From the NCBI GenBank assembly GCA_947502595.1, contig CANNAM010000003.1, positions 62,001-126,000 on the forward strand: 64,000 nt of DNA, given 5' to 3'. Origin of the DNA: an uncultured Marinicella sp. GTDB taxonomy: Bacteria > Pseudomonadota > Gammaproteobacteria > Xanthomonadales > Marinicellaceae. A program made the position numbers and the translations under genes. Positions 1 to 64,000 of this stretch are shown piece after piece (the first letter of the stretch is position 1; the number at the start of each line of letters is the position of its first letter). The notes below the pieces were generated by a model that searched no databases, was not told the origin of the DNA, and was given only the letters and a program-made list of their open reading frames with translations.

Positions 1-848
1 CAGTATTCACCCAACCAGATCGGCGCAAAGGCCGTGGTCAACAGAGACAAAAAACCGCAGTCAAACTGGCTGCCGAACAGCACAACATTCCGGTTTACCA
101 GCCCACCAGTTTAAAAACCACCGAAGTGATCGACTTAATCCAGGGTTTAAATGCAGACTTGATGGTGGTGGTGGCTTACGGCCTGATTATTCCTCAAAAC
201 ATATTGGATCTACCAAAATATGGTTGTTGGAACATCCACGCTTCTTTGTTACCACGTTGGCGCGGCGCGGCGCCCATTCATCGGGCTATTTTAGCCGGCG
301 ATGAGCAAACCGGTATTGCCATCATGCAAATGGAAGCGGGACTGGATACCGGACCCGTGTATGCCATGTTCCCCACCGACATCAGGCCTGATGACACAGG
401 GCAGACACTGCATGATCGATTAAGCGCCATGGGCGGTGAAGCCATAGTGACTTGTGTTAAACAACTTGAAGCAGGCACTTTACCGGCTGCCAAAGCGCAG
501 CCTGATGAGGCCATATACGCCCACAAGCTACAAAAATCAGAGTCCAATATTGACTGGACACAATCTGCCACTCAAATTGAGCGACAAATCAGGGCTTTCA
601 ATCCTTGGCCAGGCACCCAATCCACCATCAATGGCGAGCCCCTTAAAATTTGGTCGGCCAAAGCACTGGTCGACGAAAGTACCAATGCCTCCGTACCGCC
701 TGGCGAAATCACTTTTGCGGACAAGTCCAGCTTAGTTATACAGTGTGGACAAGGTGTACTGAGCTTGTTAGAGGTCCAAAAAGCTGGTAAAAAACGTATG
801 CCTATTGAGGCATTTATGGCAGCAAAATCTGTTTGGTTCAACGCATGA
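1..848 (+). CDS. fmt: Methionyl-tRNA formyltransferase, 5' end cut by window
   Basis: This enzyme formylates Met-tRNAfMet in the cytoplasm so that translation can initiate. The reading frame is open from base 3, giving 281 visible residues. About 30 N-terminal residues lie outside the window, because the family is normally about 310-315 long. Visible family signatures are the TQPDRRKGRG loop near the left edge and the catalytic NIHASLLPRWRGAAPIHRAI segment (the Asn and His of the formyl-transfer site), followed by the AGLDTGPVY stretch that carries the catalytic Asp. The C-terminal half is the tRNA-binding OB-like domain. The stop overlaps the rsmB start as ATGA, so the two genes are translationally coupled. 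An internal ATG at 126 is not the true start, since conserved sequence continues upstream of it. Confidence 0.97.
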   Translation, partial: VFTQPDRRKGRGQQRQKTAVKLAAEQHNIPVYQPTSLKTTEVIDLIQGLNADLMVVVAYGLIIPQNILDLPKYGCWNIHASLLPRWRGAAPIHRAILAGDEQTGIAIMQMEAGLDTGPVYAMFPTDIRPDDTGQTLHDRLSAMGGEAIVTCVKQLEAGTLPAAKAQPDEAIYAHKLQKSESNIDWTQSATQIERQIRAFNPWPGTQSTINGEPLKIWSAKALVDESTNASVPPGEITFADKSSLVIQCGQGVLSLLEVQKAGKKRMPIEAFMAAKSVWFNA

Positions 849-2119
849 CGGCCAATCAGCTCAACCCACGGCTGCTTGCAACGCATGTGATGTATGAAGT
901 GGTGGTGAAACAACAGCACCTGAAACTGGCCCTGCAACACACCTTGGCCAAAAATAATTTAATCAACCACATCAGTGCACAGGACAAAGCATGGCTGCAA
1001 AATATTTGTTACCAAAGCTTGCGCCACCACCATAACCTGACAGCCAGGTGGCAAAAGTTTATTGACAAACCATTGAAAGACAAATTAATTGCCGAATTAT
1101 TAACCCTTAGTTTGGCCCAAAAATTTCACCTCGACACACCTGATCATGCGGTCGTTAATGAAGCCGTCAAATGCGCTAAAAAACTCAAAAAACAATGGGC
1201 CACTGGGCTGATCAACAAGGTCTTGAAGTTGGCTGTAATGGACCACTCATTCACCCCCAGTAACGCAGTAGAAACATACAACCACCCCCAATGGTGGATT
1301 GATATCTTACAAAAAGACTGGCCAGATCACTGGCAAAACATACTGCATGCCAACAACCAAAAACCGCCTTTGTGGGTCAGGGTAAATGATGACGACCTCC
1401 ACATTGAGGGCCACCAACACCCCCAACTTAAAAACGCCTGGCGCTTGGTCGAAACCCAAACTTCAACCAGTAAAGAGTTGCAACAAGGTCAATTCTCAGT
1501 TCAAGATGCAGCCGCACAATATGCAGCCCACATTTTGCACCCACAAGCTGGAGAGTTGATTTTAGATGCCTGTGCTGCCCCTGGTGGAAAAAGTTGCCAC
1601 TTACTGGAACTACAACCACAAATCAAGTTGGACATCTTAGAAAAAGAGCCACACCGACTCGAATTGGTAAAGGACAACCTCAAACGACTCAACCTTGAGG
1701 CAAATCGTTTGATTGAAGGCGATGCCACATTGCCAAAAACATGGTTTAACGGCGACAAGTATGACAAAATATTGTTGGACGTGCCTTGTAGTGCAGCTGG
1801 CGTGGTGCGACGTCACCCTGATATTAAACTATTAAGACAAGCTAAACACATCAAACAATTGACCGACCTACAACAACAAATACTACAACAAATGGCTGCC
1901 TTGCTGAAAACGGGCGGTCAAATCCTGTACGCCACTTGTTCGGTGTTTCGTTCTGAAAATGAAAGCCAAATCAAAAAGTTCTTAGCTGCAAACCCTGACT
2001 TCCAACCCATGGATCTGAACATTGAATTGGCAGAAAACTGCTTGTATGGCCAACAAATCATTACTGGCAGTGAAGCCATGGATGGTTTTTATTACTGCTT
2101 ACTGGAAAAAATAAGATGA
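845..2119 (+). CDS. rsmB: 16S rRNA (cytosine-967 C5)-methyltransferase
   Basis: RsmB methylates C967 of 16S rRNA using S-adenosylmethionine. The protein is 424 residues when started at ATG 845, which overlaps the fmt stop; a TTG at 833 is a less likely start. The N-terminal third is a NusB-like RNA-binding domain. The Rossmann methyltransferase domain shows the SAM-binding DACAAPGGKS motif and the two catalytic cysteine motifs, DVPCSAAG and YATCS, in the expected order. Length and gene order after fmt are normal. The stop overlaps the next gene by four bases. Confidence 0.96.
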   Translation: MTANQLNPRLLATHVMYEVVVKQQHLKLALQHTLAKNNLINHISAQDKAWLQNICYQSLRHHHNLTARWQKFIDKPLKDKLIAELLTLSLAQKFHLDTPDHAVVNEAVKCAKKLKKQWATGLINKVLKLAVMDHSFTPSNAVETYNHPQWWIDILQKDWPDHWQNILHANNQKPPLWVRVNDDDLHIEGHQHPQLKNAWRLVETQTSTSKELQQGQFSVQDAAAQYAAHILHPQAGELILDACAAPGGKSCHLLELQPQIKLDILEKEPHRLELVKDNLKRLNLEANRLIEGDATLPKTWFNGDKYDKILLDVPCSAAGVVRRHPDIKLLRQAKHIKQLTDLQQQILQQMAALLKTGGQILYATCSVFRSENESQIKKFLAANPDFQPMDLNIELAENCLYGQQIITGSEAMDGFYYCLLEKIR

Positions 2120-2667
2120 GAAGAGTGCTGCTGATGATGGGTGTTTTATGCGTGTTCGCACCACAACTGCACGCACTTAAGTTGGTGGGGCTTGAGCAAC
2201 AAACAGAAGGTCAAACTTTACTCATTACCCCTCAGTTTGAGTTGCATGTCTCACAAAAAGTCATAGAAGCCATTAACAATGGCATCGTCATAACTTTCGT
2301 TTTTCAAGCCAATTCTCGGCAAAGTATAGCGTGGTGGTTTGATGCCAATGTAGAAAAGAAAGTACACACTTACGAAGTCCGTTACTTTTCAATCACCAGT
2401 CAGTATCAATTACACCACCTGAACAGCAAAAACAAACTGAGTTTCATCACCTTAGACCAGCTGTTAGAACATTTAGGTCTACAAACCACATTTGAGTTCG
2501 ATGCAGAAAAACCAGCTGACTATATAGAAACCCGGATCTTTCTGGACAAACAAGCGTTGCCTTCAATCATGCAACTGCCGAATGTCTTTGATGCGGACTG
2601 GAACCTCAATTCCAATTGGCAACAAGTACCCATCAGCAAAAACAAACCTGCTACACAAGTACCATGA
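2116..2667 (+). CDS. DUF4390 domain exported protein
   Basis: This 183-residue protein has a cleavable-looking signal peptide (residues 1-20, ending LHA), so it should be periplasmic. The remainder fits the DUF4390 family, including a WWFDANV segment and a C-terminal LDKQALPSIMQLP stretch. DUF4390 genes often sit between rsmB and an ntrY-like kinase, exactly as here, and may supply a periplasmic partner for that kinase; this role is inferred from context. It overlaps both neighbours by four bases, implying a co-translated operon. Confidence 0.85.
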   Translation: MRRVLLMMGVLCVFAPQLHALKLVGLEQQTEGQTLLITPQFELHVSQKVIEAINNGIVITFVFQANSRQSIAWWFDANVEKKVHTYEVRYFSITSQYQLHHLNSKNKLSFITLDQLLEHLGLQTTFEFDAEKPADYIETRIFLDKQALPSIMQLPNVFDADWNLNSNWQQVPISKNKPATQVP

Positions 2668-4814
2668 AACTGAAAAGCCTGCTGTTCAATAAAAACCTGC
2701 CAATTTTACTGTTGGTGGTGACTTTATTAACGGCCTTGTACCTTTTGGGTACAGCCGTTCAAGGTACAGAGCAGTTCAATCGCATATACATTTGGCTGTT
2801 TGCAGCTTCGGTATTGGCGGTCATTATCTTGACCCTGATTATTGTGCAGCGGGTGGTGTGGCTGATCATCAAGCGAAGAAACAACGAACCTGGCATCCAG
2901 TTAACCACTCGCATGGTTTTGATGTTCACCAGTTTGTCTTTGCCACCGGTGATTGTGGTGTATTTATTTGCCACCATGCTGGTCAATCAATACGTAGACT
3001 CTTGGTTTGATGTGGCCACCGATGAAGCATTGAATGATGCGATTAAATTAGGCAACATCTTTCTTGAAACGCAAACTTTCACCCACCTGAATACAGGCAA
3101 AGACATTGCAGCAGAGTTGGCTGAAATTGACCCACTGAATCAAAGCATTTATTTGGACCGCTTACTTGATGCCTCTAAAGCCACATCGCTGAGCATTTAC
3201 AGTTCTGGCGGACAACTTATCACCTCAACGTCAATAGACCCGCTCAGCTTTGTACCTCCTAACTTGCCACAAAACACCCTCAGCGAGGTGAGCAACAACC
3301 GCAATTATGCGCGTGTGGAGCCATTAGGCAGCGAGGGATTACAAGTAAGGATTGCAGTGCCCATCAGCAGCAATCGTTCGATCAGTTTAGGCCAAAGCCG
3401 TATTTTACAAGGCCTGTTCTCAATCCCGGAAGAATACAAAAAACTGGCCATTAACATTGAAACCCAGTCACACGAATACGACAAACAAAATTACCAGCGC
3501 CAACAGCTGAAAAGTACTTTTCTGATTATCTTATCCATTGTGCTATTAATCAGTGTTTTATTGGCAATGCTGAGGGCTTTTTCTTCGGCGCGCAGACTGG
3601 TTGAGCCCATTAAAATGTTGTCCGAAGCAACCGCTGCAATCACCAAAGGTAATTTCAGTAAAATCATCCCGGTGGACTCCAAAGATGAATTGGGTTTATT
3701 GGTCCAATCATTCAACTCCATGTCCACCCAAATTGCCACATCCAGTGCAGTGGCTCACCGCGCCCAAATTGATGCAGAAAATCAACGGGCCTATTTGGAA
3801 AGTGTGATGTCACATTTAACCAGCGGGGTGATCAGTATTGACAATGATTTCCGAATTTTATTGAGTAACGAAGCCACCAAAAAAATCTTACACCTGGGTG
3901 ACCGCAGTGTCATCAATCAGAACATTGATTACTTGGCCATGAAAAACCCAACTTTGTTGCCTTTGATTGATTTAATCAAACAAAAAGTTTCTGACCAAAC
4001 CAACTACTGGCAACAAGAAGTGCTGATAGCTGAAGATTCTTTACGCCGAATTCTGTTGGTTCGCGGCAGCCAAATCAGCGAAACTGAAATGGATGGCGGC
4101 GGTCATGTGATCGTGTTTGATGACCAAACCATCATCAACCAAGCTCAACGAGATGCGGCCTGGAGTGAGGTAGCCAGACGCTTGGCACATGAAGTAAAGA
4201 ACCCCCTGACCCCCATACAGTTATCAGCAGAACGCATGCACATGCGCTTCAGTGGTAAGCTGTCAAAGGAAGAGGATGAAATCCTTGATCGTGCCACTCA
4301 GACCATCGTCTCACAAGTGGAGAACTTAAAAACTTTGGTCAACGCTTTTTCTGATTATGCCAAGCCACCCGAGTTAAAAAAAGAACTGGGTGGCTTACAC
4401 CAATTAATCAATGAAATGGTGGACTTGTACAGCTTGTCCCAGCCCGGCATTCAGTTCCAAGTCAACTTAACTGAGCCGGAGCCTAGGTTGCTACTAGACC
4501 GAGGTCGCATGACACAACTTTTAACCAACTTAATCAAGAATGCGCAAGAAAGTGTGGATCAGGGCGACATCAAAATAGACATCACCACCACAACCACCAA
4601 AGACGAATTAATTCTTACCATCAGTGACAATGGCCATGGTTTCGCCCCAGAAATATTTGAGCATGTTTTTGAACCCTATGAATCAACAAAACAGGGTGGC
4701 TCCGGCTTGGGCCTGGCGATTGTGAAAAAGATTGTTGAAGAGCATGGTGGACAAATCACTGTACAAAACCACGAGCACGGTGCAGTTATCAGCGTGTATT
4801 TACCGATTGCGTGA
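2664..4814 (+). CDS. NtrY-like membrane sensor histidine kinase
   Basis: This is a 716-residue transmembrane histidine kinase of the NtrY type. The start is taken as ATG 2664, overlapping the upstream stop; the 16-residue extension from TTG 2616 lies inside the DUF4390 gene. Order of parts: two or three N-terminal membrane segments (about 12-30, 42-65 and 84-107), a periplasmic sensor stretch, another membrane helix near 285-305, a HAMP domain, a PAS domain, a HisKA domain with the phospho-accepting His in RRLAHEVKNPLTP, and an HATPase domain with N box NLIKNAQES and G boxes DNGHGF and GSGLGLAI. The usual response-regulator partner NtrX does not follow; the next gene is an aldehyde dehydrogenase. 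Its output regulator must be encoded elsewhere or be lost. Confidence 0.9.
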   Translation: MKLKSLLFNKNLPILLLVVTLLTALYLLGTAVQGTEQFNRIYIWLFAASVLAVIILTLIIVQRVVWLIIKRRNNEPGIQLTTRMVLMFTSLSLPPVIVVYLFATMLVNQYVDSWFDVATDEALNDAIKLGNIFLETQTFTHLNTGKDIAAELAEIDPLNQSIYLDRLLDASKATSLSIYSSGGQLITSTSIDPLSFVPPNLPQNTLSEVSNNRNYARVEPLGSEGLQVRIAVPISSNRSISLGQSRILQGLFSIPEEYKKLAINIETQSHEYDKQNYQRQQLKSTFLIILSIVLLISVLLAMLRAFSSARRLVEPIKMLSEATAAITKGNFSKIIPVDSKDELGLLVQSFNSMSTQIATSSAVAHRAQIDAENQRAYLESVMSHLTSGVISIDNDFRILLSNEATKKILHLGDRSVINQNIDYLAMKNPTLLPLIDLIKQKVSDQTNYWQQEVLIAEDSLRRILLVRGSQISETEMDGGGHVIVFDDQTIINQAQRDAAWSEVARRLAHEVKNPLTPIQLSAERMHMRFSGKLSKEEDEILDRATQTIVSQVENLKTLVNAFSDYAKPPELKKELGGLHQLINEMVDLYSLSQPGIQFQVNLTEPEPRLLLDRGRMTQLLTNLIKNAQESVDQGDIKIDITTTTTKDELILTISDNGHGFAPEIFEHVFEPYESTKQGGSGLGLAIVKKIVEEHGGQITVQNHEHGAVISVYLPIA

Positions 4815-4867
4815 TGACAGCAAAACCAGGACAATAGACCAACAACCATGAGCATGCTAAGGATCCT

Positions 4868-6226
4868 ATGAATAAGCAATTAAAATCAATGCAGTCTTTA
4901 CCACCACTGAGTTTTGCAACCCGGGTTAAGCATTTGAAACAACTGGCTGTGGTGATAAAGAAAAATCAAGACAAAATCATTGCAGCCATCAGCCAAGATT
5001 TCTCTCACCGCTGCACAGAAGAATCTCTGTTGGCTGAAATCATGGTTTGTTTGGATGAAATCAACCATACTTTGAAACACATCAAACAATGGGTCAGGGC
5101 CAAAACCTGGCACGCTGATTGGAAGTTTTATCCTTCTAAATGTTCAGTGACTCCACAAGCCAAAGGTGTGGTTGGCGTTATGGCGCCGTGGAACTACCCG
5201 TTTAACCTGGTGATTGAACCCTTGGTGGCCGCCATTGCTGCTGGCAACCGAGTCATGATTAAACCCTCTGAGGTGACAGAACACACAGCAGCGCTGATCA
5301 AGGACTTGATGGCTGAAGTGTTTTCCCCTGATGAGGTTTATGTGGTGCTGGGCGATGTGGGCGTTGCCAATCAATTCAGCAGCATGCCATTGGATCACCT
5401 TTTATTTACCGGCTCCAGCGAAGTGGGTAAAATCATTATGCGCAATGCCAGCGAGCATTTAACCCCGCTGACATTAGAATTGGGTGGCAAGTCTCCGGTG
5501 TTGATTGACAATAACTATGCACTGGAAAAGGCCGCCAAAAGCATTGTTAAAGGCAAATGGTTCAATGCCGGCCAAACCTGTTTAGCACCTGATTATATCT
5601 TGATTGAAAAAGACCGCATTGCAGCACTACTCGACTGTTTAAAGCAAGAGGTGGCTAAAACCTACCCCGACCCAAACAACAATCTAGATTACAGCTGCAT
5701 CGTTAACCCGCAACACCAACAACGATTACAAGACCTGCTTAAAGACATACCAGCAGCCAATATTCACACCATCGGCACACCTGGACAAGGGCAAAAATTA
5801 AGTCCTACACTGGTTGTTGATCCGCCGTTGACTCATCCAATCATGGAATCTGAGATATTTGGGCCCATATTGCCTATTGTCAGTTGCGATGATTTGGCCG
5901 CAGGCATCCAATTCATCAATCAAAGAGACAAACCGCTGACCCTGTATTTATTCAGTAATGATCATAAAATCATTCAAACAGTGCGTGAAACCACCCAATC
6001 AGGTTCATTGGCCGTAAATGAAACTTTGGTACATTTTGCACAACGGAACCTGCCCTTCGGCGGAATTGGTAACAGCGGCATGGGTAGCTACCATGGCTAC
6101 CAAGGCTTTGTTACCATGAGTCACATGAAATCAGTATATTACCAATCAAAAATCAACTTTAATGACATGGTCAGGGCGCCATTCACATCCATCAAACGTA
6201 CTTTTATCAGCTTTTTGAATCGATGA
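4868..6226 (+). CDS. Aldehyde dehydrogenase, coniferyl-aldehyde type
   Basis: This is a 452-residue NAD(P)-dependent aldehyde dehydrogenase that oxidises an aldehyde to the acid. The cofactor site shows APWNYPFNL and FTGSSEVGK. The catalytic Glu lies in TLELGGKSP and the nucleophile Cys in FNAGQTCLAPDY. The APDY continuation after the Cys and the C-terminal LPFGGIGNSGMGSYHG are typical of coniferyl/fatty aldehyde dehydrogenases (class 3-like). The exact substrate cannot be told. An AAGGA ribosome site lies just upstream of ATG 4868. It is 53 bp from the kinase gene, so cotranscription is possible. Confidence 0.9.
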   Translation: MNKQLKSMQSLPPLSFATRVKHLKQLAVVIKKNQDKIIAAISQDFSHRCTEESLLAEIMVCLDEINHTLKHIKQWVRAKTWHADWKFYPSKCSVTPQAKGVVGVMAPWNYPFNLVIEPLVAAIAAGNRVMIKPSEVTEHTAALIKDLMAEVFSPDEVYVVLGDVGVANQFSSMPLDHLLFTGSSEVGKIIMRNASEHLTPLTLELGGKSPVLIDNNYALEKAAKSIVKGKWFNAGQTCLAPDYILIEKDRIAALLDCLKQEVAKTYPDPNNNLDYSCIVNPQHQQRLQDLLKDIPAANIHTIGTPGQGQKLSPTLVVDPPLTHPIMESEIFGPILPIVSCDDLAAGIQFINQRDKPLTLYLFSNDHKIIQTVRETTQSGSLAVNETLVHFAQRNLPFGGIGNSGMGSYHGYQGFVTMSHMKSVYYQSKINFNDMVRAPFTSIKRTFISFLNR

Positions 6227-6250
6227 ACCGTGCGCCGAAAACAGGTGATT

Positions 6251-6276
6251 GTTAAATTTTGTTAAACTGGGTTAAA
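6251..6276 (+). promoter_or_regulatory. Three in-phase GTTAAA direct repeats, likely response-regulator box
   Basis: Three exact copies of GTTAAA start at 6251, 6261 and 6271, each separated by 4 bases, giving a 10-bp period equal to one helical turn. They lie 37 bp before the start of the OmpR-family regulator gene. Tandem half-sites with 10-11 bp periodicity are the usual target of PhoB/OmpR-type winged-helix dimers (CpxR uses GTAAA repeats with similar spacing). The simplest reading is autoregulation of the operon, which is inferred. A possible -10 (TAAAAT at 6274-6279) overlaps the last repeat. Confidence 0.6.
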
Positions 6277-6312
6277 ATAACCTCACTACTGGCTAAGCAC
6301 ATAGAATAAGGA

Positions 6313-6990
6313 ATGAAGGTATTTATTTTAGAAGACGACATTGACCAAGCCCAATTAATTGAGCACTGGTTAAAAGAAAAAGGACATGCATGCCAATGCT
6401 TTGAGAATGGTCGTGATTTTATTGAGAAGTTGCCATTCGAACAGCCTGATTTACTTATCTTGGATTGGAACTTACCTGTTATCAATGGCTTGGAAGTATT
6501 GAATTGGGTCAGGTCCAGTGAACACAAAGATTTACCCGTTATTTTTGTAACCACTCGAAGCCATGAAGATGACTTGGTTAAAGCCTTGGAGCAAGGTGCC
6601 GATGATTATTTGGTCAAACCAATAAAACAAAATGAATTGATAGCAAGGTCTAATGCGTTGCATCGCAGACATGGTAACTTTCAAGGCCAGCCAAGCTCAA
6701 CAGAGCCTTTCATTTTTAACCCCAATGAAAACAGCATTACTTTTAATGAAAAATCCGTAAAACTGACCGCCAAAGAATACCAATTAGCCTATTATTTTTT
6801 CAGCAATCAAGACCGATTAATTTCACGTGACTACTTGTTAGAAACCATTTGGACCAAACGATCATCCATCACCACCAGAACGGTCGACACCCACATCAGT
6901 CGGTTACGCAAAAAACTGGCTTTAGATGGCGGCAGTGGTTGGAAATTGGTTTCGGTTTACCACAAAGGTTATCGCCTGATTAAAGTATAA
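6313..6990 (+). CDS. OmpR/PhoB-family response regulator
   Basis: This is a 225-residue two-domain DNA-binding regulator. The receiver domain (1-115) has the acidic pair ED at 7-8, the phospho-accepting Asp51 in LILDWNLP, the conserved Thr near 80 (VTTRSHED) and Lys near 101 (DYLVKPIK). The C-terminal winged helix (about 125-223) ends with the recognition-helix pattern RTVDTHISRLRKKL and the wing VYHKGYRLI. The AAGGA site abuts the ATG with almost no spacing, which is unusual. It is the first gene of the GTPase/OmpA/kinase operon and the obvious candidate to bind the upstream GTTAAA repeats. The probable phosphodonor is the hybrid kinase four genes downstream, although that kinase carries its own receiver and no HPt is visible. 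Confidence 0.93.
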   Translation: MKVFILEDDIDQAQLIEHWLKEKGHACQCFENGRDFIEKLPFEQPDLLILDWNLPVINGLEVLNWVRSSEHKDLPVIFVTTRSHEDDLVKALEQGADDYLVKPIKQNELIARSNALHRRHGNFQGQPSSTEPFIFNPNENSITFNEKSVKLTAKEYQLAYYFFSNQDRLISRDYLLETIWTKRSSITTRTVDTHISRLRKKLALDGGSGWKLVSVYHKGYRLIKV

Positions 6991-7017
6991 TCAACGGTAT
7001 ATAAGGAGCTTATATTA

Positions 7018-7413
7018 ATGACAGAAAAGAACAATGACTCAGTTGACCAAATAAGAAACATACTGTTTGGTGAGCAAACCAAGAACATTGAAAACAAATT
7101 CGCCAAACTCGAAGCTGACATCAGCAGTCAGTTCAGTGACATAAAAAAGCAATTAGATGCCATGAATAAACAACTCAGCGGCAACCTGAAAAAAATGGAA
7201 AGCCAAACCTCTCAAAATCTCAACGATTTACAAACCGATCAAAGTGATCGCATGCAAGCCATAGAGGACAGCTTGAATAATAAAATCATTGAAACTGAAG
7301 CCAGTATCCTGAGTGAATTACAAGACAAGTCCAATGACTTAGACCAACGCCTCACACACCGCAATGAGCTGTCCGACCTGTTAAGAAAGATGGCCGACCA
7401 GATTTCTGAATAA
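7018..7413 (+). CDS. Small coiled-coil protein of the GTPase operon
   Basis: This 131-residue hydrophilic protein has no signal peptide or membrane segment. From about residue 20 to 125 it is almost entirely heptad-patterned, with regularly spaced Leu/Ile and many Lys, Glu, Asp and Gln, so a long coiled coil is expected. I do not recognise a named family. A good AAGGAG site precedes ATG 7018, and the gene lies 27 bp after the regulator and 7 bp before the OmpA-domain gene. It may be a scaffold or adaptor between the membrane protein and the GTPase; this is inference from position only. Confidence 0.8.
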   Translation: MTEKNNDSVDQIRNILFGEQTKNIENKFAKLEADISSQFSDIKKQLDAMNKQLSGNLKKMESQTSQNLNDLQTDQSDRMQAIEDSLNNKIIETEASILSELQDKSNDLDQRLTHRNELSDLLRKMADQISE

Positions 7414-7420
7414 ATAAGCC

Positions 7421-9226
7421 ATGAGCAATGACCGCGAACAACTCAAAGCGCTGCTGCTGAGTGAGGAAATTGCTCAACTTAAAGCACTCCAAGAGCTGCT
7501 GCAGAACAAACAAAAGTTCAGTGAAAAAGTCAGCGAAGTTTTAGACCCTGCTACTGATTTGGCCTTTAAAGCCAACCCTGCATTTGAGAAAAAACTTTCT
7601 AAAATTGACCCCCAATCCTACGTTGAGGCCATCAAGGCCAATAAACAAACATTTATTGATGCCTTGTTACCAATTATAGGCCCGATGATCAGAAAATCTG
7701 TGACATCCTCAATTCGCCGCTTCGTGGCTGATGTCAATCGAGCCGTAGAAATGGGTGTTTCAGCCAAAGCTTTAAAATGGCGTTGGCTGGCCTTCAGAAC
7801 AGGTGTACCATTCACCGAAATCGTCTTCAACAACACCATAGAATACCAAGTTCAACAGGTTTTTTTAATTGATAACCACAGTGGCTTATTGATTACCCAT
7901 GTCGGTCAGGAAGAACTACTGCACCAAGACAAAGACGCCATATCTTCCATGCTTACTGCCATACAAGACTTTGTCAAAGACTCCATGGGCAGTGATGGTG
8001 AAGGCTTGTCTGCAGCAGAATTAGGGGATGATTTGCTGTGGTTAATTCATGGCAGCAAAGCAAATATAGCTGCCGTCATTAAGGGCGCCCCAACCCAACG
8101 TTTGAATGATGCCATCACCACAACTTTAGAGCACATTCACATCGAGTTCAATCAGCAATTGGCTGAGCCTAATGATTGGAACAACAATGTAGAACTTAAA
8201 ACTGAATTAGAAAAGTTATTGGTAACCAAAACCCAATCAGAAGACGAAGAGCAACAACAGGGCATTAACTTTTGGCCATGGTTACTGGTGGTATGTGGCT
8301 TACTTGCTTGGTGGGGCTGGTCTGCTTACCAACACAAGGTTACGCTCAACAAAATCACCAACCAATTGAATCAGACGGCTGGGTTTATGTTGACAGGCCT
8401 TGAGTATGATGGTGGCCAATTCATTGCCACAGGGCTCAAAGACCCATCGGTCGAGTTCAAAAACCTTGCAGACAACCTGACAGTCAACAGCACACCTTTT
8501 CTGTCATTGGCAGATGACATCATCGTCAAAAGGGTCAAAAACATACTCAATGATGAGCAGCTTGAGGTCACAAGTATTGATAATCAAGTGACCATCCAAG
8601 GCCGGTCAGCCAAAGACCCCGCTTGGCAACAAAAAATTACTTTAATTCAACAACTTCCTGGCGTTGCCCAATTGCACGATGCAACCCAAAAGATACCCCC
8701 CAAAGCCACCCTAGCAGATTATTTAGCCAACAACCCGCCACCAGACAAATTGGTCGTCAAGCCAATCAACGACACCTTGTTTATCTCTGGTTTAGCCAGC
8801 CAAGAAAATTTGACCGCCTTCAATCGTTCAATAGAACAATTTGGCAAGGTTGATGCCAGTCAAGTTGAAATCATAAACCGCAAAGAGTTGACTCAATACA
8901 TCAACCGCAGTCCACTGAACTTCAGCCAAACCAGACAAATCAATGAGACAGGTCTCAAACATTTATCCACCATCCTGAGTGCGCTGAATAAGATCAGACG
9001 ATTGAACACAAACACCAGCATCAAACTAACCGCGCAAAGTGACTGCCAAGGCTCAATTGAGCAAAGCAATACCAACAACCAAGCCAGATTAAATTTGGTG
9101 CAAATCTATTTGGTTGATAACGGCATACCCAGTAAACACATACAAACTGCAGTCATTGCATGTACCTCGACCACCAATGAAGTCGATGCAGATAAAATAG
9201 GAGTTTGGTTTGAGGTGCTGTTATGA
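7421..9226 (+). CDS. Bitopic inner-membrane protein with OmpA-like C-terminal domain
   Basis: This 601-residue protein has three parts. Residues 1-280 are cytoplasmic. The segment around 145-250 (FLIDNHSGLLITHVG, then a TAIQDFVKDS motif) looks like a longin/roadblock-type fold of the kind that partners small GTPases; this is my pattern reading and is unproven. A single membrane helix lies at about 283-303 (NFWPWLLVVCGLLAWWGW). The periplasmic part contains a BON-like stretch (about 365-425) and ends in an OmpA-like peptidoglycan-binding domain from about 499 (LNFSQTRQINETGLKHLS). The protein would thus tie the cell wall to the cytoplasm. Its stop overlaps the GTPase start as ATGA, so the two are co-translated and probably work together. 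Confidence 0.82.
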   Translation: MSNDREQLKALLLSEEIAQLKALQELLQNKQKFSEKVSEVLDPATDLAFKANPAFEKKLSKIDPQSYVEAIKANKQTFIDALLPIIGPMIRKSVTSSIRRFVADVNRAVEMGVSAKALKWRWLAFRTGVPFTEIVFNNTIEYQVQQVFLIDNHSGLLITHVGQEELLHQDKDAISSMLTAIQDFVKDSMGSDGEGLSAAELGDDLLWLIHGSKANIAAVIKGAPTQRLNDAITTTLEHIHIEFNQQLAEPNDWNNNVELKTELEKLLVTKTQSEDEEQQQGINFWPWLLVVCGLLAWWGWSAYQHKVTLNKITNQLNQTAGFMLTGLEYDGGQFIATGLKDPSVEFKNLADNLTVNSTPFLSLADDIIVKRVKNILNDEQLEVTSIDNQVTIQGRSAKDPAWQQKITLIQQLPGVAQLHDATQKIPPKATLADYLANNPPPDKLVVKPINDTLFISGLASQENLTAFNRSIEQFGKVDASQVEIINRKELTQYINRSPLNFSQTRQINETGLKHLSTILSALNKIRRLNTNTSIKLTAQSDCQGSIEQSNTNNQARLNLVQIYLVDNGIPSKHIQTAVIACTSTTNEVDADKIGVWFEVLL

Positions 9227-9699
9227 AATCTAAAAAAATCTGTATGATTGGTCGCTTTGCCGTGGGCAAAACTTCATTGGTTGACCGCTACGTAAAAAAC
9301 CAGTTTTCAGAAAAATACCAAACCACGGTTGGGGTTTCAATCTCAACTAAAATCATTGATGTAACCACAAAATTTGTGATTTGGGACATTGCTGGCTTTG
9401 AACAGAAGAATCACTACAAACCTTACCTCAGAGGGGCTCATGCCATCATCTATGTGGTCGATGCCACTGAACCTGAATCCTTACAAACTTTAGACCAAAT
9501 TATCCAAGATTCTCCAGAACTCAAGGCCTTACCAGCAGTGTGCTTTATCAACAAAGCAGACTTAGTCGATAACATCATGTGGCAAGATCAATTCAATACA
9601 AAAATCAACCAACTGACCAAGCACAGTTATTGGACCAGTGCCAAAACAGGAGACAATGTTGAAGCTGGGTTTGTTGCACTCTCACACCTTATATCGTGA
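9223..9699 (+). CDS. Ras/Rab-like small GTPase
   Basis: This is a 158-residue single-domain small GTPase. All five G motifs are visible: P-loop GRFAVGKTS (10-18), switch I Thr34/Thr35 (YQTTVG), G3 WDIAGFE (54-60), G4 NKAD (110-113) and G5 TSAK (138-141). Aligned by eye to Ras, the residue equal to Gly12 is Phe12, and the catalytic Gln61 position (DTAGQE) is Phe59. Both changes predict weak intrinsic hydrolysis and reliance on a partner. There is no lipidation motif, so membrane recruitment would come from the adjacent OmpA-domain protein. It overlaps the upstream gene (ATGA) and the downstream kinase gene (GTGA). Confidence 0.92.
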   Translation: MKSKKICMIGRFAVGKTSLVDRYVKNQFSEKYQTTVGVSISTKIIDVTTKFVIWDIAGFEQKNHYKPYLRGAHAIIYVVDATEPESLQTLDQIIQDSPELKALPAVCFINKADLVDNIMWQDQFNTKINQLTKHSYWTSAKTGDNVEAGFVALSHLIS

Positions 9700-11105
9700 G
9701 TTTACCTGCTGCAGTTCTTAACAAAGTCTACCAACACTACCGCGCCAGTGACTGGTGTATCATCAGCTTAAATGAAGACAACTTAATCACCAATGCCAAC
9801 ACCACTGCACGCAAACACTTTCCATTCATCGAATTACAAACTGACATCAGGTCTGCGTTACCATTATTTGCCAGCGAAGCAATGGATGAAGACTTTTTCA
9901 TACCCTTTTATAACCATGAGGCACACGTTTATGATGTTCATTTCATGTGTGAGAACAAGCAAAAACACATCATCATGGTGCCGGTTGATATCGTCCATGA
10001 ACAAGTCCAATACAAGCAACAAATTGCCCATGAACAAGCCATCGAGAAGTTACGCCTGCAGTACTTATTTACTACATTAGAAAGCGCTCATGATGAACTG
10101 AAGCAAGCCAATTCTGCCAAATCATTCTATATATCAGCTTTATCACACGAAATCGGCAACCCAATAACCGCCATAAAAGGCTACACCCAACTGCTTTCAG
10201 AAGGATTAATAGAAACAACAAAAGCCATCAATATTATCGGTAAAAATGCCGAAAAAATTCAGCAAATCATCAGCCAAACTTTGGACTATGATCAACAGCA
10301 CAACAGCTTGAATAATTTTAAACTGAACCCTGCAGAAATGATTGATGATGTTTTCAATAGTTTCCATATACAGGCTAAAAACAAAGCCCTGTTGCTAGAT
10401 AATCAAGTGGCCCCAGAAATCAACATCAACACCAACAAAACCAAATGGGGACAAATTTTCACCAATCTAATCAGCAACGCCATTAAATACACTGAATCTG
10501 GTGGCATAACTGTTCGCTCAACAGTTGAAAGTGGTCGGTTGCATATCGACACCATTGATACCGGATGTGGCATGAGTACAACATTCCAACAACAGCTGTT
10601 TACTGCATGGAGTCGTGAACCCAACAACCAAGTCCATGGCAATGGCATTGGCTTGGTTATTTCTAAAATGTTGGCTGAACAGCTGGGTGCTGAACTACGC
10701 TTACACGCCAGTGGCCCCCAAGGCAGCCACTTTCGGTTCTCTATCGCCTACCACAAACCACTGAATTCACAACGTATATTGCTGGTTGATGACGACCATG
10801 ATTGTTTGAAATTATTTAAATACTACTTAACTCAAGCTGGACACCAAGTCAAAACAGCTGATTCAATTAAAGCCCTCAAAGCCAAAATCACAAGCAATGA
10901 TTTCGACACTTTGATAAGTGACCTCAACTTAAGCGATGGACAAGTACATCACGCTTATAATGAAATTTGTAGCCAATTCTCCAAAGTCATCGTTATGACG
11001 GCCAATCCAACAGCTGATAAACAACAAGAGTTGGTTAACATTGGCTTTGATCAGGTACTCAGCAAGCCCTTACAACAAGAGCAGCTGCTGAACAGCATCA
11101 GCTGA
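9696..11105 (+). CDS. Soluble hybrid histidine kinase with C-terminal receiver
   Basis: This 469-residue protein starts at GTG 9696, overlapping the GTPase stop. There are no membrane helices, so it is cytoplasmic. The first 110 residues look like a PAS-type sensor. A linker helix leads to HisKA with the phospho-accepting His151 in SALSHEIGNPITAIKG. The HATPase domain (about 230-350) has NLISNAIKYTESGG, DTGCGM and GNGIGLVISK. A receiver domain follows from 359 (RILLVDDDHD), with phospho-accepting Asp409 and Lys near 455. No HPt domain is present. Its translation is coupled to the GTPase, suggesting that it reads GTPase or tether status; the OmpR-type regulator at the operon head is the likely output. 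Confidence 0.9.
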   Translation: MSLPAAVLNKVYQHYRASDWCIISLNEDNLITNANTTARKHFPFIELQTDIRSALPLFASEAMDEDFFIPFYNHEAHVYDVHFMCENKQKHIIMVPVDIVHEQVQYKQQIAHEQAIEKLRLQYLFTTLESAHDELKQANSAKSFYISALSHEIGNPITAIKGYTQLLSEGLIETTKAINIIGKNAEKIQQIISQTLDYDQQHNSLNNFKLNPAEMIDDVFNSFHIQAKNKALLLDNQVAPEININTNKTKWGQIFTNLISNAIKYTESGGITVRSTVESGRLHIDTIDTGCGMSTTFQQQLFTAWSREPNNQVHGNGIGLVISKMLAEQLGAELRLHASGPQGSHFRFSIAYHKPLNSQRILLVDDDHDCLKLFKYYLTQAGHQVKTADSIKALKAKITSNDFDTLISDLNLSDGQVHHAYNEICSQFSKVIVMTANPTADKQQELVNIGFDQVLSKPLQQEQLLNSIS

Positions 11106-11130
11106 ATACCGCCGCCACTTTTGATATCAC

Positions 11131-11158
11131 TTGTGGCACATGAAAAATGCCTTATAAT
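11131..11158 (+). promoter_or_regulatory. Sigma-70-type promoter for the qmcA operon
   Basis: A TTGTGG -35 box (11131-11136) and a perfect TATAAT -10 box (11153-11158) are separated by 16 bp. They lie 39 bp upstream of the ATG at 11197. The site falls in the 91-bp gap after the hybrid-kinase gene and separates the GTPase operon from the qmcA operon. Confidence 0.6.
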
Positions 11159-11196
11159 CATGATATTATAATTATTTGAGCAATTGGAGCAGTTGA

Positions 11197-12117
11197 ATGG
11201 ACGATTACATTTTCTATATCATCCTTGGTGTGTTCGGCATCATATTTCTGAAAAGTGTGTTTGTGGTGGTACCACAGGGCTTTGAATTTACCGTTGAAAG
11301 ATTTGGTGAATTCAAACGTGTATTTTCACCTGGTTTGGGCTTAAAGGTGCCCTTTATGGAACGCATAGGCCGAAAAATCAACATGATGGAACAAGTGGCC
11401 AATGTACCATCACAAGAAGTCATTACCCGTGACAATGCTGTGGTTACAGTTGATGGTGTGGTTTTTTATCAAATCCTAGACAGCGTTAAAGCCGCCTATG
11501 AAGTCAATCGACTGGAGTATGCCATTCTGAATTTAACCATGACCAACATCCGTACTGTATTGGGTGCAATGGATTTAGATGAATCACTGTCTAAACGTGA
11601 TGAAATCAATCACCGTCTTTTGGCTGTGGTCGATGAAGCCACATCTCCTTGGGGCGTCAAAGTCACTCGGATTGAAATCAAAGACATCAAGCCACCACAT
11701 GATTTGGTCGCATCGATGGCCAGACAAATGAAAGCAGAGCGTGAAAAGCGAGCACAAATTTTAGAGGCCGAAGGTTCACGTCAATCTGACATTTTACAGG
11801 CTGAGGGTAAAAAGCAAGCCGCCATATTAGAGGCCGAAGGCTTGAAAGAAGCGGCGTTTCGTGAAGCTGAAGCACGTGAGAGAGCGGCCGAAGCTGAAGC
11901 CAGAGCCACCGAAATGGTGTCCCAAGCAATCGCTGCTGGAGACGTCAACGCAATCAATTATTTTGTGGCTCAAAAATACTTGGATCAGTTTGGTAAATTT
12001 GCCAACTCACCCAATCAAAAAACCATGATACTGCCTATGGAAGCCACCGGTATATTAGGTTCATTGGCTGGTATAACTGAACTGGCTAAAGACTTAACTG
12101 ATAAGAAAAAATCATGA
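11197..12117 (+). CDS. qmcA: SPFH/stomatin-family membrane protein (QmcA-like)
   Basis: This 306-residue protein has one N-terminal membrane helix (about 4-24) followed by an SPFH (band-7) domain containing VVPQGFEFTVERFGEF and DGVVFYQI. A long alanine/glutamate-rich coiled coil follows (about 170-240, with repeated ILEAEG units). SPFH proteins form large membrane-associated ring assemblies and affect membrane-domain organisation and protease activity. The adjacent, overlapping NfeD gene is the standard partner. QmcA is the nearest E. coli namesake. Confidence 0.9.
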   Translation: MDDYIFYIILGVFGIIFLKSVFVVVPQGFEFTVERFGEFKRVFSPGLGLKVPFMERIGRKINMMEQVANVPSQEVITRDNAVVTVDGVVFYQILDSVKAAYEVNRLEYAILNLTMTNIRTVLGAMDLDESLSKRDEINHRLLAVVDEATSPWGVKVTRIEIKDIKPPHDLVASMARQMKAEREKRAQILEAEGSRQSDILQAEGKKQAAILEAEGLKEAAFREAEARERAAEAEARATEMVSQAIAAGDVNAINYFVAQKYLDQFGKFANSPNQKTMILPMEATGILGSLAGITELAKDLTDKKKS

Positions 12118-12575
12118 TTATCGGATTCTTAATTTCTCTCACCCCTTGGCATTGGTTAACCGCAGCGGTGTTGTTGTTGGTTATTGAGATGTTGATTGGC
12201 TCGTATTACTTACTGTGGGTCAGCTTTGCTGCCTTCTTTGTGGCCATCATTCAATGGATGTTTGGTATTGCATGGGGCGCGCAAATGGTGATGTTCACCC
12301 TCATATCAATCTTGTCTGTGATTGCGTGGTATATATACGACCAAAAGAGAGACAAAACCAGTACCCGGCCACATTTAAACAAACGTGGACACCAATACAT
12401 TGGGCGAACTTTTCAACTCAGTGATGCCATCATCAATGGTGTAGGCAAAATCAAGGTTGATGACTCAACCTGGAAAGTCAAAGGCCAAGATGCACCTCAC
12501 CAGACCACTGTCAAAGTTACCGGTATTGACGGTACCGTATTAATTGTAGAAACACTTGGAGATAAAAACTCATGA
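12114..12575 (+). CDS. NfeD-family membrane protein
   Basis: This 153-residue protein has two or three N-terminal membrane helices (about 12-30, 32-50 and 55-75) and a C-terminal soluble OB-fold-like domain typical of short NfeD proteins (the GVGKIKVDDSTWKVKG pattern). NfeD proteins bind SPFH proteins such as QmcA. ATG 12114 overlaps the qmcA stop, and its own stop overlaps the next lipoprotein gene, so all three are co-translated. Confidence 0.9.
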   Translation: MIIGFLISLTPWHWLTAAVLLLVIEMLIGSYYLLWVSFAAFFVAIIQWMFGIAWGAQMVMFTLISILSVIAWYIYDQKRDKTSTRPHLNKRGHQYIGRTFQLSDAIINGVGKIKVDDSTWKVKGQDAPHQTTVKVTGIDGTVLIVETLGDKNS

Positions 12576-14374
12576 AAAAATTCATGCTAATTGCATCCAT
12601 CACAGCTTTACTATCAGCCTGTGGTGGTGATGACAACGAAGTCAAAACAACAGCTATCAATGCCAATGAACAACCACAAATTCTGACTTACATCCCTGCA
12701 GACACCCCTTTGCTGATGACCAGTGGCCTGAATCCAGAACAATACCCAGACCGCTACGTGGAAGTGATGCAAGGACAAATGGATGGCGCGGTCAAATATT
12801 TACAAGTGATGTTGGATAATGCACTGACAAACAAAGACCATGAAGATTTAACCGTAATTGATGAGAATGGTGATGCAGTTGATACCGCAGACACAGACGA
12901 CCAAGATGCGGCAATGAAACAAAAAACCAAAGCCTTTGTTGAGCGTTGGTTTATTGAAGATAAGTTTGCCAAAGTTGGTATGAAAATGGGTGAATCGCAG
13001 TTTGCCGTATACATGATTGACTTGTTTCCTGTTATCAGGGTTAAGCTCAGCGCTAACCACCAAGTACCAGCCATGCTGGATGACTTGGAACAACAGTTCC
13101 CAGTTACCTTGGTTAAATCTGAGTTGAATGGCAGCCAAGTGCGTGAAATTCAAGCCAAGGACTTGACCTTGTTCTTGAGTCTACAAGATGACTACTTGGT
13201 CATCAGTGGTGCGCCAACTGTAATCAAAGACCAGATGATTGGAGAATTAATTGGTAGCACAAAACCCAGTCAATCATTGGCCCAAGACAGTTCTTTGATT
13301 CAGCAAATTAAACAAGCCCATGGGTACACCATGGATGACATTTTATTGTTCGACATACAAAGAATTGCTGACCATTTCATCAACCCAGCCAAGCACAATT
13401 CCAAATTGGTTAACTTCATGCAGATTGAAGACAACATGCTGTCTGCTGTTTGTAAAGATGAAATCACCGCCATGTTAGCCAAAGCACCACGTATGGTAGC
13501 AGGCAGTAAAGCCCTGACAAATGACACCATCCATGCCACCTTTGTTTGGGAAATGGATAAAGTACTGTCTGCAGACCTGGCCACCTTGGCCGGTAGAATT
13601 CCACGCGGCAATGACAATGCGGCCATGTCTATGGGCTTCAGCTTTGATTTATTGAATGCCAAAAACTTAGCCAGCAAGTATGTTGACGCCATGGTAGCAG
13701 CGCCATTTGCTTGTGAACATTTTGCTCAACTGAACCAAAAATCCACAGAATTACAGGCCAAGCTTTCGCAACCACTGCCACCTTTTGTGGGTAATTTCAA
13801 AGGGTTCAATTTTTCATTGGATGAGTTGAAGCTCAATATTGATGCTGCCAATGCGGAAAACCCCAACCCGAAAGACATGTTAGAAAGTCTTAAAACTCAA
13901 ATCTTCTTGGCTGTTGATGAAACCGAAGCCTTGTTAGGCATGGCACAAATGATGATGCCACAACTACAGGAAATGGCCATCAAAACAGACGGCTCTTTGA
14001 TTACACTCGCAGATAAAGTGCCTATGATCAGCGGCAAAGACATACCCATTGATATCGCTAATTTATATGCAGCCGTGTCAGCTGATACCATTGGTTTATC
14101 CTTAGGTCACGAAGACGGTGGCTCTCTAGAACAACAAGTTAAAGAGCCAGGCCAAGCTGTATTGATTTCGTTTTCAGCCCACGCCGATGGTTATAAAAGC
14201 CTGATGGAGCAAATATTTGCTATGGCTGAAATGCCCAATATGCCGGCTGAAATCAAACAAGAATTAGCCACCCAGAAAAGTTTGGCCTTAGACATGCTGT
14301 ATTGGAAAACCCAAGACATGACTGTTGCATTTACCGATGAAGGTTTTACCACCGACATCATGATTAACTACTGA
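12572..14374 (+). CDS. Large lipoprotein of unknown function
   Basis: This 600-residue protein has a lipoprotein signal peptide (lipobox LSAC, Cys17, followed by GGDD). The Asp pair after the Cys may favour inner-membrane retention in organisms using a Lol avoidance rule. The mature part starts with a YIPADTPLLM pattern, somewhat like DUF3352-type proteins, but I do not recognise it with confidence. It is rich in Met, Ala and acidic residues and has no further membrane helix. It is translationally coupled to nfeD (ATGA), so it may be an extracytoplasmic partner of the SPFH-NfeD assembly. A terminator follows. Confidence 0.85.
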   Translation: MKKFMLIASITALLSACGGDDNEVKTTAINANEQPQILTYIPADTPLLMTSGLNPEQYPDRYVEVMQGQMDGAVKYLQVMLDNALTNKDHEDLTVIDENGDAVDTADTDDQDAAMKQKTKAFVERWFIEDKFAKVGMKMGESQFAVYMIDLFPVIRVKLSANHQVPAMLDDLEQQFPVTLVKSELNGSQVREIQAKDLTLFLSLQDDYLVISGAPTVIKDQMIGELIGSTKPSQSLAQDSSLIQQIKQAHGYTMDDILLFDIQRIADHFINPAKHNSKLVNFMQIEDNMLSAVCKDEITAMLAKAPRMVAGSKALTNDTIHATFVWEMDKVLSADLATLAGRIPRGNDNAAMSMGFSFDLLNAKNLASKYVDAMVAAPFACEHFAQLNQKSTELQAKLSQPLPPFVGNFKGFNFSLDELKLNIDAANAENPNPKDMLESLKTQIFLAVDETEALLGMAQMMMPQLQEMAIKTDGSLITLADKVPMISGKDIPIDIANLYAAVSADTIGLSLGHEDGGSLEQQVKEPGQAVLISFSAHADGYKSLMEQIFAMAEMPNMPAEIKQELATQKSLALDMLYWKTQDMTVAFTDEGFTTDIMINY

Positions 14375-14400
14375 AGCATCAGGTATTTGCCATTACTACA

Positions 14401-14436
14401 AAGCGCCTCATTCATTGGGGCGTTTTAGTTTAATTT
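14401..14436 (+). terminator. Rho-independent terminator after the qmcA operon
   Basis: A hairpin with arms GCGCCTCA and TGGGGCGT (one T:G pair in the stem, 5-base loop) is followed by TTTAGTTTAATTTTT. It lies 26 bp after the lipoprotein stop. It also rules out the TTG at 14415, inside the stem, as a start for the next gene. Confidence 0.8.
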
Positions 14437-14447
14437 TTAAAAAAACC

Positions 14448-14975
14448 ATGAATATCAGAGCTTTTCAACAACATCAGCCAGTCATCGCCAAAGGTGTATA
14501 TATCGATTCCACAGCCGTTGTCATTGGCCAAGTCACTATTGGTCAAGACGCATCAATTTGGCCCATGGCAGTGGTACGAGGCGATGTGCATAAAATAAGT
14601 ATTGGCGCCACCAGCAACATTCAAGATGGCAGCATATTGCACGTGACCCACCGCAGTGCACACGAACCTGACGGCGGTCCATTGAACATAGGTACGGGCG
14701 TGACAGTCGGTCACGGTGCAATACTGCATGCTTGCACCATTGGCGACTACTGCTTGGTTGGTATGGGTTCAACGGTGTTAGACAAAGCCCAAATGGAACA
14801 CCACAGCATGTTAGGTGCTGGCAGTGTATTACCACCAGGAAAAATCATCAAAACCGGTGAATTGTGGGTGGGAAATCCAGCCAAAAAAGTTAAAGATTTG
14901 TCACAATCTCAGCAGCAATCATTGGAATATTCAGCACAACACTATGTTAAACTGAAACAACAATACCAACTCTAA
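14448..14975 (+). CDS. Gamma carbonic anhydrase-like hexapeptide protein (YrdA type)
   Basis: This 175-residue left-handed beta-helix protein belongs to the gamma carbonic anhydrase family. Hexapeptide-repeat turns run through residues 15-130. The three zinc-ligand histidines are visible in ILHVTHRSAHE and VTVGHGAILHACTIGD. Related bacterial proteins (YrdA, CaiE-like) are trimeric, and many lack strong carbonic anhydrase activity, so the reaction is uncertain. ATG 14448 is the start because the upstream TTG lies in a terminator hairpin. Confidence 0.9.
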   Translation: MNIRAFQQHQPVIAKGVYIDSTAVVIGQVTIGQDASIWPMAVVRGDVHKISIGATSNIQDGSILHVTHRSAHEPDGGPLNIGTGVTVGHGAILHACTIGDYCLVGMGSTVLDKAQMEHHSMLGAGSVLPPGKIIKTGELWVGNPAKKVKDLSQSQQQSLEYSAQHYVKLKQQYQL

Positions 14976-14991
14976 AAACACTTCAAGAATC

Positions 14992-15951
14992 ATGGGCTCG
15001 GGTGAGATAGACCAAACAGAAACTTTAATCAGTAACTTTGATCAAGCACAACAAGCCTTGACAGATTTGCCCGCTGAGCACAAACAACTCAGTCATTGGA
15101 ACATTTGGGCGGCACATGTTTTTGCTGATGTGCCTTGGCAAACACAATTAACTCAAGCGATGACTATTGCCTACGCCAGGATGGCACACCGGAATGGACA
15201 ACTCAGCACCAACCCCAGAACTTACCACAATGAAAAGCACATCAACGACTTGTTGTTACGGGTCATGTACTGTGCCAAACACTATGAAAATCAACTCAAC
15301 CCGAATGGTTTGGCCATCTTAAGCTTTTTTTCGGCCTGTCATGACCTGCGCCAAAATGAAGCCAGAAAAACAGATGATTTTGAATCGTTGGTTGGTAGCA
15401 ATGAACAAGCCAGCTTTGCTGAAGCACTGCGCATCATCGCAGTCACTGGTTCAGCAAGCCTGTGGTCGGAGCATCACCTGTTACTTTTGCAAACCATGAT
15501 TGAAGGCAGCACATTTGGATCAGGTGGTAAACGCAGTAAAAACTTTTTCCAGGGCAACTTAGCCAAGCACCTGTTACTTGAGCTACAACTGCCGAATAAA
15601 AACGATGAGCAATTGGTCTTACTCGGCTGCGATTTAGATACCGCCAATGTATGTTTACCCATTGCTCAGTTTGCTGCATCGGCGGTCCATATTTATGATG
15701 AACTGGTTGCTCATGAACATGTTGCCATTTCAGCCCATCAATTTTTCAGCGAACAGCAAAAAATATATTTTTTTGAACAGCAAGCGTTCAACTCTGATAT
15801 AGGACTTGCCCTATTTTCTGCACCCAAGGCCAACAACGCCGATAAATTGAGCGCGCTATCCGATCACATCAGTGGTTTGTCCGAAGACACCCCAGCCAGT
15901 GGCATCAAAGCGGCTTTCATAAACAAGGCACAACAACTGGAATTACAATGA
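14992..15951 (+). CDS. HD-like predicted metal-dependent phosphohydrolase
   Basis: This 319-residue cytoplasmic protein shows an HD-superfamily ligand pattern: YHNEKHIND near residue 80, the HD pair in SACHDLRQNE, and a later Asp in GCDLDTANV. That matches small predicted HD hydrolases containing a YHN...H element. The substrate is unknown. It lies 16 bp after the carbonic anhydrase gene and overlaps sixA by four bases, suggesting one transcript. Confidence 0.72.
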   Translation: MGSGEIDQTETLISNFDQAQQALTDLPAEHKQLSHWNIWAAHVFADVPWQTQLTQAMTIAYARMAHRNGQLSTNPRTYHNEKHINDLLLRVMYCAKHYENQLNPNGLAILSFFSACHDLRQNEARKTDDFESLVGSNEQASFAEALRIIAVTGSASLWSEHHLLLLQTMIEGSTFGSGGKRSKNFFQGNLAKHLLLELQLPNKNDEQLVLLGCDLDTANVCLPIAQFAASAVHIYDELVAHEHVAISAHQFFSEQQKIYFFEQQAFNSDIGLALFSAPKANNADKLSALSDHISGLSEDTPASGIKAAFINKAQQLELQ

Positions 15952-16427
15952 TGCAACTGTACATAGTCAGACATGCAGACTCCAAATTTGTTACCAGTGC
16001 CACCGATCACCAACGGCCTTTAACAGCCAAAGGGCTTGAGCAAGCCAAACAAAGTGCACACTACTTGCAGCAAATTATAGGTGACTCGGCTGCCCAAATA
16101 ATTAGTTCAGATGCACTGCGTACCTTAAGTACAGCAACAACCATTCAACAATGCCTCAGTCACAGCCAAATGCAGCAACATGTTCGCTTCTACCATGCTC
16201 GAGTTGGAGATTGGTGTGATGCCATCATGGCAAATCAACACGCCAGTCATTTGGTCTTGGTGGGCCATAACCCAACCATCAGTCAGCTGGCCTATCATTT
16301 AAATCCCAAACAAGCCTTGCATTTCAACCCAGCCTGTATAGGGCATTATCAACTTGAAATTGCCGAAGATGGCCTCAACTTACCCTCTCAACTTATAGAC
16401 TTTTTTAAACCTGATGCAACAATCTAA
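15948..16427 (+). CDS. sixA: Phosphohistidine phosphatase SixA-like
   Basis: This 159-residue histidine phosphatase has the phospho-accepting RHAD motif (residues 8-11) and the second His in LVLVGHNPT. E. coli SixA dephosphorylates phosphohistidine on phosphotransfer proteins; the length and motifs match. The target here is unknown. ATG 15948 overlaps the HD-protein stop, and the 3' end overlaps the rhomboid gene by 14 bases. Confidence 0.88.
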   Translation: MMQLYIVRHADSKFVTSATDHQRPLTAKGLEQAKQSAHYLQQIIGDSAAQIISSDALRTLSTATTIQQCLSHSQMQQHVRFYHARVGDWCDAIMANQHASHLVLVGHNPTISQLAYHLNPKQALHFNPACIGHYQLEIAEDGLNLPSQLIDFFKPDATI

Positions 16428-17022
16428 TAACCCGCTGAATTCCATTCCTCCGGTGACCCGCAATGTCTTGATTGCTATAGTGGTGATGTTTATAGTCCAG
16501 CAAGTCTTAGGACAAACAGGTGGACAGTTTATCGGTCGGTATTTTGCACTTTACCCCATCGATTCACCTTGGTTTTATCCTTGGCAATTAATCACTTATG
16601 CGCTGCTGCATGGTAATTTAATGCATTTATTCTTCAATGGCTTTGCCATCTGGATGTTTGGCTCCCAAATTGAGCATTTTTGGGGCGAGAAAAAATACTC
16701 GATTTTCATCGTTGTCTGCATCATCGGTTCAGGTTTGGCCAATGCCCTGCTTTCAAACGCGCCAGCAATTGGAATCTCAGGCGCAGTTTATGGCCTATTG
16801 GTTGCCTTTGGCATGATGTGGCCAAACCACACCATTCAACTGGTGTTGCCGCCTATCCCCATGAAAGCCAAATATTTTGTGATTTTATTTGCGGGCATTG
16901 CTTTGGTCAGCAGCATCAACCCACGCAATGATGGCATTGCACACATTGCGCATTTGGGAGGTGCTTTAACTGGCTTTTTATTGATTCAGTACTGGCGCAA
17001 GAAACCACCATTTAAATGGTGA
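16414..17022 (+). CDS. Rhomboid-family intramembrane serine protease
   Basis: This 202-residue protein has about six membrane helices. The nucleophile Ser lies in the GISGAVYG motif and the catalytic His in AHIAHLGGALTG, giving the complete Ser-His dyad. An HxxxxFNG-type helix-2 motif (HLFFNGFAIWMFG) is also present. It cleaves substrates within the membrane; the substrates are unknown. The start overlaps the end of sixA. It converges with rluB, 22 bp away. Confidence 0.92.
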   Translation: MQQSNNPLNSIPPVTRNVLIAIVVMFIVQQVLGQTGGQFIGRYFALYPIDSPWFYPWQLITYALLHGNLMHLFFNGFAIWMFGSQIEHFWGEKKYSIFIVVCIIGSGLANALLSNAPAIGISGAVYGLLVAFGMMWPNHTIQLVLPPIPMKAKYFVILFAGIALVSSINPRNDGIAHIAHLGGALTGFLLIQYWRKKPPFKW

Positions 17023-17044
17023 TTAGAGCCTACAGTCAACCTTA

Positions 17045-17860
17045 TTAATGTCGCCCTTTTTTGACTGATTTTAGCGTCAGGGTTTGGGCAGCTGGCTCAA
17101 ACTTGATGTCTTTAAACAGTATTTCCAACTCCCGTTGGTTCAACTCTTTGTGTTGTCCTTTGCGCAATGATTTGGGCAGAAACACCCCGCCATAACGCAC
17201 CCGCTTCAATCGATTGACCTGAATGTCTTGTGATTCCCACAACCTCCTGACCTCGCGATTTTTACCTTCCATGATGGCCACATGGAACCAACTGTTTGAA
17301 CCTTTTTCTTCACCACCAGCCGCTTGTATGTCTGAGAAACTGGCCACGCCATCCTCAAGCTCTACACCAGCCAACATGGCTTTGATTTTTTCTTCTGTGA
17401 CATCACCAAAGACTCGACAAGCATACTCACGGTCAATGTTGGCGCTGGGGTGCATCATGTGATTGGCCAAATCTCCATCGGTACTGAATAACAGCAACCC
17501 GGTGGTGTTGATATCCAGACGACCAATATTAAGCCACTTCTGCCCACTGATGCGTGGCAAGCTGTCAAACACCGTGCGCCGGTCCTTTTCATCTTTACGC
17601 GTGGTAACTTCACCCAATGGTTTGTTATACATCAAAACTCGTGGCATCACGTAATCTGATTCAACCACCCAAGCACGGTTCTTCCAGGCAATTTTATCCC
17701 CGACTTTCAACTTCTGGCCTAGCTCAACTGATTCACGGTTGATGGTGATTTGGCCTAATTTTATAGCGGCTTCAACTTGTCGCCTGGAACCCAGCCCACA
17801 TCTTGCCAAAGTTTTTTGTATCCTTTCTGAGGGCTCAAACCCATATTCTTCAGTTTTCAT
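17045..17860 (-). CDS. rluB: 23S rRNA pseudouridine(2605) synthase
   Basis: This 271-residue protein has an N-terminal S4 RNA-binding domain (about 12-60, ARCGLGSRRQVE) and an RsuA/RluB-type catalytic domain with the catalytic Asp in GRLDINTTGLLLF. The KNREVRRL motif is typical of the family. The length suits RluB rather than RluE or RsuA. It lies 2 bp downstream of scpB in a minus-strand operon. Confidence 0.92.
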   Translation of the reverse strand: MKTEEYGFEPSERIQKTLARCGLGSRRQVEAAIKLGQITINRESVELGQKLKVGDKIAWKNRAWVVESDYVMPRVLMYNKPLGEVTTRKDEKDRRTVFDSLPRISGQKWLNIGRLDINTTGLLLFSTDGDLANHMMHPSANIDREYACRVFGDVTEEKIKAMLAGVELEDGVASFSDIQAAGGEEKGSNSWFHVAIMEGKNREVRRLWESQDIQVNRLKRVRYGGVFLPKSLRKGQHKELNQRELEILFKDIKFEPAAQTLTLKSVKKGRH

Positions 17861-17862
17861 GT

Positions 17863-18510
17863 TTACTCTTCTTGTTGGTTTTCAAAACCGGAGTCTTGAT
17901 TGATTTGTTGGTCAGTATGATCATCGTCAGACTGTTCTTGCTGTGGCTGTTTTTGGTCATTAAAATCCAATTCCTGTTCCAAGGTTTCAAAGTCTTTGAT
18001 TTCAGCCAAAGTAGGTAACTCTTGCAGTGAACTTAAATTAAAATAGTTCAAAAATGTTGGAGTAGTGCCTAACATTGCTGGTTTACCTGGCACATCTCGG
18101 TAGCCTAAAATACGGATCCATTCTTTGTCCATCATATAGTGAATGATTTTACTTGAGACAGCGACGCCACGAATGTCTTCAATTTCACCCCTGGTAATGG
18201 GTTGACGGTATGCAATCAAAGCCAAAGTTTCTAATAAGGCACGAGACAGTTTTTTTGGCCGTTGTTCCCACATGTTTTTTAACCAAGGTTGAACGGCTTC
18301 TCTGGTTTGTAATCGGTACCCTTTAGACAGTTTTTTCAGCTCGACTCCACGGTCTTGGTAATCATTTTCTAGCTCATTCAATACTTGATTGACATCGTTG
18401 GCCGAGATTTCCTCATCGGGAAATAAGCCCACCAATGACTGCATTGTCATGGGCTCATCAAAAGCCATCAAGGCTGCTTCTACGATGTTTTTGACTTGTT
18501 TCAACTCCAT
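17863..18510 (-). CDS. scpB: Segregation and condensation protein B
   Basis: This 215-residue winged-helix protein forms the SMC-ScpAB condensin with ScpA. The best start is the ATG ending at 18510 (MELKQVKNIV), one base after the scpA stop; longer starts run into scpA. The core carries the family pattern TLALIAYRQPITRGEIEDIRG and a GYRDVPGKPAMLGTT segment. The last 45 residues are a Gln/Asp/Glu-rich tail, probably disordered. A separate SMC gene is expected elsewhere. Confidence 0.93.
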   Translation of the reverse strand: MELKQVKNIVEAALMAFDEPMTMQSLVGLFPDEEISANDVNQVLNELENDYQDRGVELKKLSKGYRLQTREAVQPWLKNMWEQRPKKLSRALLETLALIAYRQPITRGEIEDIRGVAVSSKIIHYMMDKEWIRILGYRDVPGKPAMLGTTPTFLNYFNLSSLQELPTLAEIKDFETLEQELDFNDQKQPQQEQSDDDHTDQQINQDSGFENQQEE

Positions 18511-18511
18511 A

Positions 18512-19348
18512 TCAGGCCTCCACCACACTGGCTTGTATATAAATATCAGCAAATGGTGCATTTTGCACCAATTCGATTGAATGCGCTTTCAATAGTTCTA
18601 AAACCGCTAAAAAAGTCACCAATGCACCTTGCCTACCTTCTTCAGGCTGAATCAAAGATTTGAAGTTCACTGTTTTGTGTTGCAATAAGCGATCCAAAAC
18701 CAAAGTCATACGATCCCTGACACTCAGCACTTCACGTTCAATGGCATGAGAAATTTTTAAATCTGCCCGCAGCATCACTTCTTTGAATGCCATAACCAAG
18801 TCTTGCATAGTGATGTCTACGATTTCCTCTTGCTCCGTTTGTTTTTCCAAATAAGCATGGGCCACCCAAACATCGCGGCTGATGCGCGGCAAGCCATCGA
18901 TGTCTTCAGCAGCCTGTTTAAAGCGTTCATATTCCTGTAATCGCCTGATCAATTCGGCACGCGGATCAGCTTCAGTGTCTTCATCTTCAACAATTTTAGG
19001 TAGCAGCATTCTGGATTTAATTTCAGCCAACATGGCAGCCATAACTAAATATTCTGCAGCCAATTCAAAATTCATTTGGTGCATCAATTCGATGTACTCA
19101 ACATACTGTTTGGTGATGGCGTGAATGGGGATATTTAAAATGTCTAAATTTTGTCGTCGAATTAAATACAGCAATAAATCCAATGGCCCTTCAAACGCTT
19201 CTAAAATCACTTCCAAAGCATCTGGCGGAATATACAAATCAGTTGGCATGGTGGTAAAAGGTTTACCCTCCACCACAGCAAATGGCATTTCTGCCTGTTT
19301 CACCATTGCTGACTGCACAATATTTTCATCGACATCAGACAAAATCAA
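18512..19348 (-). CDS. scpA: Segregation and condensation protein A
   Basis: This 278-residue kleisin subunit of the SMC-ScpAB complex contains the signature FEGPLDLLLYLIRRQNLDI near residue 52 and YLVMAAMLAEIKSRMLLP. The only start upstream of the conserved part is TTG 19348 (or ATG at 19306); an in-frame TGA sits immediately before the TTG. It overlaps the end of the YciO-like gene by 14 bases and ends one base before scpB. Confidence 0.92.
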   Translation of the reverse strand: MILSDVDENIVQSAMVKQAEMPFAVVEGKPFTTMPTDLYIPPDALEVILEAFEGPLDLLLYLIRRQNLDILNIPIHAITKQYVEYIELMHQMNFELAAEYLVMAAMLAEIKSRMLLPKIVEDEDTEADPRAELIRRLQEYERFKQAAEDIDGLPRISRDVWVAHAYLEKQTEQEEIVDITMQDLVMAFKEVMLRADLKISHAIEREVLSVRDRMTLVLDRLLQHKTVNFKSLIQPEEGRQGALVTFLAVLELLKAHSIELVQNAPFADIYIQASVVEA

Positions 19349-19952
19349 TCACCCCTTTGCCTTGCCTGATGATGTCCACCTCACCTTGAGATAAATCGAC
19401 CACTGTAGAAGGATCCTGCTCACAATAACCCGCATCAATGATCACCTCGACCCGATTACCCACCTTCATCTCGATATCATCAACATCTAATTCATACATA
19501 TCAATATCAGGAAATTCCAACGTCGAAGTCATCAATGGTTCACCCAACTCTTCCAATAGTGCATTTACCACTGCATGATCAGCAATCCTGACGCCAATGG
19601 TTTTTCTTTTTTGGTGATGCAGCTTTTTAGGTACTTTGCGAGTGGCCGGTAAAATAAAAGTATATGCCCCAGGGGTGTGGTGTTTAATTAGACGAAAAGC
19701 CACATTGTCGACCAGCACAAAATCAGTCATTTGTGAAATGTTTTGACACATCATGGTGAAGTGATGCTGGGCATCAATTTGTTTTATTTGCGCCACCACC
19801 TTGGGCGCTTTGTGATTTTCCATGCCCCAGCCAATGGCATACCCCGAATCTGTGGGGTAAATAATCAACCCTCCTTTCCTCAAAGCATCAATCGCCGCTT
19901 TGATCGATCTGGGTTGCGGATTCTCTGGGTGCACTCGGAGTATATTAGCCAT
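19335..19952 (-). CDS. YciO/YrdC/Sua5-family protein
   Basis: This 205-residue protein has the Sua5/YciO/YrdC nucleotide and RNA-binding fold. Visible motifs are GGLIIYPTDSGYAIGWG at the N-terminus and PGAYTFILPATRKVPK. The sequence is closer to YciO than to TsaC, so threonylcarbamoyl-AMP synthesis is likely but not certain. The ATG at 19952 is preceded by a strong GAGGAGG ribosome site 8 bases upstream, inside the asparaginase-like gene. This gene is commonly found just before scpA. Confidence 0.88.
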   Translation of the reverse strand: MANILRVHPENPQPRSIKAAIDALRKGGLIIYPTDSGYAIGWGMENHKAPKVVAQIKQIDAQHHFTMMCQNISQMTDFVLVDNVAFRLIKHHTPGAYTFILPATRKVPKKLHHQKRKTIGVRIADHAVVNALLEELGEPLMTSTLEFPDIDMYELDVDDIEMKVGNRVEVIIDAGYCEQDPSTVVDLSQGEVDIIRQGKGVIDFV

Positions 19953-19954
19953 GT

Positions 19955-20440
19955 TCAAACCTCCTCAAACCGATTGGCTTTGCGGTTCTTTCTTACCAAT
20001 TCTGGGTCCCAGACCAAGCCATTCATTATCACCCATACACCAGGCGGCTGTGTCTGCACTGCTGCCACTGCACAACCGATGTTAAAGATGGCATCAGTAG
20101 AATTGAAACGAGCTGGCGTCAATGCACCAGTCATCACAATGGTTTTATTCTTGATGGGCTTAAGGTAACGTGCTGTTTCCACCATGGTATCCGTGCCGTG
20201 AGTAATAAGAAAATGCGTATCATCAGATTTTTCAATCACACTTTTAATCAACTCTCGATCTTCATCAGTGATGTATATAGAGTCCTTTTTTAATAAAGGT
20301 ACCACCTCAAATTCAAAGCCTACATGGTAAGTATTAAGTAGTTCACCAATGACAGGTTTGCCAATTTGATAATCACTTAAATCATCAAAATACAATTTGT
20401 CTATGGTTCCACCAGTGGTAATTATTTTTAGGTTTTTCAT
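19955..20440 (-). CDS. Short single-domain asparaginase-like protein
   Basis: This 161-residue protein corresponds to the N-terminal domain of type I/II L-asparaginases (normally about 330 residues). The nucleophile motif TTGGTID is at residues 8-14, and the second catalytic motif HGTDTM is near 80. The C-terminal domain that completes the active site in classical enzymes is absent, although the reading frame ends cleanly with no sign of decay. Short versions are known as asparaginase-domain proteins; activity is uncertain. It leads the yciO–scpA–scpB–rluB operon. Confidence 0.85.
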   Translation of the reverse strand: MKNLKIITTGGTIDKLYFDDLSDYQIGKPVIGELLNTYHVGFEFEVVPLLKKDSIYITDEDRELIKSVIEKSDDTHFLITHGTDTMVETARYLKPIKNKTIVMTGALTPARFNSTDAIFNIGCAVAAVQTQPPGVWVIMNGLVWDPELVRKNRKANRFEEV

Positions 20441-20721
20441 GTGCAGCTTTAGAGTTTACTTGGGTCGTTATTTTAACGCTTTCGCGGTAACTTTGAGGAG
20501 TTTTTAACTACCCCACATAATACCACATATTTCAATCAACACTTTGGTATACATACTGTCTGAAGCCTTGTATTTGTGGTGTCACAAATGTGTCGTACAG
20601 ATTAGATCCTACTGCACAACCTGATAGCTGCTCTTGTGTTCACATATAACCAATGTCAGTGAAGAAACATGTGAGCGCTTTGCACCATTCAACGCTTGGC
20701 AACACCCAACTCTTTGATACA

Positions 20722-23307
20722 ATGTCACGCATGAGAAAGTATTTGATAATTTTAATCCTGACCTTAAGTGCTTGGCCTGCTGTTGCGCAAGAAAATCAGC
20801 CAGCAGAAGTTCAACTCACCTCTGCCAGTGAAATCGCCAACCACTTACGCAGCCATTTTGGTATTGCCAAAGCAGTGTATTTAACCCAAGTTGCCAAACA
20901 ACTGTCACTGTCATTCGCTTCCACAGAACAGCTCCAGCAGCAATGGCAACAAGCCCTTTCTACTGCCATTCAGGAACCCACTCAGTTCACCCAAATCAAC
21001 ACCCATGCGCTGATGGCACAATCACTTATCCAGCACACCAATGGCATGACATTAAACCGTTGGCGACAGGTTGATTTGCCTTTGCTGCCAGTATTTCGAC
21101 ATTTGAGTGAACCACATGTCAGCTCTCAAACGTTTAACATGTGGTTGAATCTAAAGTATCACTGGCAAGTAATGCTCCAAAACAACCCAGAATCTAACTT
21201 GTTTCAATGGCACCCATGGTTAGCCACAACGGTTCAAACACAACAAACTCATGCCAAAACTAAAAGCTCAATAGGCTTGGTACTTAAAGCTTTGCAGAAC
21301 AACACTTATCAAGAATTGGTCATCAACTCTGCATCATTCAAAGGTGTGGCATATTTTGATCCGCTTGCGACCGCATTGATCAGACAAAACCACCATGCAC
21401 AACAGCAACAAACTTTGGCCTTTGCCTATGATTGGATTGAAATTTACCAACTTTCTGAGCTCAGTTCACAATTGTTGACCGCTGAAGAACAGCAACACTT
21501 TTCAAAGCTAATCAATACCGCCAATAACTATTGGCAAAATGCTGCCATCGAAATCCAAGCCACCAACGAAATGCTGTATGCTTTGATTCAGTCTTTATTA
21601 CAAGAACTGCCATTAAAGTTCAAAGACCCTGATCACCTCAACCCCACCATTAACTCTAAAATCTTCAGTCTAATTACTGACATCCAAAACCCAGTAATGT
21701 ATTTCTCGCACCCCTTGAGGGCAGCAATCCAAGAAAATCTAGAAGTATGTTTGAACCTGAGCGTGCAACAAAACCCTGAACCACCAGAGCCCATCGCTGA
21801 AAACCAGTTCAACAGCTGCTTGGCAGACTTTATCGATTGGGGTACCAACTTGGCTCAAAGCGCCAATTTGGCGGGCAACTTAATACGCTTGGATAATACC
21901 AACAGCATCAACCGTGCGCTGGAATTACCCAGTGTACAAATCATCAACAACTTAATCATGCAAACCACTGCCGACCTAAGTTGCCAACAACAAATGACCG
22001 TACACAGCAACTCAGTAGAATGGTTATTAGCAGCTGAAACTGTTGCTTGGTTCCATGATCGGTGGCCGGGTTTGATGGCAGACAATCTCAATAAGTCCAA
22101 AATTGAAGTGCTGGTTGAAAGCGGATTACAGTTACACAGTTACCCAGCTTGTGTTCAGCAATCACAGCCATTAAAAACACAATTTGAACTATTAAGGTCA
22201 AAGTGGGAACGCCTCAAGCTAGAAATCGTTAACCATGTGAATAAATACAACAAAGCCCAATTGGCCGCCGACAGTGATGTTGACTTATTTAAACCAATTG
22301 AACAAACAACCAACTATGTGCCAAAAAACTTCACCATCAAACCCTGCGATGTTACACAATCTTGTGGCGCATATGTCAGCTTAAAACCCAGTACAGAATT
22401 GTTGAATTTGTTTCCAAACCATTTGAAATTAGCCGAACAGTTTGGCTTAGGCCAACTAGAGATATGTTATGACCAAGTTCAATGGGACAATCGAAAAACC
22501 ACACCATCACATTTAGACAACAACAAAATAAGCAATTTTGAAGGTCAACTTTCAATTCAACTCAATGGGTTATATCAAGGTGAAAAAGTATTCAGTAAAT
22601 CTGTTTTGAGCGAACAACGCCATGTTTACCTGTTTGGGGAAAACAACCAAGAAACATTAGACCTGGCCTGCCCTTTGCCCATCATTGGCAAGCAAATCAA
22701 CACCCAGCTTGACCGTGGTACATATGGACTATTGCCGAACCGCTTGACATTTTTGACCGCAGCCAAAGTAGACATCAATGCGGTCATCAATAATAACTGG
22801 ACGAAATGGCAAACAGAGCTCAAAAATGACCCCGAACGGTTCAATTACTACAACGCAATGGACGAAGTCAAGATCACTTTAAACGAAGCTTTCTTGCAGC
22901 ATGTTGATGATTTGCAACAAGAGATATACCGCAAACTCATCACCAACAACCAATCCAGAACCAATGATTCCGCCCTGTCCAAAGCAGCATTTGAGTACAT
23001 CAATCACAGAAAATTATTGTCTCACATGGTGACTGGTTTATACCCACATCAAATGGCAAAACAAGCCCCACTACAGTCTGCTATCAAAGGCCAACAGCGG
23101 TTGGTGGATTTACAATTCTTTCGATTGGCCTATCAAAATCAGGTTAATGTTGTCGACATGCTGAACCAAGGGGACCAAAATTTTGCTCAGCATCAAGACT
23201 TATGGGAGTCTCTTAGTATGGATGAACCGCTGGCTCACAGCAGCATCGACCAACTCAAACAAGTACAGTCTTTCATCACCAAACCGGCTACCGCTGCGGG
23301 CTTTTAA
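20722..23307 (+). CDS. Large exported protein of unknown function
   Basis: This is an 861-residue protein if started at ATG 20722; a start at 20653 would add 23 residues before the signal peptide and is less likely. Residues 1-24 form a signal peptide (RKYLIILILTLSAWPAVAQ), so the protein is periplasmic or secreted. The mature part is rich in Gln, Asn and Leu, probably helical in the first 500 residues, with scattered cysteines that could form disulphides. I recognise no domain. It stands alone, between the asparaginase-like operon (divergent) and the M48 protease gene (convergent). Confidence 0.8.
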   Translation: MSRMRKYLIILILTLSAWPAVAQENQPAEVQLTSASEIANHLRSHFGIAKAVYLTQVAKQLSLSFASTEQLQQQWQQALSTAIQEPTQFTQINTHALMAQSLIQHTNGMTLNRWRQVDLPLLPVFRHLSEPHVSSQTFNMWLNLKYHWQVMLQNNPESNLFQWHPWLATTVQTQQTHAKTKSSIGLVLKALQNNTYQELVINSASFKGVAYFDPLATALIRQNHHAQQQQTLAFAYDWIEIYQLSELSSQLLTAEEQQHFSKLINTANNYWQNAAIEIQATNEMLYALIQSLLQELPLKFKDPDHLNPTINSKIFSLITDIQNPVMYFSHPLRAAIQENLEVCLNLSVQQNPEPPEPIAENQFNSCLADFIDWGTNLAQSANLAGNLIRLDNTNSINRALELPSVQIINNLIMQTTADLSCQQQMTVHSNSVEWLLAAETVAWFHDRWPGLMADNLNKSKIEVLVESGLQLHSYPACVQQSQPLKTQFELLRSKWERLKLEIVNHVNKYNKAQLAADSDVDLFKPIEQTTNYVPKNFTIKPCDVTQSCGAYVSLKPSTELLNLFPNHLKLAEQFGLGQLEICYDQVQWDNRKTTPSHLDNNKISNFEGQLSIQLNGLYQGEKVFSKSVLSEQRHVYLFGENNQETLDLACPLPIIGKQINTQLDRGTYGLLPNRLTFLTAAKVDINAVINNNWTKWQTELKNDPERFNYYNAMDEVKITLNEAFLQHVDDLQQEIYRKLITNNQSRTNDSALSKAAFEYINHRKLLSHMVTGLYPHQMAKQAPLQSAIKGQQRLVDLQFFRLAYQNQVNVVDMLNQGDQNFAQHQDLWESLSMDEPLAHSSIDQLKQVQSFITKPATAAGF

Positions 23308-23343
23308 AAACTCAATCAGCGGTAAGTAACCGTGGAAATCCGA

Positions 23344-24147
23344 TTACATTGAACACTGGGGGTTCAAACCTTTGGCTCTGGCTTGTTGTTGAATTTCCAC
23401 CGCTTTGGTCATGAATTTATTGAGTTTACCAATCCGGTTTTGCGGGTGAGGATGCGTAGACAAAAATTCAGGTGAGCGATTACCACCGGCGGCTTTGTCC
23501 ATATTCTGCCAGAGCTGTATACTGTGCGTCGGATCAAACCCAGCCGCAGCCATTAGATTCAAACCAAAACGATCGGCTTCCTCCTCGTGGTCGCGTGAAA
23601 ACGGCAACATGACCCCTACCTGTGCCCCCAAGCCCAACCCAGTCATCAGCATTTGTCGGCCTGTTGACCCTTCTATTTTTTGTTGACTGACTATATCAGC
23701 AACTTGTAAGCCAGTTTGAGTGGCCATCTGGATAGACACCCTTTCAGCACCATGGCGGGCCAGGACATGTGCAACCTCATGACCCAAAACAGCTGCCAAT
23801 TGTGAAGATGTTTCTGCCACCTTCAACAACCCAGTGTGCACGCCAATCTTACCACCGGGTAATGCAAAGGCATTGGCAGAATCGTCTTCAAACAGCACCA
23901 CTTCCCATTGGTTTTTCCGCCATTCATCAGGCAGTGCATTGATGATGGCAAATGTTACACACTGTACATAATCTTGCTGCCGGGAATTGGTGGAAATTTT
24001 TTGTGATGTTTTTAATTGTTGAAAAGAGGTGATGCCCATTTGGTTCATTTGTTGATCACCAATTAAAATGAGCTGATTGCGTCCTGTCGGACTGGTGGCA
24101 CATGCCGCCAACAAAAGACCTAAAAATAATGCAGTTAATAATTTCAT
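23344..24147 (-). CDS. M48-family zinc metalloprotease, lipoprotein
   Basis: This 267-residue protein begins with a lipoprotein signal peptide (LLLAAC, Cys16), followed by an M48 peptidase domain. The zinc site is GHEVAHVLARHG, with the third ligand in EEEADRFG. It resembles LoiP/YggG-type outer-membrane-associated proteases. It would act on periplasmic or outer-membrane proteins. It is transcribed convergently to the large exported protein. Confidence 0.92.
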   Translation of the reverse strand: MKLLTALFLGLLLAACATSPTGRNQLILIGDQQMNQMGITSFQQLKTSQKISTNSRQQDYVQCVTFAIINALPDEWRKNQWEVVLFEDDSANAFALPGGKIGVHTGLLKVAETSSQLAAVLGHEVAHVLARHGAERVSIQMATQTGLQVADIVSQQKIEGSTGRQMLMTGLGLGAQVGVMLPFSRDHEEEADRFGLNLMAAAGFDPTHSIQLWQNMDKAAGGNRSPEFLSTHPHPQNRIGKLNKFMTKAVEIQQQARAKGLNPQCSM

Positions 24148-24228
24148 TTGTATACCTCTTTAAATTTCAACACCAATGCATTTATACCAGATAATTGGAA
24201 ATTAAACGTGAAAATATATATTAATGAC

Positions 24229-24537
24229 TTACCCCAAGACCAAATAACTGATTAAAAAGCCAATAATAAATAGCACTGCATAAATTCGTTTGGCTTGCTG
24301 GTATTTGGCCTTAACTGTCGCATCTTGCTGGACTTTGCCCATATGATGTAACCATGTCCATTCCAGCAGTATCACAAACACAAACAACATGATGAAAACC
24401 ACTGAAAAAATTCCTAGAAAGTGTGACCAGGGCTGTTCAGGAATCAAAAAAGCAAAGACCGCCAGCAGATTAAAGATCAAAATTGTAATCATTAAACTCA
24501 GCCGCAAAGGGGTATAAACAACATGTTTTGAGTTCAT
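24229..24537 (-). CDS. Small three-helix membrane protein
   Basis: This 102-residue protein has three predicted membrane helices (about 13-32, 38-60 and 85-101) and a polar loop between helices 2 and 3. I know no family for it. It lies 81 bp before the M48 gene on the same strand and could share its transcript. Confidence 0.65.
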   Translation of the reverse strand: MNSKHVVYTPLRLSLMITILIFNLLAVFAFLIPEQPWSHFLGIFSVVFIMLFVFVILLEWTWLHHMGKVQQDATVKAKYQQAKRIYAVLFIIGFLISYLVLG

Positions 24538-24716
24538 TTATTCCAACCGCATTTAAAACCCTTATTATATCAATTTGTACTGCCACAAGGACAGTTTTAA
24601 ACTGCTTTAACCAGTCTCTACTATACCTAATAAAATACCGACTTTAATACTGTTTCAACAAACTTTGCCTTACAGGTATTTCAATCAGCTCAAAATGCTC
24701 ATACTCTAATGTGCAT

Positions 24717-24745
24717 AAAAAAACCCGCTGTATAAGCGGGTTTTT
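24717..24745 (-). terminator. Terminator after pnp
   Basis: The inverted repeat CCCGCT/AGCGGG with a 5-base loop is flanked by A and T runs on both sides, so it can terminate in either direction. It lies 26 bp past the pnp stop and closes the rimP–pnp cluster. Confidence 0.9.
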
Positions 24746-24770
24746 CCTTGCCTAGATAAATCAGCTGAAT

Positions 24771-26870
24771 TTACTCTGGCTTTTCTTCCAGTGCTTTCAT
24801 AGACAAACGCACACGGCCCTGTTTATCTACTTCCAAGACTTTAACTCTGACGGTTTCGCCTTCTTGAATTTTGTCGGTGACTTTAGCCACACGCTCATGA
24901 CAAATTTCAGAGATATGCACCATGCCGTCTTGGCCAGGTAGCAAATTAACGAATGCACCAAAGTCCATGATTTTAACCACTTTGCCTTCGTAAATCGTAC
25001 CGACTTCAACTTCAGCAGTCAGGTCTTCAATGCGTTTCTTAGCTAAATCGCCATCTACGCGGTTGATTGAAGCAATGGTCACTGTACCATCGTCATTGAT
25101 GTCGATGGTGGTGTTGGTTTCTTCAGTCAAAGCACGGATGGTTGCACCACCTTTACCAATGATGTCACGAATTTTGTCCGGATTTACCTTGATGGTTTCT
25201 AAGCGCGGTGCATAAGCCGACATTTCTTTGCGAGGTGTTGAAATGACTTTATTCATTTCACCCAAAATGAACTGACGACCAGCAGTGGCTTGACGCAATG
25301 CAATTTCCATGATTTCACGGGTGATGCCTTGTATCTTGATATCCATTTGTAACGCGGTGATAGCACCTTCAGTACCAGCCACCTTAAAGTCCATGTCACC
25401 TAAATGATCTTCATCACCCAAGATGTCAGACAAAACAGCAAAATCATCGCCTTCTTTGATTAAACCCATGGCAATACCCGCCACTGGCTCTTTCAACGGA
25501 ATACCTGCATCCATCATTGATAATGATGAACCACAAACCGAAGCCATTGAGCTTGAACCATTCGACTCAGTGATTTCTGATACGATGCGCTTAACATAAG
25601 GAAACTCTTCTTCCGAAGGAACCACAGCCATCAAACCACGTTTAGCCAATCGACCATGACCAATTTCACGGCGTTTAGGTCCACTCATAAAACCTGCTTC
25701 ACCCACACAGAATGGAGGAAAGTTGTAATGGAACATGAAGTCATCTTTGGTCTCACCTTCGATGCCATCAATCAGTTGTGCATCACGACCAGTACCTAAA
25801 GTAGTGGCTACAATTGCTTGGGTTTCACCACGGGTGAACAAAGCTGAACCATGCACCCGAGGTAAGATGCCCACTTCAACAGAAATTGGCCTAACTTGGG
25901 TAGGATCACGACCATCAATACGTGGAGAGCCTGCAATGATTTTACCGCGAACATGTTGTTTTTCTAATTGGCTGATTAAAGCCGAAACTTCTTTTGGATC
26001 ATTTTTGCTTTCCGCATCATCAGCGGGACAAAAGTGTGCCATCACAGCCGCACGCATTTCGTCTAAAGCTGCATAACGATCTTCTTTCACTTGATTGGCA
26101 AATGCCGCTTCAATTTGTGAGCCAAATTGATTGTTGATTTCATTCAACAAACTTTCATTAACTGCTTCTTCTGCCCAATCCCATTGAGGCTTGCCATTTT
26201 CAGCTGCAAATTCTTTGATGGCTTCTACTGCTACTTGCATTTGTTCATGACCGTAATTCACAGCACCCAACATCACTTCTTCGCTCAGCAAATCAGCTTC
26301 TGACTCAACCATCAAAACGGCATCATCGGTACCAGCAACGACTAAATCCAATTTTGAAGTTTCCAGTTGTTCTAATGAGGGGTTCAATATGTATTCACCA
26401 TCAGTGTAACCTATTCTGGCTGCACCAATCGGTCCGCTGAATGGAATGCCTGAAATGGCCAAAGCTGCCGAAGCGCCCAATAATGCTGGGATGTCTGAAT
26501 CAATTTCTTTACTGAATGACATCACTGTTGCAATCACTTGTACTTCATTTTTGAAGCCTTTTGGAAACAAGGGTCTGATTGGTCTATCAATGAGACGACA
26601 AATCAAGACTTCTTTTTCAGTCGGTCTGCCTTCACGTTTAAAAAATCCACCTGGTATGGCACCAGCTGCATAGAATTTTTCTTGGTAATTAACCGTTAAT
26701 GGGAAGAAACTGGCGTCTGGTTTGGCTTCTTTCTTACCAACCACTGTCACCAATAATACGGTGTCGCCCATGGATATTTTAACTGCACCCGTTGCTTGAC
26801 GTGCAATTTGACCGGTTTCTAATGTAACGGTGTGTTGACCGTATTGAAATTGTTTTACTTGTTTTTTCAC
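24771..26870 (-). CDS. pnp: Polynucleotide phosphorylase
   Basis: This 699-residue 3'-5' exoribonuclease is part of the degradosome in many gammaproteobacteria. It has two RNase PH domains with an intervening helical domain (the second includes [14 protein letters not shown]), then a KH domain (about 553-615, [14 protein letters not shown]) and an S1 domain (about 622-692, [18 protein letters not shown]). The start is GTG 26870, preceded by AGGA. A 12-bp tandem repeat covers the ribosome site and first codons. It follows rpsO after a terminator hairpin, as in E. coli. Confidence 0.97.
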
Positions 26871-26946
26871 TTGTTTTTTCCTGACCGCTGTTTGGCCTGT
26901 TATTTTCTCTGCTTACCTACTACCCATTCCCTATGAATGGGCATAT

Positions 26947-26973
26947 AAAAAAACCCGCAGTTGCGGGTTTTTT
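26947..26973 (-). terminator. Terminator between rpsO and pnp
   Basis: The CCCGCA/TGCGGG inverted repeat has A and T runs on either side, 16 bp after the rpsO stop. In E. coli a comparable terminator separates rpsO from pnp and gives partial read-through, so pnp may be expressed both through it and from its own promoter. Confidence 0.9.
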
Positions 26974-26988
26974 AAATGACTGTAACTG

Positions 26989-27255
26989 TTATCTTCTTAG
27001 ACCAAGGCGTTTAATCAGGTTTTGGTACCTGGTTGTGTCTTTGCGCTTGGTATAAGCCAATAATTTGCGGCGTTGATTAATTAATTTAATCAAACCACGT
27101 CTTGAATGCTTGTCTTTGACATGTGTTTTGAAATGCTCACTTAAATTGGTAATGCGGGCTGTTAATAAAGCCACTTGCACTTCAGGTGAACCGGTGTCGT
27201 TGTCACCAGTTTGGTATTCTTTGATGATTTCTTGTCTTTGTTCAACAGTTATCAT
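26989..27255 (-). CDS. rpsO: 30S ribosomal protein S15
   Basis: This 88-residue S15 is full length, with the conserved [14 protein letters not shown] and [17 protein letters not shown] segments that contact 16S rRNA. A 181-bp gap to truB leaves room for an own promoter and for an autoregulatory mRNA structure as in E. coli, although I could not identify such a structure. Confidence 0.98.
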
Positions 27256-27436
27256 AGTTACTCTCGTTGAAGGGGATAGGCAGCGTTGTTATTAACCCGC
27301 TTTTCCCATTAATAAAACCGAACTGCCGTCAGACATGTCGCACAGTTCAGATGTGGTGCGTATTCTAATATCAGAAGGTGCTAAAAACAAGTTTTATTGC
27401 CTTTATTGGCGGCATTTATCAGCCCAGCAATTGACT

Positions 27437-28381
27437 CTATATGGCTTGTTTTGCTTGACTCTGTAAATACGACTTCATGAATATATTTTTGACCCGCAAC
27501 CTGTCGTTTTCAGCGATGCCAATTCCCATAAAAAAGCCATTGTGGTCATACAATGCATAGGTGTCATCAGTCACCCTGTGGCTGATCTGTTTACCATGAA
27601 TCAAAGCTTGGGTTTGAGACGCAGTTAATGTCAGTTTTGGGTATTCAAGCAATGCTTCTTGCATGGGCATCAAACAGTTATTGAGACCACCATCTGAATT
27701 AATTGTTGTTTCGATTTCTTCCAAAGTCAACATGTGCTCACCACTGAATACACCGGTTTGGGTGCGGTGTAAAGCGGACATGTGTGCTACAGTGCCTAAC
27801 TCAGTAGCAAAATCCTCTAATAAAGTCCTGATGTAGGTGCCTTTGGATACTTTGATTTCAAAGTCAATGTACTCAGGATGGTTATCAAGCAGTTTAAAGT
27901 GATGAATGGTCGCTGGTCGAGCTGGCCTATCGACTGTTTTACCTTGTCGTGCCAAATCGTACAGGCGCTGACCGTTGTGGTGTAAGGCTGAATACATCGG
28001 CGGAATTTGTTGTATATCGCCAGTCAAAGCTGCGCAGGCTTGAGCAATTTCCGATTCTGTGGCTTGGGTTTTTTTGGCAGTTTTGATTACCTCACCAGTG
28101 GCATCACCGGTGTCAGTTTGACTGCCCAAAACGCATCGAGCCAAGTAGGTTTTATCGGAATTAATCAGTAAATGAGCCACTTTGGTGGCATCCCCAAAAC
28201 AACATGGCAATAAACCTGTGGCCATTGGATCCAAATTTCCGGTGTGACCAGCTTTCTTGGCTTTAATCAAATGCCGTAACTTCTGCATCGCCAAATTAGA
28301 ACTGATGCCTTTGGGCTTATTCAATAAAATGATGCCGTGAATATCTGGGTATTTACGTTTGGCTGACGTGTGATTAGCCAT
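27437..28381 (-). CDS. truB: tRNA pseudouridine(55) synthase
   Basis: This 314-residue enzyme makes pseudouridine-55 in the T-loop of tRNAs. The catalytic Asp lies in HTGNLDPMATGLLP near residue 50. KGISSNLAMQKLR and the SKGTYIRTLLEDF motif confirm the family. It lies 14 bp after rbfA in the operon. Confidence 0.96.
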   Translation of the reverse strand: MANHTSAKRKYPDIHGIILLNKPKGISSNLAMQKLRHLIKAKKAGHTGNLDPMATGLLPCCFGDATKVAHLLINSDKTYLARCVLGSQTDTGDATGEVIKTAKKTQATESEIAQACAALTGDIQQIPPMYSALHHNGQRLYDLARQGKTVDRPARPATIHHFKLLDNHPEYIDFEIKVSKGTYIRTLLEDFATELGTVAHMSALHRTQTGVFSGEHMLTLEEIETTINSDGGLNNCLMPMQEALLEYPKLTLTASQTQALIHGKQISHRVTDDTYALYDHNGFFMGIGIAENDRLRVKNIFMKSYLQSQAKQAI

Positions 28382-28395
28382 AAGTTTATTGCTAA

Positions 28396-28773
28396 TTACT
28401 GATCTTCTTCAGGTATGTTGGCATCAGTGGCACGGGCTTTTTGAATCAAATCCTCAAGCTTGCGGCCATATTCCAATGAAGCATCATACTTAAAACGCAA
28501 TTCAGGCACTTTTCGTGTGTTGATTTGTTGGGCCAAAATTTTTCTCAGTTGTTTGGCATTTAAACTCAAGGTTTTAATCGCCAACTTTTCCTGAGAAGGG
28601 TCCAAAGTATTGATAAAAATGGTTGCCACCGATAAATCACGCGTCACTTCTACGTCTGATATGGTGATAAAAGAAGTGTCTTCATCAGGTAAATTTTGAT
28701 GAATGGCAGTGGCCAAAGTTCTGCGCAAATGTGCAGCCACCCGATCACTTCTTTGAAAATCTCTGTGTCCCAT
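28396..28773 (-). CDS. rbfA: Ribosome-binding factor A
   Basis: This 125-residue KH-like protein is needed for 30S maturation and cold adaptation. Conserved patterns are RSDRVAAHLRRTLA at the N-terminus and LRKILAQQINTRKVPELRF. It lies between infB (12 bp) and truB, the usual place. Confidence 0.96.
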   Translation of the reverse strand: MGHRDFQRSDRVAAHLRRTLATAIHQNLPDEDTSFITISDVEVTRDLSVATIFINTLDPSQEKLAIKTLSLNAKQLRKILAQQINTRKVPELRFKYDASLEYGRKLEDLIQKARATDANIPEEDQ

Positions 28774-28785
28774 AATATTCTTTAT

Positions 28786-31458
28786 TTAGTCTAAAGTTCT
28801 TTGGACTTCAATGCGCTCATAACATTCAATCTGATCACCAGGTTGCACGTCATTGTATTGTTTTACACCAATACCACATTCTGTTCCAGATTTAACTTCT
28901 TTGACGTCATCTTTATGACGACGTAATGATTCAAGCTCACCTTCGAAAATGACCACATTATCACGCAATACACGGATGGGGTTGTCACGACGAACAACAC
29001 CTTCTTCAACCAAACAACCAGCAATGGTACCAAATTTAGATGATCTGAACACGTCTCTGACATCTGCAGTACCAATGATCTCTTCTTTGATTTCTGTACC
29101 CAAAATACCAGTGACAGAACGTTTAACTTGGTCAATCGCTTCATAAATAATACTGAAGTAATGCAAATCTAAATCACTTTCTTTAATGAACTCTCGGGCT
29201 GCCTTATCGGCTCGGACGTTGAATCCGATAATGATTGCACTAGAGGCTGCTGCCAATTGTGCATCGGCATTGGTAATACCACCCACGCCCGATGAAATCA
29301 CATTCACATTCACATCATCATTAGAAATGTCTTCCAAAGATTCACGCAAGGCTTCAACAGAACCCTGTACATCGGCCTTGACCAATAAATTAACTTCAAG
29401 TTTGGCTTCTTTACCCATTTGTGACATCAGATTTTCAAGCTTGGCTGCTTGCTGACGTTTCAAACGAGTTTCACGCTCTCGCTCATGGTGTTCTTGTGCT
29501 GCTTCTCTGGCATGTTTTTTGTTTTTAACCACCAAGAACTCATCACCAGCAATGGGCACACCTGAAAGGCCTAACACCACTGCAGGAATAGAGGGTCCAG
29601 CTGATTCAATATCATTACCATTTTCATCAATCAAACTTCTGATCCGACCAAATTGTTCACCACAAAGTATCATGTCACCTTTCTTCAAGGTACCTGATTT
29701 AACCAATACAGTGGCCACCGGTCCACGACCTTTGTCCAACGATGATTCAACCACAATACCTGAAGCTGCAGATTCTTTCACTGCTTTCAGCTCCATGACT
29801 TCAGCTTGAATTGAGATGGCATCCAATAAATTATCGATGCCTTGACCCGTTTTGGCAGACACTTCAATGAACTGAACTTCTCCACCCCAGTCCTCTGGCA
29901 CCACTTCATTGGCAGCCAAATCTTGTTTTACCTTGTCAACATTGGCTTCGGCCAAATCAACTTTGTTTACCGCCACAATCATCGGCACACCGGCCGCTTT
30001 GGCATGGGCAATACCTTCTTTGGTTTGTGGCATCACACTGTCATTGGCAGCAACCACCAAAATAACAATGTCAGTCACTTGCGCGCCACGGGCACGCATC
30101 GCGGTAAACGCCGCATGGCCAGGGGTATCAATAAAGGAGATCACACCTTTGTCGGTTTTTACATGATAAGCACCAATGTGCTGAGTAATACCACCGGCTT
30201 CTTTATCGGTGACTTTAGTTTTACGAATGTAATCCAACAAGGAAGTTTTACCATGGTCAACATGGCCCATAACCGTAACCACTGGTGGTCTGGTTTCGGC
30301 ATTTTCTTCGTCGATGCTTTTTGCTGACTCTTCTTTCAACAATTCAGCTTTACTTTGCACCACAGCTTCTTCAGCAATGTGGCCCATTTCCTCTACCACC
30401 AAAATAGCCGTGTCTTGATCCAACGGTTGGTTGATGGTCACCATCATGCCCATTTTCATCAACACTTTTATGATGTCACTGGCTTTGATCGACAGCTCTT
30501 TGGCTAAATCGGAAACGGTGATGTTTTCTGGAATGGCAACTGTCTTAACTACTGTTGCAGTTGGTAGTTGAAAGCCATGTTCGCTGCTGCTATTTGAAGC
30601 GGGACGTACGGCCTTGCGGTTGTTCCTACCATGTGCTCCGCCTCCACCTTGTACATGCAGCTGTTTCCTGCCATATCGGGTGTTCGAACGGTTGTCTGGC
30701 TTACCCGCATTGGCATCAGCACCTCGCCCAGCTGCCCCACCTTGTTCTTTCTTCTTGCGGTTGGCGCGTTCTGTGATGGCTTTTTGTACTTGCTGATTAA
30801 CCAACTCTTCATGGCGCTTTTTCCTTTCAGCTTCTTCATCAACTGCTGGTTTTTCAGGCGCTTTTTCTGTTACTGATTCTTCTTTTTCGACTGATTCTGC
30901 AGCTTCTTCTGTAACGTCTTCAGCTGTATCACCAGCAGCTTCTTTGGCCGCAGCCAAACGTTCTTTTTCAGCAGCTTGGCGAGCTTCTTCAGCCAGTCTT
31001 TCTTGTTCTTGTTGTTCGGCCAAGGCAGCAGCTTCCGCGGCTTTTTTGGCTTTTTCCTCGGCTTCAAGTTGTAATTTACGGGCATCCAATGCCGCCTGAG
31101 CAGCTTGTCGTTCTTGCTCTATTTCAGCCATCTCTGTTTGGCTTGGGCCGGTGTTCAGCTTTTTCTTTTTAACTTCAATGTTAATGCTTTTGGTTTTAGC
31201 CACACCACTGCCGCCACTGGCTACACGCAGCACTTCTTTAGACTTTCTTTTCAAGACTACTTTTTTACGCGGCGCCAGACTGGCTTTGTCTTTACCATGA
31301 GAACCACGTAAAAATTCCAACAATTTCATTTTAGATTCATTGCTGATTTCATCGTCCTCTGACTTGGCAGGAATACCTGCACTGGACAATTGTTCCATCA
31401 GTTTCTCTGAGGAAATTCCCAATACGCCAGCCAATTGTTTTACTGTTACATCAGACAT
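28786..31458 (-). CDS. infB: Translation initiation factor IF-2
   Basis: This 890-residue GTPase positions fMet-tRNA on the ribosome. It has an N-terminal IF2-N domain (1-52), a long Lys/Glu/Ala-rich helical linker (about 100-240), a second IF2-N-like domain near 310-360, then the GTPase with G1 GHVDHGKTS (about 396), G3 DTPGHAAF and G4 NKVD. Domains II-IV follow, ending in the fMet-tRNA-binding C2 domain. Length is normal for gammaproteobacterial IF2. Internal starts giving shorter IF2 isoforms are possible but not proven. Confidence 0.97.
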
Positions 31459-31477
31459 GCTCGTCTCCTGTTGTTTT

Positions 31478-32959
31478 TTATTCGAACCAATGCTTTCTGG
31501 CTTCCATGATTAATTCCGAAGCGGCTGCTTCGTCCATGTCCACCAATTCCAACAACTCATCTGTGGCTAAATCCGCCAAGTCGTCTCTGGTTCTGATGCC
31601 TTTATCAGCTAATTTATAAGCCAACTTATCATCCATTAATTCTAAACCCAACATATCTTCTGCGGGTTTTTTATCTTCTAATTTTTCTTCTTTGGCAATC
31701 ATTTGAGTCAACAGTGCATCTCTGGCACGGCCCCTCAACTCTTCAACCAAATCTTCATCAAAACCATCTATGTTTAACAACTCTGATTCATCTACATAGG
31801 CAATCTCTTCAATCGAGGAAAACCCTTCTTGAACCAATAGAATTGCCATGTCTTCATCCACATCCAGCTTTTCTACGTACTCTTTGACGTATTCCATGGC
31901 TTCGGCTTCATTTTTCTCTTCAGCTTGGGTGGTGGTCAAAACATTGATTTCCCAACCAGTTAGCTCACTGGCTAAGCGCACATTTTGTCCGCCACGACCA
32001 ATGGCCTGCGATAATTGTGCTTCATTGACTGCCACATCAATTGAATTCTTTTCTTCATCAACCACAATCGACTCAATTTCAGCTGGTGACATGGCATTTA
32101 TCATGAATTGTGCAGTGTTTTCATCCCACAATATAATATCAATTCTTTCACCGCCTAATTCATTGGCAACTGACATCACCCTTGAACCACGCATTCCGAC
32201 ACAAGCACCGATAGGGTCCAATTTTCGATCATGCGAGAAAACTGCTATTTTAGCCCGATGACCAGGGTCTCTGGCTGCACCTTTTATTTCTAAAAATCCT
32301 TGTGAAATTTCCGGCACTTCCACTTTAAATAACTCTATCATGAACTCTGGACTTTTTCTTGACAAAGTCAAGATAGGACCACGGTTCAATCGATTGACTT
32401 CAACCAACAAACCTTTCAGTCGATCGCCACGTTTAACCTTTTCTCTTGGGATACCATGCTCTCGAGGAACAATCGCTTCAATGCCACTGCCTACATCAAT
32501 GAACACGTGTCCACGCTCTACTCTTTTGACTATGCCCGATAACACTTCGCCTATACGGTCTTCAAATTGTTCAACAACTTGCTCACGTTCAGCTTCACGT
32601 ACTTTTTGCAAAATCACTTGTTTGGCAGTTTGGGCCGCAATTCGTCCAAACTCAACCGAATCCATTTGTTCTTCAATGACGTCGCCAATTTCAATATCAG
32701 GGTCATCTTTTTTTGCTTGCTCTAAAGTCAACTCTCGGTCTTCTGACTCAAGTTCGTCATCTTCAACCACAGTCCAACGACGGTAGCTGTCATAAGTCCC
32801 AGTGGTGCGATCAATATCAACCCGCACATCCATGTCTTTCATGTGCTTTTTACGGGTAGCAGATGCCAGAGCCAATTCAATGGCCTCAAAAATTACATCA
32901 CGGCTGACACCTTTTTCATTAGACAAGGCCTCTGCCACATACAGAATTTCTCTACTCAT
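31478..32959 (-). CDS. nusA: Transcription termination/antitermination factor NusA
   Basis: This 493-residue RNA polymerase-binding factor has an N-terminal RNAP-binding domain (1-130), an S1 domain, two KH domains ([11 protein letters not shown] and [13 protein letters not shown]), and two C-terminal acidic repeats (about 365-490), as in the E. coli protein. The ATG overlaps the rimP stop by four bases. Confidence 0.97.
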
Positions 32960-33420
32960 TTTTTCACTCCACCAAAGCTTGGTTTTAATCTCGCTTTCAT
33001 TACATTGGTCATTTCAAACTCATATTCTGTGACTTCATTGGCCACCACAATTTGCTCATCGTTCACTGCTTTTATGGTGCCTTTGATGTTCCTGGCACCC
33101 AGTACAGGCTGAGCCAACTTTACTTGCACAAACTCACCTATATACCGTTTGAACTGTTCAGTGCTGAACAGTACCCGATCCATGCCTGGTGATGAAACTT
33201 CTAATACATAGGCACCACTGATGGGGTCTTCAACTTCCAACAAGCCAGACAGCTCATGGCTACAACGAGCACAGTCGTTCACATTGACGCCATTTTCATG
33301 GTCAATAAACACCCTCAAGATGGCATTGTTTTTTTGCGGCATATATTCCACACCCCATAACTGGAAGCCCAAGTCTTCAATCACTGGTTGGAATAAATCG
33401 GTCAACAACTTTTCTTTCAT
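32956..33420 (-). CDS. rimP: Ribosome maturation factor RimP
   Basis: This 154-residue protein is required for 30S assembly. The conserved YVLEVSSPGMDRVL segment is visible, and the length and position directly before nusA are typical. It is the first protein gene after the tRNA and its terminator. Confidence 0.95.
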   Translation of the reverse strand: MKEKLLTDLFQPVIEDLGFQLWGVEYMPQKNNAILRVFIDHENGVNVNDCARCSHELSGLLEVEDPISGAYVLEVSSPGMDRVLFSTEQFKRYIGEFVQVKLAQPVLGARNIKGTIKAVNDEQIVVANEVTEYEFEMTNVMKARLKPSFGGVKK

Positions 33421-33515
33421 TTATAGCAAGTTTACACGGTTAAATGATTACAAAATGTGAAGAAATATCTGACAGGCAAAGAGATTTGTCGCTTCACCAA
33501 TCAATAAATTTCAGC

Positions 33516-33541
33516 AACAAAAAAGGCTCCACTTGGAGCCT
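33516..33541 (-). terminator. Terminator between tRNA-fMet and rimP
   Basis: The perfect 7-bp stem AGGCTCC/GGAGCCT with a 4-base loop is followed on the minus strand by six T residues. It lies 20 bp past the tRNA 3' end. It should uncouple tRNA from rimP–nusA expression or let only part of transcription through. Confidence 0.88.
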
Positions 33542-33560
33542 GATAATACGTTCAATCAAT

Positions 33561-33637
<77 letters not shown>

Positions 33638-33652
33638 TCATCAAGATGGGCT

Positions 33653-33680
33653 ATTCTACTATAATTTTTTGTTTTTGCAA
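33653..33680 (-). promoter_or_regulatory. Promoter of the tRNA-fMet gene
   Basis: On the minus strand TTGCAA (33675-33680) and TAGAAT (33653-33658) are spaced by 16 bp, and transcription would start about 8 bases before the tRNA. The bases after the -10 box (AGCCC) form a GC-rich discriminator, as seen in stable-RNA promoters under stringent control; that regulation is inferred. Confidence 0.72.
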
Positions 33681-33711
33681 CACCTAAACCGAACCATTTA
33701 CGAATAAAGTA

Positions 33712-34950
33712 TTATTCTGCTTCATTTGCTAAGGCCGCCACCCGCCCTACAGTCAAACCTTGGACCAAAATACTGAACAACACCACCGCATAAGTGGCTG
33801 CTATCAATGGTTCACGGTAGGTACTCGGAGGCAATGACAACACCAAGGCCACAGATATGCCACCACGCAGCCCACCCCAAGTCAGTATTTTAATTACGTG
33901 CGGTGAATAGCTGTGTTTAAATTTAAGCAGACTGACGGGTAAACCAACACTGATGAACCTGGATACCAAAACCAAGGGAATTATCAGCAACGCACTGTAA
34001 ATATAACTGGGTAAAAATTGAATCAACAGTATTTCTACACCAATCAATAAAAACAACACGGCATTCAACACCTCATCAATCAACTCCCAAAAGTTATCCA
34101 ATCGATTGCGTGTCGTGTCGCTCATGGCCAAACGCCGCCCTCGATTCCCAGTCATCAAACCAGCCACCACAATAGCAATTGGTCCGGATAAGTGCCAGTA
34201 TTGCGCCAAACTGTAGCCACCAGTGACCATAGCTATGGTAATCAGCATTTCGACTTGGTAATTATCTATTGACTTGAGCATGCGGTAACCAACATAACCC
34301 AACACCACGCCAAACACCGCACCACCCACAGCTTCATGCAAAAACAGACCGCCAATACTGCCCAAGGTAGGTTCTGACTGGCCAGTTGCCACCCCCAATA
34401 CTGCAATGAACAACACCACGGCAACACCGTCATTAAATAATGACTCACCGGTGATGGTTACTTCTATTGATTTGGGTGCACCCACTTTTTTCAATATACC
34501 CATCACCGCAATCGGATCGGTGGGGGATATCAACACACCAAACACCAAACAGTATAAATAAGGCACATCGATACCAAACAGCTGAAAAATATAAAAGCTC
34601 ACCCAGCTGATGATGACCGACGAGATAACCACACCGATGGTGGCCAATATAGCAATGGTGAACTTAACCGCTGCCAAGCGATTGATGTCAACATGCAAGG
34701 CCCCAGCAAACAGCAAGAAGCTCAGCATGCCATTCATCACTGCCTCATCAAAATCAACCTGCGCAAATATGGCCTCAATTTGTGTTGTTTCAATCCAGCC
34801 CAGTTTATTCAAAGCCACCAAGAACAATGACATCAACAAGCCAATTAACATGATTCCAATGCCATTGGGTAAACCAATGAAACGATGATTGAAATAAGCA
34901 AACAATGCAGCCAATGACAGAAGAATTGATACCAAACCAAATAGACTCAT
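33712..34950 (-). CDS. Cation:proton antiporter, CPA1/NhaP family
   Basis: This 412-residue membrane protein has about 12 helices. The ion-site motif GVLISPTDPIAVMGILKK and the following ESLFNDGVAVVLF are the classic ND-type signatures of Na+/H+ antiporters of the CPA1 family. GGLRGGISVALVLSLP near residue 355 is also conserved. The ion (Na+ or K+) cannot be decided. It is a single gene between the tRNA and a TonB receptor. Confidence 0.93.
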   Translation of the reverse strand: MSLFGLVSILLSLAALFAYFNHRFIGLPNGIGIMLIGLLMSLFLVALNKLGWIETTQIEAIFAQVDFDEAVMNGMLSFLLFAGALHVDINRLAAVKFTIAILATIGVVISSVIISWVSFYIFQLFGIDVPYLYCLVFGVLISPTDPIAVMGILKKVGAPKSIEVTITGESLFNDGVAVVLFIAVLGVATGQSEPTLGSIGGLFLHEAVGGAVFGVVLGYVGYRMLKSIDNYQVEMLITIAMVTGGYSLAQYWHLSGPIAIVVAGLMTGNRGRRLAMSDTTRNRLDNFWELIDEVLNAVLFLLIGVEILLIQFLPSYIYSALLIIPLVLVSRFISVGLPVSLLKFKHSYSPHVIKILTWGGLRGGISVALVLSLPPSTYREPLIAATYAVVLFSILVQGLTVGRVAALANEAE

Positions 34951-35005
34951 TAAATAATCCCAGGTGCTAGGTTGTTGTGAAGAACTTTATTTTATAGCCA
35001 TGCAT

Positions 35006-35038
35006 AAAAAAAGGGTGACTTAAAAGCCACCCTTTTTT
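35006..35038 (-). terminator. Terminator after the Oar-like TonB receptor gene
   Basis: The inverted repeat GGGTG/CACCC, extended by inner C:G and T:A pairs, is flanked by A and T runs. It lies 27 bp past the receptor stop. Confidence 0.85.
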
Positions 35039-35064
35039 AATTAAGACTTAAAGTCTTCAGCTGA

Positions 35065-38000
35065 TTACCAATCTAAACGGAAACCCAGCTGTGCACGCCA
35101 TTGAGACGCTAACCTGCCTCGGCTTAAAGAGTGAGGGCCTGAATAATCAAGTACATATGTACCATCAGCTTCAATATGATCTAAGTCATACGCGTTTTCA
35201 CCTCTGTAAAAACCTGTATATACTTGTCCCCAATCACTGTTAATCATATTGCCAAGGTTCTTCACGTTCATAAACAAAGTTGCTCTGACCGGACCCCAAG
35301 CAGGTAACTCTTGTGAAATATTGATGTCGAACTGATTTATTCTTGGTGCTTTAAAAGCATTTCTAGGTGCAATTTGACCCCTGTATTGAGCCAACCCAGA
35401 ACTTTGTAAATAGTTCTCAAAATCAGCTGACATACTAGGGTCCGTTAAAACATACTCGTCAGGCATTGGCACGTAAACCAAATCATTTCCTGAGAATGCA
35501 CCATCACCGTTCACATCATTACCATATGTCAATGAGTACGGTTCGCCATCACGTGACTCCCAAACAAACCCAACGTTGGTGTAGTTATCACCAAACAACA
35601 TTGTTCTGTAACTAGCAAAAAAAGTAAAAGCATTTTCTATTTCATAAGTTGAAGTAAATAATCCTGCTTCATTTGGGTTAACATTTGGATCATATGACCA
35701 GTTTGAATAAGCTGTGCTTGAAGCACCAGGACTCACTTCTTTGGCATCTGTAAACGTATACGAAGCTTTGGCATACCAATGCTCAGTCTGAGGCAACTCT
35801 AAACTCACAGTTGCTCTTTTTGTATCACCTTTACTGGTGTTTGTTAAATAAATAATATCACCGAAACCATCAACTGCGTTGGCTAAATCGCCATCTAAAT
35901 TATATGGATCTTCGTAATAAGACAAACGACCATCAGGCAATACACCTGTAGGTGCACCTAAATTTAGGTTTTGATAAAAAATAGCGTCATTATTTTTAAT
36001 GTACTCTAATTCTACAGAACCAATTAAACCATACCATGGTAACTCAACATCAACAGCAATATTAGACTTGAGCACAGTTGGAATGTTGAAATCAGGGTCT
36101 AACAAACTAATTTCCTGGCTTGCATTGCCTTCAAGAATGGGCTGATTGTATGGGTCAGGAGTAAATAAAACACCATCATCATCAGCACCACGACTTCTGT
36201 ATGAAACAATATCACCACCTGTTTGCGAATAAGAATTAGACAACCAAACATTTGGGGTACCGCCAGTGAACACACCTACACCACCACGTAATTGCATGTA
36301 AGTTTCATCAGACATGTCGTAGTTAAAACCAATTCGTGGCTGAATTGTGCCATTGCTTGGCACACCGTTATTTGCAATTCCAAATGCGTTAGCAAATTCT
36401 TCATTTAACCTTGGCTTGTTATCGACATCTGGCTTATCAAAACGCAACCCATACTGTAAAGTTAAACGTTCATTAACCGCCCAATTATCTTGAATGAACA
36501 AACCTAAGTTTGACCAAGACCAGTCAGCTGATGGGTATGGATCACTTGGGTCAGAACCAATTGCTAACCTATAATCAGAATGATTACCTGTTGCAAAGTC
36601 GTCAATACTATTGAAAAAATATGTACCAAACGCTCTTCTGATGTATTGATTAAAAATTTCTTGATCTTTGTAGTCAAAGCCAAATGTGAAATTATGATCG
36701 CCTTTAAACAATTCACCAGCTAGGTATATGCTGTCGGTTTTGGTGTTTAAACTATTGGCGTGTCGATTTTGCTCAGTACCCATCCAAACTGTGCCATCAC
36801 TAGTTCTTACACCTATTTCAGGTAGCTCAGCTCTGTTGGTAGGGTTCTTATCAAATTCTGATGAAGAGAACCTAAATTCAGTTGAGAAATTAGCTGTCCA
36901 ATCACTATAAAAATTGATGTTGTATGATTTGTTTTCAAAATCATTTGTATACCAATGCGAACTCAATGATGCATTACTACTACTGATTTCTTCATATCGA
37001 GGCTGACTGTCTTGGTTGTTTTGGTATTTAAATGAAGCACGGTGGTACTCATTGATATTCCAGTCTAATTTAACCAAAATTGACTCTTCTGATGTAATGG
37101 CATCGCTTGGTGATTCTGCTGTTCCTGGCTCAAAACCCCAAGTATTTCTTGCAACATTTGCAACTTGCTGAATCAGTGCAGAGTCTACGCCAGTAAAAGG
37201 AGCAAGACTTGTTTGTTCTTCTTTTTCGTAAGCCAAGAAAAAGAACAGCTTGTCTTTTATGATTGGACCACCAGCACTGAGAGAATAAACCTCGCGTTTG
37301 AATTCTGATGAATCATCTTTCTGCAAGTCTTCATTACCATAATAACCAGCTATTCGACCATGAAATTCATTGGTACCTGATTTAGTAATTGCGTTGATGT
37401 TGGCGCCTGTAAAGTTCGATAATGTTACGTCATAAGGCGACAACTGTACATTCAATTCCTCAATAGTGTCCAAGGAGAAAGGCTGAGACAATCCAGGAGA
37501 TCCACCAGCTTCCAATCCAAAAGGATCTCCAATTGAAACACCATCAATTGAAATGTTATTGAAACGGTTGTTCACACCAGAAACAGAAATGCCACGACCA
37601 AAATCTCTCAGATTAACCCTTGAGTCTAATCGAACAAAATCTTGAATATCACGATCAACCGTAGGTAAATTGGTGATTTGTTCTTGTGAGACACTTGAAC
37701 CAGAACCCATGTTATCTGGATTAAATGTAGCAGACTGTGCTGCAACACCAACCGCTGTTACTGTATCCAATGCAATCGCATCTTCAACCAACACAGCATT
37801 GATGGCACGGTCCTCACCCAGTTTAATGAAGATGTTACCTTCATCAGCATCTGAGTAACCGCTGCTTCTGACTTCAACCTTATAAGGACCGCCAACACGT
37901 AAACCACGCGCAGAATAACGACCTGAGTCATTGGTGGTCAAATTTTTGACTTGACCAGTGGGCTCATGGGTCACAATCACAGTGGCACCAGACAACGCAT

Positions 38001-38127
38001 TACCAGATGAATCAACGATGGTACCATTGATTGCGGCAGACGTTTCTTGAGCCAATGTAACACCCCATGGCAAAACTGCGATCATTAAAACCGCAACCAT
38101 CCATTTAACTTGTTTCATATTTCTCAT
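35065..38127 (-). CDS. TonB-dependent receptor with carboxypeptidase-like N-terminal domain (Oar type)
   Basis: This 1020-residue outer-membrane protein has a signal peptide (1-26), a carboxypeptidase-regulatory-like beta-sandwich (about 30-115, INGTIVDSSGNALSGATV), a plug domain (about 130-245), and a 22-strand-type barrel ending in a terminal aromatic residue (FRLDW). This architecture is typical of Oar-like receptors, whose ligands are often unknown; peptides or proteins have been suggested in some cases. An ATG at 38118 (MKQVKW) is an alternative start. It is transcribed divergently from a PhoD-like phosphatase gene, 204 bp away, which hints at shared control. Confidence 0.9.
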   Translation of the reverse strand: MRNMKQVKWMVAVLMIAVLPWGVTLAQETSAAINGTIVDSSGNALSGATVIVTHEPTGQVKNLTTNDSGRYSARGLRVGGPYKVEVRSSGYSDADEGNIFIKLGEDRAINAVLVEDAIALDTVTAVGVAAQSATFNPDNMGSGSSVSQEQITNLPTVDRDIQDFVRLDSRVNLRDFGRGISVSGVNNRFNNISIDGVSIGDPFGLEAGGSPGLSQPFSLDTIEELNVQLSPYDVTLSNFTGANINAITKSGTNEFHGRIAGYYGNEDLQKDDSSEFKREVYSLSAGGPIIKDKLFFFLAYEKEEQTSLAPFTGVDSALIQQVANVARNTWGFEPGTAESPSDAITSEESILVKLDWNINEYHRASFKYQNNQDSQPRYEEISSSNASLSSHWYTNDFENKSYNINFYSDWTANFSTEFRFSSSEFDKNPTNRAELPEIGVRTSDGTVWMGTEQNRHANSLNTKTDSIYLAGELFKGDHNFTFGFDYKDQEIFNQYIRRAFGTYFFNSIDDFATGNHSDYRLAIGSDPSDPYPSADWSWSNLGLFIQDNWAVNERLTLQYGLRFDKPDVDNKPRLNEEFANAFGIANNGVPSNGTIQPRIGFNYDMSDETYMQLRGGVGVFTGGTPNVWLSNSYSQTGGDIVSYRSRGADDDGVLFTPDPYNQPILEGNASQEISLLDPDFNIPTVLKSNIAVDVELPWYGLIGSVELEYIKNNDAIFYQNLNLGAPTGVLPDGRLSYYEDPYNLDGDLANAVDGFGDIIYLTNTSKGDTKRATVSLELPQTEHWYAKASYTFTDAKEVSPGASSTAYSNWSYDPNVNPNEAGLFTSTYEIENAFTFFASYRTMLFGDNYTNVGFVWESRDGEPYSLTYGNDVNGDGAFSGNDLVYVPMPDEYVLTDPSMSADFENYLQSSGLAQYRGQIAPRNAFKAPRINQFDINISQELPAWGPVRATLFMNVKNLGNMINSDWGQVYTGFYRGENAYDLDHIEADGTYVLDYSGPHSLSRGRLASQWRAQLGFRLDW

Positions 38128-38331
38128 TGCAAAAACCTATTTAAATAAACATAATGACTTTTAATGACGCAAACAAACGGCCGAATGACATAAAACGAAC
38201 GTTTGAAAAAATAGGCGCTTTTAAAGCCTCTCTGAAAAAATCCTTTGCGTATTTTCTCACATGTGGGCGTATGGTAAAAGCCTTTTGTGAATATTCCGTT
38301 AAAAACAATGAAATAAAGACCGACTTCAGCC

Positions 38332-39684
38332 ATGAATAAAATACTCGCTATACTTTTGATCCTGATTAACCTTTCAGCCGATGCCAAACAATTGGCCGCC
38401 GGACCTATGCTTGGTCATGTGGCTTTGAGGGGTGCCAACATCTGGGTACAATCTCCAGAAACGGGGCAAGTTGCCATTTCCTACTGGCCTGCCGAGCAGC
38501 GCCAACAAAAAACTGAGTTACAGGCCAGAGTCAATTCTGAATTTGGCAACACCCACACCTTTAAATTGACCAACTTGGAACCTGGCACCACTTACCATTA
38601 CAGTTTAAAAATCAACGGCAAAAAACACAAAAACGCTGTACCCTACCAGTTTACCACCCAAACCCTCTGGCAATGGCGCACTGACCCACCTGATTTTGCT
38701 GTGATGGCAGGTTCTTGTAACTATGAGAGCGAAACCATTTATGACCGACCAGGAAAGCCATATGGCAGCGGTCATGCGGCTATTTTCAGCCAAATTGCCA
38801 GCGAAGACGCTGAGGTGATGTTATGGATAGGCGACAACTGGTACTACCGAGAAGTTGATTTTGATGCTGAACAAAATTTATTACATCGGGTCATGCGTGA
38901 CCGCAGTCAGCCACACCTTCAGCCAATCTATCAAAAATTTGCCAATTACGCGACGTGGGATGACCATGATTTTGGCCCCAACAACTCTGGTTCTGAATTC
39001 ATTTTTAAACAACAGGCCTTAAATATATTCAAGAATTATTGGGCCAACCCCAGTTACGGCATGCCAGAACAGCCTGGCGTATTCAGCAAAATCAGCTACA
39101 ACGACATCGAATTTTTTATGCTGGACAACCGCTACAATAAATCACATGAAAACCTGCCTGATGGACCAGACAAAGTGTACTATGGTCAACCACAATTGAA
39201 CTGGCTAAAAAACAGTTTATTGGCTTCATATGCCCCCTTTAAAATCATTGTCGGCGGCGGACAAATGCTGAATAACCACCACCCATACGAAGGTTGGGAC
39301 AAATACCGCCATGAAAGAGACCCTTTCATACAGTGGTTGGATGACAACAAAATCACTGGCGTGATGTTCCTCAGCGGGGATAAACACCACACTGAAATGC
39401 TGCGCGCAGATCGACCCGGTGCCTACCCGCTGTATGAGATGACTTGTTCACCTTTAACTGCAGGTACCCATTCATCCAAGTCTGGTGGCGATTTAGATAA
39501 CCCAAGACATGTCGCTGGTTCTATGGTTAACGAACATAATTACTGCAAGTTCTCGTTTTCAGGACCCAGAACTGATCGTCGTTTGCGAATTGATGTGATT
39601 GGCCACGGCGGCAAACAGTATTGGACCAAACAAATCAAAAGCAGTGTATTAAGTTACTCCCAAATTAATGACTCGACTGAATGA
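38332..39684 (+). CDS. PhoD-like metallophosphatase/phosphodiesterase, exported
   Basis: This 450-residue protein starts with a signal peptide (1-18). An N-terminal fibronectin-III-like domain (about 25-105) carries the GTTYHYSLKING pattern. The PhoD-type metallophosphatase domain shows the metal-binding motifs AGSCNYE, WIGDNWYY and WDDHDFGPN, and the later SGDKHHTE. It would release phosphate from extracellular phosphodiesters or phosphoesters. Its divergent neighbour is the Oar-like receptor. Confidence 0.9.
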   Translation: MNKILAILLILINLSADAKQLAAGPMLGHVALRGANIWVQSPETGQVAISYWPAEQRQQKTELQARVNSEFGNTHTFKLTNLEPGTTYHYSLKINGKKHKNAVPYQFTTQTLWQWRTDPPDFAVMAGSCNYESETIYDRPGKPYGSGHAAIFSQIASEDAEVMLWIGDNWYYREVDFDAEQNLLHRVMRDRSQPHLQPIYQKFANYATWDDHDFGPNNSGSEFIFKQQALNIFKNYWANPSYGMPEQPGVFSKISYNDIEFFMLDNRYNKSHENLPDGPDKVYYGQPQLNWLKNSLLASYAPFKIIVGGGQMLNNHHPYEGWDKYRHERDPFIQWLDDNKITGVMFLSGDKHHTEMLRADRPGAYPLYEMTCSPLTAGTHSSKSGGDLDNPRHVAGSMVNEHNYCKFSFSGPRTDRRLRIDVIGHGGKQYWTKQIKSSVLSYSQINDSTE

Positions 39685-39759
39685 CAATCTCCATGCAACA
39701 AGTATGTGATTCAGCAGTTCAAGTTGCTTTCACCTCCATAGCTTCGATTATAGCCTGAT

Positions 39760-41286
39760 ATGATTCGTAACGACGACCAAGAAAAACTGTTTCAATTGGA
39801 GAAAAAAAACCTCAGGTACTTAAATTTATTCAGGTTGTTCGCGGGTTTGTTTTTCTTTATGTTACTGAACAACCAATGGGCTGCTAACTTTTATCCCGCC
39901 AGTGAATTTCATCCTGCCTCCGATGAATTGGTTGAAATATATTTGATTGTATCTATCGCGATCATGATAATCACTTATATCAGCCAACAAAACATGGTCA
40001 TCAAAATCAGTAAATTGACTTTGTTTGTTGACCTGGCGGTGCTGATCTTTTTAGCCTATGCCACCAATGGCTTCTCACAAGGTATAGCTGTTCTGCCAGT
40101 ATTGGCCATTGGCTCTGCAGCTATTTTGTACCGCAAACCCATCTATATCTTATTGGCACCCACTTCCGCCACCATACTGTTGTGGCTGTTGCCAGTGGTC
40201 ATTGATTTCAGCAACCAAGAAGCGGTGAATGACTCCAGTAAATTATTGCATGCATTGGGCTATTATTTAATTGCATTGCTGGGCATCCGCCAGTCTATTT
40301 CTTATACCAGCACCCTGCAAATGTACCGCAGCCAAAGAAAAACTATTTCTGGCTTGGAAAATATGAATCAAGTGATTATAGAAAAACTAACCAATGGGGT
40401 GATTGTTTACCAGAATGACCATGTAATATTGCATGCCAATGAATCAGCAAAAAAACTATTGGCCATGGATGACATCATATTTTTTCCCGAAGCAATTGAA
40501 GCTTATATCAAAAGTGGTAAAGATGGAGCCGTGTACAACTCACCTAACGGCTTGGACCTGTATTTGCGTAAAGCTTCGGTGACTGAAGAAAAGAACTTTG
40601 GGGTCTTATTTATAGAGGATTCAAGTTTTTTAAAAAAGGCTGCACAGCAACTGAACTTGGCCTCCTTAGGTAAGTTATCCAGCTCGATAGCCCATGAAAT
40701 TCGCAACCCATTGGCCGCCATCAGTACCGCAGCTGAATTGTTATGCGAGTCTCCAGACCTGAAGGATCAAGACAAACAAATCAGTGAAATCATCGTCAAC
40801 CAAACACGCCGTGCCAACCACATCATTGAAGACATCTTGGAAATGTCAAAGCGCAGAACAGCCAAACCGCAAACCCTGTTGATTGCAGCGCTTTTATCCC
40901 ACACCAAACAACAACTGATTGATGAAGGTCTGGCAGAGAGCAAACAAATTCAAATCATTGCGCCAAAAGAAGCCACCATCGAGTTTGATCCAGACCATTT
41001 CAAACAAGTGTTGTGGAATCTGGCGTCTAACGCCATCAAACATGGCGCTGACAATGAAGTTCAAATCATAGTTCGTGGTCAAACCATCGATTTCAGAAAC
41101 AGCGGCGCAGCATTTGATGAAAACAAACTCAATAACTTATTTGAACCCTTTTTCACCACCCATAACCGCGGTACTGGTTTGGGTTTGCACATCTGCCGCC
41201 AACTCTGTCATGACAACCATGCAGAATTGAATTATTACCACATCAATGGCTTTCATGTGTTCAGATTAGAATACAATTTAATGTAA
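39760..41286 (+). CDS. PilS-like membrane histidine kinase
   Basis: This 508-residue kinase has about six N-terminal membrane helices (between 20 and 185), a PAS-like domain (about 205-300), HisKA with the phospho-accepting His in SSIAHEIRNPLAAIS, and an HATPase domain (NLASNAIKHGAD, GTGLGLHI). The layout matches PilS, which controls type IV pilin expression. No PilR-type sigma-54 regulator follows in this window, so it is an orphan here. It lies 75 bp downstream of the PhoD-like gene. Confidence 0.87.
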   Translation: MIRNDDQEKLFQLEKKNLRYLNLFRLFAGLFFFMLLNNQWAANFYPASEFHPASDELVEIYLIVSIAIMIITYISQQNMVIKISKLTLFVDLAVLIFLAYATNGFSQGIAVLPVLAIGSAAILYRKPIYILLAPTSATILLWLLPVVIDFSNQEAVNDSSKLLHALGYYLIALLGIRQSISYTSTLQMYRSQRKTISGLENMNQVIIEKLTNGVIVYQNDHVILHANESAKKLLAMDDIIFFPEAIEAYIKSGKDGAVYNSPNGLDLYLRKASVTEEKNFGVLFIEDSSFLKKAAQQLNLASLGKLSSSIAHEIRNPLAAISTAAELLCESPDLKDQDKQISEIIVNQTRRANHIIEDILEMSKRRTAKPQTLLIAALLSHTKQQLIDEGLAESKQIQIIAPKEATIEFDPDHFKQVLWNLASNAIKHGADNEVQIIVRGQTIDFRNSGAAFDENKLNNLFEPFFTTHNRGTGLGLHICRQLCHDNHAELNYYHINGFHVFRLEYNLM

Positions 41287-41310
41287 AAAGAATACCTGAT
41301 ATCAACACGG

Positions 41311-43149
41311 TTATTCAAACCCACCACGGTAAATCAAATCATCACCGCCAGTACATTCAATCCTAACGCCTGCCACATCACCACCTTGTATCACGCCTTG
41401 TCCATTGGTGACCATACAGGGTTGAATAGGGTCGACTGGCAAGCTGTTAATGGTGACCTCGTAAGCCTGCTGGTCTTCTACAGGTATTGCAAACACAAAA
41501 GAACCATCCTGGTTGATTGTTAATGGGTCGGATCCATTGTTGTGCAACACCATTGGATTGTCATTGAAAAGACCATCAACCATGCCTGCTACAAAATAAG
41601 GTGTGGTCACACAAACCACATTGATTCCACTGATACCAAACTGGTTTACCACCCCATCACCTTGATTAACGATACAGTTTTGGTTGGGTGAAGTGGGCTG
41701 CACCGCTACAGTCACATCATACCCTGCTCCCTCAAACAAGGCCGTTGGAAATACCACCAAACCATTTTCGTTTACCTGCAAATTGTCTGTTGCATTATTT
41801 TGGAAAACCACAGTATTGCCGTCAGCCAGGCCAGTCAATTCCAGCGTCAGCGGAAAAGGTACATCAAACACATAAGCGGAACCAGAATCACTGCCTTGGT
41901 CACCATCTCTGTGTGCGCCGATGATGACCTGACCTCCAAACACACTCAGCGACACCCCGAATTCATCTCTGGACGCATTATCTACGGCAGTTAATTGTTC
42001 AGAATTGAGCCACGAATTACCGATTAAATCAAATACATAAGCTGAGCCTGAATTGAAGCCATTGTATGCTTCCCGACTGGCACCTACAAAGGCACGATTG
42101 CCCAACAAACCCACCGAAATACCAAACCGTCCACCTGAACCCAGGGTATCACCAGTCAAGTGTTGTGTGAGGCTCCAATTACTGCCATCAAAATCATACA
42201 AATACGCCAAACCCGAAACGCCTTCGCCACCATTCTCTTGATGGGCTCCAATCAATGCACGATCGCCAGACAAGCTGACTGAAAAACCAAAATAGCCGTC
42301 TGATTCAGCGGCTGGCGACAGCAGTTTTTGAGTTTCTAACCAAGTGTTGCTGTTGGTATCGAATTCAAAAACATAAGCAGCACCAATCGGTTCGTCATTG
42401 ACATCGTGGTAAAAAGCCCCAACCAACAATCGGTCACCAGACAAACTCACTGATTGACCAAACTGATCAAGTGTATCACCATCACTGGCCAACAATTTTT
42501 GACCTTCCTGCCAGGTATCAGCAACATAATTAAACGCATAGACCGCACCTGCATTGGTGCCCATCTGATTGTCATGATTGGCCGCAATCATGGCCCGGTT
42601 GTTGTGTAAGCTGATGGAAAAACCGAACCAACTACTGTTGCTGCCATCCGAAGCAAGCAACTTTTGAGTTGGTACCCAATTGTTGGTATTTTGGTCATAG
42701 CCAAACACATAAACCGATCCCGAATCACCGCCGTTGTCATCGTCACGCAAAGCACTGACCATGATGTGTTCACCTGAAATACTGACTGCGTGACCAAATT
42801 GATCACTGCTGGCTCCATCATCAGCTGTAAGTTTTTGCTTAAACACCCAAAGACTGCCATCAAATTGATAGACATAAGCGGCCCCAGCATCATTCGCCAC
42901 AGCATCATGACGAACTGAACCTACCACAGCCCAGTCACCCGAAATACCCACAGCAGCCCCAAAATAATCAGCCGCCACACCATCATCTGCCAATAATTTG
43001 GCCTGTTCAATTGATCCTAACTGGTTCAACCATTGATTGTGGTTTAATTGATTTGGAGTGACTTTGAATGTGTTGGCTTCAACAGCCACAAACACGAACA
43101 AACAACAAATTATGAAACAATAGATGCGTTTAACAGCAGTTATATTCAT
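41311..43149 (-). CDS. Secreted seven-bladed FG-GAP propeller protein with GGFE C-terminus
   Basis: This 612-residue protein has a signal peptide (about 1-25) and seven FG-GAP repeats (about 48-430), each with a QKLxAxDG start, an FGxxVSLSGDR core and a GAxYVF end. Together they form one seven-bladed beta-propeller like integrin alpha heads, with Asp-rich loops likely to bind calcium. Two tandem sandwich domains of about 85 residues follow, each with paired cysteines. The protein ends in DDLIYRGGFE, a short C-terminal motif I associate with secreted proteins of related bacteria. The role is likely surface adhesion or binding (inferred). Confidence 0.87.
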   Translation of the reverse strand: MNITAVKRIYCFIICCLFVFVAVEANTFKVTPNQLNHNQWLNQLGSIEQAKLLADDGVAADYFGAAVGISGDWAVVGSVRHDAVANDAGAAYVYQFDGSLWVFKQKLTADDGASSDQFGHAVSISGEHIMVSALRDDDNGGDSGSVYVFGYDQNTNNWVPTQKLLASDGSNSSWFGFSISLHNNRAMIAANHDNQMGTNAGAVYAFNYVADTWQEGQKLLASDGDTLDQFGQSVSLSGDRLLVGAFYHDVNDEPIGAAYVFEFDTNSNTWLETQKLLSPAAESDGYFGFSVSLSGDRALIGAHQENGGEGVSGLAYLYDFDGSNWSLTQHLTGDTLGSGGRFGISVGLLGNRAFVGASREAYNGFNSGSAYVFDLIGNSWLNSEQLTAVDNASRDEFGVSLSVFGGQVIIGAHRDGDQGSDSGSAYVFDVPFPLTLELTGLADGNTVVFQNNATDNLQVNENGLVVFPTALFEGAGYDVTVAVQPTSPNQNCIVNQGDGVVNQFGISGINVVCVTTPYFVAGMVDGLFNDNPMVLHNNGSDPLTINQDGSFVFAIPVEDQQAYEVTINSLPVDPIQPCMVTNGQGVIQGGDVAGVRIECTGGDDLIYRGGFE

Positions 43150-43537
43150 TAGATTTTCCGGTTATTTATTAGGTATAACCAGTGAAAACCAAAATCACGT
43201 CATTTATTTCAGCCAATTGCTGTATCTCACGCCAGTGGTTCGCTGCCAAGGGTAGCTACATCCCAGAAAGTAATCTGTTCAATACCGCAGGAATGAATTG
43301 ATTCAAACCAGACTGAGGTGCCAGAACTGACAATCATCTGGAGTATATTTTTGACGAAGGTCTGAAGCGTGTATAAGGCTTATGAATACATTGGGCTGTT
43401 GATTTACCCTGCAATTCAACTCCATTGCACTGCGTCATATAATTAAAAAATGGTTTAGTGCAGTGCAGCAACAAGAGCCAATGCCAATCAAGGGCAACAA
43501 CATACCCAGGTTAAACTTCAATACAACAGCCCTTAAA
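43150..43537. other. Intergenic region upstream of the FG-GAP gene
   Basis: About 390 bp between the propeller gene start and the pntB terminator. It must hold the promoter of the propeller gene on the minus strand, but I see no convincing -35/-10 pair. No credible coding sequence is visible; a plus-strand frame at 43463-43708 runs antisense into pntB and is rejected. Confidence 0.5.
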
Positions 43538-43569
43538 ATATGGAGCAATCATGCTCGATTACTCCATAT
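43538..43569 (-). terminator. Terminator after pntB
   Basis: The inverted repeat ATATGGAG-n-AATC / GATT-n-CTCCATAT has a 6-base loop and 8 outer perfect pairs. TTTT follows on the minus strand. It lies 8 bp past the pntB stop. Confidence 0.7.
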
Positions 43570-43577
43570 CTTAAATC

Positions 43578-45011
43578 TTACAGTGCTTTCAAACCTTGAA
43601 TCAGGTGCCCAACAGCATCTTGCGCATCGCCATACAGCATTTTGTTGTTGTCAGCAAAGAACAAGGCGTTTTGGATGCCAGCGAAACCGGTGCCTTTACC
43701 ACGCTTGATAACGATTGAGTTTTTCGCTTCATCAACATTCAATATTGGCATGCCGTAAATCGGACTTTCTGGATCGGTTTTGGCCACTGGATTGACCACG
43801 TCATTGGCACCAATCACCAACGCCACATCGGTTTGTTTGAATTGTGAGTTGATGTCTTCCATGTCCTCAATCAAATCATACGGCACACCGGCTTCAGCCA
43901 ACAACACATTCATGTGCCCAGGCATGCGACCGGCCACGGGATGAATGGCAAACTTTACATCAACACCCTTATCCAACAAGATTTGAGTCATTTCCCACAA
44001 TTTATGCTGGGCTTGTGCGACTGCCATGCCATACCCAGGTATCACAATCACGCGGTCAGCAAAGGCCATTTGAATGGCCGCATCTTGGGATTCTATTTCC
44101 TTCATTTCACCTTCAATCGCTGCACCACCTGAACCTCCCATCGAGCCGAACAACACACTGCCCAATGACCGGTTCATGGCTTTGGCCATCAGTTTAGTCA
44201 ACATGGTACCAGCAGCACCGACCAACATACCAGCGATGATCATTGCTTCGTTTTGTAACACAAAACCTTCGAAAGAAACGGCCAAGCCAGTGAATGCATT
44301 GTACAGAGAAATCACCACCGGCATATCAGCACCACCAATCGGCAATGTCATCAACAAACCCAGCAGCAATGACAGGCCAAAAAAGATCCAAATGTAGTTG
44401 GCATTCAAATCTTGAGTTAAGTACAAACCCAATACCAATGTGCCGATACCTACGACACCGTTGAACACATGCTGCCCTGGAAAAGTGTAACGTTTGTCAA
44501 TCCATCCTTGTAATTTACCAAAGGCCACCAACGAACCACTCAATGAAATGGCGCCAATGTAAACCCCAACAATAGCGAACACCATGGTCACACCCGACAA
44601 ACAATCATGGGTGTCAGCAGTATCAACGATCGTCCCAGCCGAGCAACCACCCAAATGATCAACTGCATTGAACAGTGCCATGGCGCCAATAAACGCAGCT
44701 GAACCACCACCCATGCCGTTATACAGTGCCACCATTTGCGGCATGTCAGTCATCGCCACTTTCTTACCACTGACCCACGCCAGCACAGTGGATGAAACCA
44801 GTGCCGCTAAAATCAATACCATGTTATGCATATCAGGCAACAAGAAGGTCGCCACCGTGGCAATCAACATACCTAAGCCAGCCCAAACAATGCCACCACG
44901 GGCAGTGCCTAGCGCACTCATGCGACGCAAGCCAGTGATGAATAAAATCGCGGCTAAAAAGTAGGAGCCTTTGATTACATAGGGCAGGTATTCATGGATA
45001 AACGCCATCAT
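43578..45011 (-). CDS. pntB: NAD(P) transhydrogenase subunit beta
   Basis: This 477-residue subunit has about nine membrane helices in the N-terminal part (domain II) and a cytoplasmic NADP(H)-binding domain III (about 300-477), with VIIPGYGMAVAQAQHK-like and IGANDVVNPVAK motifs. With PntAA and PntAB it forms the proton-translocating enzyme that makes NADPH from NADH. The start overlaps the previous gene by four bases. Confidence 0.96.
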   Translation of the reverse strand: MMAFIHEYLPYVIKGSYFLAAILFITGLRRMSALGTARGGIVWAGLGMLIATVATFLLPDMHNMVLILAALVSSTVLAWVSGKKVAMTDMPQMVALYNGMGGGSAAFIGAMALFNAVDHLGGCSAGTIVDTADTHDCLSGVTMVFAIVGVYIGAISLSGSLVAFGKLQGWIDKRYTFPGQHVFNGVVGIGTLVLGLYLTQDLNANYIWIFFGLSLLLGLLMTLPIGGADMPVVISLYNAFTGLAVSFEGFVLQNEAMIIAGMLVGAAGTMLTKLMAKAMNRSLGSVLFGSMGGSGGAAIEGEMKEIESQDAAIQMAFADRVIVIPGYGMAVAQAQHKLWEMTQILLDKGVDVKFAIHPVAGRMPGHMNVLLAEAGVPYDLIEDMEDINSQFKQTDVALVIGANDVVNPVAKTDPESPIYGMPILNVDEAKNSIVIKRGKGTGFAGIQNALFFADNNKMLYGDAQDAVGHLIQGLKAL

Positions 45012-45325
45012 GATTCATCTCCTGCTTTGCTGTCATCGGTTTTTTTCACCCTGGGCTTGAACATTTCTAACATCCGCTCAGTCACCACATAACCACCAGC
45101 GGCATTACCTGCGCCCAGAAATACTGCAATAAAACCAAACACTTTTTCCAAAGTGGTGTCGGCATGACCCAAGGCTATCATCGCCCCCACCAAGACAATG
45201 CCATGAATGAAGTTCGATCCCGACATCAATGGTGTATGTAACACCACCGGTACTTTTGAGATGATCTCAAAACCCAAAATAGCTGCCAAAGCAAAAATAT
45301 ACAATGCTATAAAACCGTCAATCAT
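45008..45325 (-). CDS. pntAB: NAD(P) transhydrogenase subunit alpha part 2
   Basis: This 105-residue membrane subunit has three helices and a conserved segment reading HTPLMSGSNFIHGIVLVGA. It corresponds to the C-terminal membrane part of E. coli PntA, here a separate gene. Four-base overlaps on both sides indicate a co-translated pntAA–pntAB–pntB operon. Confidence 0.94.
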   Translation of the reverse strand: MIDGFIALYIFALAAILGFEIISKVPVVLHTPLMSGSNFIHGIVLVGAMIALGHADTTLEKVFGFIAVFLGAGNAAGGYVVTERMLEMFKPRVKKTDDSKAGDES

Positions 45326-46458
45326 GATTTTTCTCCTGCTGCAACCGGTTGGGCTGCAGGGTGTACCACAGCACCCCCTTTAGTCACCACACAACCAGCT
45401 AAAATATCGTCTTCCCAATTCAACTTGAATTCACCTGCATCATTCATCAATGACAACAGGTTCCACACATTGCGCGAATACATTTCACTGGCATGTAAAG
45501 GCACGGTTGCCGCCAAGTTTTTAGGGCCAATGACTTTGACGTTGTTAACTATTTTAGTCACACCCAACTCTGTTGGCTCACAATTGCCCCCACCTTCTGC
45601 GCCCAAATCGACAATCACGCTGCCGGCTTTCATGGCTTCAACCATTGCAGTGGTGATGATGCGTGGCGCTGGTCGACCCGGTACGGCAGCAGTGGTAATC
45701 AACACATCCACCGAGGTCAAATGTTGGGCCAGGTTTTGTTGCTGGGTTAATTTTTCTGCGTCTGTCAAAGCCCGTGCATACCCGCCTTCACCTACGGCTT
45801 GCACGCCCAGGTCTAAGAATTTCGCGCCCAATGACTTAATTTGTTCCGCCGTTTCAGGCCTGACGTCATAACCGGTAACATTGGCACCCAACCTTCTGGC
45901 AGTGGCCATCGCTTGCAAACCAGCCACTCCCGCGCCAATCACCAACACTGATGCGGGGCGAATGGTGCCTGCTGCAGTGGTTAACATGGGGAAAAACCTG
46001 GGTGCTTCACTGGCCGCCAATAACACCGCTTTGTAACCCGCCACTGAGGCTTGTGATGACAACACATCCATCGCTTGTGCTCGCGTGGTGCGAGGAATCA
46101 GTTCCATCGAAAACACCGTGATGTCTTTGCCTGCGGCTTGGTCAAAACGACCTTGTTTTTTATAAGGTGAAACCATACCAATAACCACTGAGCCATTTTT
46201 TAATTCAGCCAAGTCTTGCTCTGACAGGACATCCACACCAACCAAAACATCAGCAGCACCGAGTACATCACTTCGCGTTTTGGCCATTTGACACAATTCA
46301 GGGTAAGCTTCATTGGTAAAGCCCGCTGACTCACCCGCATCAGGTTCAAATAGCACATGCCACCCCAATTTAAGAATTTTTTCAGCGGTTTCAGGTACCA
46401 TGGCCACCCGAGATTCGCCTTCACTGCGCTCTTTTATAAAGCCTACCGTTATTGTCAT
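45322..46458 (-). CDS. pntAA: NAD(P) transhydrogenase subunit alpha part 1
   Basis: This 378-residue soluble domain I binds NAD(H). It begins with the alanine-dehydrogenase-like GFIKERSEGESRVAMVPET and has the dinucleotide site LVIGAGVAGLQAMATARRLGA. It is the first gene of the three-gene transhydrogenase operon; the split form differs from the two-gene E. coli arrangement. Confidence 0.96.
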   Translation of the reverse strand: MTITVGFIKERSEGESRVAMVPETAEKILKLGWHVLFEPDAGESAGFTNEAYPELCQMAKTRSDVLGAADVLVGVDVLSEQDLAELKNGSVVIGMVSPYKKQGRFDQAAGKDITVFSMELIPRTTRAQAMDVLSSQASVAGYKAVLLAASEAPRFFPMLTTAAGTIRPASVLVIGAGVAGLQAMATARRLGANVTGYDVRPETAEQIKSLGAKFLDLGVQAVGEGGYARALTDAEKLTQQQNLAQHLTSVDVLITTAAVPGRPAPRIITTAMVEAMKAGSVIVDLGAEGGGNCEPTELGVTKIVNNVKVIGPKNLAATVPLHASEMYSRNVWNLLSLMNDAGEFKLNWEDDILAGCVVTKGGAVVHPAAQPVAAGEKS

Positions 46459-46623
46459 ATTATCCCACTTATTTTTGATCGAACATCAGTATAGCAAAAT
46501 GCTTTTTTTTTTGCTGTTCATTTTTTTTGCACAATGTGATGTTATAAATCAACTCAATTAGCCCTTCACATTTACTCCACATGTGTAAAATACAATGTTT
46601 TGACTTTTGACTTTAACTGACTC

Positions 46624-47748
46624 ATGAATACTGCCCAATCCATTACCCAAAAAATGCTTGTCATCAGCTCATTTTTACTGCTTACCTGCACTGCCACAGC
46701 GCAAAACAACCCTGCCACACCAGTGATCACTGCCACTGCCGTGAATGAACAATTTGCTGATGTAATTGAAGCACTGGGAACCCTGAAAGCCAACAACAGT
46801 GTGACCATCACTTCAACCGTAACCGAACTGGTTACTGAGGTACATTTCACCGATGGACAACGGGTTAAAAAAGGCGACTTATTGGTATCGATGGACACCT
46901 CGGATGAACTGGCCTTATTACAAGAGGAGCAAGCCAGATTAGGTGAAGCCAAACGACTGGTTAAAAGACTACAACCTTTGACCGCACAAAACGCCACCTC
47001 TAAAAGTGCCCTGGACGCCCAAAAAAGTATCGTCAAAGTGGCTGAAGCCAAAATCAAAGGCATCCAGTCACAAATCGCTAAACGCCAAATCAGGGCACCT
47101 TTCGATGGTTTAGTCGGCTTCTCTGACATCAGCGTGGGCACCTTGGCGCAACCAGGATTCGAACTGGCCACCATCGATGATGATGCCATCATGAAAATGG
47201 ACTTCTCGGTACCTGAAAGGCATTTGTCTTACTTGTTCAAAGGCTTACAAGTTACAGCCGAAACCCAAGCATTTCCCGACCAACAATTCAGCGGCGAAAT
47301 AACCAGCATCAACAGCCGCATTAACCCTGTGACCCGTGCTGTGGTGGTTAGGGCCATCATCGAAAATCCTGACCAACTGCTTAAACCGGGTATTTTAATG
47401 CGCATCAAGCTGTCCACCCAAAGCAGAACCAGCCTATTGATTCCTGAAGAAGCCATCACTGCCAACGCCACATCGCTTTCGGTGTTTAAAATCGTACACC
47501 ATGACAACACCACCAGCGTCGCTGAAACCTTGATCAGTATCGGCACGCGACAAGCGGGCAAAATTGAAGTGATGTCTGGCTTAACAGAAGGTGATCAAGT
47601 GGTGATTCATGGCACCTTAAGAATTAAAAACGGTGATTCGGTTGACGTCATTGCTGACAAAAAACAACATGAAACCTTGGGTCAACTGTTGCAACAAAAG
47701 TCAGCAGCTGTAGCCAACCCAAGATCCACCAACAAACACGGGGTCTAG
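46624..47748 (+). CDS. RND efflux periplasmic adaptor (membrane-fusion protein)
   Basis: This 374-residue adaptor has an N-terminal signal sequence (about 1-27). The lipoyl-like half motifs, the helical hairpin (about 95-150), the beta-barrel domain containing IRAPFDGLVGFSDISVG, and the membrane-proximal domain follow in order. It links the inner-membrane pump encoded next to an outer-membrane channel. No TolC-like gene is adjacent. Confidence 0.92.
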   Translation: MNTAQSITQKMLVISSFLLLTCTATAQNNPATPVITATAVNEQFADVIEALGTLKANNSVTITSTVTELVTEVHFTDGQRVKKGDLLVSMDTSDELALLQEEQARLGEAKRLVKRLQPLTAQNATSKSALDAQKSIVKVAEAKIKGIQSQIAKRQIRAPFDGLVGFSDISVGTLAQPGFELATIDDDAIMKMDFSVPERHLSYLFKGLQVTAETQAFPDQQFSGEITSINSRINPVTRAVVVRAIIENPDQLLKPGILMRIKLSTQSRTSLLIPEEAITANATSLSVFKIVHHDNTTSVAETLISIGTRQAGKIEVMSGLTEGDQVVIHGTLRIKNGDSVDVIADKKQHETLGQLLQQKSAAVANPRSTNKHGV

Positions 47749-47751
47749 GCC

Positions 47752-50700
47752 ATGTTGATTTCTGACATTTCGGTTAAAAGACCGGTTTTTGCTTCGGTCA
47801 TTTCATTGCTGCTGATTGCTTTTGGCTTGGTCGCATTTGATCGACTTTCATTGCGCGAATACCCTGACATTGACCCACCGGTGGTCACTGTGGAAGTCAG
47901 TTACCCTGGTGCACCTGCCAATGTGATTGAAACCCGAGTAACCGAAATCATTGAGGACCGCATTTCCGGTATTGAGGGCATCGAATTCATCGAGTCATCG
48001 TCCCGCGACGGCCAATCCAATGTGACCATCGAATTTTCCATCAATCGAGACATTGATGCAGCCGCCAATGATGTGCGTGATCGCATTGCTGGCATTCAAG
48101 ACAACTTACCCGAAGAAGCTGAACCACCCGAAGTACAAAAAGTGGACAGCTCCGATGATGTGGTGATTTGGCAAAACTTAGCCAGCAGCAAACTGTCGGT
48201 GCCTGAAATCACCGATTACGCACAACGTTATCTGGTTGATCAGTATTCCACCCTGGATGGGGTGGCACGGGTCCGAGTCGGTGGTGGTTTGCGTTATGCC
48301 ATGCGAATTTGGGTTGACCGCATGTCATTGGCAGCCAGGAACCTCAGTGTTGCCGATATTGAACAAGCACTGCGGGCTGAAAACATCGAATTGCCAGCCG
48401 GTCGATTGGAATCGGCACAACGGCTGTTCAAAGCCAGGGTCACACGCAACTTCAACCAGCCTGAAGATTTTGCCAAACTGGTATTGGCCGAAGGTGATAA
48501 TGGTTATCTGGTGCGTTTGGGTGATGTGGCCAGGGTTGAATTAGGCTTAGAAGAGGACCGCACCATATTTCGTGGCAATGGCATCCCCATGGTGGGCATC
48601 GGAGTCATTAAACAATCCAACGCCAACACCATTGAAGTAGCCAGATCAGTCAAAGCGCTGACCGCTAAACTCAACCAAGACCTGCCCGAAGGCATGAGCA
48701 TTGAACAAAGTTACGATGCCTCTATATTTATTGAAGCCGCCATCAAAGAGGTATATTTCACACTACTGGTAGCCATTGGGTTTGTGGTTTTGGTCATCTT
48801 TTTGTTTTTAGGCAATTTACGTGCCATGTTGATCCCAGCTGTTACCGTACCGGTTTCAATCATCGCTACTTTTATTGTGGTCAATGCCTTGGGCTTTTCG
48901 ATCAATCTACTGACATTACTGGCCTTGGTGTTGGCCATCGGCCTGGTGGTGGATGATGCCATTGTGGTATTGGAAAATATTGTGCGGCGCATGCAAGAAA
49001 AAGGCGAAACACCGCTGGTGGCCGCTTACCGTGGTGCACGCCAAGTGGGTTTTGCGGTGATTGCCACCACTTTGGTATTGGTGGCGGTCTTTGTTCCCAT
49101 TACATTTTTAGATGGTGACATTGGTCGCTTGTTCACTGAGTTTTCATTGACCATTGCCGCCGCTGTGACTTTTTCCTCCCTCGTGGCTTTGACCTTGTCA
49201 CCGATGCTGGCCTCTAAGCTTTTGCAGCCCAAGACCAACAACGGCCGTATATTGGCTGCCACCAATCGAGTCATCAACGGCACCCGCAAAAAATACATCA
49301 GCATCCTAGTCAAATTAATACGCAAACCGATTTATATGATCTTGGTTTTCGCCTTGTTATTGGCTGGTACCGCATTCATCTACCCTAAAATTGACCAAGA
49401 GTTTTCTCCGAAAGAAGACCGCGGGTCATTTTTTGTGCGAGTGGATGGGCCTGAAGGCGCCACTTTTCAATACATGGAAGAGTACATGACTGAAATTGAG
49501 TCGCGCATGATGAAATACGTTGAAGACGGAGAGTTCAATCGCTTGTTGGTGCGTTCACCGCGTTCATTTGGCGGCATTGAATCATTCAACAGCGGCGTTA
49601 TCATCGCTAAGTTAGACACTTGGGGTGAACGGCGTTCGGCCTTCACCGTGATGGACGAAGTACGCAAAGACTTGTCATCATTGCCTGGTGTTCGCGCTTT
49701 CCCACTGATGCGCCAGGGGCTGGGTGGCGGCACCGGTAAGCCAGTTCAGTTTGTACTGGGTGGTGATAACTACGATGAATTACTCGAGTGGCGGGAAATT
49801 TTATTTGCCAAAATCAATGCCGACAACCCTGGCTTGATTGGGTTAGACAGTGGGTACAAGGAAACCCGACCACAAATTGACTTCAACATTGATTATGACA
49901 GTGCAGCTGATTTGGGCGTGCGGGTCAATGAAATTGGTCGCACCTTACAAACCATGCTGTCAGGCCGAAATGTCACCACCTACATTGACAATGGTGAAGA
50001 ATATGACGTGATTTTAGAAGGCGAGCGGGCACAACAAAGTTCTTTCAGCGACATAGAAAGTATTTATGTGCGTTCCCAGCGGTCAGGTGAATTGGTGCCT
50101 TTATCTAATATGATCAGCATCAAAGAATATGGTGCGGCTGATAACCTGACTCGCTACAATCGCGTCAGATCAATTACTTTGGAAGCAGATTTGGCTGCAG
50201 GTTACAGTTTGGGCGACGCTTTGAATTACCTCGAACAAATGGTGGACGAGCACTTGCCCGACCATGCCATCACCGATTTCAAAGGCCAAAGTAGAGACTT
50301 TATGGAATCAGGCTCATCAATCATATTTGTTTTTGTCCTGGGCTTGATCGTGGTGTTTTTGGTGTTGGCTGCCCAGTTTGAAAGCTATGTACACCCTTTT
50401 GTGATCATGCTCACCGTGCCATTGGCTATGGGCGGTGGTTTATTGGGCCTTTTACTGTTAGGTGGGTCCATCAATATCTATTCACAAATTGGCTTGATTA
50501 TCCTGATAGGCTTGGCCACCAAGAATGGCATCTTGATTGTTGAGTTTGCCAACCAACTGCGGGACATGAATTACAACTTCAACCGGGCCACATTGACCGC
50601 TTCAAAAGTCAGGTTCCGTCCCATAGTGATGACTGGATTGACTACCGTAGCAGGCTCTTTGCCCTTGATTTTGGCCTCTGGTGCTGGGGCAGAAACCCGC

Positions 50701-50862
50701 ATCGTGATTGGGACTGTGATTTTATTCGGCGTGGTTGCAGCCACCATTTTTACCTTGTTTATCCTGCCTGTGGCTTATGCTTTATTGGCACGCAATACCA
50801 GCTCGCCAGAGACGGTGAGCAAACAATTAAATACTGAATTGAAGCGGTTGAACCAGCGGTAA
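47752..50862 (+). CDS. RND efflux transporter permease, HAE1 family
   Basis: This 1036-residue inner-membrane pump has 12 helices and two large periplasmic loops. The start ISVKRPVFASVISLLL and SYPGAPANVIE are classic. Helix 4 carries the proton-relay Asp pair in LAIGLVVDDAIVVLENI, and the helix-6 region follows normally. The sequence is of the multidrug (HAE1) rather than heavy-metal type. Three bases separate it from the adaptor gene. The substrates are unknown. Confidence 0.94.
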   Translation: MLISDISVKRPVFASVISLLLIAFGLVAFDRLSLREYPDIDPPVVTVEVSYPGAPANVIETRVTEIIEDRISGIEGIEFIESSSRDGQSNVTIEFSINRDIDAAANDVRDRIAGIQDNLPEEAEPPEVQKVDSSDDVVIWQNLASSKLSVPEITDYAQRYLVDQYSTLDGVARVRVGGGLRYAMRIWVDRMSLAARNLSVADIEQALRAENIELPAGRLESAQRLFKARVTRNFNQPEDFAKLVLAEGDNGYLVRLGDVARVELGLEEDRTIFRGNGIPMVGIGVIKQSNANTIEVARSVKALTAKLNQDLPEGMSIEQSYDASIFIEAAIKEVYFTLLVAIGFVVLVIFLFLGNLRAMLIPAVTVPVSIIATFIVVNALGFSINLLTLLALVLAIGLVVDDAIVVLENIVRRMQEKGETPLVAAYRGARQVGFAVIATTLVLVAVFVPITFLDGDIGRLFTEFSLTIAAAVTFSSLVALTLSPMLASKLLQPKTNNGRILAATNRVINGTRKKYISILVKLIRKPIYMILVFALLLAGTAFIYPKIDQEFSPKEDRGSFFVRVDGPEGATFQYMEEYMTEIESRMMKYVEDGEFNRLLVRSPRSFGGIESFNSGVIIAKLDTWGERRSAFTVMDEVRKDLSSLPGVRAFPLMRQGLGGGTGKPVQFVLGGDNYDELLEWREILFAKINADNPGLIGLDSGYKETRPQIDFNIDYDSAADLGVRVNEIGRTLQTMLSGRNVTTYIDNGEEYDVILEGERAQQSSFSDIESIYVRSQRSGELVPLSNMISIKEYGAADNLTRYNRVRSITLEADLAAGYSLGDALNYLEQMVDEHLPDHAITDFKGQSRDFMESGSSIIFVFVLGLIVVFLVLAAQFESYVHPFVIMLTVPLAMGGGLLGLLLLGGSINIYSQIGLIILIGLATKNGILIVEFANQLRDMNYNFNRATLTASKVRFRPIVMTGLTTVAGSLPLILASGAGAETRIVIGTVILFGVVAATIFTLFILPVAYALLARNTSSPETVSKQLNTELKRLNQR

Positions 50863-50922
50863 TAAATATAAGATTAACAGTTACCTATTGAAATTGGCGC
50901 CAAACAATTTATCATATGCCAG

Positions 50923-51399
50923 ATGGATAACAGACACACAGAATTTATGCAGCGGGCCATTGAACTGGCCCGCACTGGTATGGAAAATGGCGCTGGCGGA
51001 CCTTTTGGTGCGGTGGTGGTCAAAGACAATGAAATCATTGCTGAGGGCTGGAATAAAGTCACTTCCAGCAATGACCCAACAGCACATGCCGAAGTCACAG
51101 CAATCAGAGCCGCTTGCGAAAAACTGGGCACCTTCCAACTGGACGATTGTGTGATTTACACCTCGTGTGAACCCTGCCCGATGTGTTTGGGTGCAATTTA
51201 CTGGGCCCGTCCCAAAGCAGTTTATTATGGCTGTAATAAACACGACGCTGCTGACATCGCTTTTGATGATCAGTTCATCTATGACGAAATAGAAACCCCT
51301 ATCAACCAAAGACAAATCCCTTTTCAACAAATCGCCCAAGCCGATGCCCTTAAAGTGTTCAAAGCCTGGGCAGAAAAAGCAGATAAAACCGAGTATTGA
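50923..51399 (+). CDS. guaD: Guanine deaminase (CDA-fold)
   Basis: This 158-residue cytidine-deaminase-fold enzyme has zinc motifs HAEVTAIRAAC and SCEPCPMCLGAIYWARPKAV. The flanking stretches SNDPTAHAE, FDDQFIYDEI and the C-terminal aromatic TEY match Bacillus GuaD rather than TadA (tRNA adenosine deaminase). It converts guanine to xanthine. It lies 60 bp after the RND pump and is probably unrelated to it. Confidence 0.87.
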   Translation: MDNRHTEFMQRAIELARTGMENGAGGPFGAVVVKDNEIIAEGWNKVTSSNDPTAHAEVTAIRAACEKLGTFQLDDCVIYTSCEPCPMCLGAIYWARPKAVYYGCNKHDAADIAFDDQFIYDEIETPINQRQIPFQQIAQADALKVFKAWAEKADKTEY

Positions 51400-51691
51400 T
51401 TGGGACTTTGTTTTTAAAATAACCACTGAACCAAAGCAGCTATGAAGTGTTCATTCAATGACCAAACCCTCAAGTTGGAAAGTAGCTTCCAAGCGAAAGT
51501 TGGGCTTTAAAGATCAGTAGGCGCATAAATCGCGACAGGCTCAGGCTCAACTTCTGCCCAATTAATTTACGCCTTGCAGCGTTGCTCTCAATAACCTCAT
51601 TATGTCATGGTTACCTTAAACAAGGAATGTAAGTAAGCCATGCAGTCTGATAACAAATGGCACCGATTCTACTGCTTGGTTTACCAATGGT
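51400..51691. other. Intergenic region between guaD and the nitroreductase gene
   Basis: About 290 bp with no credible gene. It contains inverted or repeated short words (for example AAGTTGG) but no structure I can support. The open frame upstream of 51753 is an N-terminal extension that does not look like nitroreductase. Confidence 0.5.
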
Positions 51692-51719
51692 TTGTTGCAC
51701 CGGCACAATGCCTTATAAT
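51692..51719 (+). promoter_or_regulatory. Promoter of the nitroreductase–tsaD unit
   Basis: TTGTTG (51692-51697) and TATAAT (51714-51719) are spaced by 16 bp, 34 bp before ATG 51753. Its position supports the shorter start of the nitroreductase, because the longer one lies upstream of the promoter. Confidence 0.55.
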
Positions 51720-51752
51720 GCCACTGATAAAACTATAACTTGGTATATACAG

Positions 51753-52331
51753 ATGAGTTCAAAAAACAAAACCGTCACCGAATTTATGCTCAAGCGCCGC
51801 TCGGTATTGATTAAAAAAATGACTGAGCCTGGCCCCAATGCGGAAGAGCTTGAAACCATTTTGACCATAGCCACCAGGGTGCCTGATCACCGCAAACTAG
51901 AGCCTTGGCGCTTGCTGGTTTTACAAGGTGATGCACGCCGCGCTTATGGTGAAAAATTAGCGGCGGTCAAAGCACAAAAAGAAACCTTGATGGGCATCCA
52001 AGTTGAAATTGAAAAAGACTGTTTTATGCGCGCACCCTTGGTGATTGCGGTCATTGCCTCTCCGGTTGAATGCAAAACACCAGCAGTCGAACAAATCCTA
52101 TCTGCCGGTGCAGTGTGTCAAAACATCAACATAGCCGCCGCTTCGCTGGGTTTTGCCAGTCAATGGGTCACTGGTTGGTCCTGCTTGGATCAAGGTGTAC
52201 ACCAAGCCATTGGTTTGCGTTCCAATGAATTCATTGCAGGCTATTTATACATTGGTTCAAGCGATGACCAACCATTGGACAGGCAGCGTCCTGATTTGGC
52301 TGAAAAAGTGATTCATTGGAACCAACAGTGA
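51753..52331 (+). CDS. Nitroreductase-family protein (YdjA-like)
   Basis: This is a 192-residue flavin (FMN)-dependent oxidoreductase. The N-terminal RRSVLIKKM pattern, [18 protein letters not shown], and the C-terminal GYLYIGSS are typical, and the PDH...PWR segment matches the small YdjA-type branch. The substrate is unknown. ATG 51753 is chosen over 51657 because the extra 32 residues do not fit the family and a promoter lies between. The stop overlaps the tsaD GTG start. Confidence 0.88.
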
Positions 52332-53359
52332 AAGTACTGGGCATTGAATCCTCATGTGATGAAACAGGCATTGCAATTTACGACACCGAACAAGGTCTGA
52401 TTGCCGATCAGCTGTACAGCCAAATTGAACTGCACGCACAATACGGTGGCGTGGTACCAGAATTGGCATCACGTGATCATGTCAGGAAAATCGTGCCGTT
52501 GATCCAACAAGCCTGTGAAGAAGCTCATATACAGCTCAATGATCTAGATGCAGTGGCCTATACCGCTGGGCCCGGTTTAGTCGGCGCCTTGTTGGTTGGC
52601 GCTTGTGTCGGCAAATCCATGGCCTGGGCTTTGGATTTACCAGCCATCGAAGTGCATCACATGGAAGGACATTTGTTGGCACCTTTGTTAGAAGCTGATA
52701 AGCCTGAGTTTCCTTTTTTGTGTTTATTGGTTTCAGGTGGACACACTTTATTGGTCGATGTGCAGTCCTTGGGCGATTATAAAATACTTGGCGACACCCT
52801 GGATGATGCCGCTGGCGAGGCTTTTGATAAAACCGCTAAAATGTTGGGATTGCCTTACCCAGGAGGTCGCTATATTGCCGAGCTGGCTGAACGCGGTGAT
52901 GCCACAAGATTCAAGTTCCCCCGACCGATGATGAACAGACCAGGTCTTGAATTCAGTTTCTCCGGTTTAAAAACGCACACCCGTGTAACTTGGGAACAGC
53001 ACCAAGAGGACTGTCAAACTGCCACCGAAACCGAACAACTGAAAGCCGATATTGCAGCATGCTTTCAACTGGCAGTGGTCGATACATTGACCAAGAAATG
53101 CTTGCGTGCCATCAAACAAACAGGCCACCGCGAACTTGTCATCTCCGGCGGCGTCAGCGCCAACTTGGCCTTGCGTGAAACTTTAGCAACCATGGGTCAA
53201 AAACACCGTTTCAAATCCTTTTTTCCATCGATGAAATACTGTTCTGACAACGGCGCCATGATTGCTTTCGCTGGTGCCATGCGCTTCACCCATAAAGACA
53301 TTGAGCAACACAGCCTGATCAGGGCTTATCCCCGTTGGAGTTTAGAACAACTGACTTAA
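52328..53359 (+). CDS. tsaD: tRNA N6-threonylcarbamoyladenosine transferase
   Basis: This 343-residue TsaD transfers threonylcarbamoyl to A37 of ANN-decoding tRNAs, together with TsaB and Tsa[13 protein letters not shown] at the N-terminus, the metal-binding [12 protein letters not shown] and [11 protein letters not shown] are all present, as is [15 protein letters not shown]. The start is GTG 52328, overlapping the nitroreductase stop; a TTG at 52316 is less likely. TsaC-type activity may come from the YciO-like protein at 19.3-20 kb or from elsewhere. Confidence 0.96.
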
Positions 53360-53366
53360 GGCAGCT

Positions 53367-54131
53367 CTAGTGGGCCGTCCATCCCCCATCCAATGTAAGC
53401 GCTTGGGCAGTGATGCTTTTGGCGTAGGGCCCGATTAAAAACTCAACCGTACCCGCCAACTCTTCAATTTCAATGAATTGTTTTTTTGGCATGTTTTTCA
53501 ACATGATATTTTGCACCACATCGGCTTCAGGTATACCATGGGCCAAGGCCTGTTGCTTTACTTGATCACGCACCATGGCGGTATCTACATAGCCGGGGCA
53601 CAAAGTGTTGATGGTGATGTCCGCTTCTTTGACCTCTAAAGCCACGGTTTTTGCCAAACCGATTAAACCGTGTTTAGCAGCCACATAAGCACTTTTATAG
53701 GCCGATGCAACCAAAGAATGCACTGAACCCACATTGATGATGCGACCATAATTATTTTTGCGCATAGCAGGTAATACGGCACGTGTGGTCATGGCTGGCC
53801 CAACCAGCATGATGTCTATCAACTGCTGCCATTTCTCCGGTGGAAAGTCCTCTAATGGTTGCACATGTTGCATGCCGGCATTGTTAATTAACACATCAAT
53901 ACGCTGTGCATCAGCTTGTGCTTTTAAACCTAGCAGGTGATCAGGGTTGGTGACGTCAAAAACCTGCGCTTCAACCACGCAACCGCGGGTGGCTAAATCT
54001 TGTTGAGCGGCATGCACTGCAGCTTCAGAGCAATCAGAAATAATCACCTGATGTTCTTTGGCCAAAAATTCAGCCATGCCTTTTCCAATACCGCCACTGG
54101 CGCCAGTTATGAAAACTCTTTGGTTGTTCAT
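53367..54131 (-). CDS. bdhA: 3-hydroxybutyrate dehydrogenase
   Basis: This 254-residue short-chain dehydrogenase oxidises D-3-hydroxybutyrate to acetoacetate with NAD+. It shows the TGASGGIGKG cofactor loop, NNAG, the catalytic Ser in VGSVHSL, and YVAAK (Tyr/Lys). The VHSLVAS and LCPGYVDTAMV stretches match 3-hydroxybutyrate dehydrogenases. It overlaps the oligomer hydrolase gene by four bases, so hydrolysis and oxidation are co-expressed. Confidence 0.92.
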   Translation of the reverse strand: MNNQRVFITGASGGIGKGMAEFLAKEHQVIISDCSEAAVHAAQQDLATRGCVVEAQVFDVTNPDHLLGLKAQADAQRIDVLINNAGMQHVQPLEDFPPEKWQQLIDIMLVGPAMTTRAVLPAMRKNNYGRIINVGSVHSLVASAYKSAYVAAKHGLIGLAKTVALEVKEADITINTLCPGYVDTAMVRDQVKQQALAHGIPEADVVQNIMLKNMPKKQFIEIEELAGTVEFLIGPYAKSITAQALTLDGGWTAH

Positions 54132-56071
54132 TCAATCTCCAATTGTTGCTGCTTGATCTTAATTAAAGTTTGGGGTGAGTTCTGAATGGCCGGAATATGG
54201 GTCGCACTTAATGCTGGCACCTGCCCTTTTAGCAGCCCTCTGGGCTTGGTTTTTATCAACTGACTCGGCGGTAATGACTGTTCAGCAAATAAGTGGGCAT
54301 AGATTAAATCCAAAGCCTGTTCAAAATAGGGGTGCATCGGCACAAATTGTTGGTTAAAACCTGGGTAGGCCAAAAATGCGTCAAAGTGTTGCACATGCTC
54401 GAGTTCGTAATAACGCAACTGTGCATTGGCTGCTTCACTGCTTTGATTTTTATGGTAATAAGCCCGGCTGGCATGGTTGATTGCCACTGTGCCATCGGCT
54501 TGCCCATGTAAAATCAAGGTAGGAACGGTGTTTTTTTCCGGCTGGGACTCAATCTTTGCAAAAGCAGCATTCAGCGCTGGACTGTTCAGTAATTGGTAAA
54601 AACACAGCTGTGATTCAAAACCAAAACCAGGCGCGGCTGGCATCCTTGATTGCACTGTATTTTCGGCATTGGTGTAAGCCAATTCAATGCCATTACTCGG
54701 TGCAATGCCACTGGACAAGGCAAACATGCCACTAACTTCTTTAGCACTCAAGGTACGCGGCTGGCCATTACTGGAGAATGCACTCATGGCCGATTGACAC
54801 AAGTTATCAGCCGCAGATTTTCGCAAATAGCTGTTGCTGTAAGTGTGGTTGATTGAACCCCAAAGATTGGCCAAAGTATTCAATTGAGCAAGTTGCAGTG
54901 CCTCATTGGTGATGTGTATGCCTGTGATTAGCGCAAGCGCATTTTGACTTTGTTCAGTGGTTTTATCTCCTGCCAGCAACTGCTGCTCTTGCAAGGCTTG
55001 ACAGCGGGCTTGCATGGCAGGCTGCAACAACACCGTATTCATTTTAAATGGGCTGTCATTTAAGCTGTCATGTAAGGCCGCACAAGGTTCAAACAAGCTG
55101 AGGTGCATGGCAAGTTCAAGTAATGGTTTGGTGCTAATCGACTTTTGCTTGCCAGCCTTTAATAAGTCATATTGATGTCTGAGGTTGACTTGTGGTTCGC
55201 CAGCCACCACCGCATCAATCAAGCCCTCTGCATCTATCTCAGTAGCCCGCAAAACTGCGCCACCACCGTTCGAGATACTCGCCGCAATGACTTTAGTTTG
55301 TGCACGGTTCAGACCATGTTCCTGTTGCAACAAGGACAAACCATATACCGCTGCATCCAACACAAAATCACCCCAATACTGTTCAGGATTGGCTTGTGAG
55401 TAAGCATGCTTTTGCACCACATGTAGGTTGCTGGGGCTGTTCAGCTTTGTACGCTCAAGCCCACCTTCTGATAGCTTGGTAGACGCTACCATGGTGCCAT
55501 CAATTTGATAGCTTTGTTGCGCATCCAAGGCGATTTGGGTGCCGGTGCCTTTGTCAGTGTAAACCACGGCACAACCTCGAAGCAAAGCCCAAGCACCACT
55601 GGTACTCACGGCACCCAATACATTCCGAGATCCACTGGAAGGTGCCACCACCAAGCAGGCTTTGTTTGGCATAAAGTTATCAGGAATTTGTAACACCACC
55701 GTGTGAAATGCCAAAGGTGCTACTGCACGCTGTGACCAATACTCATGTCCAGTGATGGGTTTTTGGGTGGCGCTAAAACCATACAATGAGCCAAAACCAC
55801 CCGCTGCACTGACATCATTCAACGCCCTGAACTGATGGTAATAACTGGCTTGGCGTAGTGCTGCAGCACTGGGATTTTCAGCCAGCTCTGGGGCTGCTCC
55901 ACGCAAACCTTGCAGGCCCAAACCGGCAGTCAATAAATCATCATTTACGCCGTCGTAGTAGACATTTTTAAACACAGGAACTTGGCTGGTCATGTCTGGA
56001 ATGGGTTTGATGGGTTGCTCAGCACATGCCAATAGACTCAAGCAACTTATAATCAATAGTGGGTATTTCAT
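54128..56071 (-). CDS. 3-hydroxybutyrate oligomer hydrolase, lipoprotein
   Basis: This 647-residue protein has a lipoprotein signal (LSLLAC, near residue 16). The start at ATG 56071 is chosen because an upstream ATG at 56101 lies inside a terminator-like hairpin. The body fits the 3HB-oligomer hydrolase family, with the nucleophile Ser in IAASISNGGGAV near residue 280 and a later LILHGQADGTV Asp loop and His (EHVQHFDAF). It cleaves linear 3-hydroxybutyrate oligomers to monomers. The lipid anchor would place it in the cell envelope. It is cotranscribed with bdhA. Confidence 0.9.
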   Translation of the reverse strand: MKYPLLIISCLSLLACAEQPIKPIPDMTSQVPVFKNVYYDGVNDDLLTAGLGLQGLRGAAPELAENPSAAALRQASYYHQFRALNDVSAAGGFGSLYGFSATQKPITGHEYWSQRAVAPLAFHTVVLQIPDNFMPNKACLVVAPSSGSRNVLGAVSTSGAWALLRGCAVVYTDKGTGTQIALDAQQSYQIDGTMVASTKLSEGGLERTKLNSPSNLHVVQKHAYSQANPEQYWGDFVLDAAVYGLSLLQQEHGLNRAQTKVIAASISNGGGAVLRATEIDAEGLIDAVVAGEPQVNLRHQYDLLKAGKQKSISTKPLLELAMHLSLFEPCAALHDSLNDSPFKMNTVLLQPAMQARCQALQEQQLLAGDKTTEQSQNALALITGIHITNEALQLAQLNTLANLWGSINHTYSNSYLRKSAADNLCQSAMSAFSSNGQPRTLSAKEVSGMFALSSGIAPSNGIELAYTNAENTVQSRMPAAPGFGFESQLCFYQLLNSPALNAAFAKIESQPEKNTVPTLILHGQADGTVAINHASRAYYHKNQSSEAANAQLRYYELEHVQHFDAFLAYPGFNQQFVPMHPYFEQALDLIYAHLFAEQSLPPSQLIKTKPRGLLKGQVPALSATHIPAIQNSPQTLIKIKQQQLEIE

Positions 56072-56093
56072 CGGGGCTCCGGGTAAAAAAACA

Positions 56094-56122
56094 CACGCCA
56101 CACTTGTGTAAGCTGTGGCGTG
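56094..56122 (-). terminator. Stem-loop with T-run between the receptor and hydrolase genes
   Basis: The 9-bp arms CACGCCACA/TGTGGCGTG, with three further inner pairs and an ACAC loop, are followed on the minus strand by GTGTTTTTTT. This looks like a full Rho-independent terminator placed inside the operon. It would make receptor mRNA exceed hydrolase and dehydrogenase mRNA. No separate promoter fits between it and the hydrolase start. Confidence 0.78.
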
Positions 56123-56155
56123 GTCTCAATCCGTTAATTCATGTGAGGAGAACAA

Positions 56156-58378
56156 TCAAAAACGGTAATTCAAAGCAGCATACCAAGTTCTTGGGTCACC
56201 GTAGTAAGCCGTTTGGATGTTGCCGACACTGGAAAACTCTTGGGCGTCGACCTTATAAACTTCATCGCTCAAGTTTTTGCCACCCACACTGACAGACCAG
56301 GCTGGATTAGCAAAATCATACACTGCATAGGCATTGAACAACCAATAATCATCTTGCGTTAATGCCGCTTGATTATCGACTGACAAATACATGTCATCGG
56401 TGTAGTTACCATTTACGCCAAATCGCAGCACTGCACCACCATCTAAATACACGGCATGGTTCATACCAATTCTGAAGGTCCAATCAGGTGAAAATGGCGG
56501 AATGTCATCTGAGCGATCTAAATCTGGCTGTCGGAAGTCAAAAAAGGTTTTGTATTCCGAGTTCAAATAACCCACTGAACTGTAAATTGAAGTGGCAGCA
56601 CTTAATAACCACGTTACCTCTAGCTCGGCACCAGAAATGTCCAGCTCAGCTGCGTTGATCACAGGAAAACTGGAAATATCTTCTGCCACACGGGCTTGAA
56701 AGTCTTCATAATCTGAGGTGAACAACGCATAGTTGACCCGCAGTCGATTGTCTAAAAATTGTGATTTACCACCGACTTCATAGGTCCAGACAGTTTCTGG
56801 CTTGAATGAACTGACATCAGCAGCGCCATTGGCACGGCCATTGAATCCACCAGATTTGAAGCCTTTAGACACGCTGGCGTACATCATGCTGTTGTCGCTG
56901 ACTTGGTAATCAACCGATAACATCGGTGTTACACTGTCCCAACTGTCTGAATCTTGGAAAGCAAAAGTGCCTTCTAAGAATGGGCCCAAAGCTGAATAAG
57001 TAGTAGTGGTCCGGTCATAATCCTTTTTGTCTTTGCTGTAACGAATCCCTGCAGACATACCCCAACGATCACTCAGCGTCCAATTACCTTGCGCAAATAA
57101 CGCATAACTGGTGGTGCTTAAATCATCATCAATGGTTCTTAAGAAGTCCAAAGGAACACCCGCATAACGCAGAAAGTCATCGGCATAGGCTTCTTGGTGA
57201 GAAGGTACATTTTCTTTTAAATAATAGGCACCCAATACCGCATTGAAGCCACTGTTATTATCAAACAAGAACTGAAATTCTTGACTGAACTGGTCTTGAT
57301 CCACTCCGACAAAGACATCACCCAGTTCAAATTCACTGGCATCTATATCAATATATGAATCAGACTGTAAGTCACGTTTTGCAGTGATTGATTTAAAATC
57401 CCACTGGTCATTCATCGCATAGTTCAAAGTAAAACTGGCACCAGTGTGACGCAACTCTTGGTTTTCATCGTCATTGAATGAAGTGCGCCCCCTGAAGTTA
57501 TACTCACCTGTAGGTGGCAAACCAAGTAATACTGGCGAGCTTAAATCAGCAAAGTCCAAAGCAATCAAAGGTGCTTCTTGTCGACCTAAAGACAATGCAT
57601 TTTCTTGGTCTGTATAATCAATAGAAAAGTCGATGGATAAGCGGTCGTTGATTTGTGAGTTCAACAAAAACCGCAATGAAGTGTTGTCTCGGTCATTGTA
57701 ATGTTGGCCATTGAACTGATCTTCAACAAAACCATTGTCCAAGCTGTATAAAGCAGAAATGCTGGCACTGGTGCGATCACTTAAAGCACCTTTAAAATAC
57801 ATGCTGGTAGATAACTTACCATAACTGCCACCCAAAACCCTGACTTCACCGGCAGTGATACCATCAGGTCTTCGAGTAACCACATTAACCGCACCACCGA
57901 TGGTGTTTTTACCGTACAAAGTGCCTTGTGGACCACGCAACACTTCAATTCGCTCTACATCATGTAAACTCATCAAAGCACCTTGGATACGCGACATATA
58001 TACCCCGTCAACATACACCCCCACACCTGGGTCAAAAGTTTGCAAGGCATCAGGTTGACCAACACCACGAATATAAATATTGGCACTGCTGGCTGATCCT
58101 CGACCTTGCACCAAATTCATATTAGGCACCGCCCCATTCAAAGAATCCAAGTTTTCAGCTTGGGCATCTTCTAAATCTTCTCGGCTGAATGAGGTCACTG
58201 CAACCGGGATATCCTGAATGGACTCCTCAGTTCTTCTGGCAGTTACTTTAACGTCATCCAAAGCCACTGTATCTTCATCTTCACTGCTCTGCGACCAAGC
58301 AACTGGTGCCATAGTCAACCCAAACACCGACAGCATCAAAGCCTGATGGATGGCAGTGGTCATTTTGTTCTTGTACAT
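56156..58378 (-). CDS. TonB-dependent receptor of the 3-hydroxybutyrate locus
   Basis: This 740-residue receptor has a signal peptide (about 1-29, ending VAWSQ). A TonB-box-like region (DTVALDDVKVTARR) is followed by a plug domain (about 50-160, including IYIRGVGQPDA and VERIEVLRGPQGTLYGKNTIGG) and a barrel to the terminal Phe (ALNYRF). It is first in an operon with a 3HB-oligomer hydrolase and 3HB dehydrogenase, so its ligand is probably a 3-hydroxybutyrate oligomer; this is inference from context. Expression is likely controlled by the divergent TetR. Confidence 0.93.
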   Translation of the reverse strand: MYKNKMTTAIHQALMLSVFGLTMAPVAWSQSSEDEDTVALDDVKVTARRTEESIQDIPVAVTSFSREDLEDAQAENLDSLNGAVPNMNLVQGRGSASSANIYIRGVGQPDALQTFDPGVGVYVDGVYMSRIQGALMSLHDVERIEVLRGPQGTLYGKNTIGGAVNVVTRRPDGITAGEVRVLGGSYGKLSTSMYFKGALSDRTSASISALYSLDNGFVEDQFNGQHYNDRDNTSLRFLLNSQINDRLSIDFSIDYTDQENALSLGRQEAPLIALDFADLSSPVLLGLPPTGEYNFRGRTSFNDDENQELRHTGASFTLNYAMNDQWDFKSITAKRDLQSDSYIDIDASEFELGDVFVGVDQDQFSQEFQFLFDNNSGFNAVLGAYYLKENVPSHQEAYADDFLRYAGVPLDFLRTIDDDLSTTSYALFAQGNWTLSDRWGMSAGIRYSKDKKDYDRTTTTYSALGPFLEGTFAFQDSDSWDSVTPMLSVDYQVSDNSMMYASVSKGFKSGGFNGRANGAADVSSFKPETVWTYEVGGKSQFLDNRLRVNYALFTSDYEDFQARVAEDISSFPVINAAELDISGAELEVTWLLSAATSIYSSVGYLNSEYKTFFDFRQPDLDRSDDIPPFSPDWTFRIGMNHAVYLDGGAVLRFGVNGNYTDDMYLSVDNQAALTQDDYWLFNAYAVYDFANPAWSVSVGGKNLSDEVYKVDAQEFSSVGNIQTAYYGDPRTWYAALNYRF

Positions 58379-58413
58379 TGTGTAGTCCCCATAAGGTTAA
58401 TTGTCCGAGTGAG

Positions 58414-58443
58414 ATATTACATCACTTAATTAAATAAATTCAA
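58414..58443 (-). promoter_or_regulatory. Promoter of the TonB receptor operon
   Basis: On the minus strand TTGAAT (58438-58443) and TAATAT (58414-58419) are spaced by 18 bp, 36 bp before the receptor ATG. The -35 box sits inside the palindromic operator, so a bound repressor would block polymerase. Confidence 0.55.
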
Positions 58444-58461
58444 CACATGTTTAATTTATTT
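58432..58461. promoter_or_regulatory. 30-bp palindromic operator, probable TetR site
   Basis: Arms AAATAAATT-n-AACA and TGTT-n-AATTTATTT are perfect except for one pair of bases in each arm and 2 central bases. The site lies between the divergent TonB-receptor and TetR genes and overlaps the receptor -35 box, the classic place for a TetR-family operator. Confidence 0.75.
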
Positions 58462-58530
58462 GCATGATGGATTATGTGCGTCATGCTAAAATGCACTGAA
58501 ATTTTCCTTTGATAAAATACCTAATGGCTC

Positions 58531-59178
58531 ATGAGCGATAAAAAAACCACCAAAAACTTAATCTTAGACGCAGCTGAAAAACTATTTGCAGCACGTGGTT
58601 TTTACGGTGTATCAATTCGTCAAATCACCACTGAAGCCAGCGTAGACCCAGCCTTAGCCAGTTATCATTTTGGTAAAAAGAAGGATATTTTTGATGCAGT
58701 GATGTTGCGCAGGGCAGAAATCCTTAACCGTGAACGCATCCAAATGCTGGATGACTGTATCCGCCGCGCCAAACCCAACCCAGCACCATTGAATGAAATC
58801 ATTGATGCCTTCACCCATGCGCTGCTGAATCGCTCCAACAAAGGCGGTGCTGGTTGGAAAAGTTATTTCGCCATCATCGCGCAAATCAACAACCATGCTG
58901 AACTGGGTGGCGAAATCATGACCCAATATTTTGATCCCCTGGCAAAAAAATTCCTTTCAGCCATCCACGCCACCATGCCAGAAAGCAACCCCGAAGACCT
59001 GTACTGGTGTTACCACTTTTTATCCGGCGCCTTAACCCTCACCTTCTCAGGTACAGACCGCATCAGTAATTTATCCAATGGCCTCTGCCCTGCCAGTGAT
59101 TTAGATGCTGTGCATGAACGTTTGGTGCCATTCATCACTGCCGGTTTTGAAGCCTTTAAAGCCAAATACAGCAACTGA
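58531..59178 (+). CDS. TetR-family transcriptional regulator
   Basis: This 215-residue regulator has an N-terminal helix-turn-helix (about 8-55: ILDAAEKLFAARGFYGVSIRQI, then ASYHFGKKKDIF). The C-terminal ligand-binding domain (about 75-210) contains the all-helical pattern with a YWCYHFLSGALT segment and is similar in outline to CerR-type regulators. It is divergent from the 3HB operon, so it likely represses the receptor promoter; the inducer could be 3-hydroxybutyrate or a derivative (inferred). Confidence 0.9.
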   Translation: MSDKKTTKNLILDAAEKLFAARGFYGVSIRQITTEASVDPALASYHFGKKKDIFDAVMLRRAEILNRERIQMLDDCIRRAKPNPAPLNEIIDAFTHALLNRSNKGGAGWKSYFAIIAQINNHAELGGEIMTQYFDPLAKKFLSAIHATMPESNPEDLYWCYHFLSGALTLTFSGTDRISNLSNGLCPASDLDAVHERLVPFITAGFEAFKAKYSN

Positions 59179-59491
59179 TTTAATCGCACCCCATGTAGGG
59201 CCATTACCTGATGTGCAACTGTATCAACCACACATAACAGTCAACACAGCCTTATACCGCATGTTTCAAATGGCCTTATTTGATTTAAATTAATCTCAAT
59301 CTATCAACAATTGTTGTCAGTTCAAAAGCACATAGCCTCAGCGCATGATTATTTTATTTTGAATAAGCTGCTTACCGCTACCAATAATGCCCAGCTTTAT
59401 AAAATACTTTAACCACCAGCACAGTTTCATCTATACTTAAGTCAATGCATGCAATTCATTTAAATTAATCAACCAATCCTGACCAACAACT
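59179..59491. other. Intergenic region before the propeller-GGDEF gene
   Basis: 313 bp without a credible gene. A weak promoter candidate is TTTAAC (59408-59413), then TATACT (59432-59437) with an 18-bp spacing. Nothing else is recognisable. Confidence 0.4.
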
Positions 59492-62269
59492 GTGAACGAT
59501 TTTAGTTACCACCCTCAACATATACCATTAAAGTGGTTCAATAAAAACAATGGCTTAGACAGTGGACAGGTACATAACATCACCCAAGACAAAGAAGGGC
59601 TGATTTGGTTTTCTGGACCCAGTGGGTTAAGCCGATACAATGGCAATGTACTCGAAAACTTCACGAAACGAGTAAATTTATCATCGCATGGACTGAGAAA
59701 AGTTCTGGCAAATGACAACGGCCAACTGTTTGTTGCAACCGACCGAGGCATCGATGCGGTCAGGCAAGGTGTGTGCAAACCCCTTACCGAACAATGGACA
59801 TTCGGTACAGTTAACGACTTAGCCATTCACCCAAAACTGGGCATGCTTTTTGCTGCATCAGAAGGCTTATTCCTTTACAAAGACAATGTTATCAATCCAG
59901 TAAACTCGGGGCATTATGACCTTGTTTTTGTCGATCAAAATGGTCTGATTTGGACCAACAACAGAAGCGATGGGCTGAAAATTTACAGCACTGAGTTTGA
60001 AGTCACTCATACGGAAATTTCTACACAGCTGAATTCAGTTAAACACATCAACAATGGCTCAGACAACGTCATATGCGTGGTCACCAATGACCACTTATAT
60101 GAAATCAGAAACCATGCAATTATCAGAATAACTTATTTTAAAAACATCACAGCTGCACTCAGCTTGAACAACCATTTGTGGCTTGGTATTGACAGCCAAT
60201 TGGTGCGTTATATTTTGCTAGATGGACTTTGGAAAACCCCAACAACAGTCAACAATGATTGTCGCATCAACCAATTTTTTATCGATTCATTCAGTAATGT
60301 TTGGTGTGCCACGGACCAGCATGGTGCCATTAAAATCAGCGCCCTAAAAAAACTGATTTACCAACCCATATTTGAGCAAAAATGTTCGGTATTTTGTATC
60401 AACAAAATTGATGATCAACACCATCAAATTGGCGGCAGAAATATCAACAAAGTAATCAGCTCTGAAAATTTTCATTACTTTAAAGACACAGCCAAGCTGG
60501 ACAATGTCATTATTTGGGACCAACTACAGATTAATGATCAGTTGCAGTTGCTGGCCACCGACGAAGGGCTTTATGCCAACAAACAAGGGCAGTGGCAGCA
60601 ATTATTCATAGAAGATGGTTATTTGTCCAAGCAAGCCAGAATCCTGTACAGAAGACAAAACCAAATATGGATTGGCACCCGTTTTGGCTTAACTGAAACC
60701 CGTTTAGACGATGTTGGTAATTTGCATATCATCAGGCAATTTGATTTGGGTTATGTGTATTGCATGGATTGTGATGCCAATGGCCAATTGTGGATAGGTA
60801 CCATAGGCAATGGTTTATTCATTGAGGTTAACCATGAATTCATCAAACATAAGTTAAGGTACGTCAAGAATCAATGCAGCGTTTACTGCATCCGCTTTAA
60901 CTCGGAAAACAGCTGTGCAATACTGCATGACAACCTCATCAGCATTCATCATGATGGCCAGGACTCATTGCTATTGAGTGAAACAGAAACAATGGTTTCT
61001 GGGTGGTCTGTGGTTTGGGATGCCGATACAATTTGGGTAGGTGGCATCAATGGTTTAAGCCAATACAACATCAGCAAGCAGCTTGAAATCAGAAACATCA
61101 CGGCGCTTTTAACCCAGGCAAACTGGGAATTTACTACCAGTAAAAGCCTCGCACTGGTGAATGACAGGTATTTGTACTGTGGCTTAAATTCTGGACTGGC
61201 AGTGGTAGATAAACAGCAACTAGACGAAATCAACCAACAGTTAACCACCCACTTGGATGAAATTATTTGGGAAAATGCAGAGGTCAGCAAAACAGGGCAA
61301 AGAGACACCTTAAATCCAGGCAAATGGATCGTTCAAATTAAATTTTACAGCACCTGGTATTACAATGAAAACAACCTTAAATACCGCTATAAGCTGATTG
61401 GTTTCGATGATGACTGGCATGAAACCAAACAAAATTATGTGCAGTTCAACTCATTACCCATCGGCCAATATAAACTGATCATCCAAGCATTTTCGCCATT
61501 AAAAGGTTGGAGCGAAACCACCACACTGTATGAATTCACAGTCAACGCCCCGACATGGGCCAGGGGCTGGCTGAATGCAGTTTTTGGAATTTTTGAGGTA
61601 TTTAGCAGTGTTTTTTCCAGCAAACGAAAAAACTCTACCTTGGTACAAATGAACCAACAATTAGAAAGTCAACTGGATCAAAAAAACCTCGAAATTAAAC
61701 AAGCATTCAGCGAACTGAGAGACACCAACATAGAGCTGCACAAAGAAGCCAACCATGATTTATTAACTGGTATGGCCAATAGACGCTCTTTCCAAACCAG
61801 CATAGATACCGCACTTGAGATCAGCACCAGAAGTAACAGTCCATTGGCTTTACTGCTGCTTGATATCGATAACTTTAAATCCTTTAATGACAAATATGGT
61901 CATGACATTGGAGACTTAACCTTGATTAATGTGGCAAGAATCATTGAATCTGCGGTCAGAAAAGGCGACCATGCATCACGCTTTGGAGGTGAAGAGTTTG
62001 CAGTGATTTTACCGCATACATCTTTGCAAGGAGCCAAAATAATTGCCGCAAAAATTTTACAAAACGTTGCAGATTTTGACCCTAAAACCATGTCCTTAGC
62101 CATCGATGAGTGCATCACCTTGAGTATTGGGATTGGCGTATTTTCTGACAATAACTGGGAAACCGCACAATCGGCTGACTTAATCAAACAAGCTGACCAG
62201 GGACTGTATTTGGCCAAAAACAACGGCAAAAACCAATACCAAACAGTGATTGAAGATGCCGACCAATAA
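59492..62269 (+). CDS. Propeller-type sensor diguanylate cyclase
   Basis: This 925-residue protein starts at GTG 59492, directly after an in-frame TGA. Residues 10-600 carry Reg_prop-type propeller repeats (for example QDKEGLIWFSG, DANGQLWIGT). A Y_Y_Y domain (about 610-685) and a short hydrophobic stretch (about 690-708) follow, then a coiled coil (about 715-750) and a GGDEF domain with GGEEF at 832-836 and an intact RxxD inhibitory site (823-826). It should make cyclic di-GMP. Unusually, no N-terminal signal peptide is visible, so the propeller may be cytoplasmic or the hydrophobic stretch may be the only membrane element. Confidence 0.85.
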   Translation: MNDFSYHPQHIPLKWFNKNNGLDSGQVHNITQDKEGLIWFSGPSGLSRYNGNVLENFTKRVNLSSHGLRKVLANDNGQLFVATDRGIDAVRQGVCKPLTEQWTFGTVNDLAIHPKLGMLFAASEGLFLYKDNVINPVNSGHYDLVFVDQNGLIWTNNRSDGLKIYSTEFEVTHTEISTQLNSVKHINNGSDNVICVVTNDHLYEIRNHAIIRITYFKNITAALSLNNHLWLGIDSQLVRYILLDGLWKTPTTVNNDCRINQFFIDSFSNVWCATDQHGAIKISALKKLIYQPIFEQKCSVFCINKIDDQHHQIGGRNINKVISSENFHYFKDTAKLDNVIIWDQLQINDQLQLLATDEGLYANKQGQWQQLFIEDGYLSKQARILYRRQNQIWIGTRFGLTETRLDDVGNLHIIRQFDLGYVYCMDCDANGQLWIGTIGNGLFIEVNHEFIKHKLRYVKNQCSVYCIRFNSENSCAILHDNLISIHHDGQDSLLLSETETMVSGWSVVWDADTIWVGGINGLSQYNISKQLEIRNITALLTQANWEFTTSKSLALVNDRYLYCGLNSGLAVVDKQQLDEINQQLTTHLDEIIWENAEVSKTGQRDTLNPGKWIVQIKFYSTWYYNENNLKYRYKLIGFDDDWHETKQNYVQFNSLPIGQYKLIIQAFSPLKGWSETTTLYEFTVNAPTWARGWLNAVFGIFEVFSSVFSSKRKNSTLVQMNQQLESQLDQKNLEIKQAFSELRDTNIELHKEANHDLLTGMANRRSFQTSIDTALEISTRSNSPLALLLLDIDNFKSFNDKYGHDIGDLTLINVARIIESAVRKGDHASRFGGEEFAVILPHTSLQGAKIIAAKILQNVADFDPKTMSLAIDECITLSIGIGVFSDNNWETAQSADLIKQADQGLYLAKNNGKNQYQTVIEDADQ

Positions 62270-62419
62270 TTACAGCGACACGCAAAACTTATAGAAAGCT
62301 GTTTTTTTTGCCACCAACTTAAATCGAGACTTACGTTGGCGACCCGTTTGCCCCAGTGTTACATATTGGCTAATCAGCAGTACCAGCAGAACTGGCTGGG
62401 ATCAGATCATCAGTTGTTC

Positions 62420-63457
62420 TTATAATAAATCATTCAAAGCTATGCCAATGCCAAATCGAGTTTGGCGGTAGTTATAATCAATCAAACTCTCACCATAACC
62501 ATTGGACGCAGTGGCGTAGCCTTTGAGCTTACCCCACAATGGAAAAGTAAAGCCCAGTTCTGCAAACCCCCTGTTTGTCGCAAAATTCTCACGACCAATG
62601 AAGTTCAACTCCTTGTCTCCCCATTGGTAAGCCATGGCAACTTCAAAATGACCCATATAGTCTAAAATGTCAGGGTTGTCATCACCATCGGGATCCAATT
62701 CAAACTCTTTTCTGCCTTCATTCAGACGCACCCAAGGCTTAAATGAAAAGGCAAAATTATTTTTTTCAAAAAGTAAATGTGCATACACCCGGTTCCAACT
62801 TCGTGACAGAATCTGACTTCTGCCATTTGATATATGTTCAAAACCTAAAACAAACCCGGTGTTGCCACCAAATGGCTGCCACTCCAATGGCATCAGGTAG
62901 AACAGTTCAGGGTTGTAGTTGGTTTCTCGAAATGGTTTTGAAATATTTTCTGCGTAGGTTTGCCACCAGGCCTGCAAAGTAAAGCCCAAATACAAAGCAT
63001 CACCTTCTACCAATATCTGATTTGGATTAAGGGGCACTTTATAACTGATTTGAAATTTCGTCTCTAAATCCTCTAAATTGTCTTCATAACCACTGAATGT
63101 GGCATAAACATCTTTGTTGATTGCGTTGGTGGAATAGACTGGCAGGATATAATTCATCTTATGTGGAGTCAGCACAAACGGGCTGAATTGCATGTTCCGC
63201 TCTCTTTTCAAACGTTTCGAAATGGCCCCCAAATCTGCATCAGCTGAGACAACATTTTCTTCCACTGCAGCAGCCTGCTGCTGTTGACAAATTTGCTTGA
63301 TTTGCGCAATGGTTAAATTGTCATCTGCTTGAGCAAATTGCTGTAAAACACACTTTTCAATTAAGTCTGAGCCTGCCGGTAATTCTGCAGAAGCACTGCT
63401 TATACAGGCTAAACCCAACCACACAAAGGCTGGTAGCAAATATTTATTTTTCATCAT
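62420..63457 (-). CDS. pldA: Outer-membrane phospholipase A
   Basis: This 345-residue protein has a signal peptide (1-24, ending ASA), an N-terminal low-complexity Gln/Ala segment (about 35-70), and a 12-strand beta-barrel. The catalytic residues appear as His208 and Ser210 in EHISNGRS, and Asn222 in SRSWNRVY, with the same 14-residue spacing as His142/Asn156 in the E. coli enzyme. It hydrolyses outer-membrane phospholipids, normally after dimerisation with calcium. It is monocistronic and convergent with the GGDEF gene. Confidence 0.94.
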   Translation of the reverse strand: MMKNKYLLPAFVWLGLACISSASAELPAGSDLIEKCVLQQFAQADDNLTIAQIKQICQQQQAAAVEENVVSADADLGAISKRLKRERNMQFSPFVLTPHKMNYILPVYSTNAINKDVYATFSGYEDNLEDLETKFQISYKVPLNPNQILVEGDALYLGFTLQAWWQTYAENISKPFRETNYNPELFYLMPLEWQPFGGNTGFVLGFEHISNGRSQILSRSWNRVYAHLLFEKNNFAFSFKPWVRLNEGRKEFELDPDGDDNPDILDYMGHFEVAMAYQWGDKELNFIGRENFATNRGFAELGFTFPLWGKLKGYATASNGYGESLIDYNYRQTRFGIGIALNDLL

Positions 63458-63746
63458 ATTTTTAAGTTAAGAGACTAGAGTGAATGGATCTGACAGAACC
63501 CGGTACTTGCACCTGATTAAACCAGGCCCGCATTTTAACTGATTTTGCACAACCAAATTAAAACAAAGGTTAAAAATCGCAGCAAACCCAATTACTTGAA
63601 GCTCAATTCATGATTTCAGCTGCATAAAAAAAGCAATAATTTGTCAACCCTGAACTTTATGCAATCACTGGCGGTGTAATTTTTGAAACTTTATAATTAT
63701 GTACGGTGGTTTTTTTGCTTAAACCCTTGATAACCATTGCTTAGAT
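63458..63746. other. Intergenic region between pldA and the last gene
   Basis: About 290 bp with no credible gene. It must contain the pldA promoter on the minus strand, which I cannot pick out. Confidence 0.4.
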
Positions 63747-63775
63747 TTGACTCAGTGATTATTTATCCATATTAT
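63747..63775 (+). promoter_or_regulatory. Strong sigma-70-type promoter before the last gene
   Basis: TTGACT (63747-63752) and TATTAT (63770-63775) are separated by an ideal 17 bp, 33 bp before ATG 63809. Confidence 0.72.
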
Positions 63776-63808
63776 GTATAGTCATTCAGCACAGTTTACT
63801 TTTGCCTA

Positions 63809-64000
63809 ATGAACCAAACACCAGCCCCCAATCAATCAACGGTTCAAAGTAATTTAACTGAAGGCATTCAACATGCGTTGTTACAAAAAAACACCGCTTT
63901 GGTTTACTTGAGTCTGTTGGTATCCAGCCTCATTTCACTTACTGTGCTGTTGGCATGGTTGATTCCTGACATATCAGAAAATTTACCACCAAACTGGAGC
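63809..64000 (+). CDS. Membrane protein, 3' end cut by window
   Basis: The first 64 codons of an open frame start at ATG 63809 and run off the window. The N-terminal 30 residues are polar and Gln/Asn-rich. A membrane helix follows (about 34-54, LVYLSLLVSSLISLTVLLAW). A good promoter lies upstream. The family cannot be told from this fragment; a membrane-anchored enzyme or sensor is possible. Confidence 0.65.
   Translation, partial: MNQTPAPNQSTVQSNLTEGIQHALLQKNTALVYLSLLVSSLISLTVLLAWLIPDISENLPPNWS

Follow-up and report, generated by a model that had tools for sequence, protein, structure and literature searches.

Group 1 Rup GTPases were described from genome comparisons as occurring in a characteristic neighbourhood, comprising a small single-domain Ras-superfamily GTPase of 150-240 aa lacking the glutamine of the G3 motif, a coiled-coil protein, a protein with a conserved domain of unknown function, often with a transmembrane (TM) helix and an OmpA domain, and an output protein with an N-terminal invariant Gln, without coupling to MglB (Wuichet and Sogaard-Andersen 2014, PMC4316618). 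That study names no partner with a recognised regulator fold, its only hint being the glutamine of the output protein, and literature searches listed no later functional study. Three other systems offer points of comparison: eukaryotic Rab GTPases with longin GEFs (Mon1-Ccz1, TRAPP, Fuzzy-Inturned), in which a Rab is paired with a longin-fold protein at a membrane, longin domains binding a small GTPase, usually as a dimer; MglA-MglB of Myxococcus, in which a small GTPase has a partner of the roadblock/longin superfamily and ties to response regulators; and the actinobacterial conservons (CvnA-D), operons of a kinase, a GTPase, a GTPase regulator, and an unknown protein, in which the kinase is membrane-bound and the regulator is a roadblock protein (PMC4316618).

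A five-gene block matching the Group 1 Rup neighbourhood in composition was found in a 64,000-nucleotide stretch (the window) of contig CANNAM010000003.1 from an uncultured Marinicella sp. (Gammaproteobacteria; Xanthomonadales; Marinicellaceae). The first-pass annotation had reported an OmpR regulator, a coiled-coil protein, a bitopic OmpA-domain protein, a small GTPase, and a soluble hybrid kinase separated by junctions of 27, 7, -4, and -4 bases, and this observation was confirmed. The block differs from the described neighbourhood in having an OmpR-type regulator as a fifth gene, in that the domain of unknown function is predicted here to be a longin domain and the N-terminal domain of the output protein to be PAS-like, and in that related loci carry output types beyond those named in the text of the earlier study, namely nucleotide cyclase, HD-GYP, sigma-54 activator, and stand-alone PAS-like proteins. 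It differs from the eukaryotic pairs in being bacterial and operon-encoded, with the predicted longin domain on a transmembrane OmpA-type protein and a kinase rather than vesicle traffic as output, GEF activity being only inferred; from MglA-MglB in having a predicted longin rather than a roadblock partner, a GTPase that is Rab-like by PDB matches, and no roadblock match in the operon or in the genome (99.8% complete; Pfam Robl_LC7); and from the conservons in that the kinase looks soluble, the membrane protein carries the predicted longin domain, and Robl_LC7 is absent from operon and genome alike.

Features of the five-gene block in window coordinates, with the supporting evidence (L numbers denote individual loci compared).
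Position	Strand	Feature	Evidence
6313..6990	+	OmpR/PhoB-type response regulator, putative end point of the phosphorelay	Pfam Response_reg 7e-28, Trans_reg_C 4e-20; found beside 11 of 14 kinase-type gammaproteobacterial copies, this one included
7018..7413	+	Cytoplasmic coiled-coil protein of the Rup module, N-terminal motif xxIRxILFG at about 7039-7113	Motif profile found upstream of the GTPase in 28 of 37 bacterial loci; similar motif at the start of the next protein; the two are one protein in L007
7421..9226	+	Longin (predicted) - transmembrane - BON-like - OmpA-like protein	Open reading frame, Pfam scans, model, and structure search
7421..7837	+	Helical N-terminal part of that protein (residues 1-139)	AlphaFold model, pLDDT mostly 52-77
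7838..8236	+	Predicted longin domain (residues 140-272)	AlphaFold model, Foldseek and VIA-align; hhalign to Asgard longins Prob 97.4, P 1e-11
8261..8326	+	Likely single transmembrane segment (residues about 281-302)	Hydropathy maximum 1.33
8513..8683	+	BON-like segment (residues 365-421), presumed periplasmic	Pfam BON E 0.0087, below cut-off
8927..9151	+	OmpA-like, presumed peptidoglycan-binding domain (residues 503-577)	Pfam OmpA E 0.016, below cut-off; above cut-off in L009, L167, L007
9223..9699	+	Rab-like small GTPase of the Rup family (158 aa)	Pfam Ras 7e-23; the 60 best of 763 PDB matches are all Rab-type
9382..9402	+	G3 motif WDIAGFE, Phe where Ras has the catalytic Gln	Read from the translation; 0 of 32 bacterial relatives have Gln there
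9696..11105	+	Soluble hybrid histidine kinase (GTG start)	PAS-like domain; Pfam HisKA, HATPase_c, Response_reg
9696..10181	+	N-terminal PAS-like domain and signalling helix of the output protein	Structure model; the 50 listed Foldseek matches are PAS-type proteins
10020..10022	+	Codon of near-invariant Gln109, candidate catalytic glutamine in trans	Gln in 34 of 35 aligned output domains

Although the OmpA match of the window protein is weak, of 10 full-length relatives scanned, three pass the Pfam cut-off (L009, 1.2e-11; L167, 7.6e-10; L007, 4.8e-8), four match below it (L002, L012, L017, L027), and three do not match (L004, L010, L020). The putative TM segment is without charges and has the highest hydropathy of the protein over 19 residues; however, this value is below the usual 1.6, the segment being rich in Trp, and the GTPase itself reaches 1.13, so the single TM helix is likely but not proven. 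Scans for operon signals were uninformative: the stretch before the regulator holds only a 9-of-12 promoter-like match, the region has no more such matches than shuffled sequences, and no terminator-like match on the + strand lies between the five genes, although one lies inside the kinase gene.

To assess whether the module is conserved, 151 genomes of the order were searched for the longin protein and the GTPase. Both occurred in 43 genomes, only the longin protein in one, only the GTPase in four, and neither in 103 (Fisher p 7e-32); in 41 of the 43 the two genes are adjacent in the same order, and in the other two they lie on different contigs. Chance adjacency and a single-genome curiosity were rejected, and the conditions that had been set beforehand as refuting a functional module (co-occurrence only in this genome, or GTPase and OmpA-domain homologues never adjacent elsewhere) clearly do not hold. 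There are counterexamples, however. Genome G177 (99% complete, about 250 contigs) keeps the coiled-coil and longin genes, yet no such GTPase was found in its assembly, and genome G419 (87% complete) has its longin hit 130 bases from a contig end and no GTPase hit. The GTPase hits of G310 and G321 are weak (6e-11 and 3e-11) and may be other GTPases, whereas G393 and G344 have 232 and 1354 bases, respectively, upstream of the GTPase on its contig, so that their longin genes may be cut off. Among individual loci, L039 (Chloroflexi) has the GTPase but no longin, coiled-coil, or PAS-like hit within 2.2 kb upstream and 1.7 kb downstream, and L006 begins inside the GTPase. Of 43 archaeal Ras-like loci only two have the domain upstream, though two others (L050, L063) carry it downstream. 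The profiles used for the 37 bacterial loci were built largely from those same loci, and that count is thus descriptive; the survey of 151 genomes is less tied to them. In Bacteroidota copies the TM and OmpA parts are missing, so wall anchoring is not essential to the module.

The predicted longin domain has the longin arrangement (b-b-a-b-b-b-a-a) in the AlphaFold model, with matches over residues 141-272. The model is of moderate confidence (mean pLDDT 73.6; blocks of 63-95 in the longin part, but only 63-68 in its conserved helix 171-189). The first Foldseek matches were Mon1-Ccz1 (7e-4), TRAPP, and MglB, with modest E-values, and the 50 listed VIA-align rows are longin- or roadblock-type proteins (Z 10.2-12.8), adaptor and COPI subunits being counted as longin-type. 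Profile-profile comparison by hhalign of the bacterial longin alignment (A1) with 12 Asgard longins covered residues 140-270, and those Asgard longins in turn match BET5 (9e-7), Trs23 (1e-5), and MON1 (2e-4) in the PDB. Controls (GTPase, PAS, and the protein's own helical half) reached Prob 0.6-1.9 and Asgard roadblocks 55; in the same comparison, Asgard longins and Asgard roadblocks reached only 9.6 with each other, and GTPases against the longin set reached 62.7 on a C-terminal stretch where that set holds fused GTPase sequence. The Asgard set was itself gathered by model matches below cut-off, and the alignment holds 12 of 30 sequences, picked by hand and partly trimmed (among the 30, L150 and L166 are one and the same frame). 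A1 omits archaeal members, the short fragments L011 and L028, and L008 and L015, which were hidden by antisense frames in ORF selection.

Direct sequence evidence is weaker. A profile search of A1 against PDB sequences gave five matches, the best with E 0.51 and none a longin, so the longin link needs structure or the Asgard step. Pfam scans of the longin halves of 20 members gave longin families three times, all below the curated cut-offs (L031, Fuz_longin_1, 0.0026; L009, Sybindin, 0.0031; L012, Fuz_longin_1, 0.17) and beside other sub-cut-off families, and the window's own half matched no longin family. In a scan of all 32 A1 members the most frequent families were unrelated ones (DUF6120 in four, DUF445 in three), and of eight archaeal candidates scanned, L050 and L063 matched Robl_LC7 at 0.026 and 0.044. 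Roadblock was considered as the better name; longin alignments are longer and score higher, but the folds are close relatives, and the choice between them is less certain than membership in the superfamily.

The GTPase contains the motifs GRFAVGKT, WDIAGFE, and NKAD, and the same motifs were present in 32 of 32 relatives; the count for the G3 position omits GTPases missed by a length filter of 140-190 aa or by ORF selection. It is the only single-domain hit of the Ras model in its genome, the two others lying in frames of 907 and 497 aa. The output proteins share the PAS-like N-terminal domain, which stands in front of a kinase, GGDEF-EAL, a nucleotide cyclase, HD (HD-GYP), or a sigma-54 activator, or stands alone; the kinase with its OmpR regulator is one exchangeable output among several. 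The near-invariant Gln is assumed to be the invariant Gln of the earlier study. The alignment of output domains omits L008, L015, L025, and L026, and its one non-Gln row (L017) has Gln directly beside that column and may be misaligned.

The locus is best explained as a Group 1 Rup signalling module with a phosphorelay output, a view held with moderate confidence. In this view, a bitopic protein tied to the cell wall by its OmpA-like end carries a cytoplasmic longin domain that would serve as the membrane platform for the Rab-like GTPase, most likely promoting GDP-GTP exchange when the periplasmic part senses a change in the envelope; GTP-bound Rup would then bind the PAS-like domain of the soluble hybrid kinase and change kinase activity, the glutamine of that domain would complete the GTPase active site and end the signal, and the kinase would act on the OmpR-type regulator, which would change transcription. 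The module and its conservation, the predicted longin fold and its homology, the PAS-like domain, and the missing and conserved glutamines come from computation, whereas the biochemistry, including contact between longin, GTPase, and PAS-like domain, exchange activity (rather than GAP or pure scaffold), the direction of flow, the glutamine in trans, and wall sensing, is inferred. The kinase is hybrid and no Hpt was found in the five proteins, leaving its route to the regulator putative. The interpretation in the first-pass annotation, a path from peptidoglycan through an inner-membrane tether to a GTPase, a kinase, and a transcription regulator, was thus partly supported: a conserved module joining a probably wall-anchored bitopic protein, a Ras-like GTPase, and a kinase holds, whereas its statement that no named system of this composition was known is not supported. 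The stoichiometric assembly that it drew from translational coupling remains an inference, its suggestion of polarity or motility control has no direct evidence, and the longin domain, the shared PAS-like glutamine domain, and the exchangeability of the output had not been recognised.

Other readings were considered. The longin protein could be the GAP or only a scaffold, as MglB, GATOR1, or Ragulator are for their GTPases, with the GEF being another protein or exchange being spontaneous; MglB and Ragulator are indeed among the structural matches, but the best and longest matches are longin domains, among them Rab GEF subunits, rather than roadblocks, and the near-invariant Gln of the PAS-like domain offers a GAP element elsewhere. 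These are comparisons of fold and sequence rather than measures of activity, and this reading is doubtful but not excluded. It is more plausible, though still tentative, that the near-invariant Gln is a structural residue coupling the PAS-like domain to the output and has nothing to do with GTP hydrolysis, since it lies near the start of the long helix that leads into the kinase (residues 100-154); however, it is kept in stand-alone PAS-like proteins that have no output domain (L031, L034, L035, L037, L058, and the extra copies in L014 and L030), and 32 of 32 GTPases lack their own Gln.

Information might also flow the other way, as in MglA-RomR or conservons, the kinase setting the state of a GTPase that then acts on the envelope or on motility. 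MglA and CvnD systems are linked to two-component proteins (PMC4316618), and one longin/coiled-coil pair (L168) lies beside two frames with PilT/PilU-like motifs, named from these motifs. This is considered unlikely, because the shared PAS-like domain stands before many unrelated outputs, which reads as GTPase to output, and a DNA-binding regulator accompanies most kinase-type copies in Gammaproteobacteria. Least likely is that the longin resemblance is only a shared PAS/profilin-like arrangement without common ancestry: longin and roadblock domains do have a PAS-like fold shared with profilin (PMC3521125), but the PAS-like domain of the same operon finds PAS proteins and no longin among its 50 listed matches, and profile-profile scores separate Asgard longins (97) from PAS (0.6).

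The Rup family is reported as the prokaryotic group closest to eukaryotic Rab/Ras/Rho (PMC4316618, PMC4915359), although trees do not resolve the relation (PMC4915359). It is possible, at somewhat less than even likelihood, that the Rab-longin partnership, described as a eukaryotic expansion from roadblock-MglA pairs, already exists in bacteria as an operon, in which this GTPase family comes with its own longin-domain regulator, anchored in the envelope in many lineages and wired by a PAS-like GTPase-reading domain to kinases, cyclic-nucleotide and c-di-GMP enzymes, or sigma-54 activators; the pairing would then predate eukaryotes or have been handed over together with the GTPase. A predicted longin domain, a fold that eukaryotic cells use to control Rab proteins, in the same operon gives a concrete candidate regulator, makes the family biochemically testable with a few soluble proteins, and bears on whether Rab-longin control arose before eukaryotes. 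It would also be a transmembrane route from cell wall to a G protein in bacteria.

The window lies in a 3.24-Mb genome (99.8% complete) of the Marinicella kind, and the closest relatives of its GTPase are Marinicella records at 75–83% identity (loci L001–L004 and L006, among those retrieved through the GTPase). The block of five genes proposed by the first-pass annotation was confirmed, with its coordinates and junctions as described there, and the -4 overlap and GTG start of the kinase gene recur in L001, L002, L004, L005, and L006. Flanking genes, specifically those for an NtrY-like kinase and an aldehyde dehydrogenase upstream and for SPFH and NfeD proteins downstream, are retained in L001–L006 where the contig reaches, whereas no SPFH, NfeD, or aldehyde dehydrogenase match was listed for L007–L036; the SPFH and NfeD genes may share transcripts or function with the block.

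The composition of the block, for which the annotation had known no named system, is already published. Wuichet and Sogaard-Andersen 2014 (PMC4316618) defined the Group 1 Rup GTPases by the absence of Gln in G3, the absence of MglB, and three conserved neighbors: a coiled-coil protein; a protein with an unknown domain, often followed by a TM helix and OmpA; and an output protein, typically a c-di-GMP enzyme or histidine kinase, with an N-terminal invariant Gln. Every one of these features that was examined is present here. The authors stated that no Rup member had been experimentally characterized, and searches for later work, restricted to open-licence papers and judged from listings except for passages of PMC10933270, PMC10927574, PMC3521125, and PMC4915359, returned no study of Rup function and none naming a bacterial longin domain. 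The interpretation of the block as a functional signaling module was partly supported: the module is real, but it is not without precedent.

To assess the distribution of the module, a profile of the unknown domain (32 rows) was used to search 274 sampled genomes of the class, and 24 were recovered, including the source genome. In 22 of the 24, the Rup-type GTPase lies downstream on the same strand (21 in the initial comparison and one more after the contig was retrieved); of the other two, genome G268 has its contig end there and the GTPase on other contigs, and G177 has no GTPase hit at all. In G177, the coiled-coil and longin/OmpA genes lie beside two frames with PilT/PilU-like motifs (named from motif), which may reflect a link to type IV pili or loss of the switch. 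Across 151 genomes of the order, domain and GTPase co-occur, with both present in 43, the domain only in 1, the GTPase only in 4, and neither in 103; in 41 of the 43 they are adjacent in the same order, and the two exceptions have them on different contigs. Within the genus, 12 of 18 genomes carry the domain, and the same 12 carry the GTPase. Among 37 bacterial loci recruited through the GTPase, 35 have the domain upstream, 28 the coiled-coil motif, 34 the PAS-like domain downstream, and 26 all three; by record title, these include Gamma-, Beta-, and Zetaproteobacteria, Bacteroidota, Nitrospirales, and Lentisphaerae.

The unknown domain is predicted to be a longin domain. The cytoplasmic part of the OmpA protein (residues 1–274), modeled from 32 sequences, consists of helices to residue 139, followed by b143-151, b157-162, a171-189, b198-201, b204-209, b214-221, a226-242, and a257-267. 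Foldseek against the PDB placed Mon1-Ccz1 first (7e-4), then TRAPP subunits, MglB, and, further down, Ragulator, and the 50 entries listed by VIA-align were longin- or roadblock-type throughout (adaptor and COPI subunits counted as longin-type), with Z 10.2–12.8 over up to 131 residues. At the sequence level, the bacterial longin half hit archaeal proteins near Ras-like GTPases without iteration (loci L041, 4.5e-27; L063, 3.6e-21; L050, 1.3e-18); in L063 and L070, the longin-type domain is part of large proteins next to archaeal Ras-like GTPases. It also hit 16 of 30 Asgard longin candidates retrieved with the Pfam Longin and Sybindin models, compared with 2 of 30 roadblocks. By hhalign, Prob was 97.5 (P 8e-12) for the 30 longins, 55 for roadblocks, and 0.6 to 1.9 for the PAS, helical-half, and GTPase controls. 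Retrieval of the Asgard set was itself by weak model matches, none over the cut-off, so the set is anchored by the PDB step: twelve of those Asgard longins repeated the result (Prob 97.4, P 1e-11) and matched BET5 (9.3e-7), Trs23 (1.4e-5), MON1 (2e-4), and AP-3 sigma (4.6e-4) in the PDB. Two of the 30 Asgard proteins (L138 and L149) have a Ras-like GTPase P-loop behind the candidate longin domain in the same frame, although of these only L138 is also hit by the bacterial profile; longin-GTPase fusions are already reported for Asgard archaea (PMC10933270).

On the output side, the first ∼100 residues of the kinase were modeled as a PAS-like domain followed by a long helix; the 50 listed Foldseek matches were PAS-type proteins and not longins, which also serves as a control for the method. 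By Pfam, the same domain stands before GGDEF-EAL (L009, L018), a class III nucleotide cyclase (L010), an HD domain (L012), sigma-54 activators (L019, L027), and hybrid kinases (L007, L017), and it precedes HD-GYP motifs in L171–L173 and L175. Alternatively, it is present alone, as a stand-alone protein of 125–136 aa that ends the module without a catalytic output, in L031, L034, L035, L037, and L058 (Saprospiraceae- or Chitinophagales-titled records), or as an extra gene beside the kinase in L014 and L030. Gln109 is kept in 34 of 35 rows, and 32 of 32 GTPases examined lack the G3 Gln, extending the published suggestion of a glutamine in trans to output classes not named in the text consulted. 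An OmpR-type regulator lies beside the module in 11 of 14 kinase-type gammaproteobacterial copies (the window, L001–L005, L007 on the other strand, L017, L020, L174, and L176, but not L167, L169, or L170, of which L169 and L170 are called kinase-type from 57–60-bit matches only). No comparable match was listed beside the non-kinase copies or the Bacteroidota kinase-type copies, which fits a dedicated phosphorelay arm in part of the Gammaproteobacteria.

The coiled-coil protein and the longin protein begin with a similar short motif (hhalign Prob 82.5, P 1e-5; controls 0.4 and 0.7), and in L007 the two are one protein; they may therefore dock on the same partner or on each other. The complete Bacteroidota longin proteins end soon after the longin domain (258–300 aa), so the core of the module is coiled coil, longin, GTPase, and PAS-like output, and wall anchoring is an addition.

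Additional features adjoining the block or found in related loci
Locus	Coordinates	Strand	Feature
Window	11197-12575	Same as the block	SPFH (stomatin-like) and NfeD genes directly following the block; retained in Marinicella relatives
L168 (G177:C169:5000-20000)	about 2868-8678		Coiled-coil and longin/OmpA genes without a GTPase
L168	5799-8678		Longin protein of about 960-970 aa with a second copy of the helical part
L167	4085-7009		Longin protein of about 960-970 aa with a second copy of the helical part; BON-like repeats by eye
L063	10938-13871		Large protein containing the longin-type domain, which overlaps the end of an AAA_16 match
L070	3-2543		Large protein containing the longin-type domain

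In the most likely mechanism, the periplasmic OmpA/BON part would report on the wall or envelope, and the longin domain, in analogy to Mon1-Ccz1 and TRAPP, would load Rup with GTP at the membrane. Rup-GTP would then engage the PAS-like domain and change kinase activity, the PAS glutamine would limit the signal, and the kinase and OmpR regulator would turn it into transcription. The module, the predicted folds, and the motifs were obtained computationally, whereas the activities, the direction of flow, and the signal are inferred. The source genome has no roadblock match and no second single-domain Ras-model hit (the two other hits lie in frames of 907 and 497 aa), so the longin protein is the only candidate regulator of that superfamily found there. 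The block represents a published but functionally blank type of neighborhood, here with an added OmpR arm, and the predicted longin identification, which did not turn up in the literature searches, turns this unknown neighborhood into a testable bacterial Rab-longin switch.
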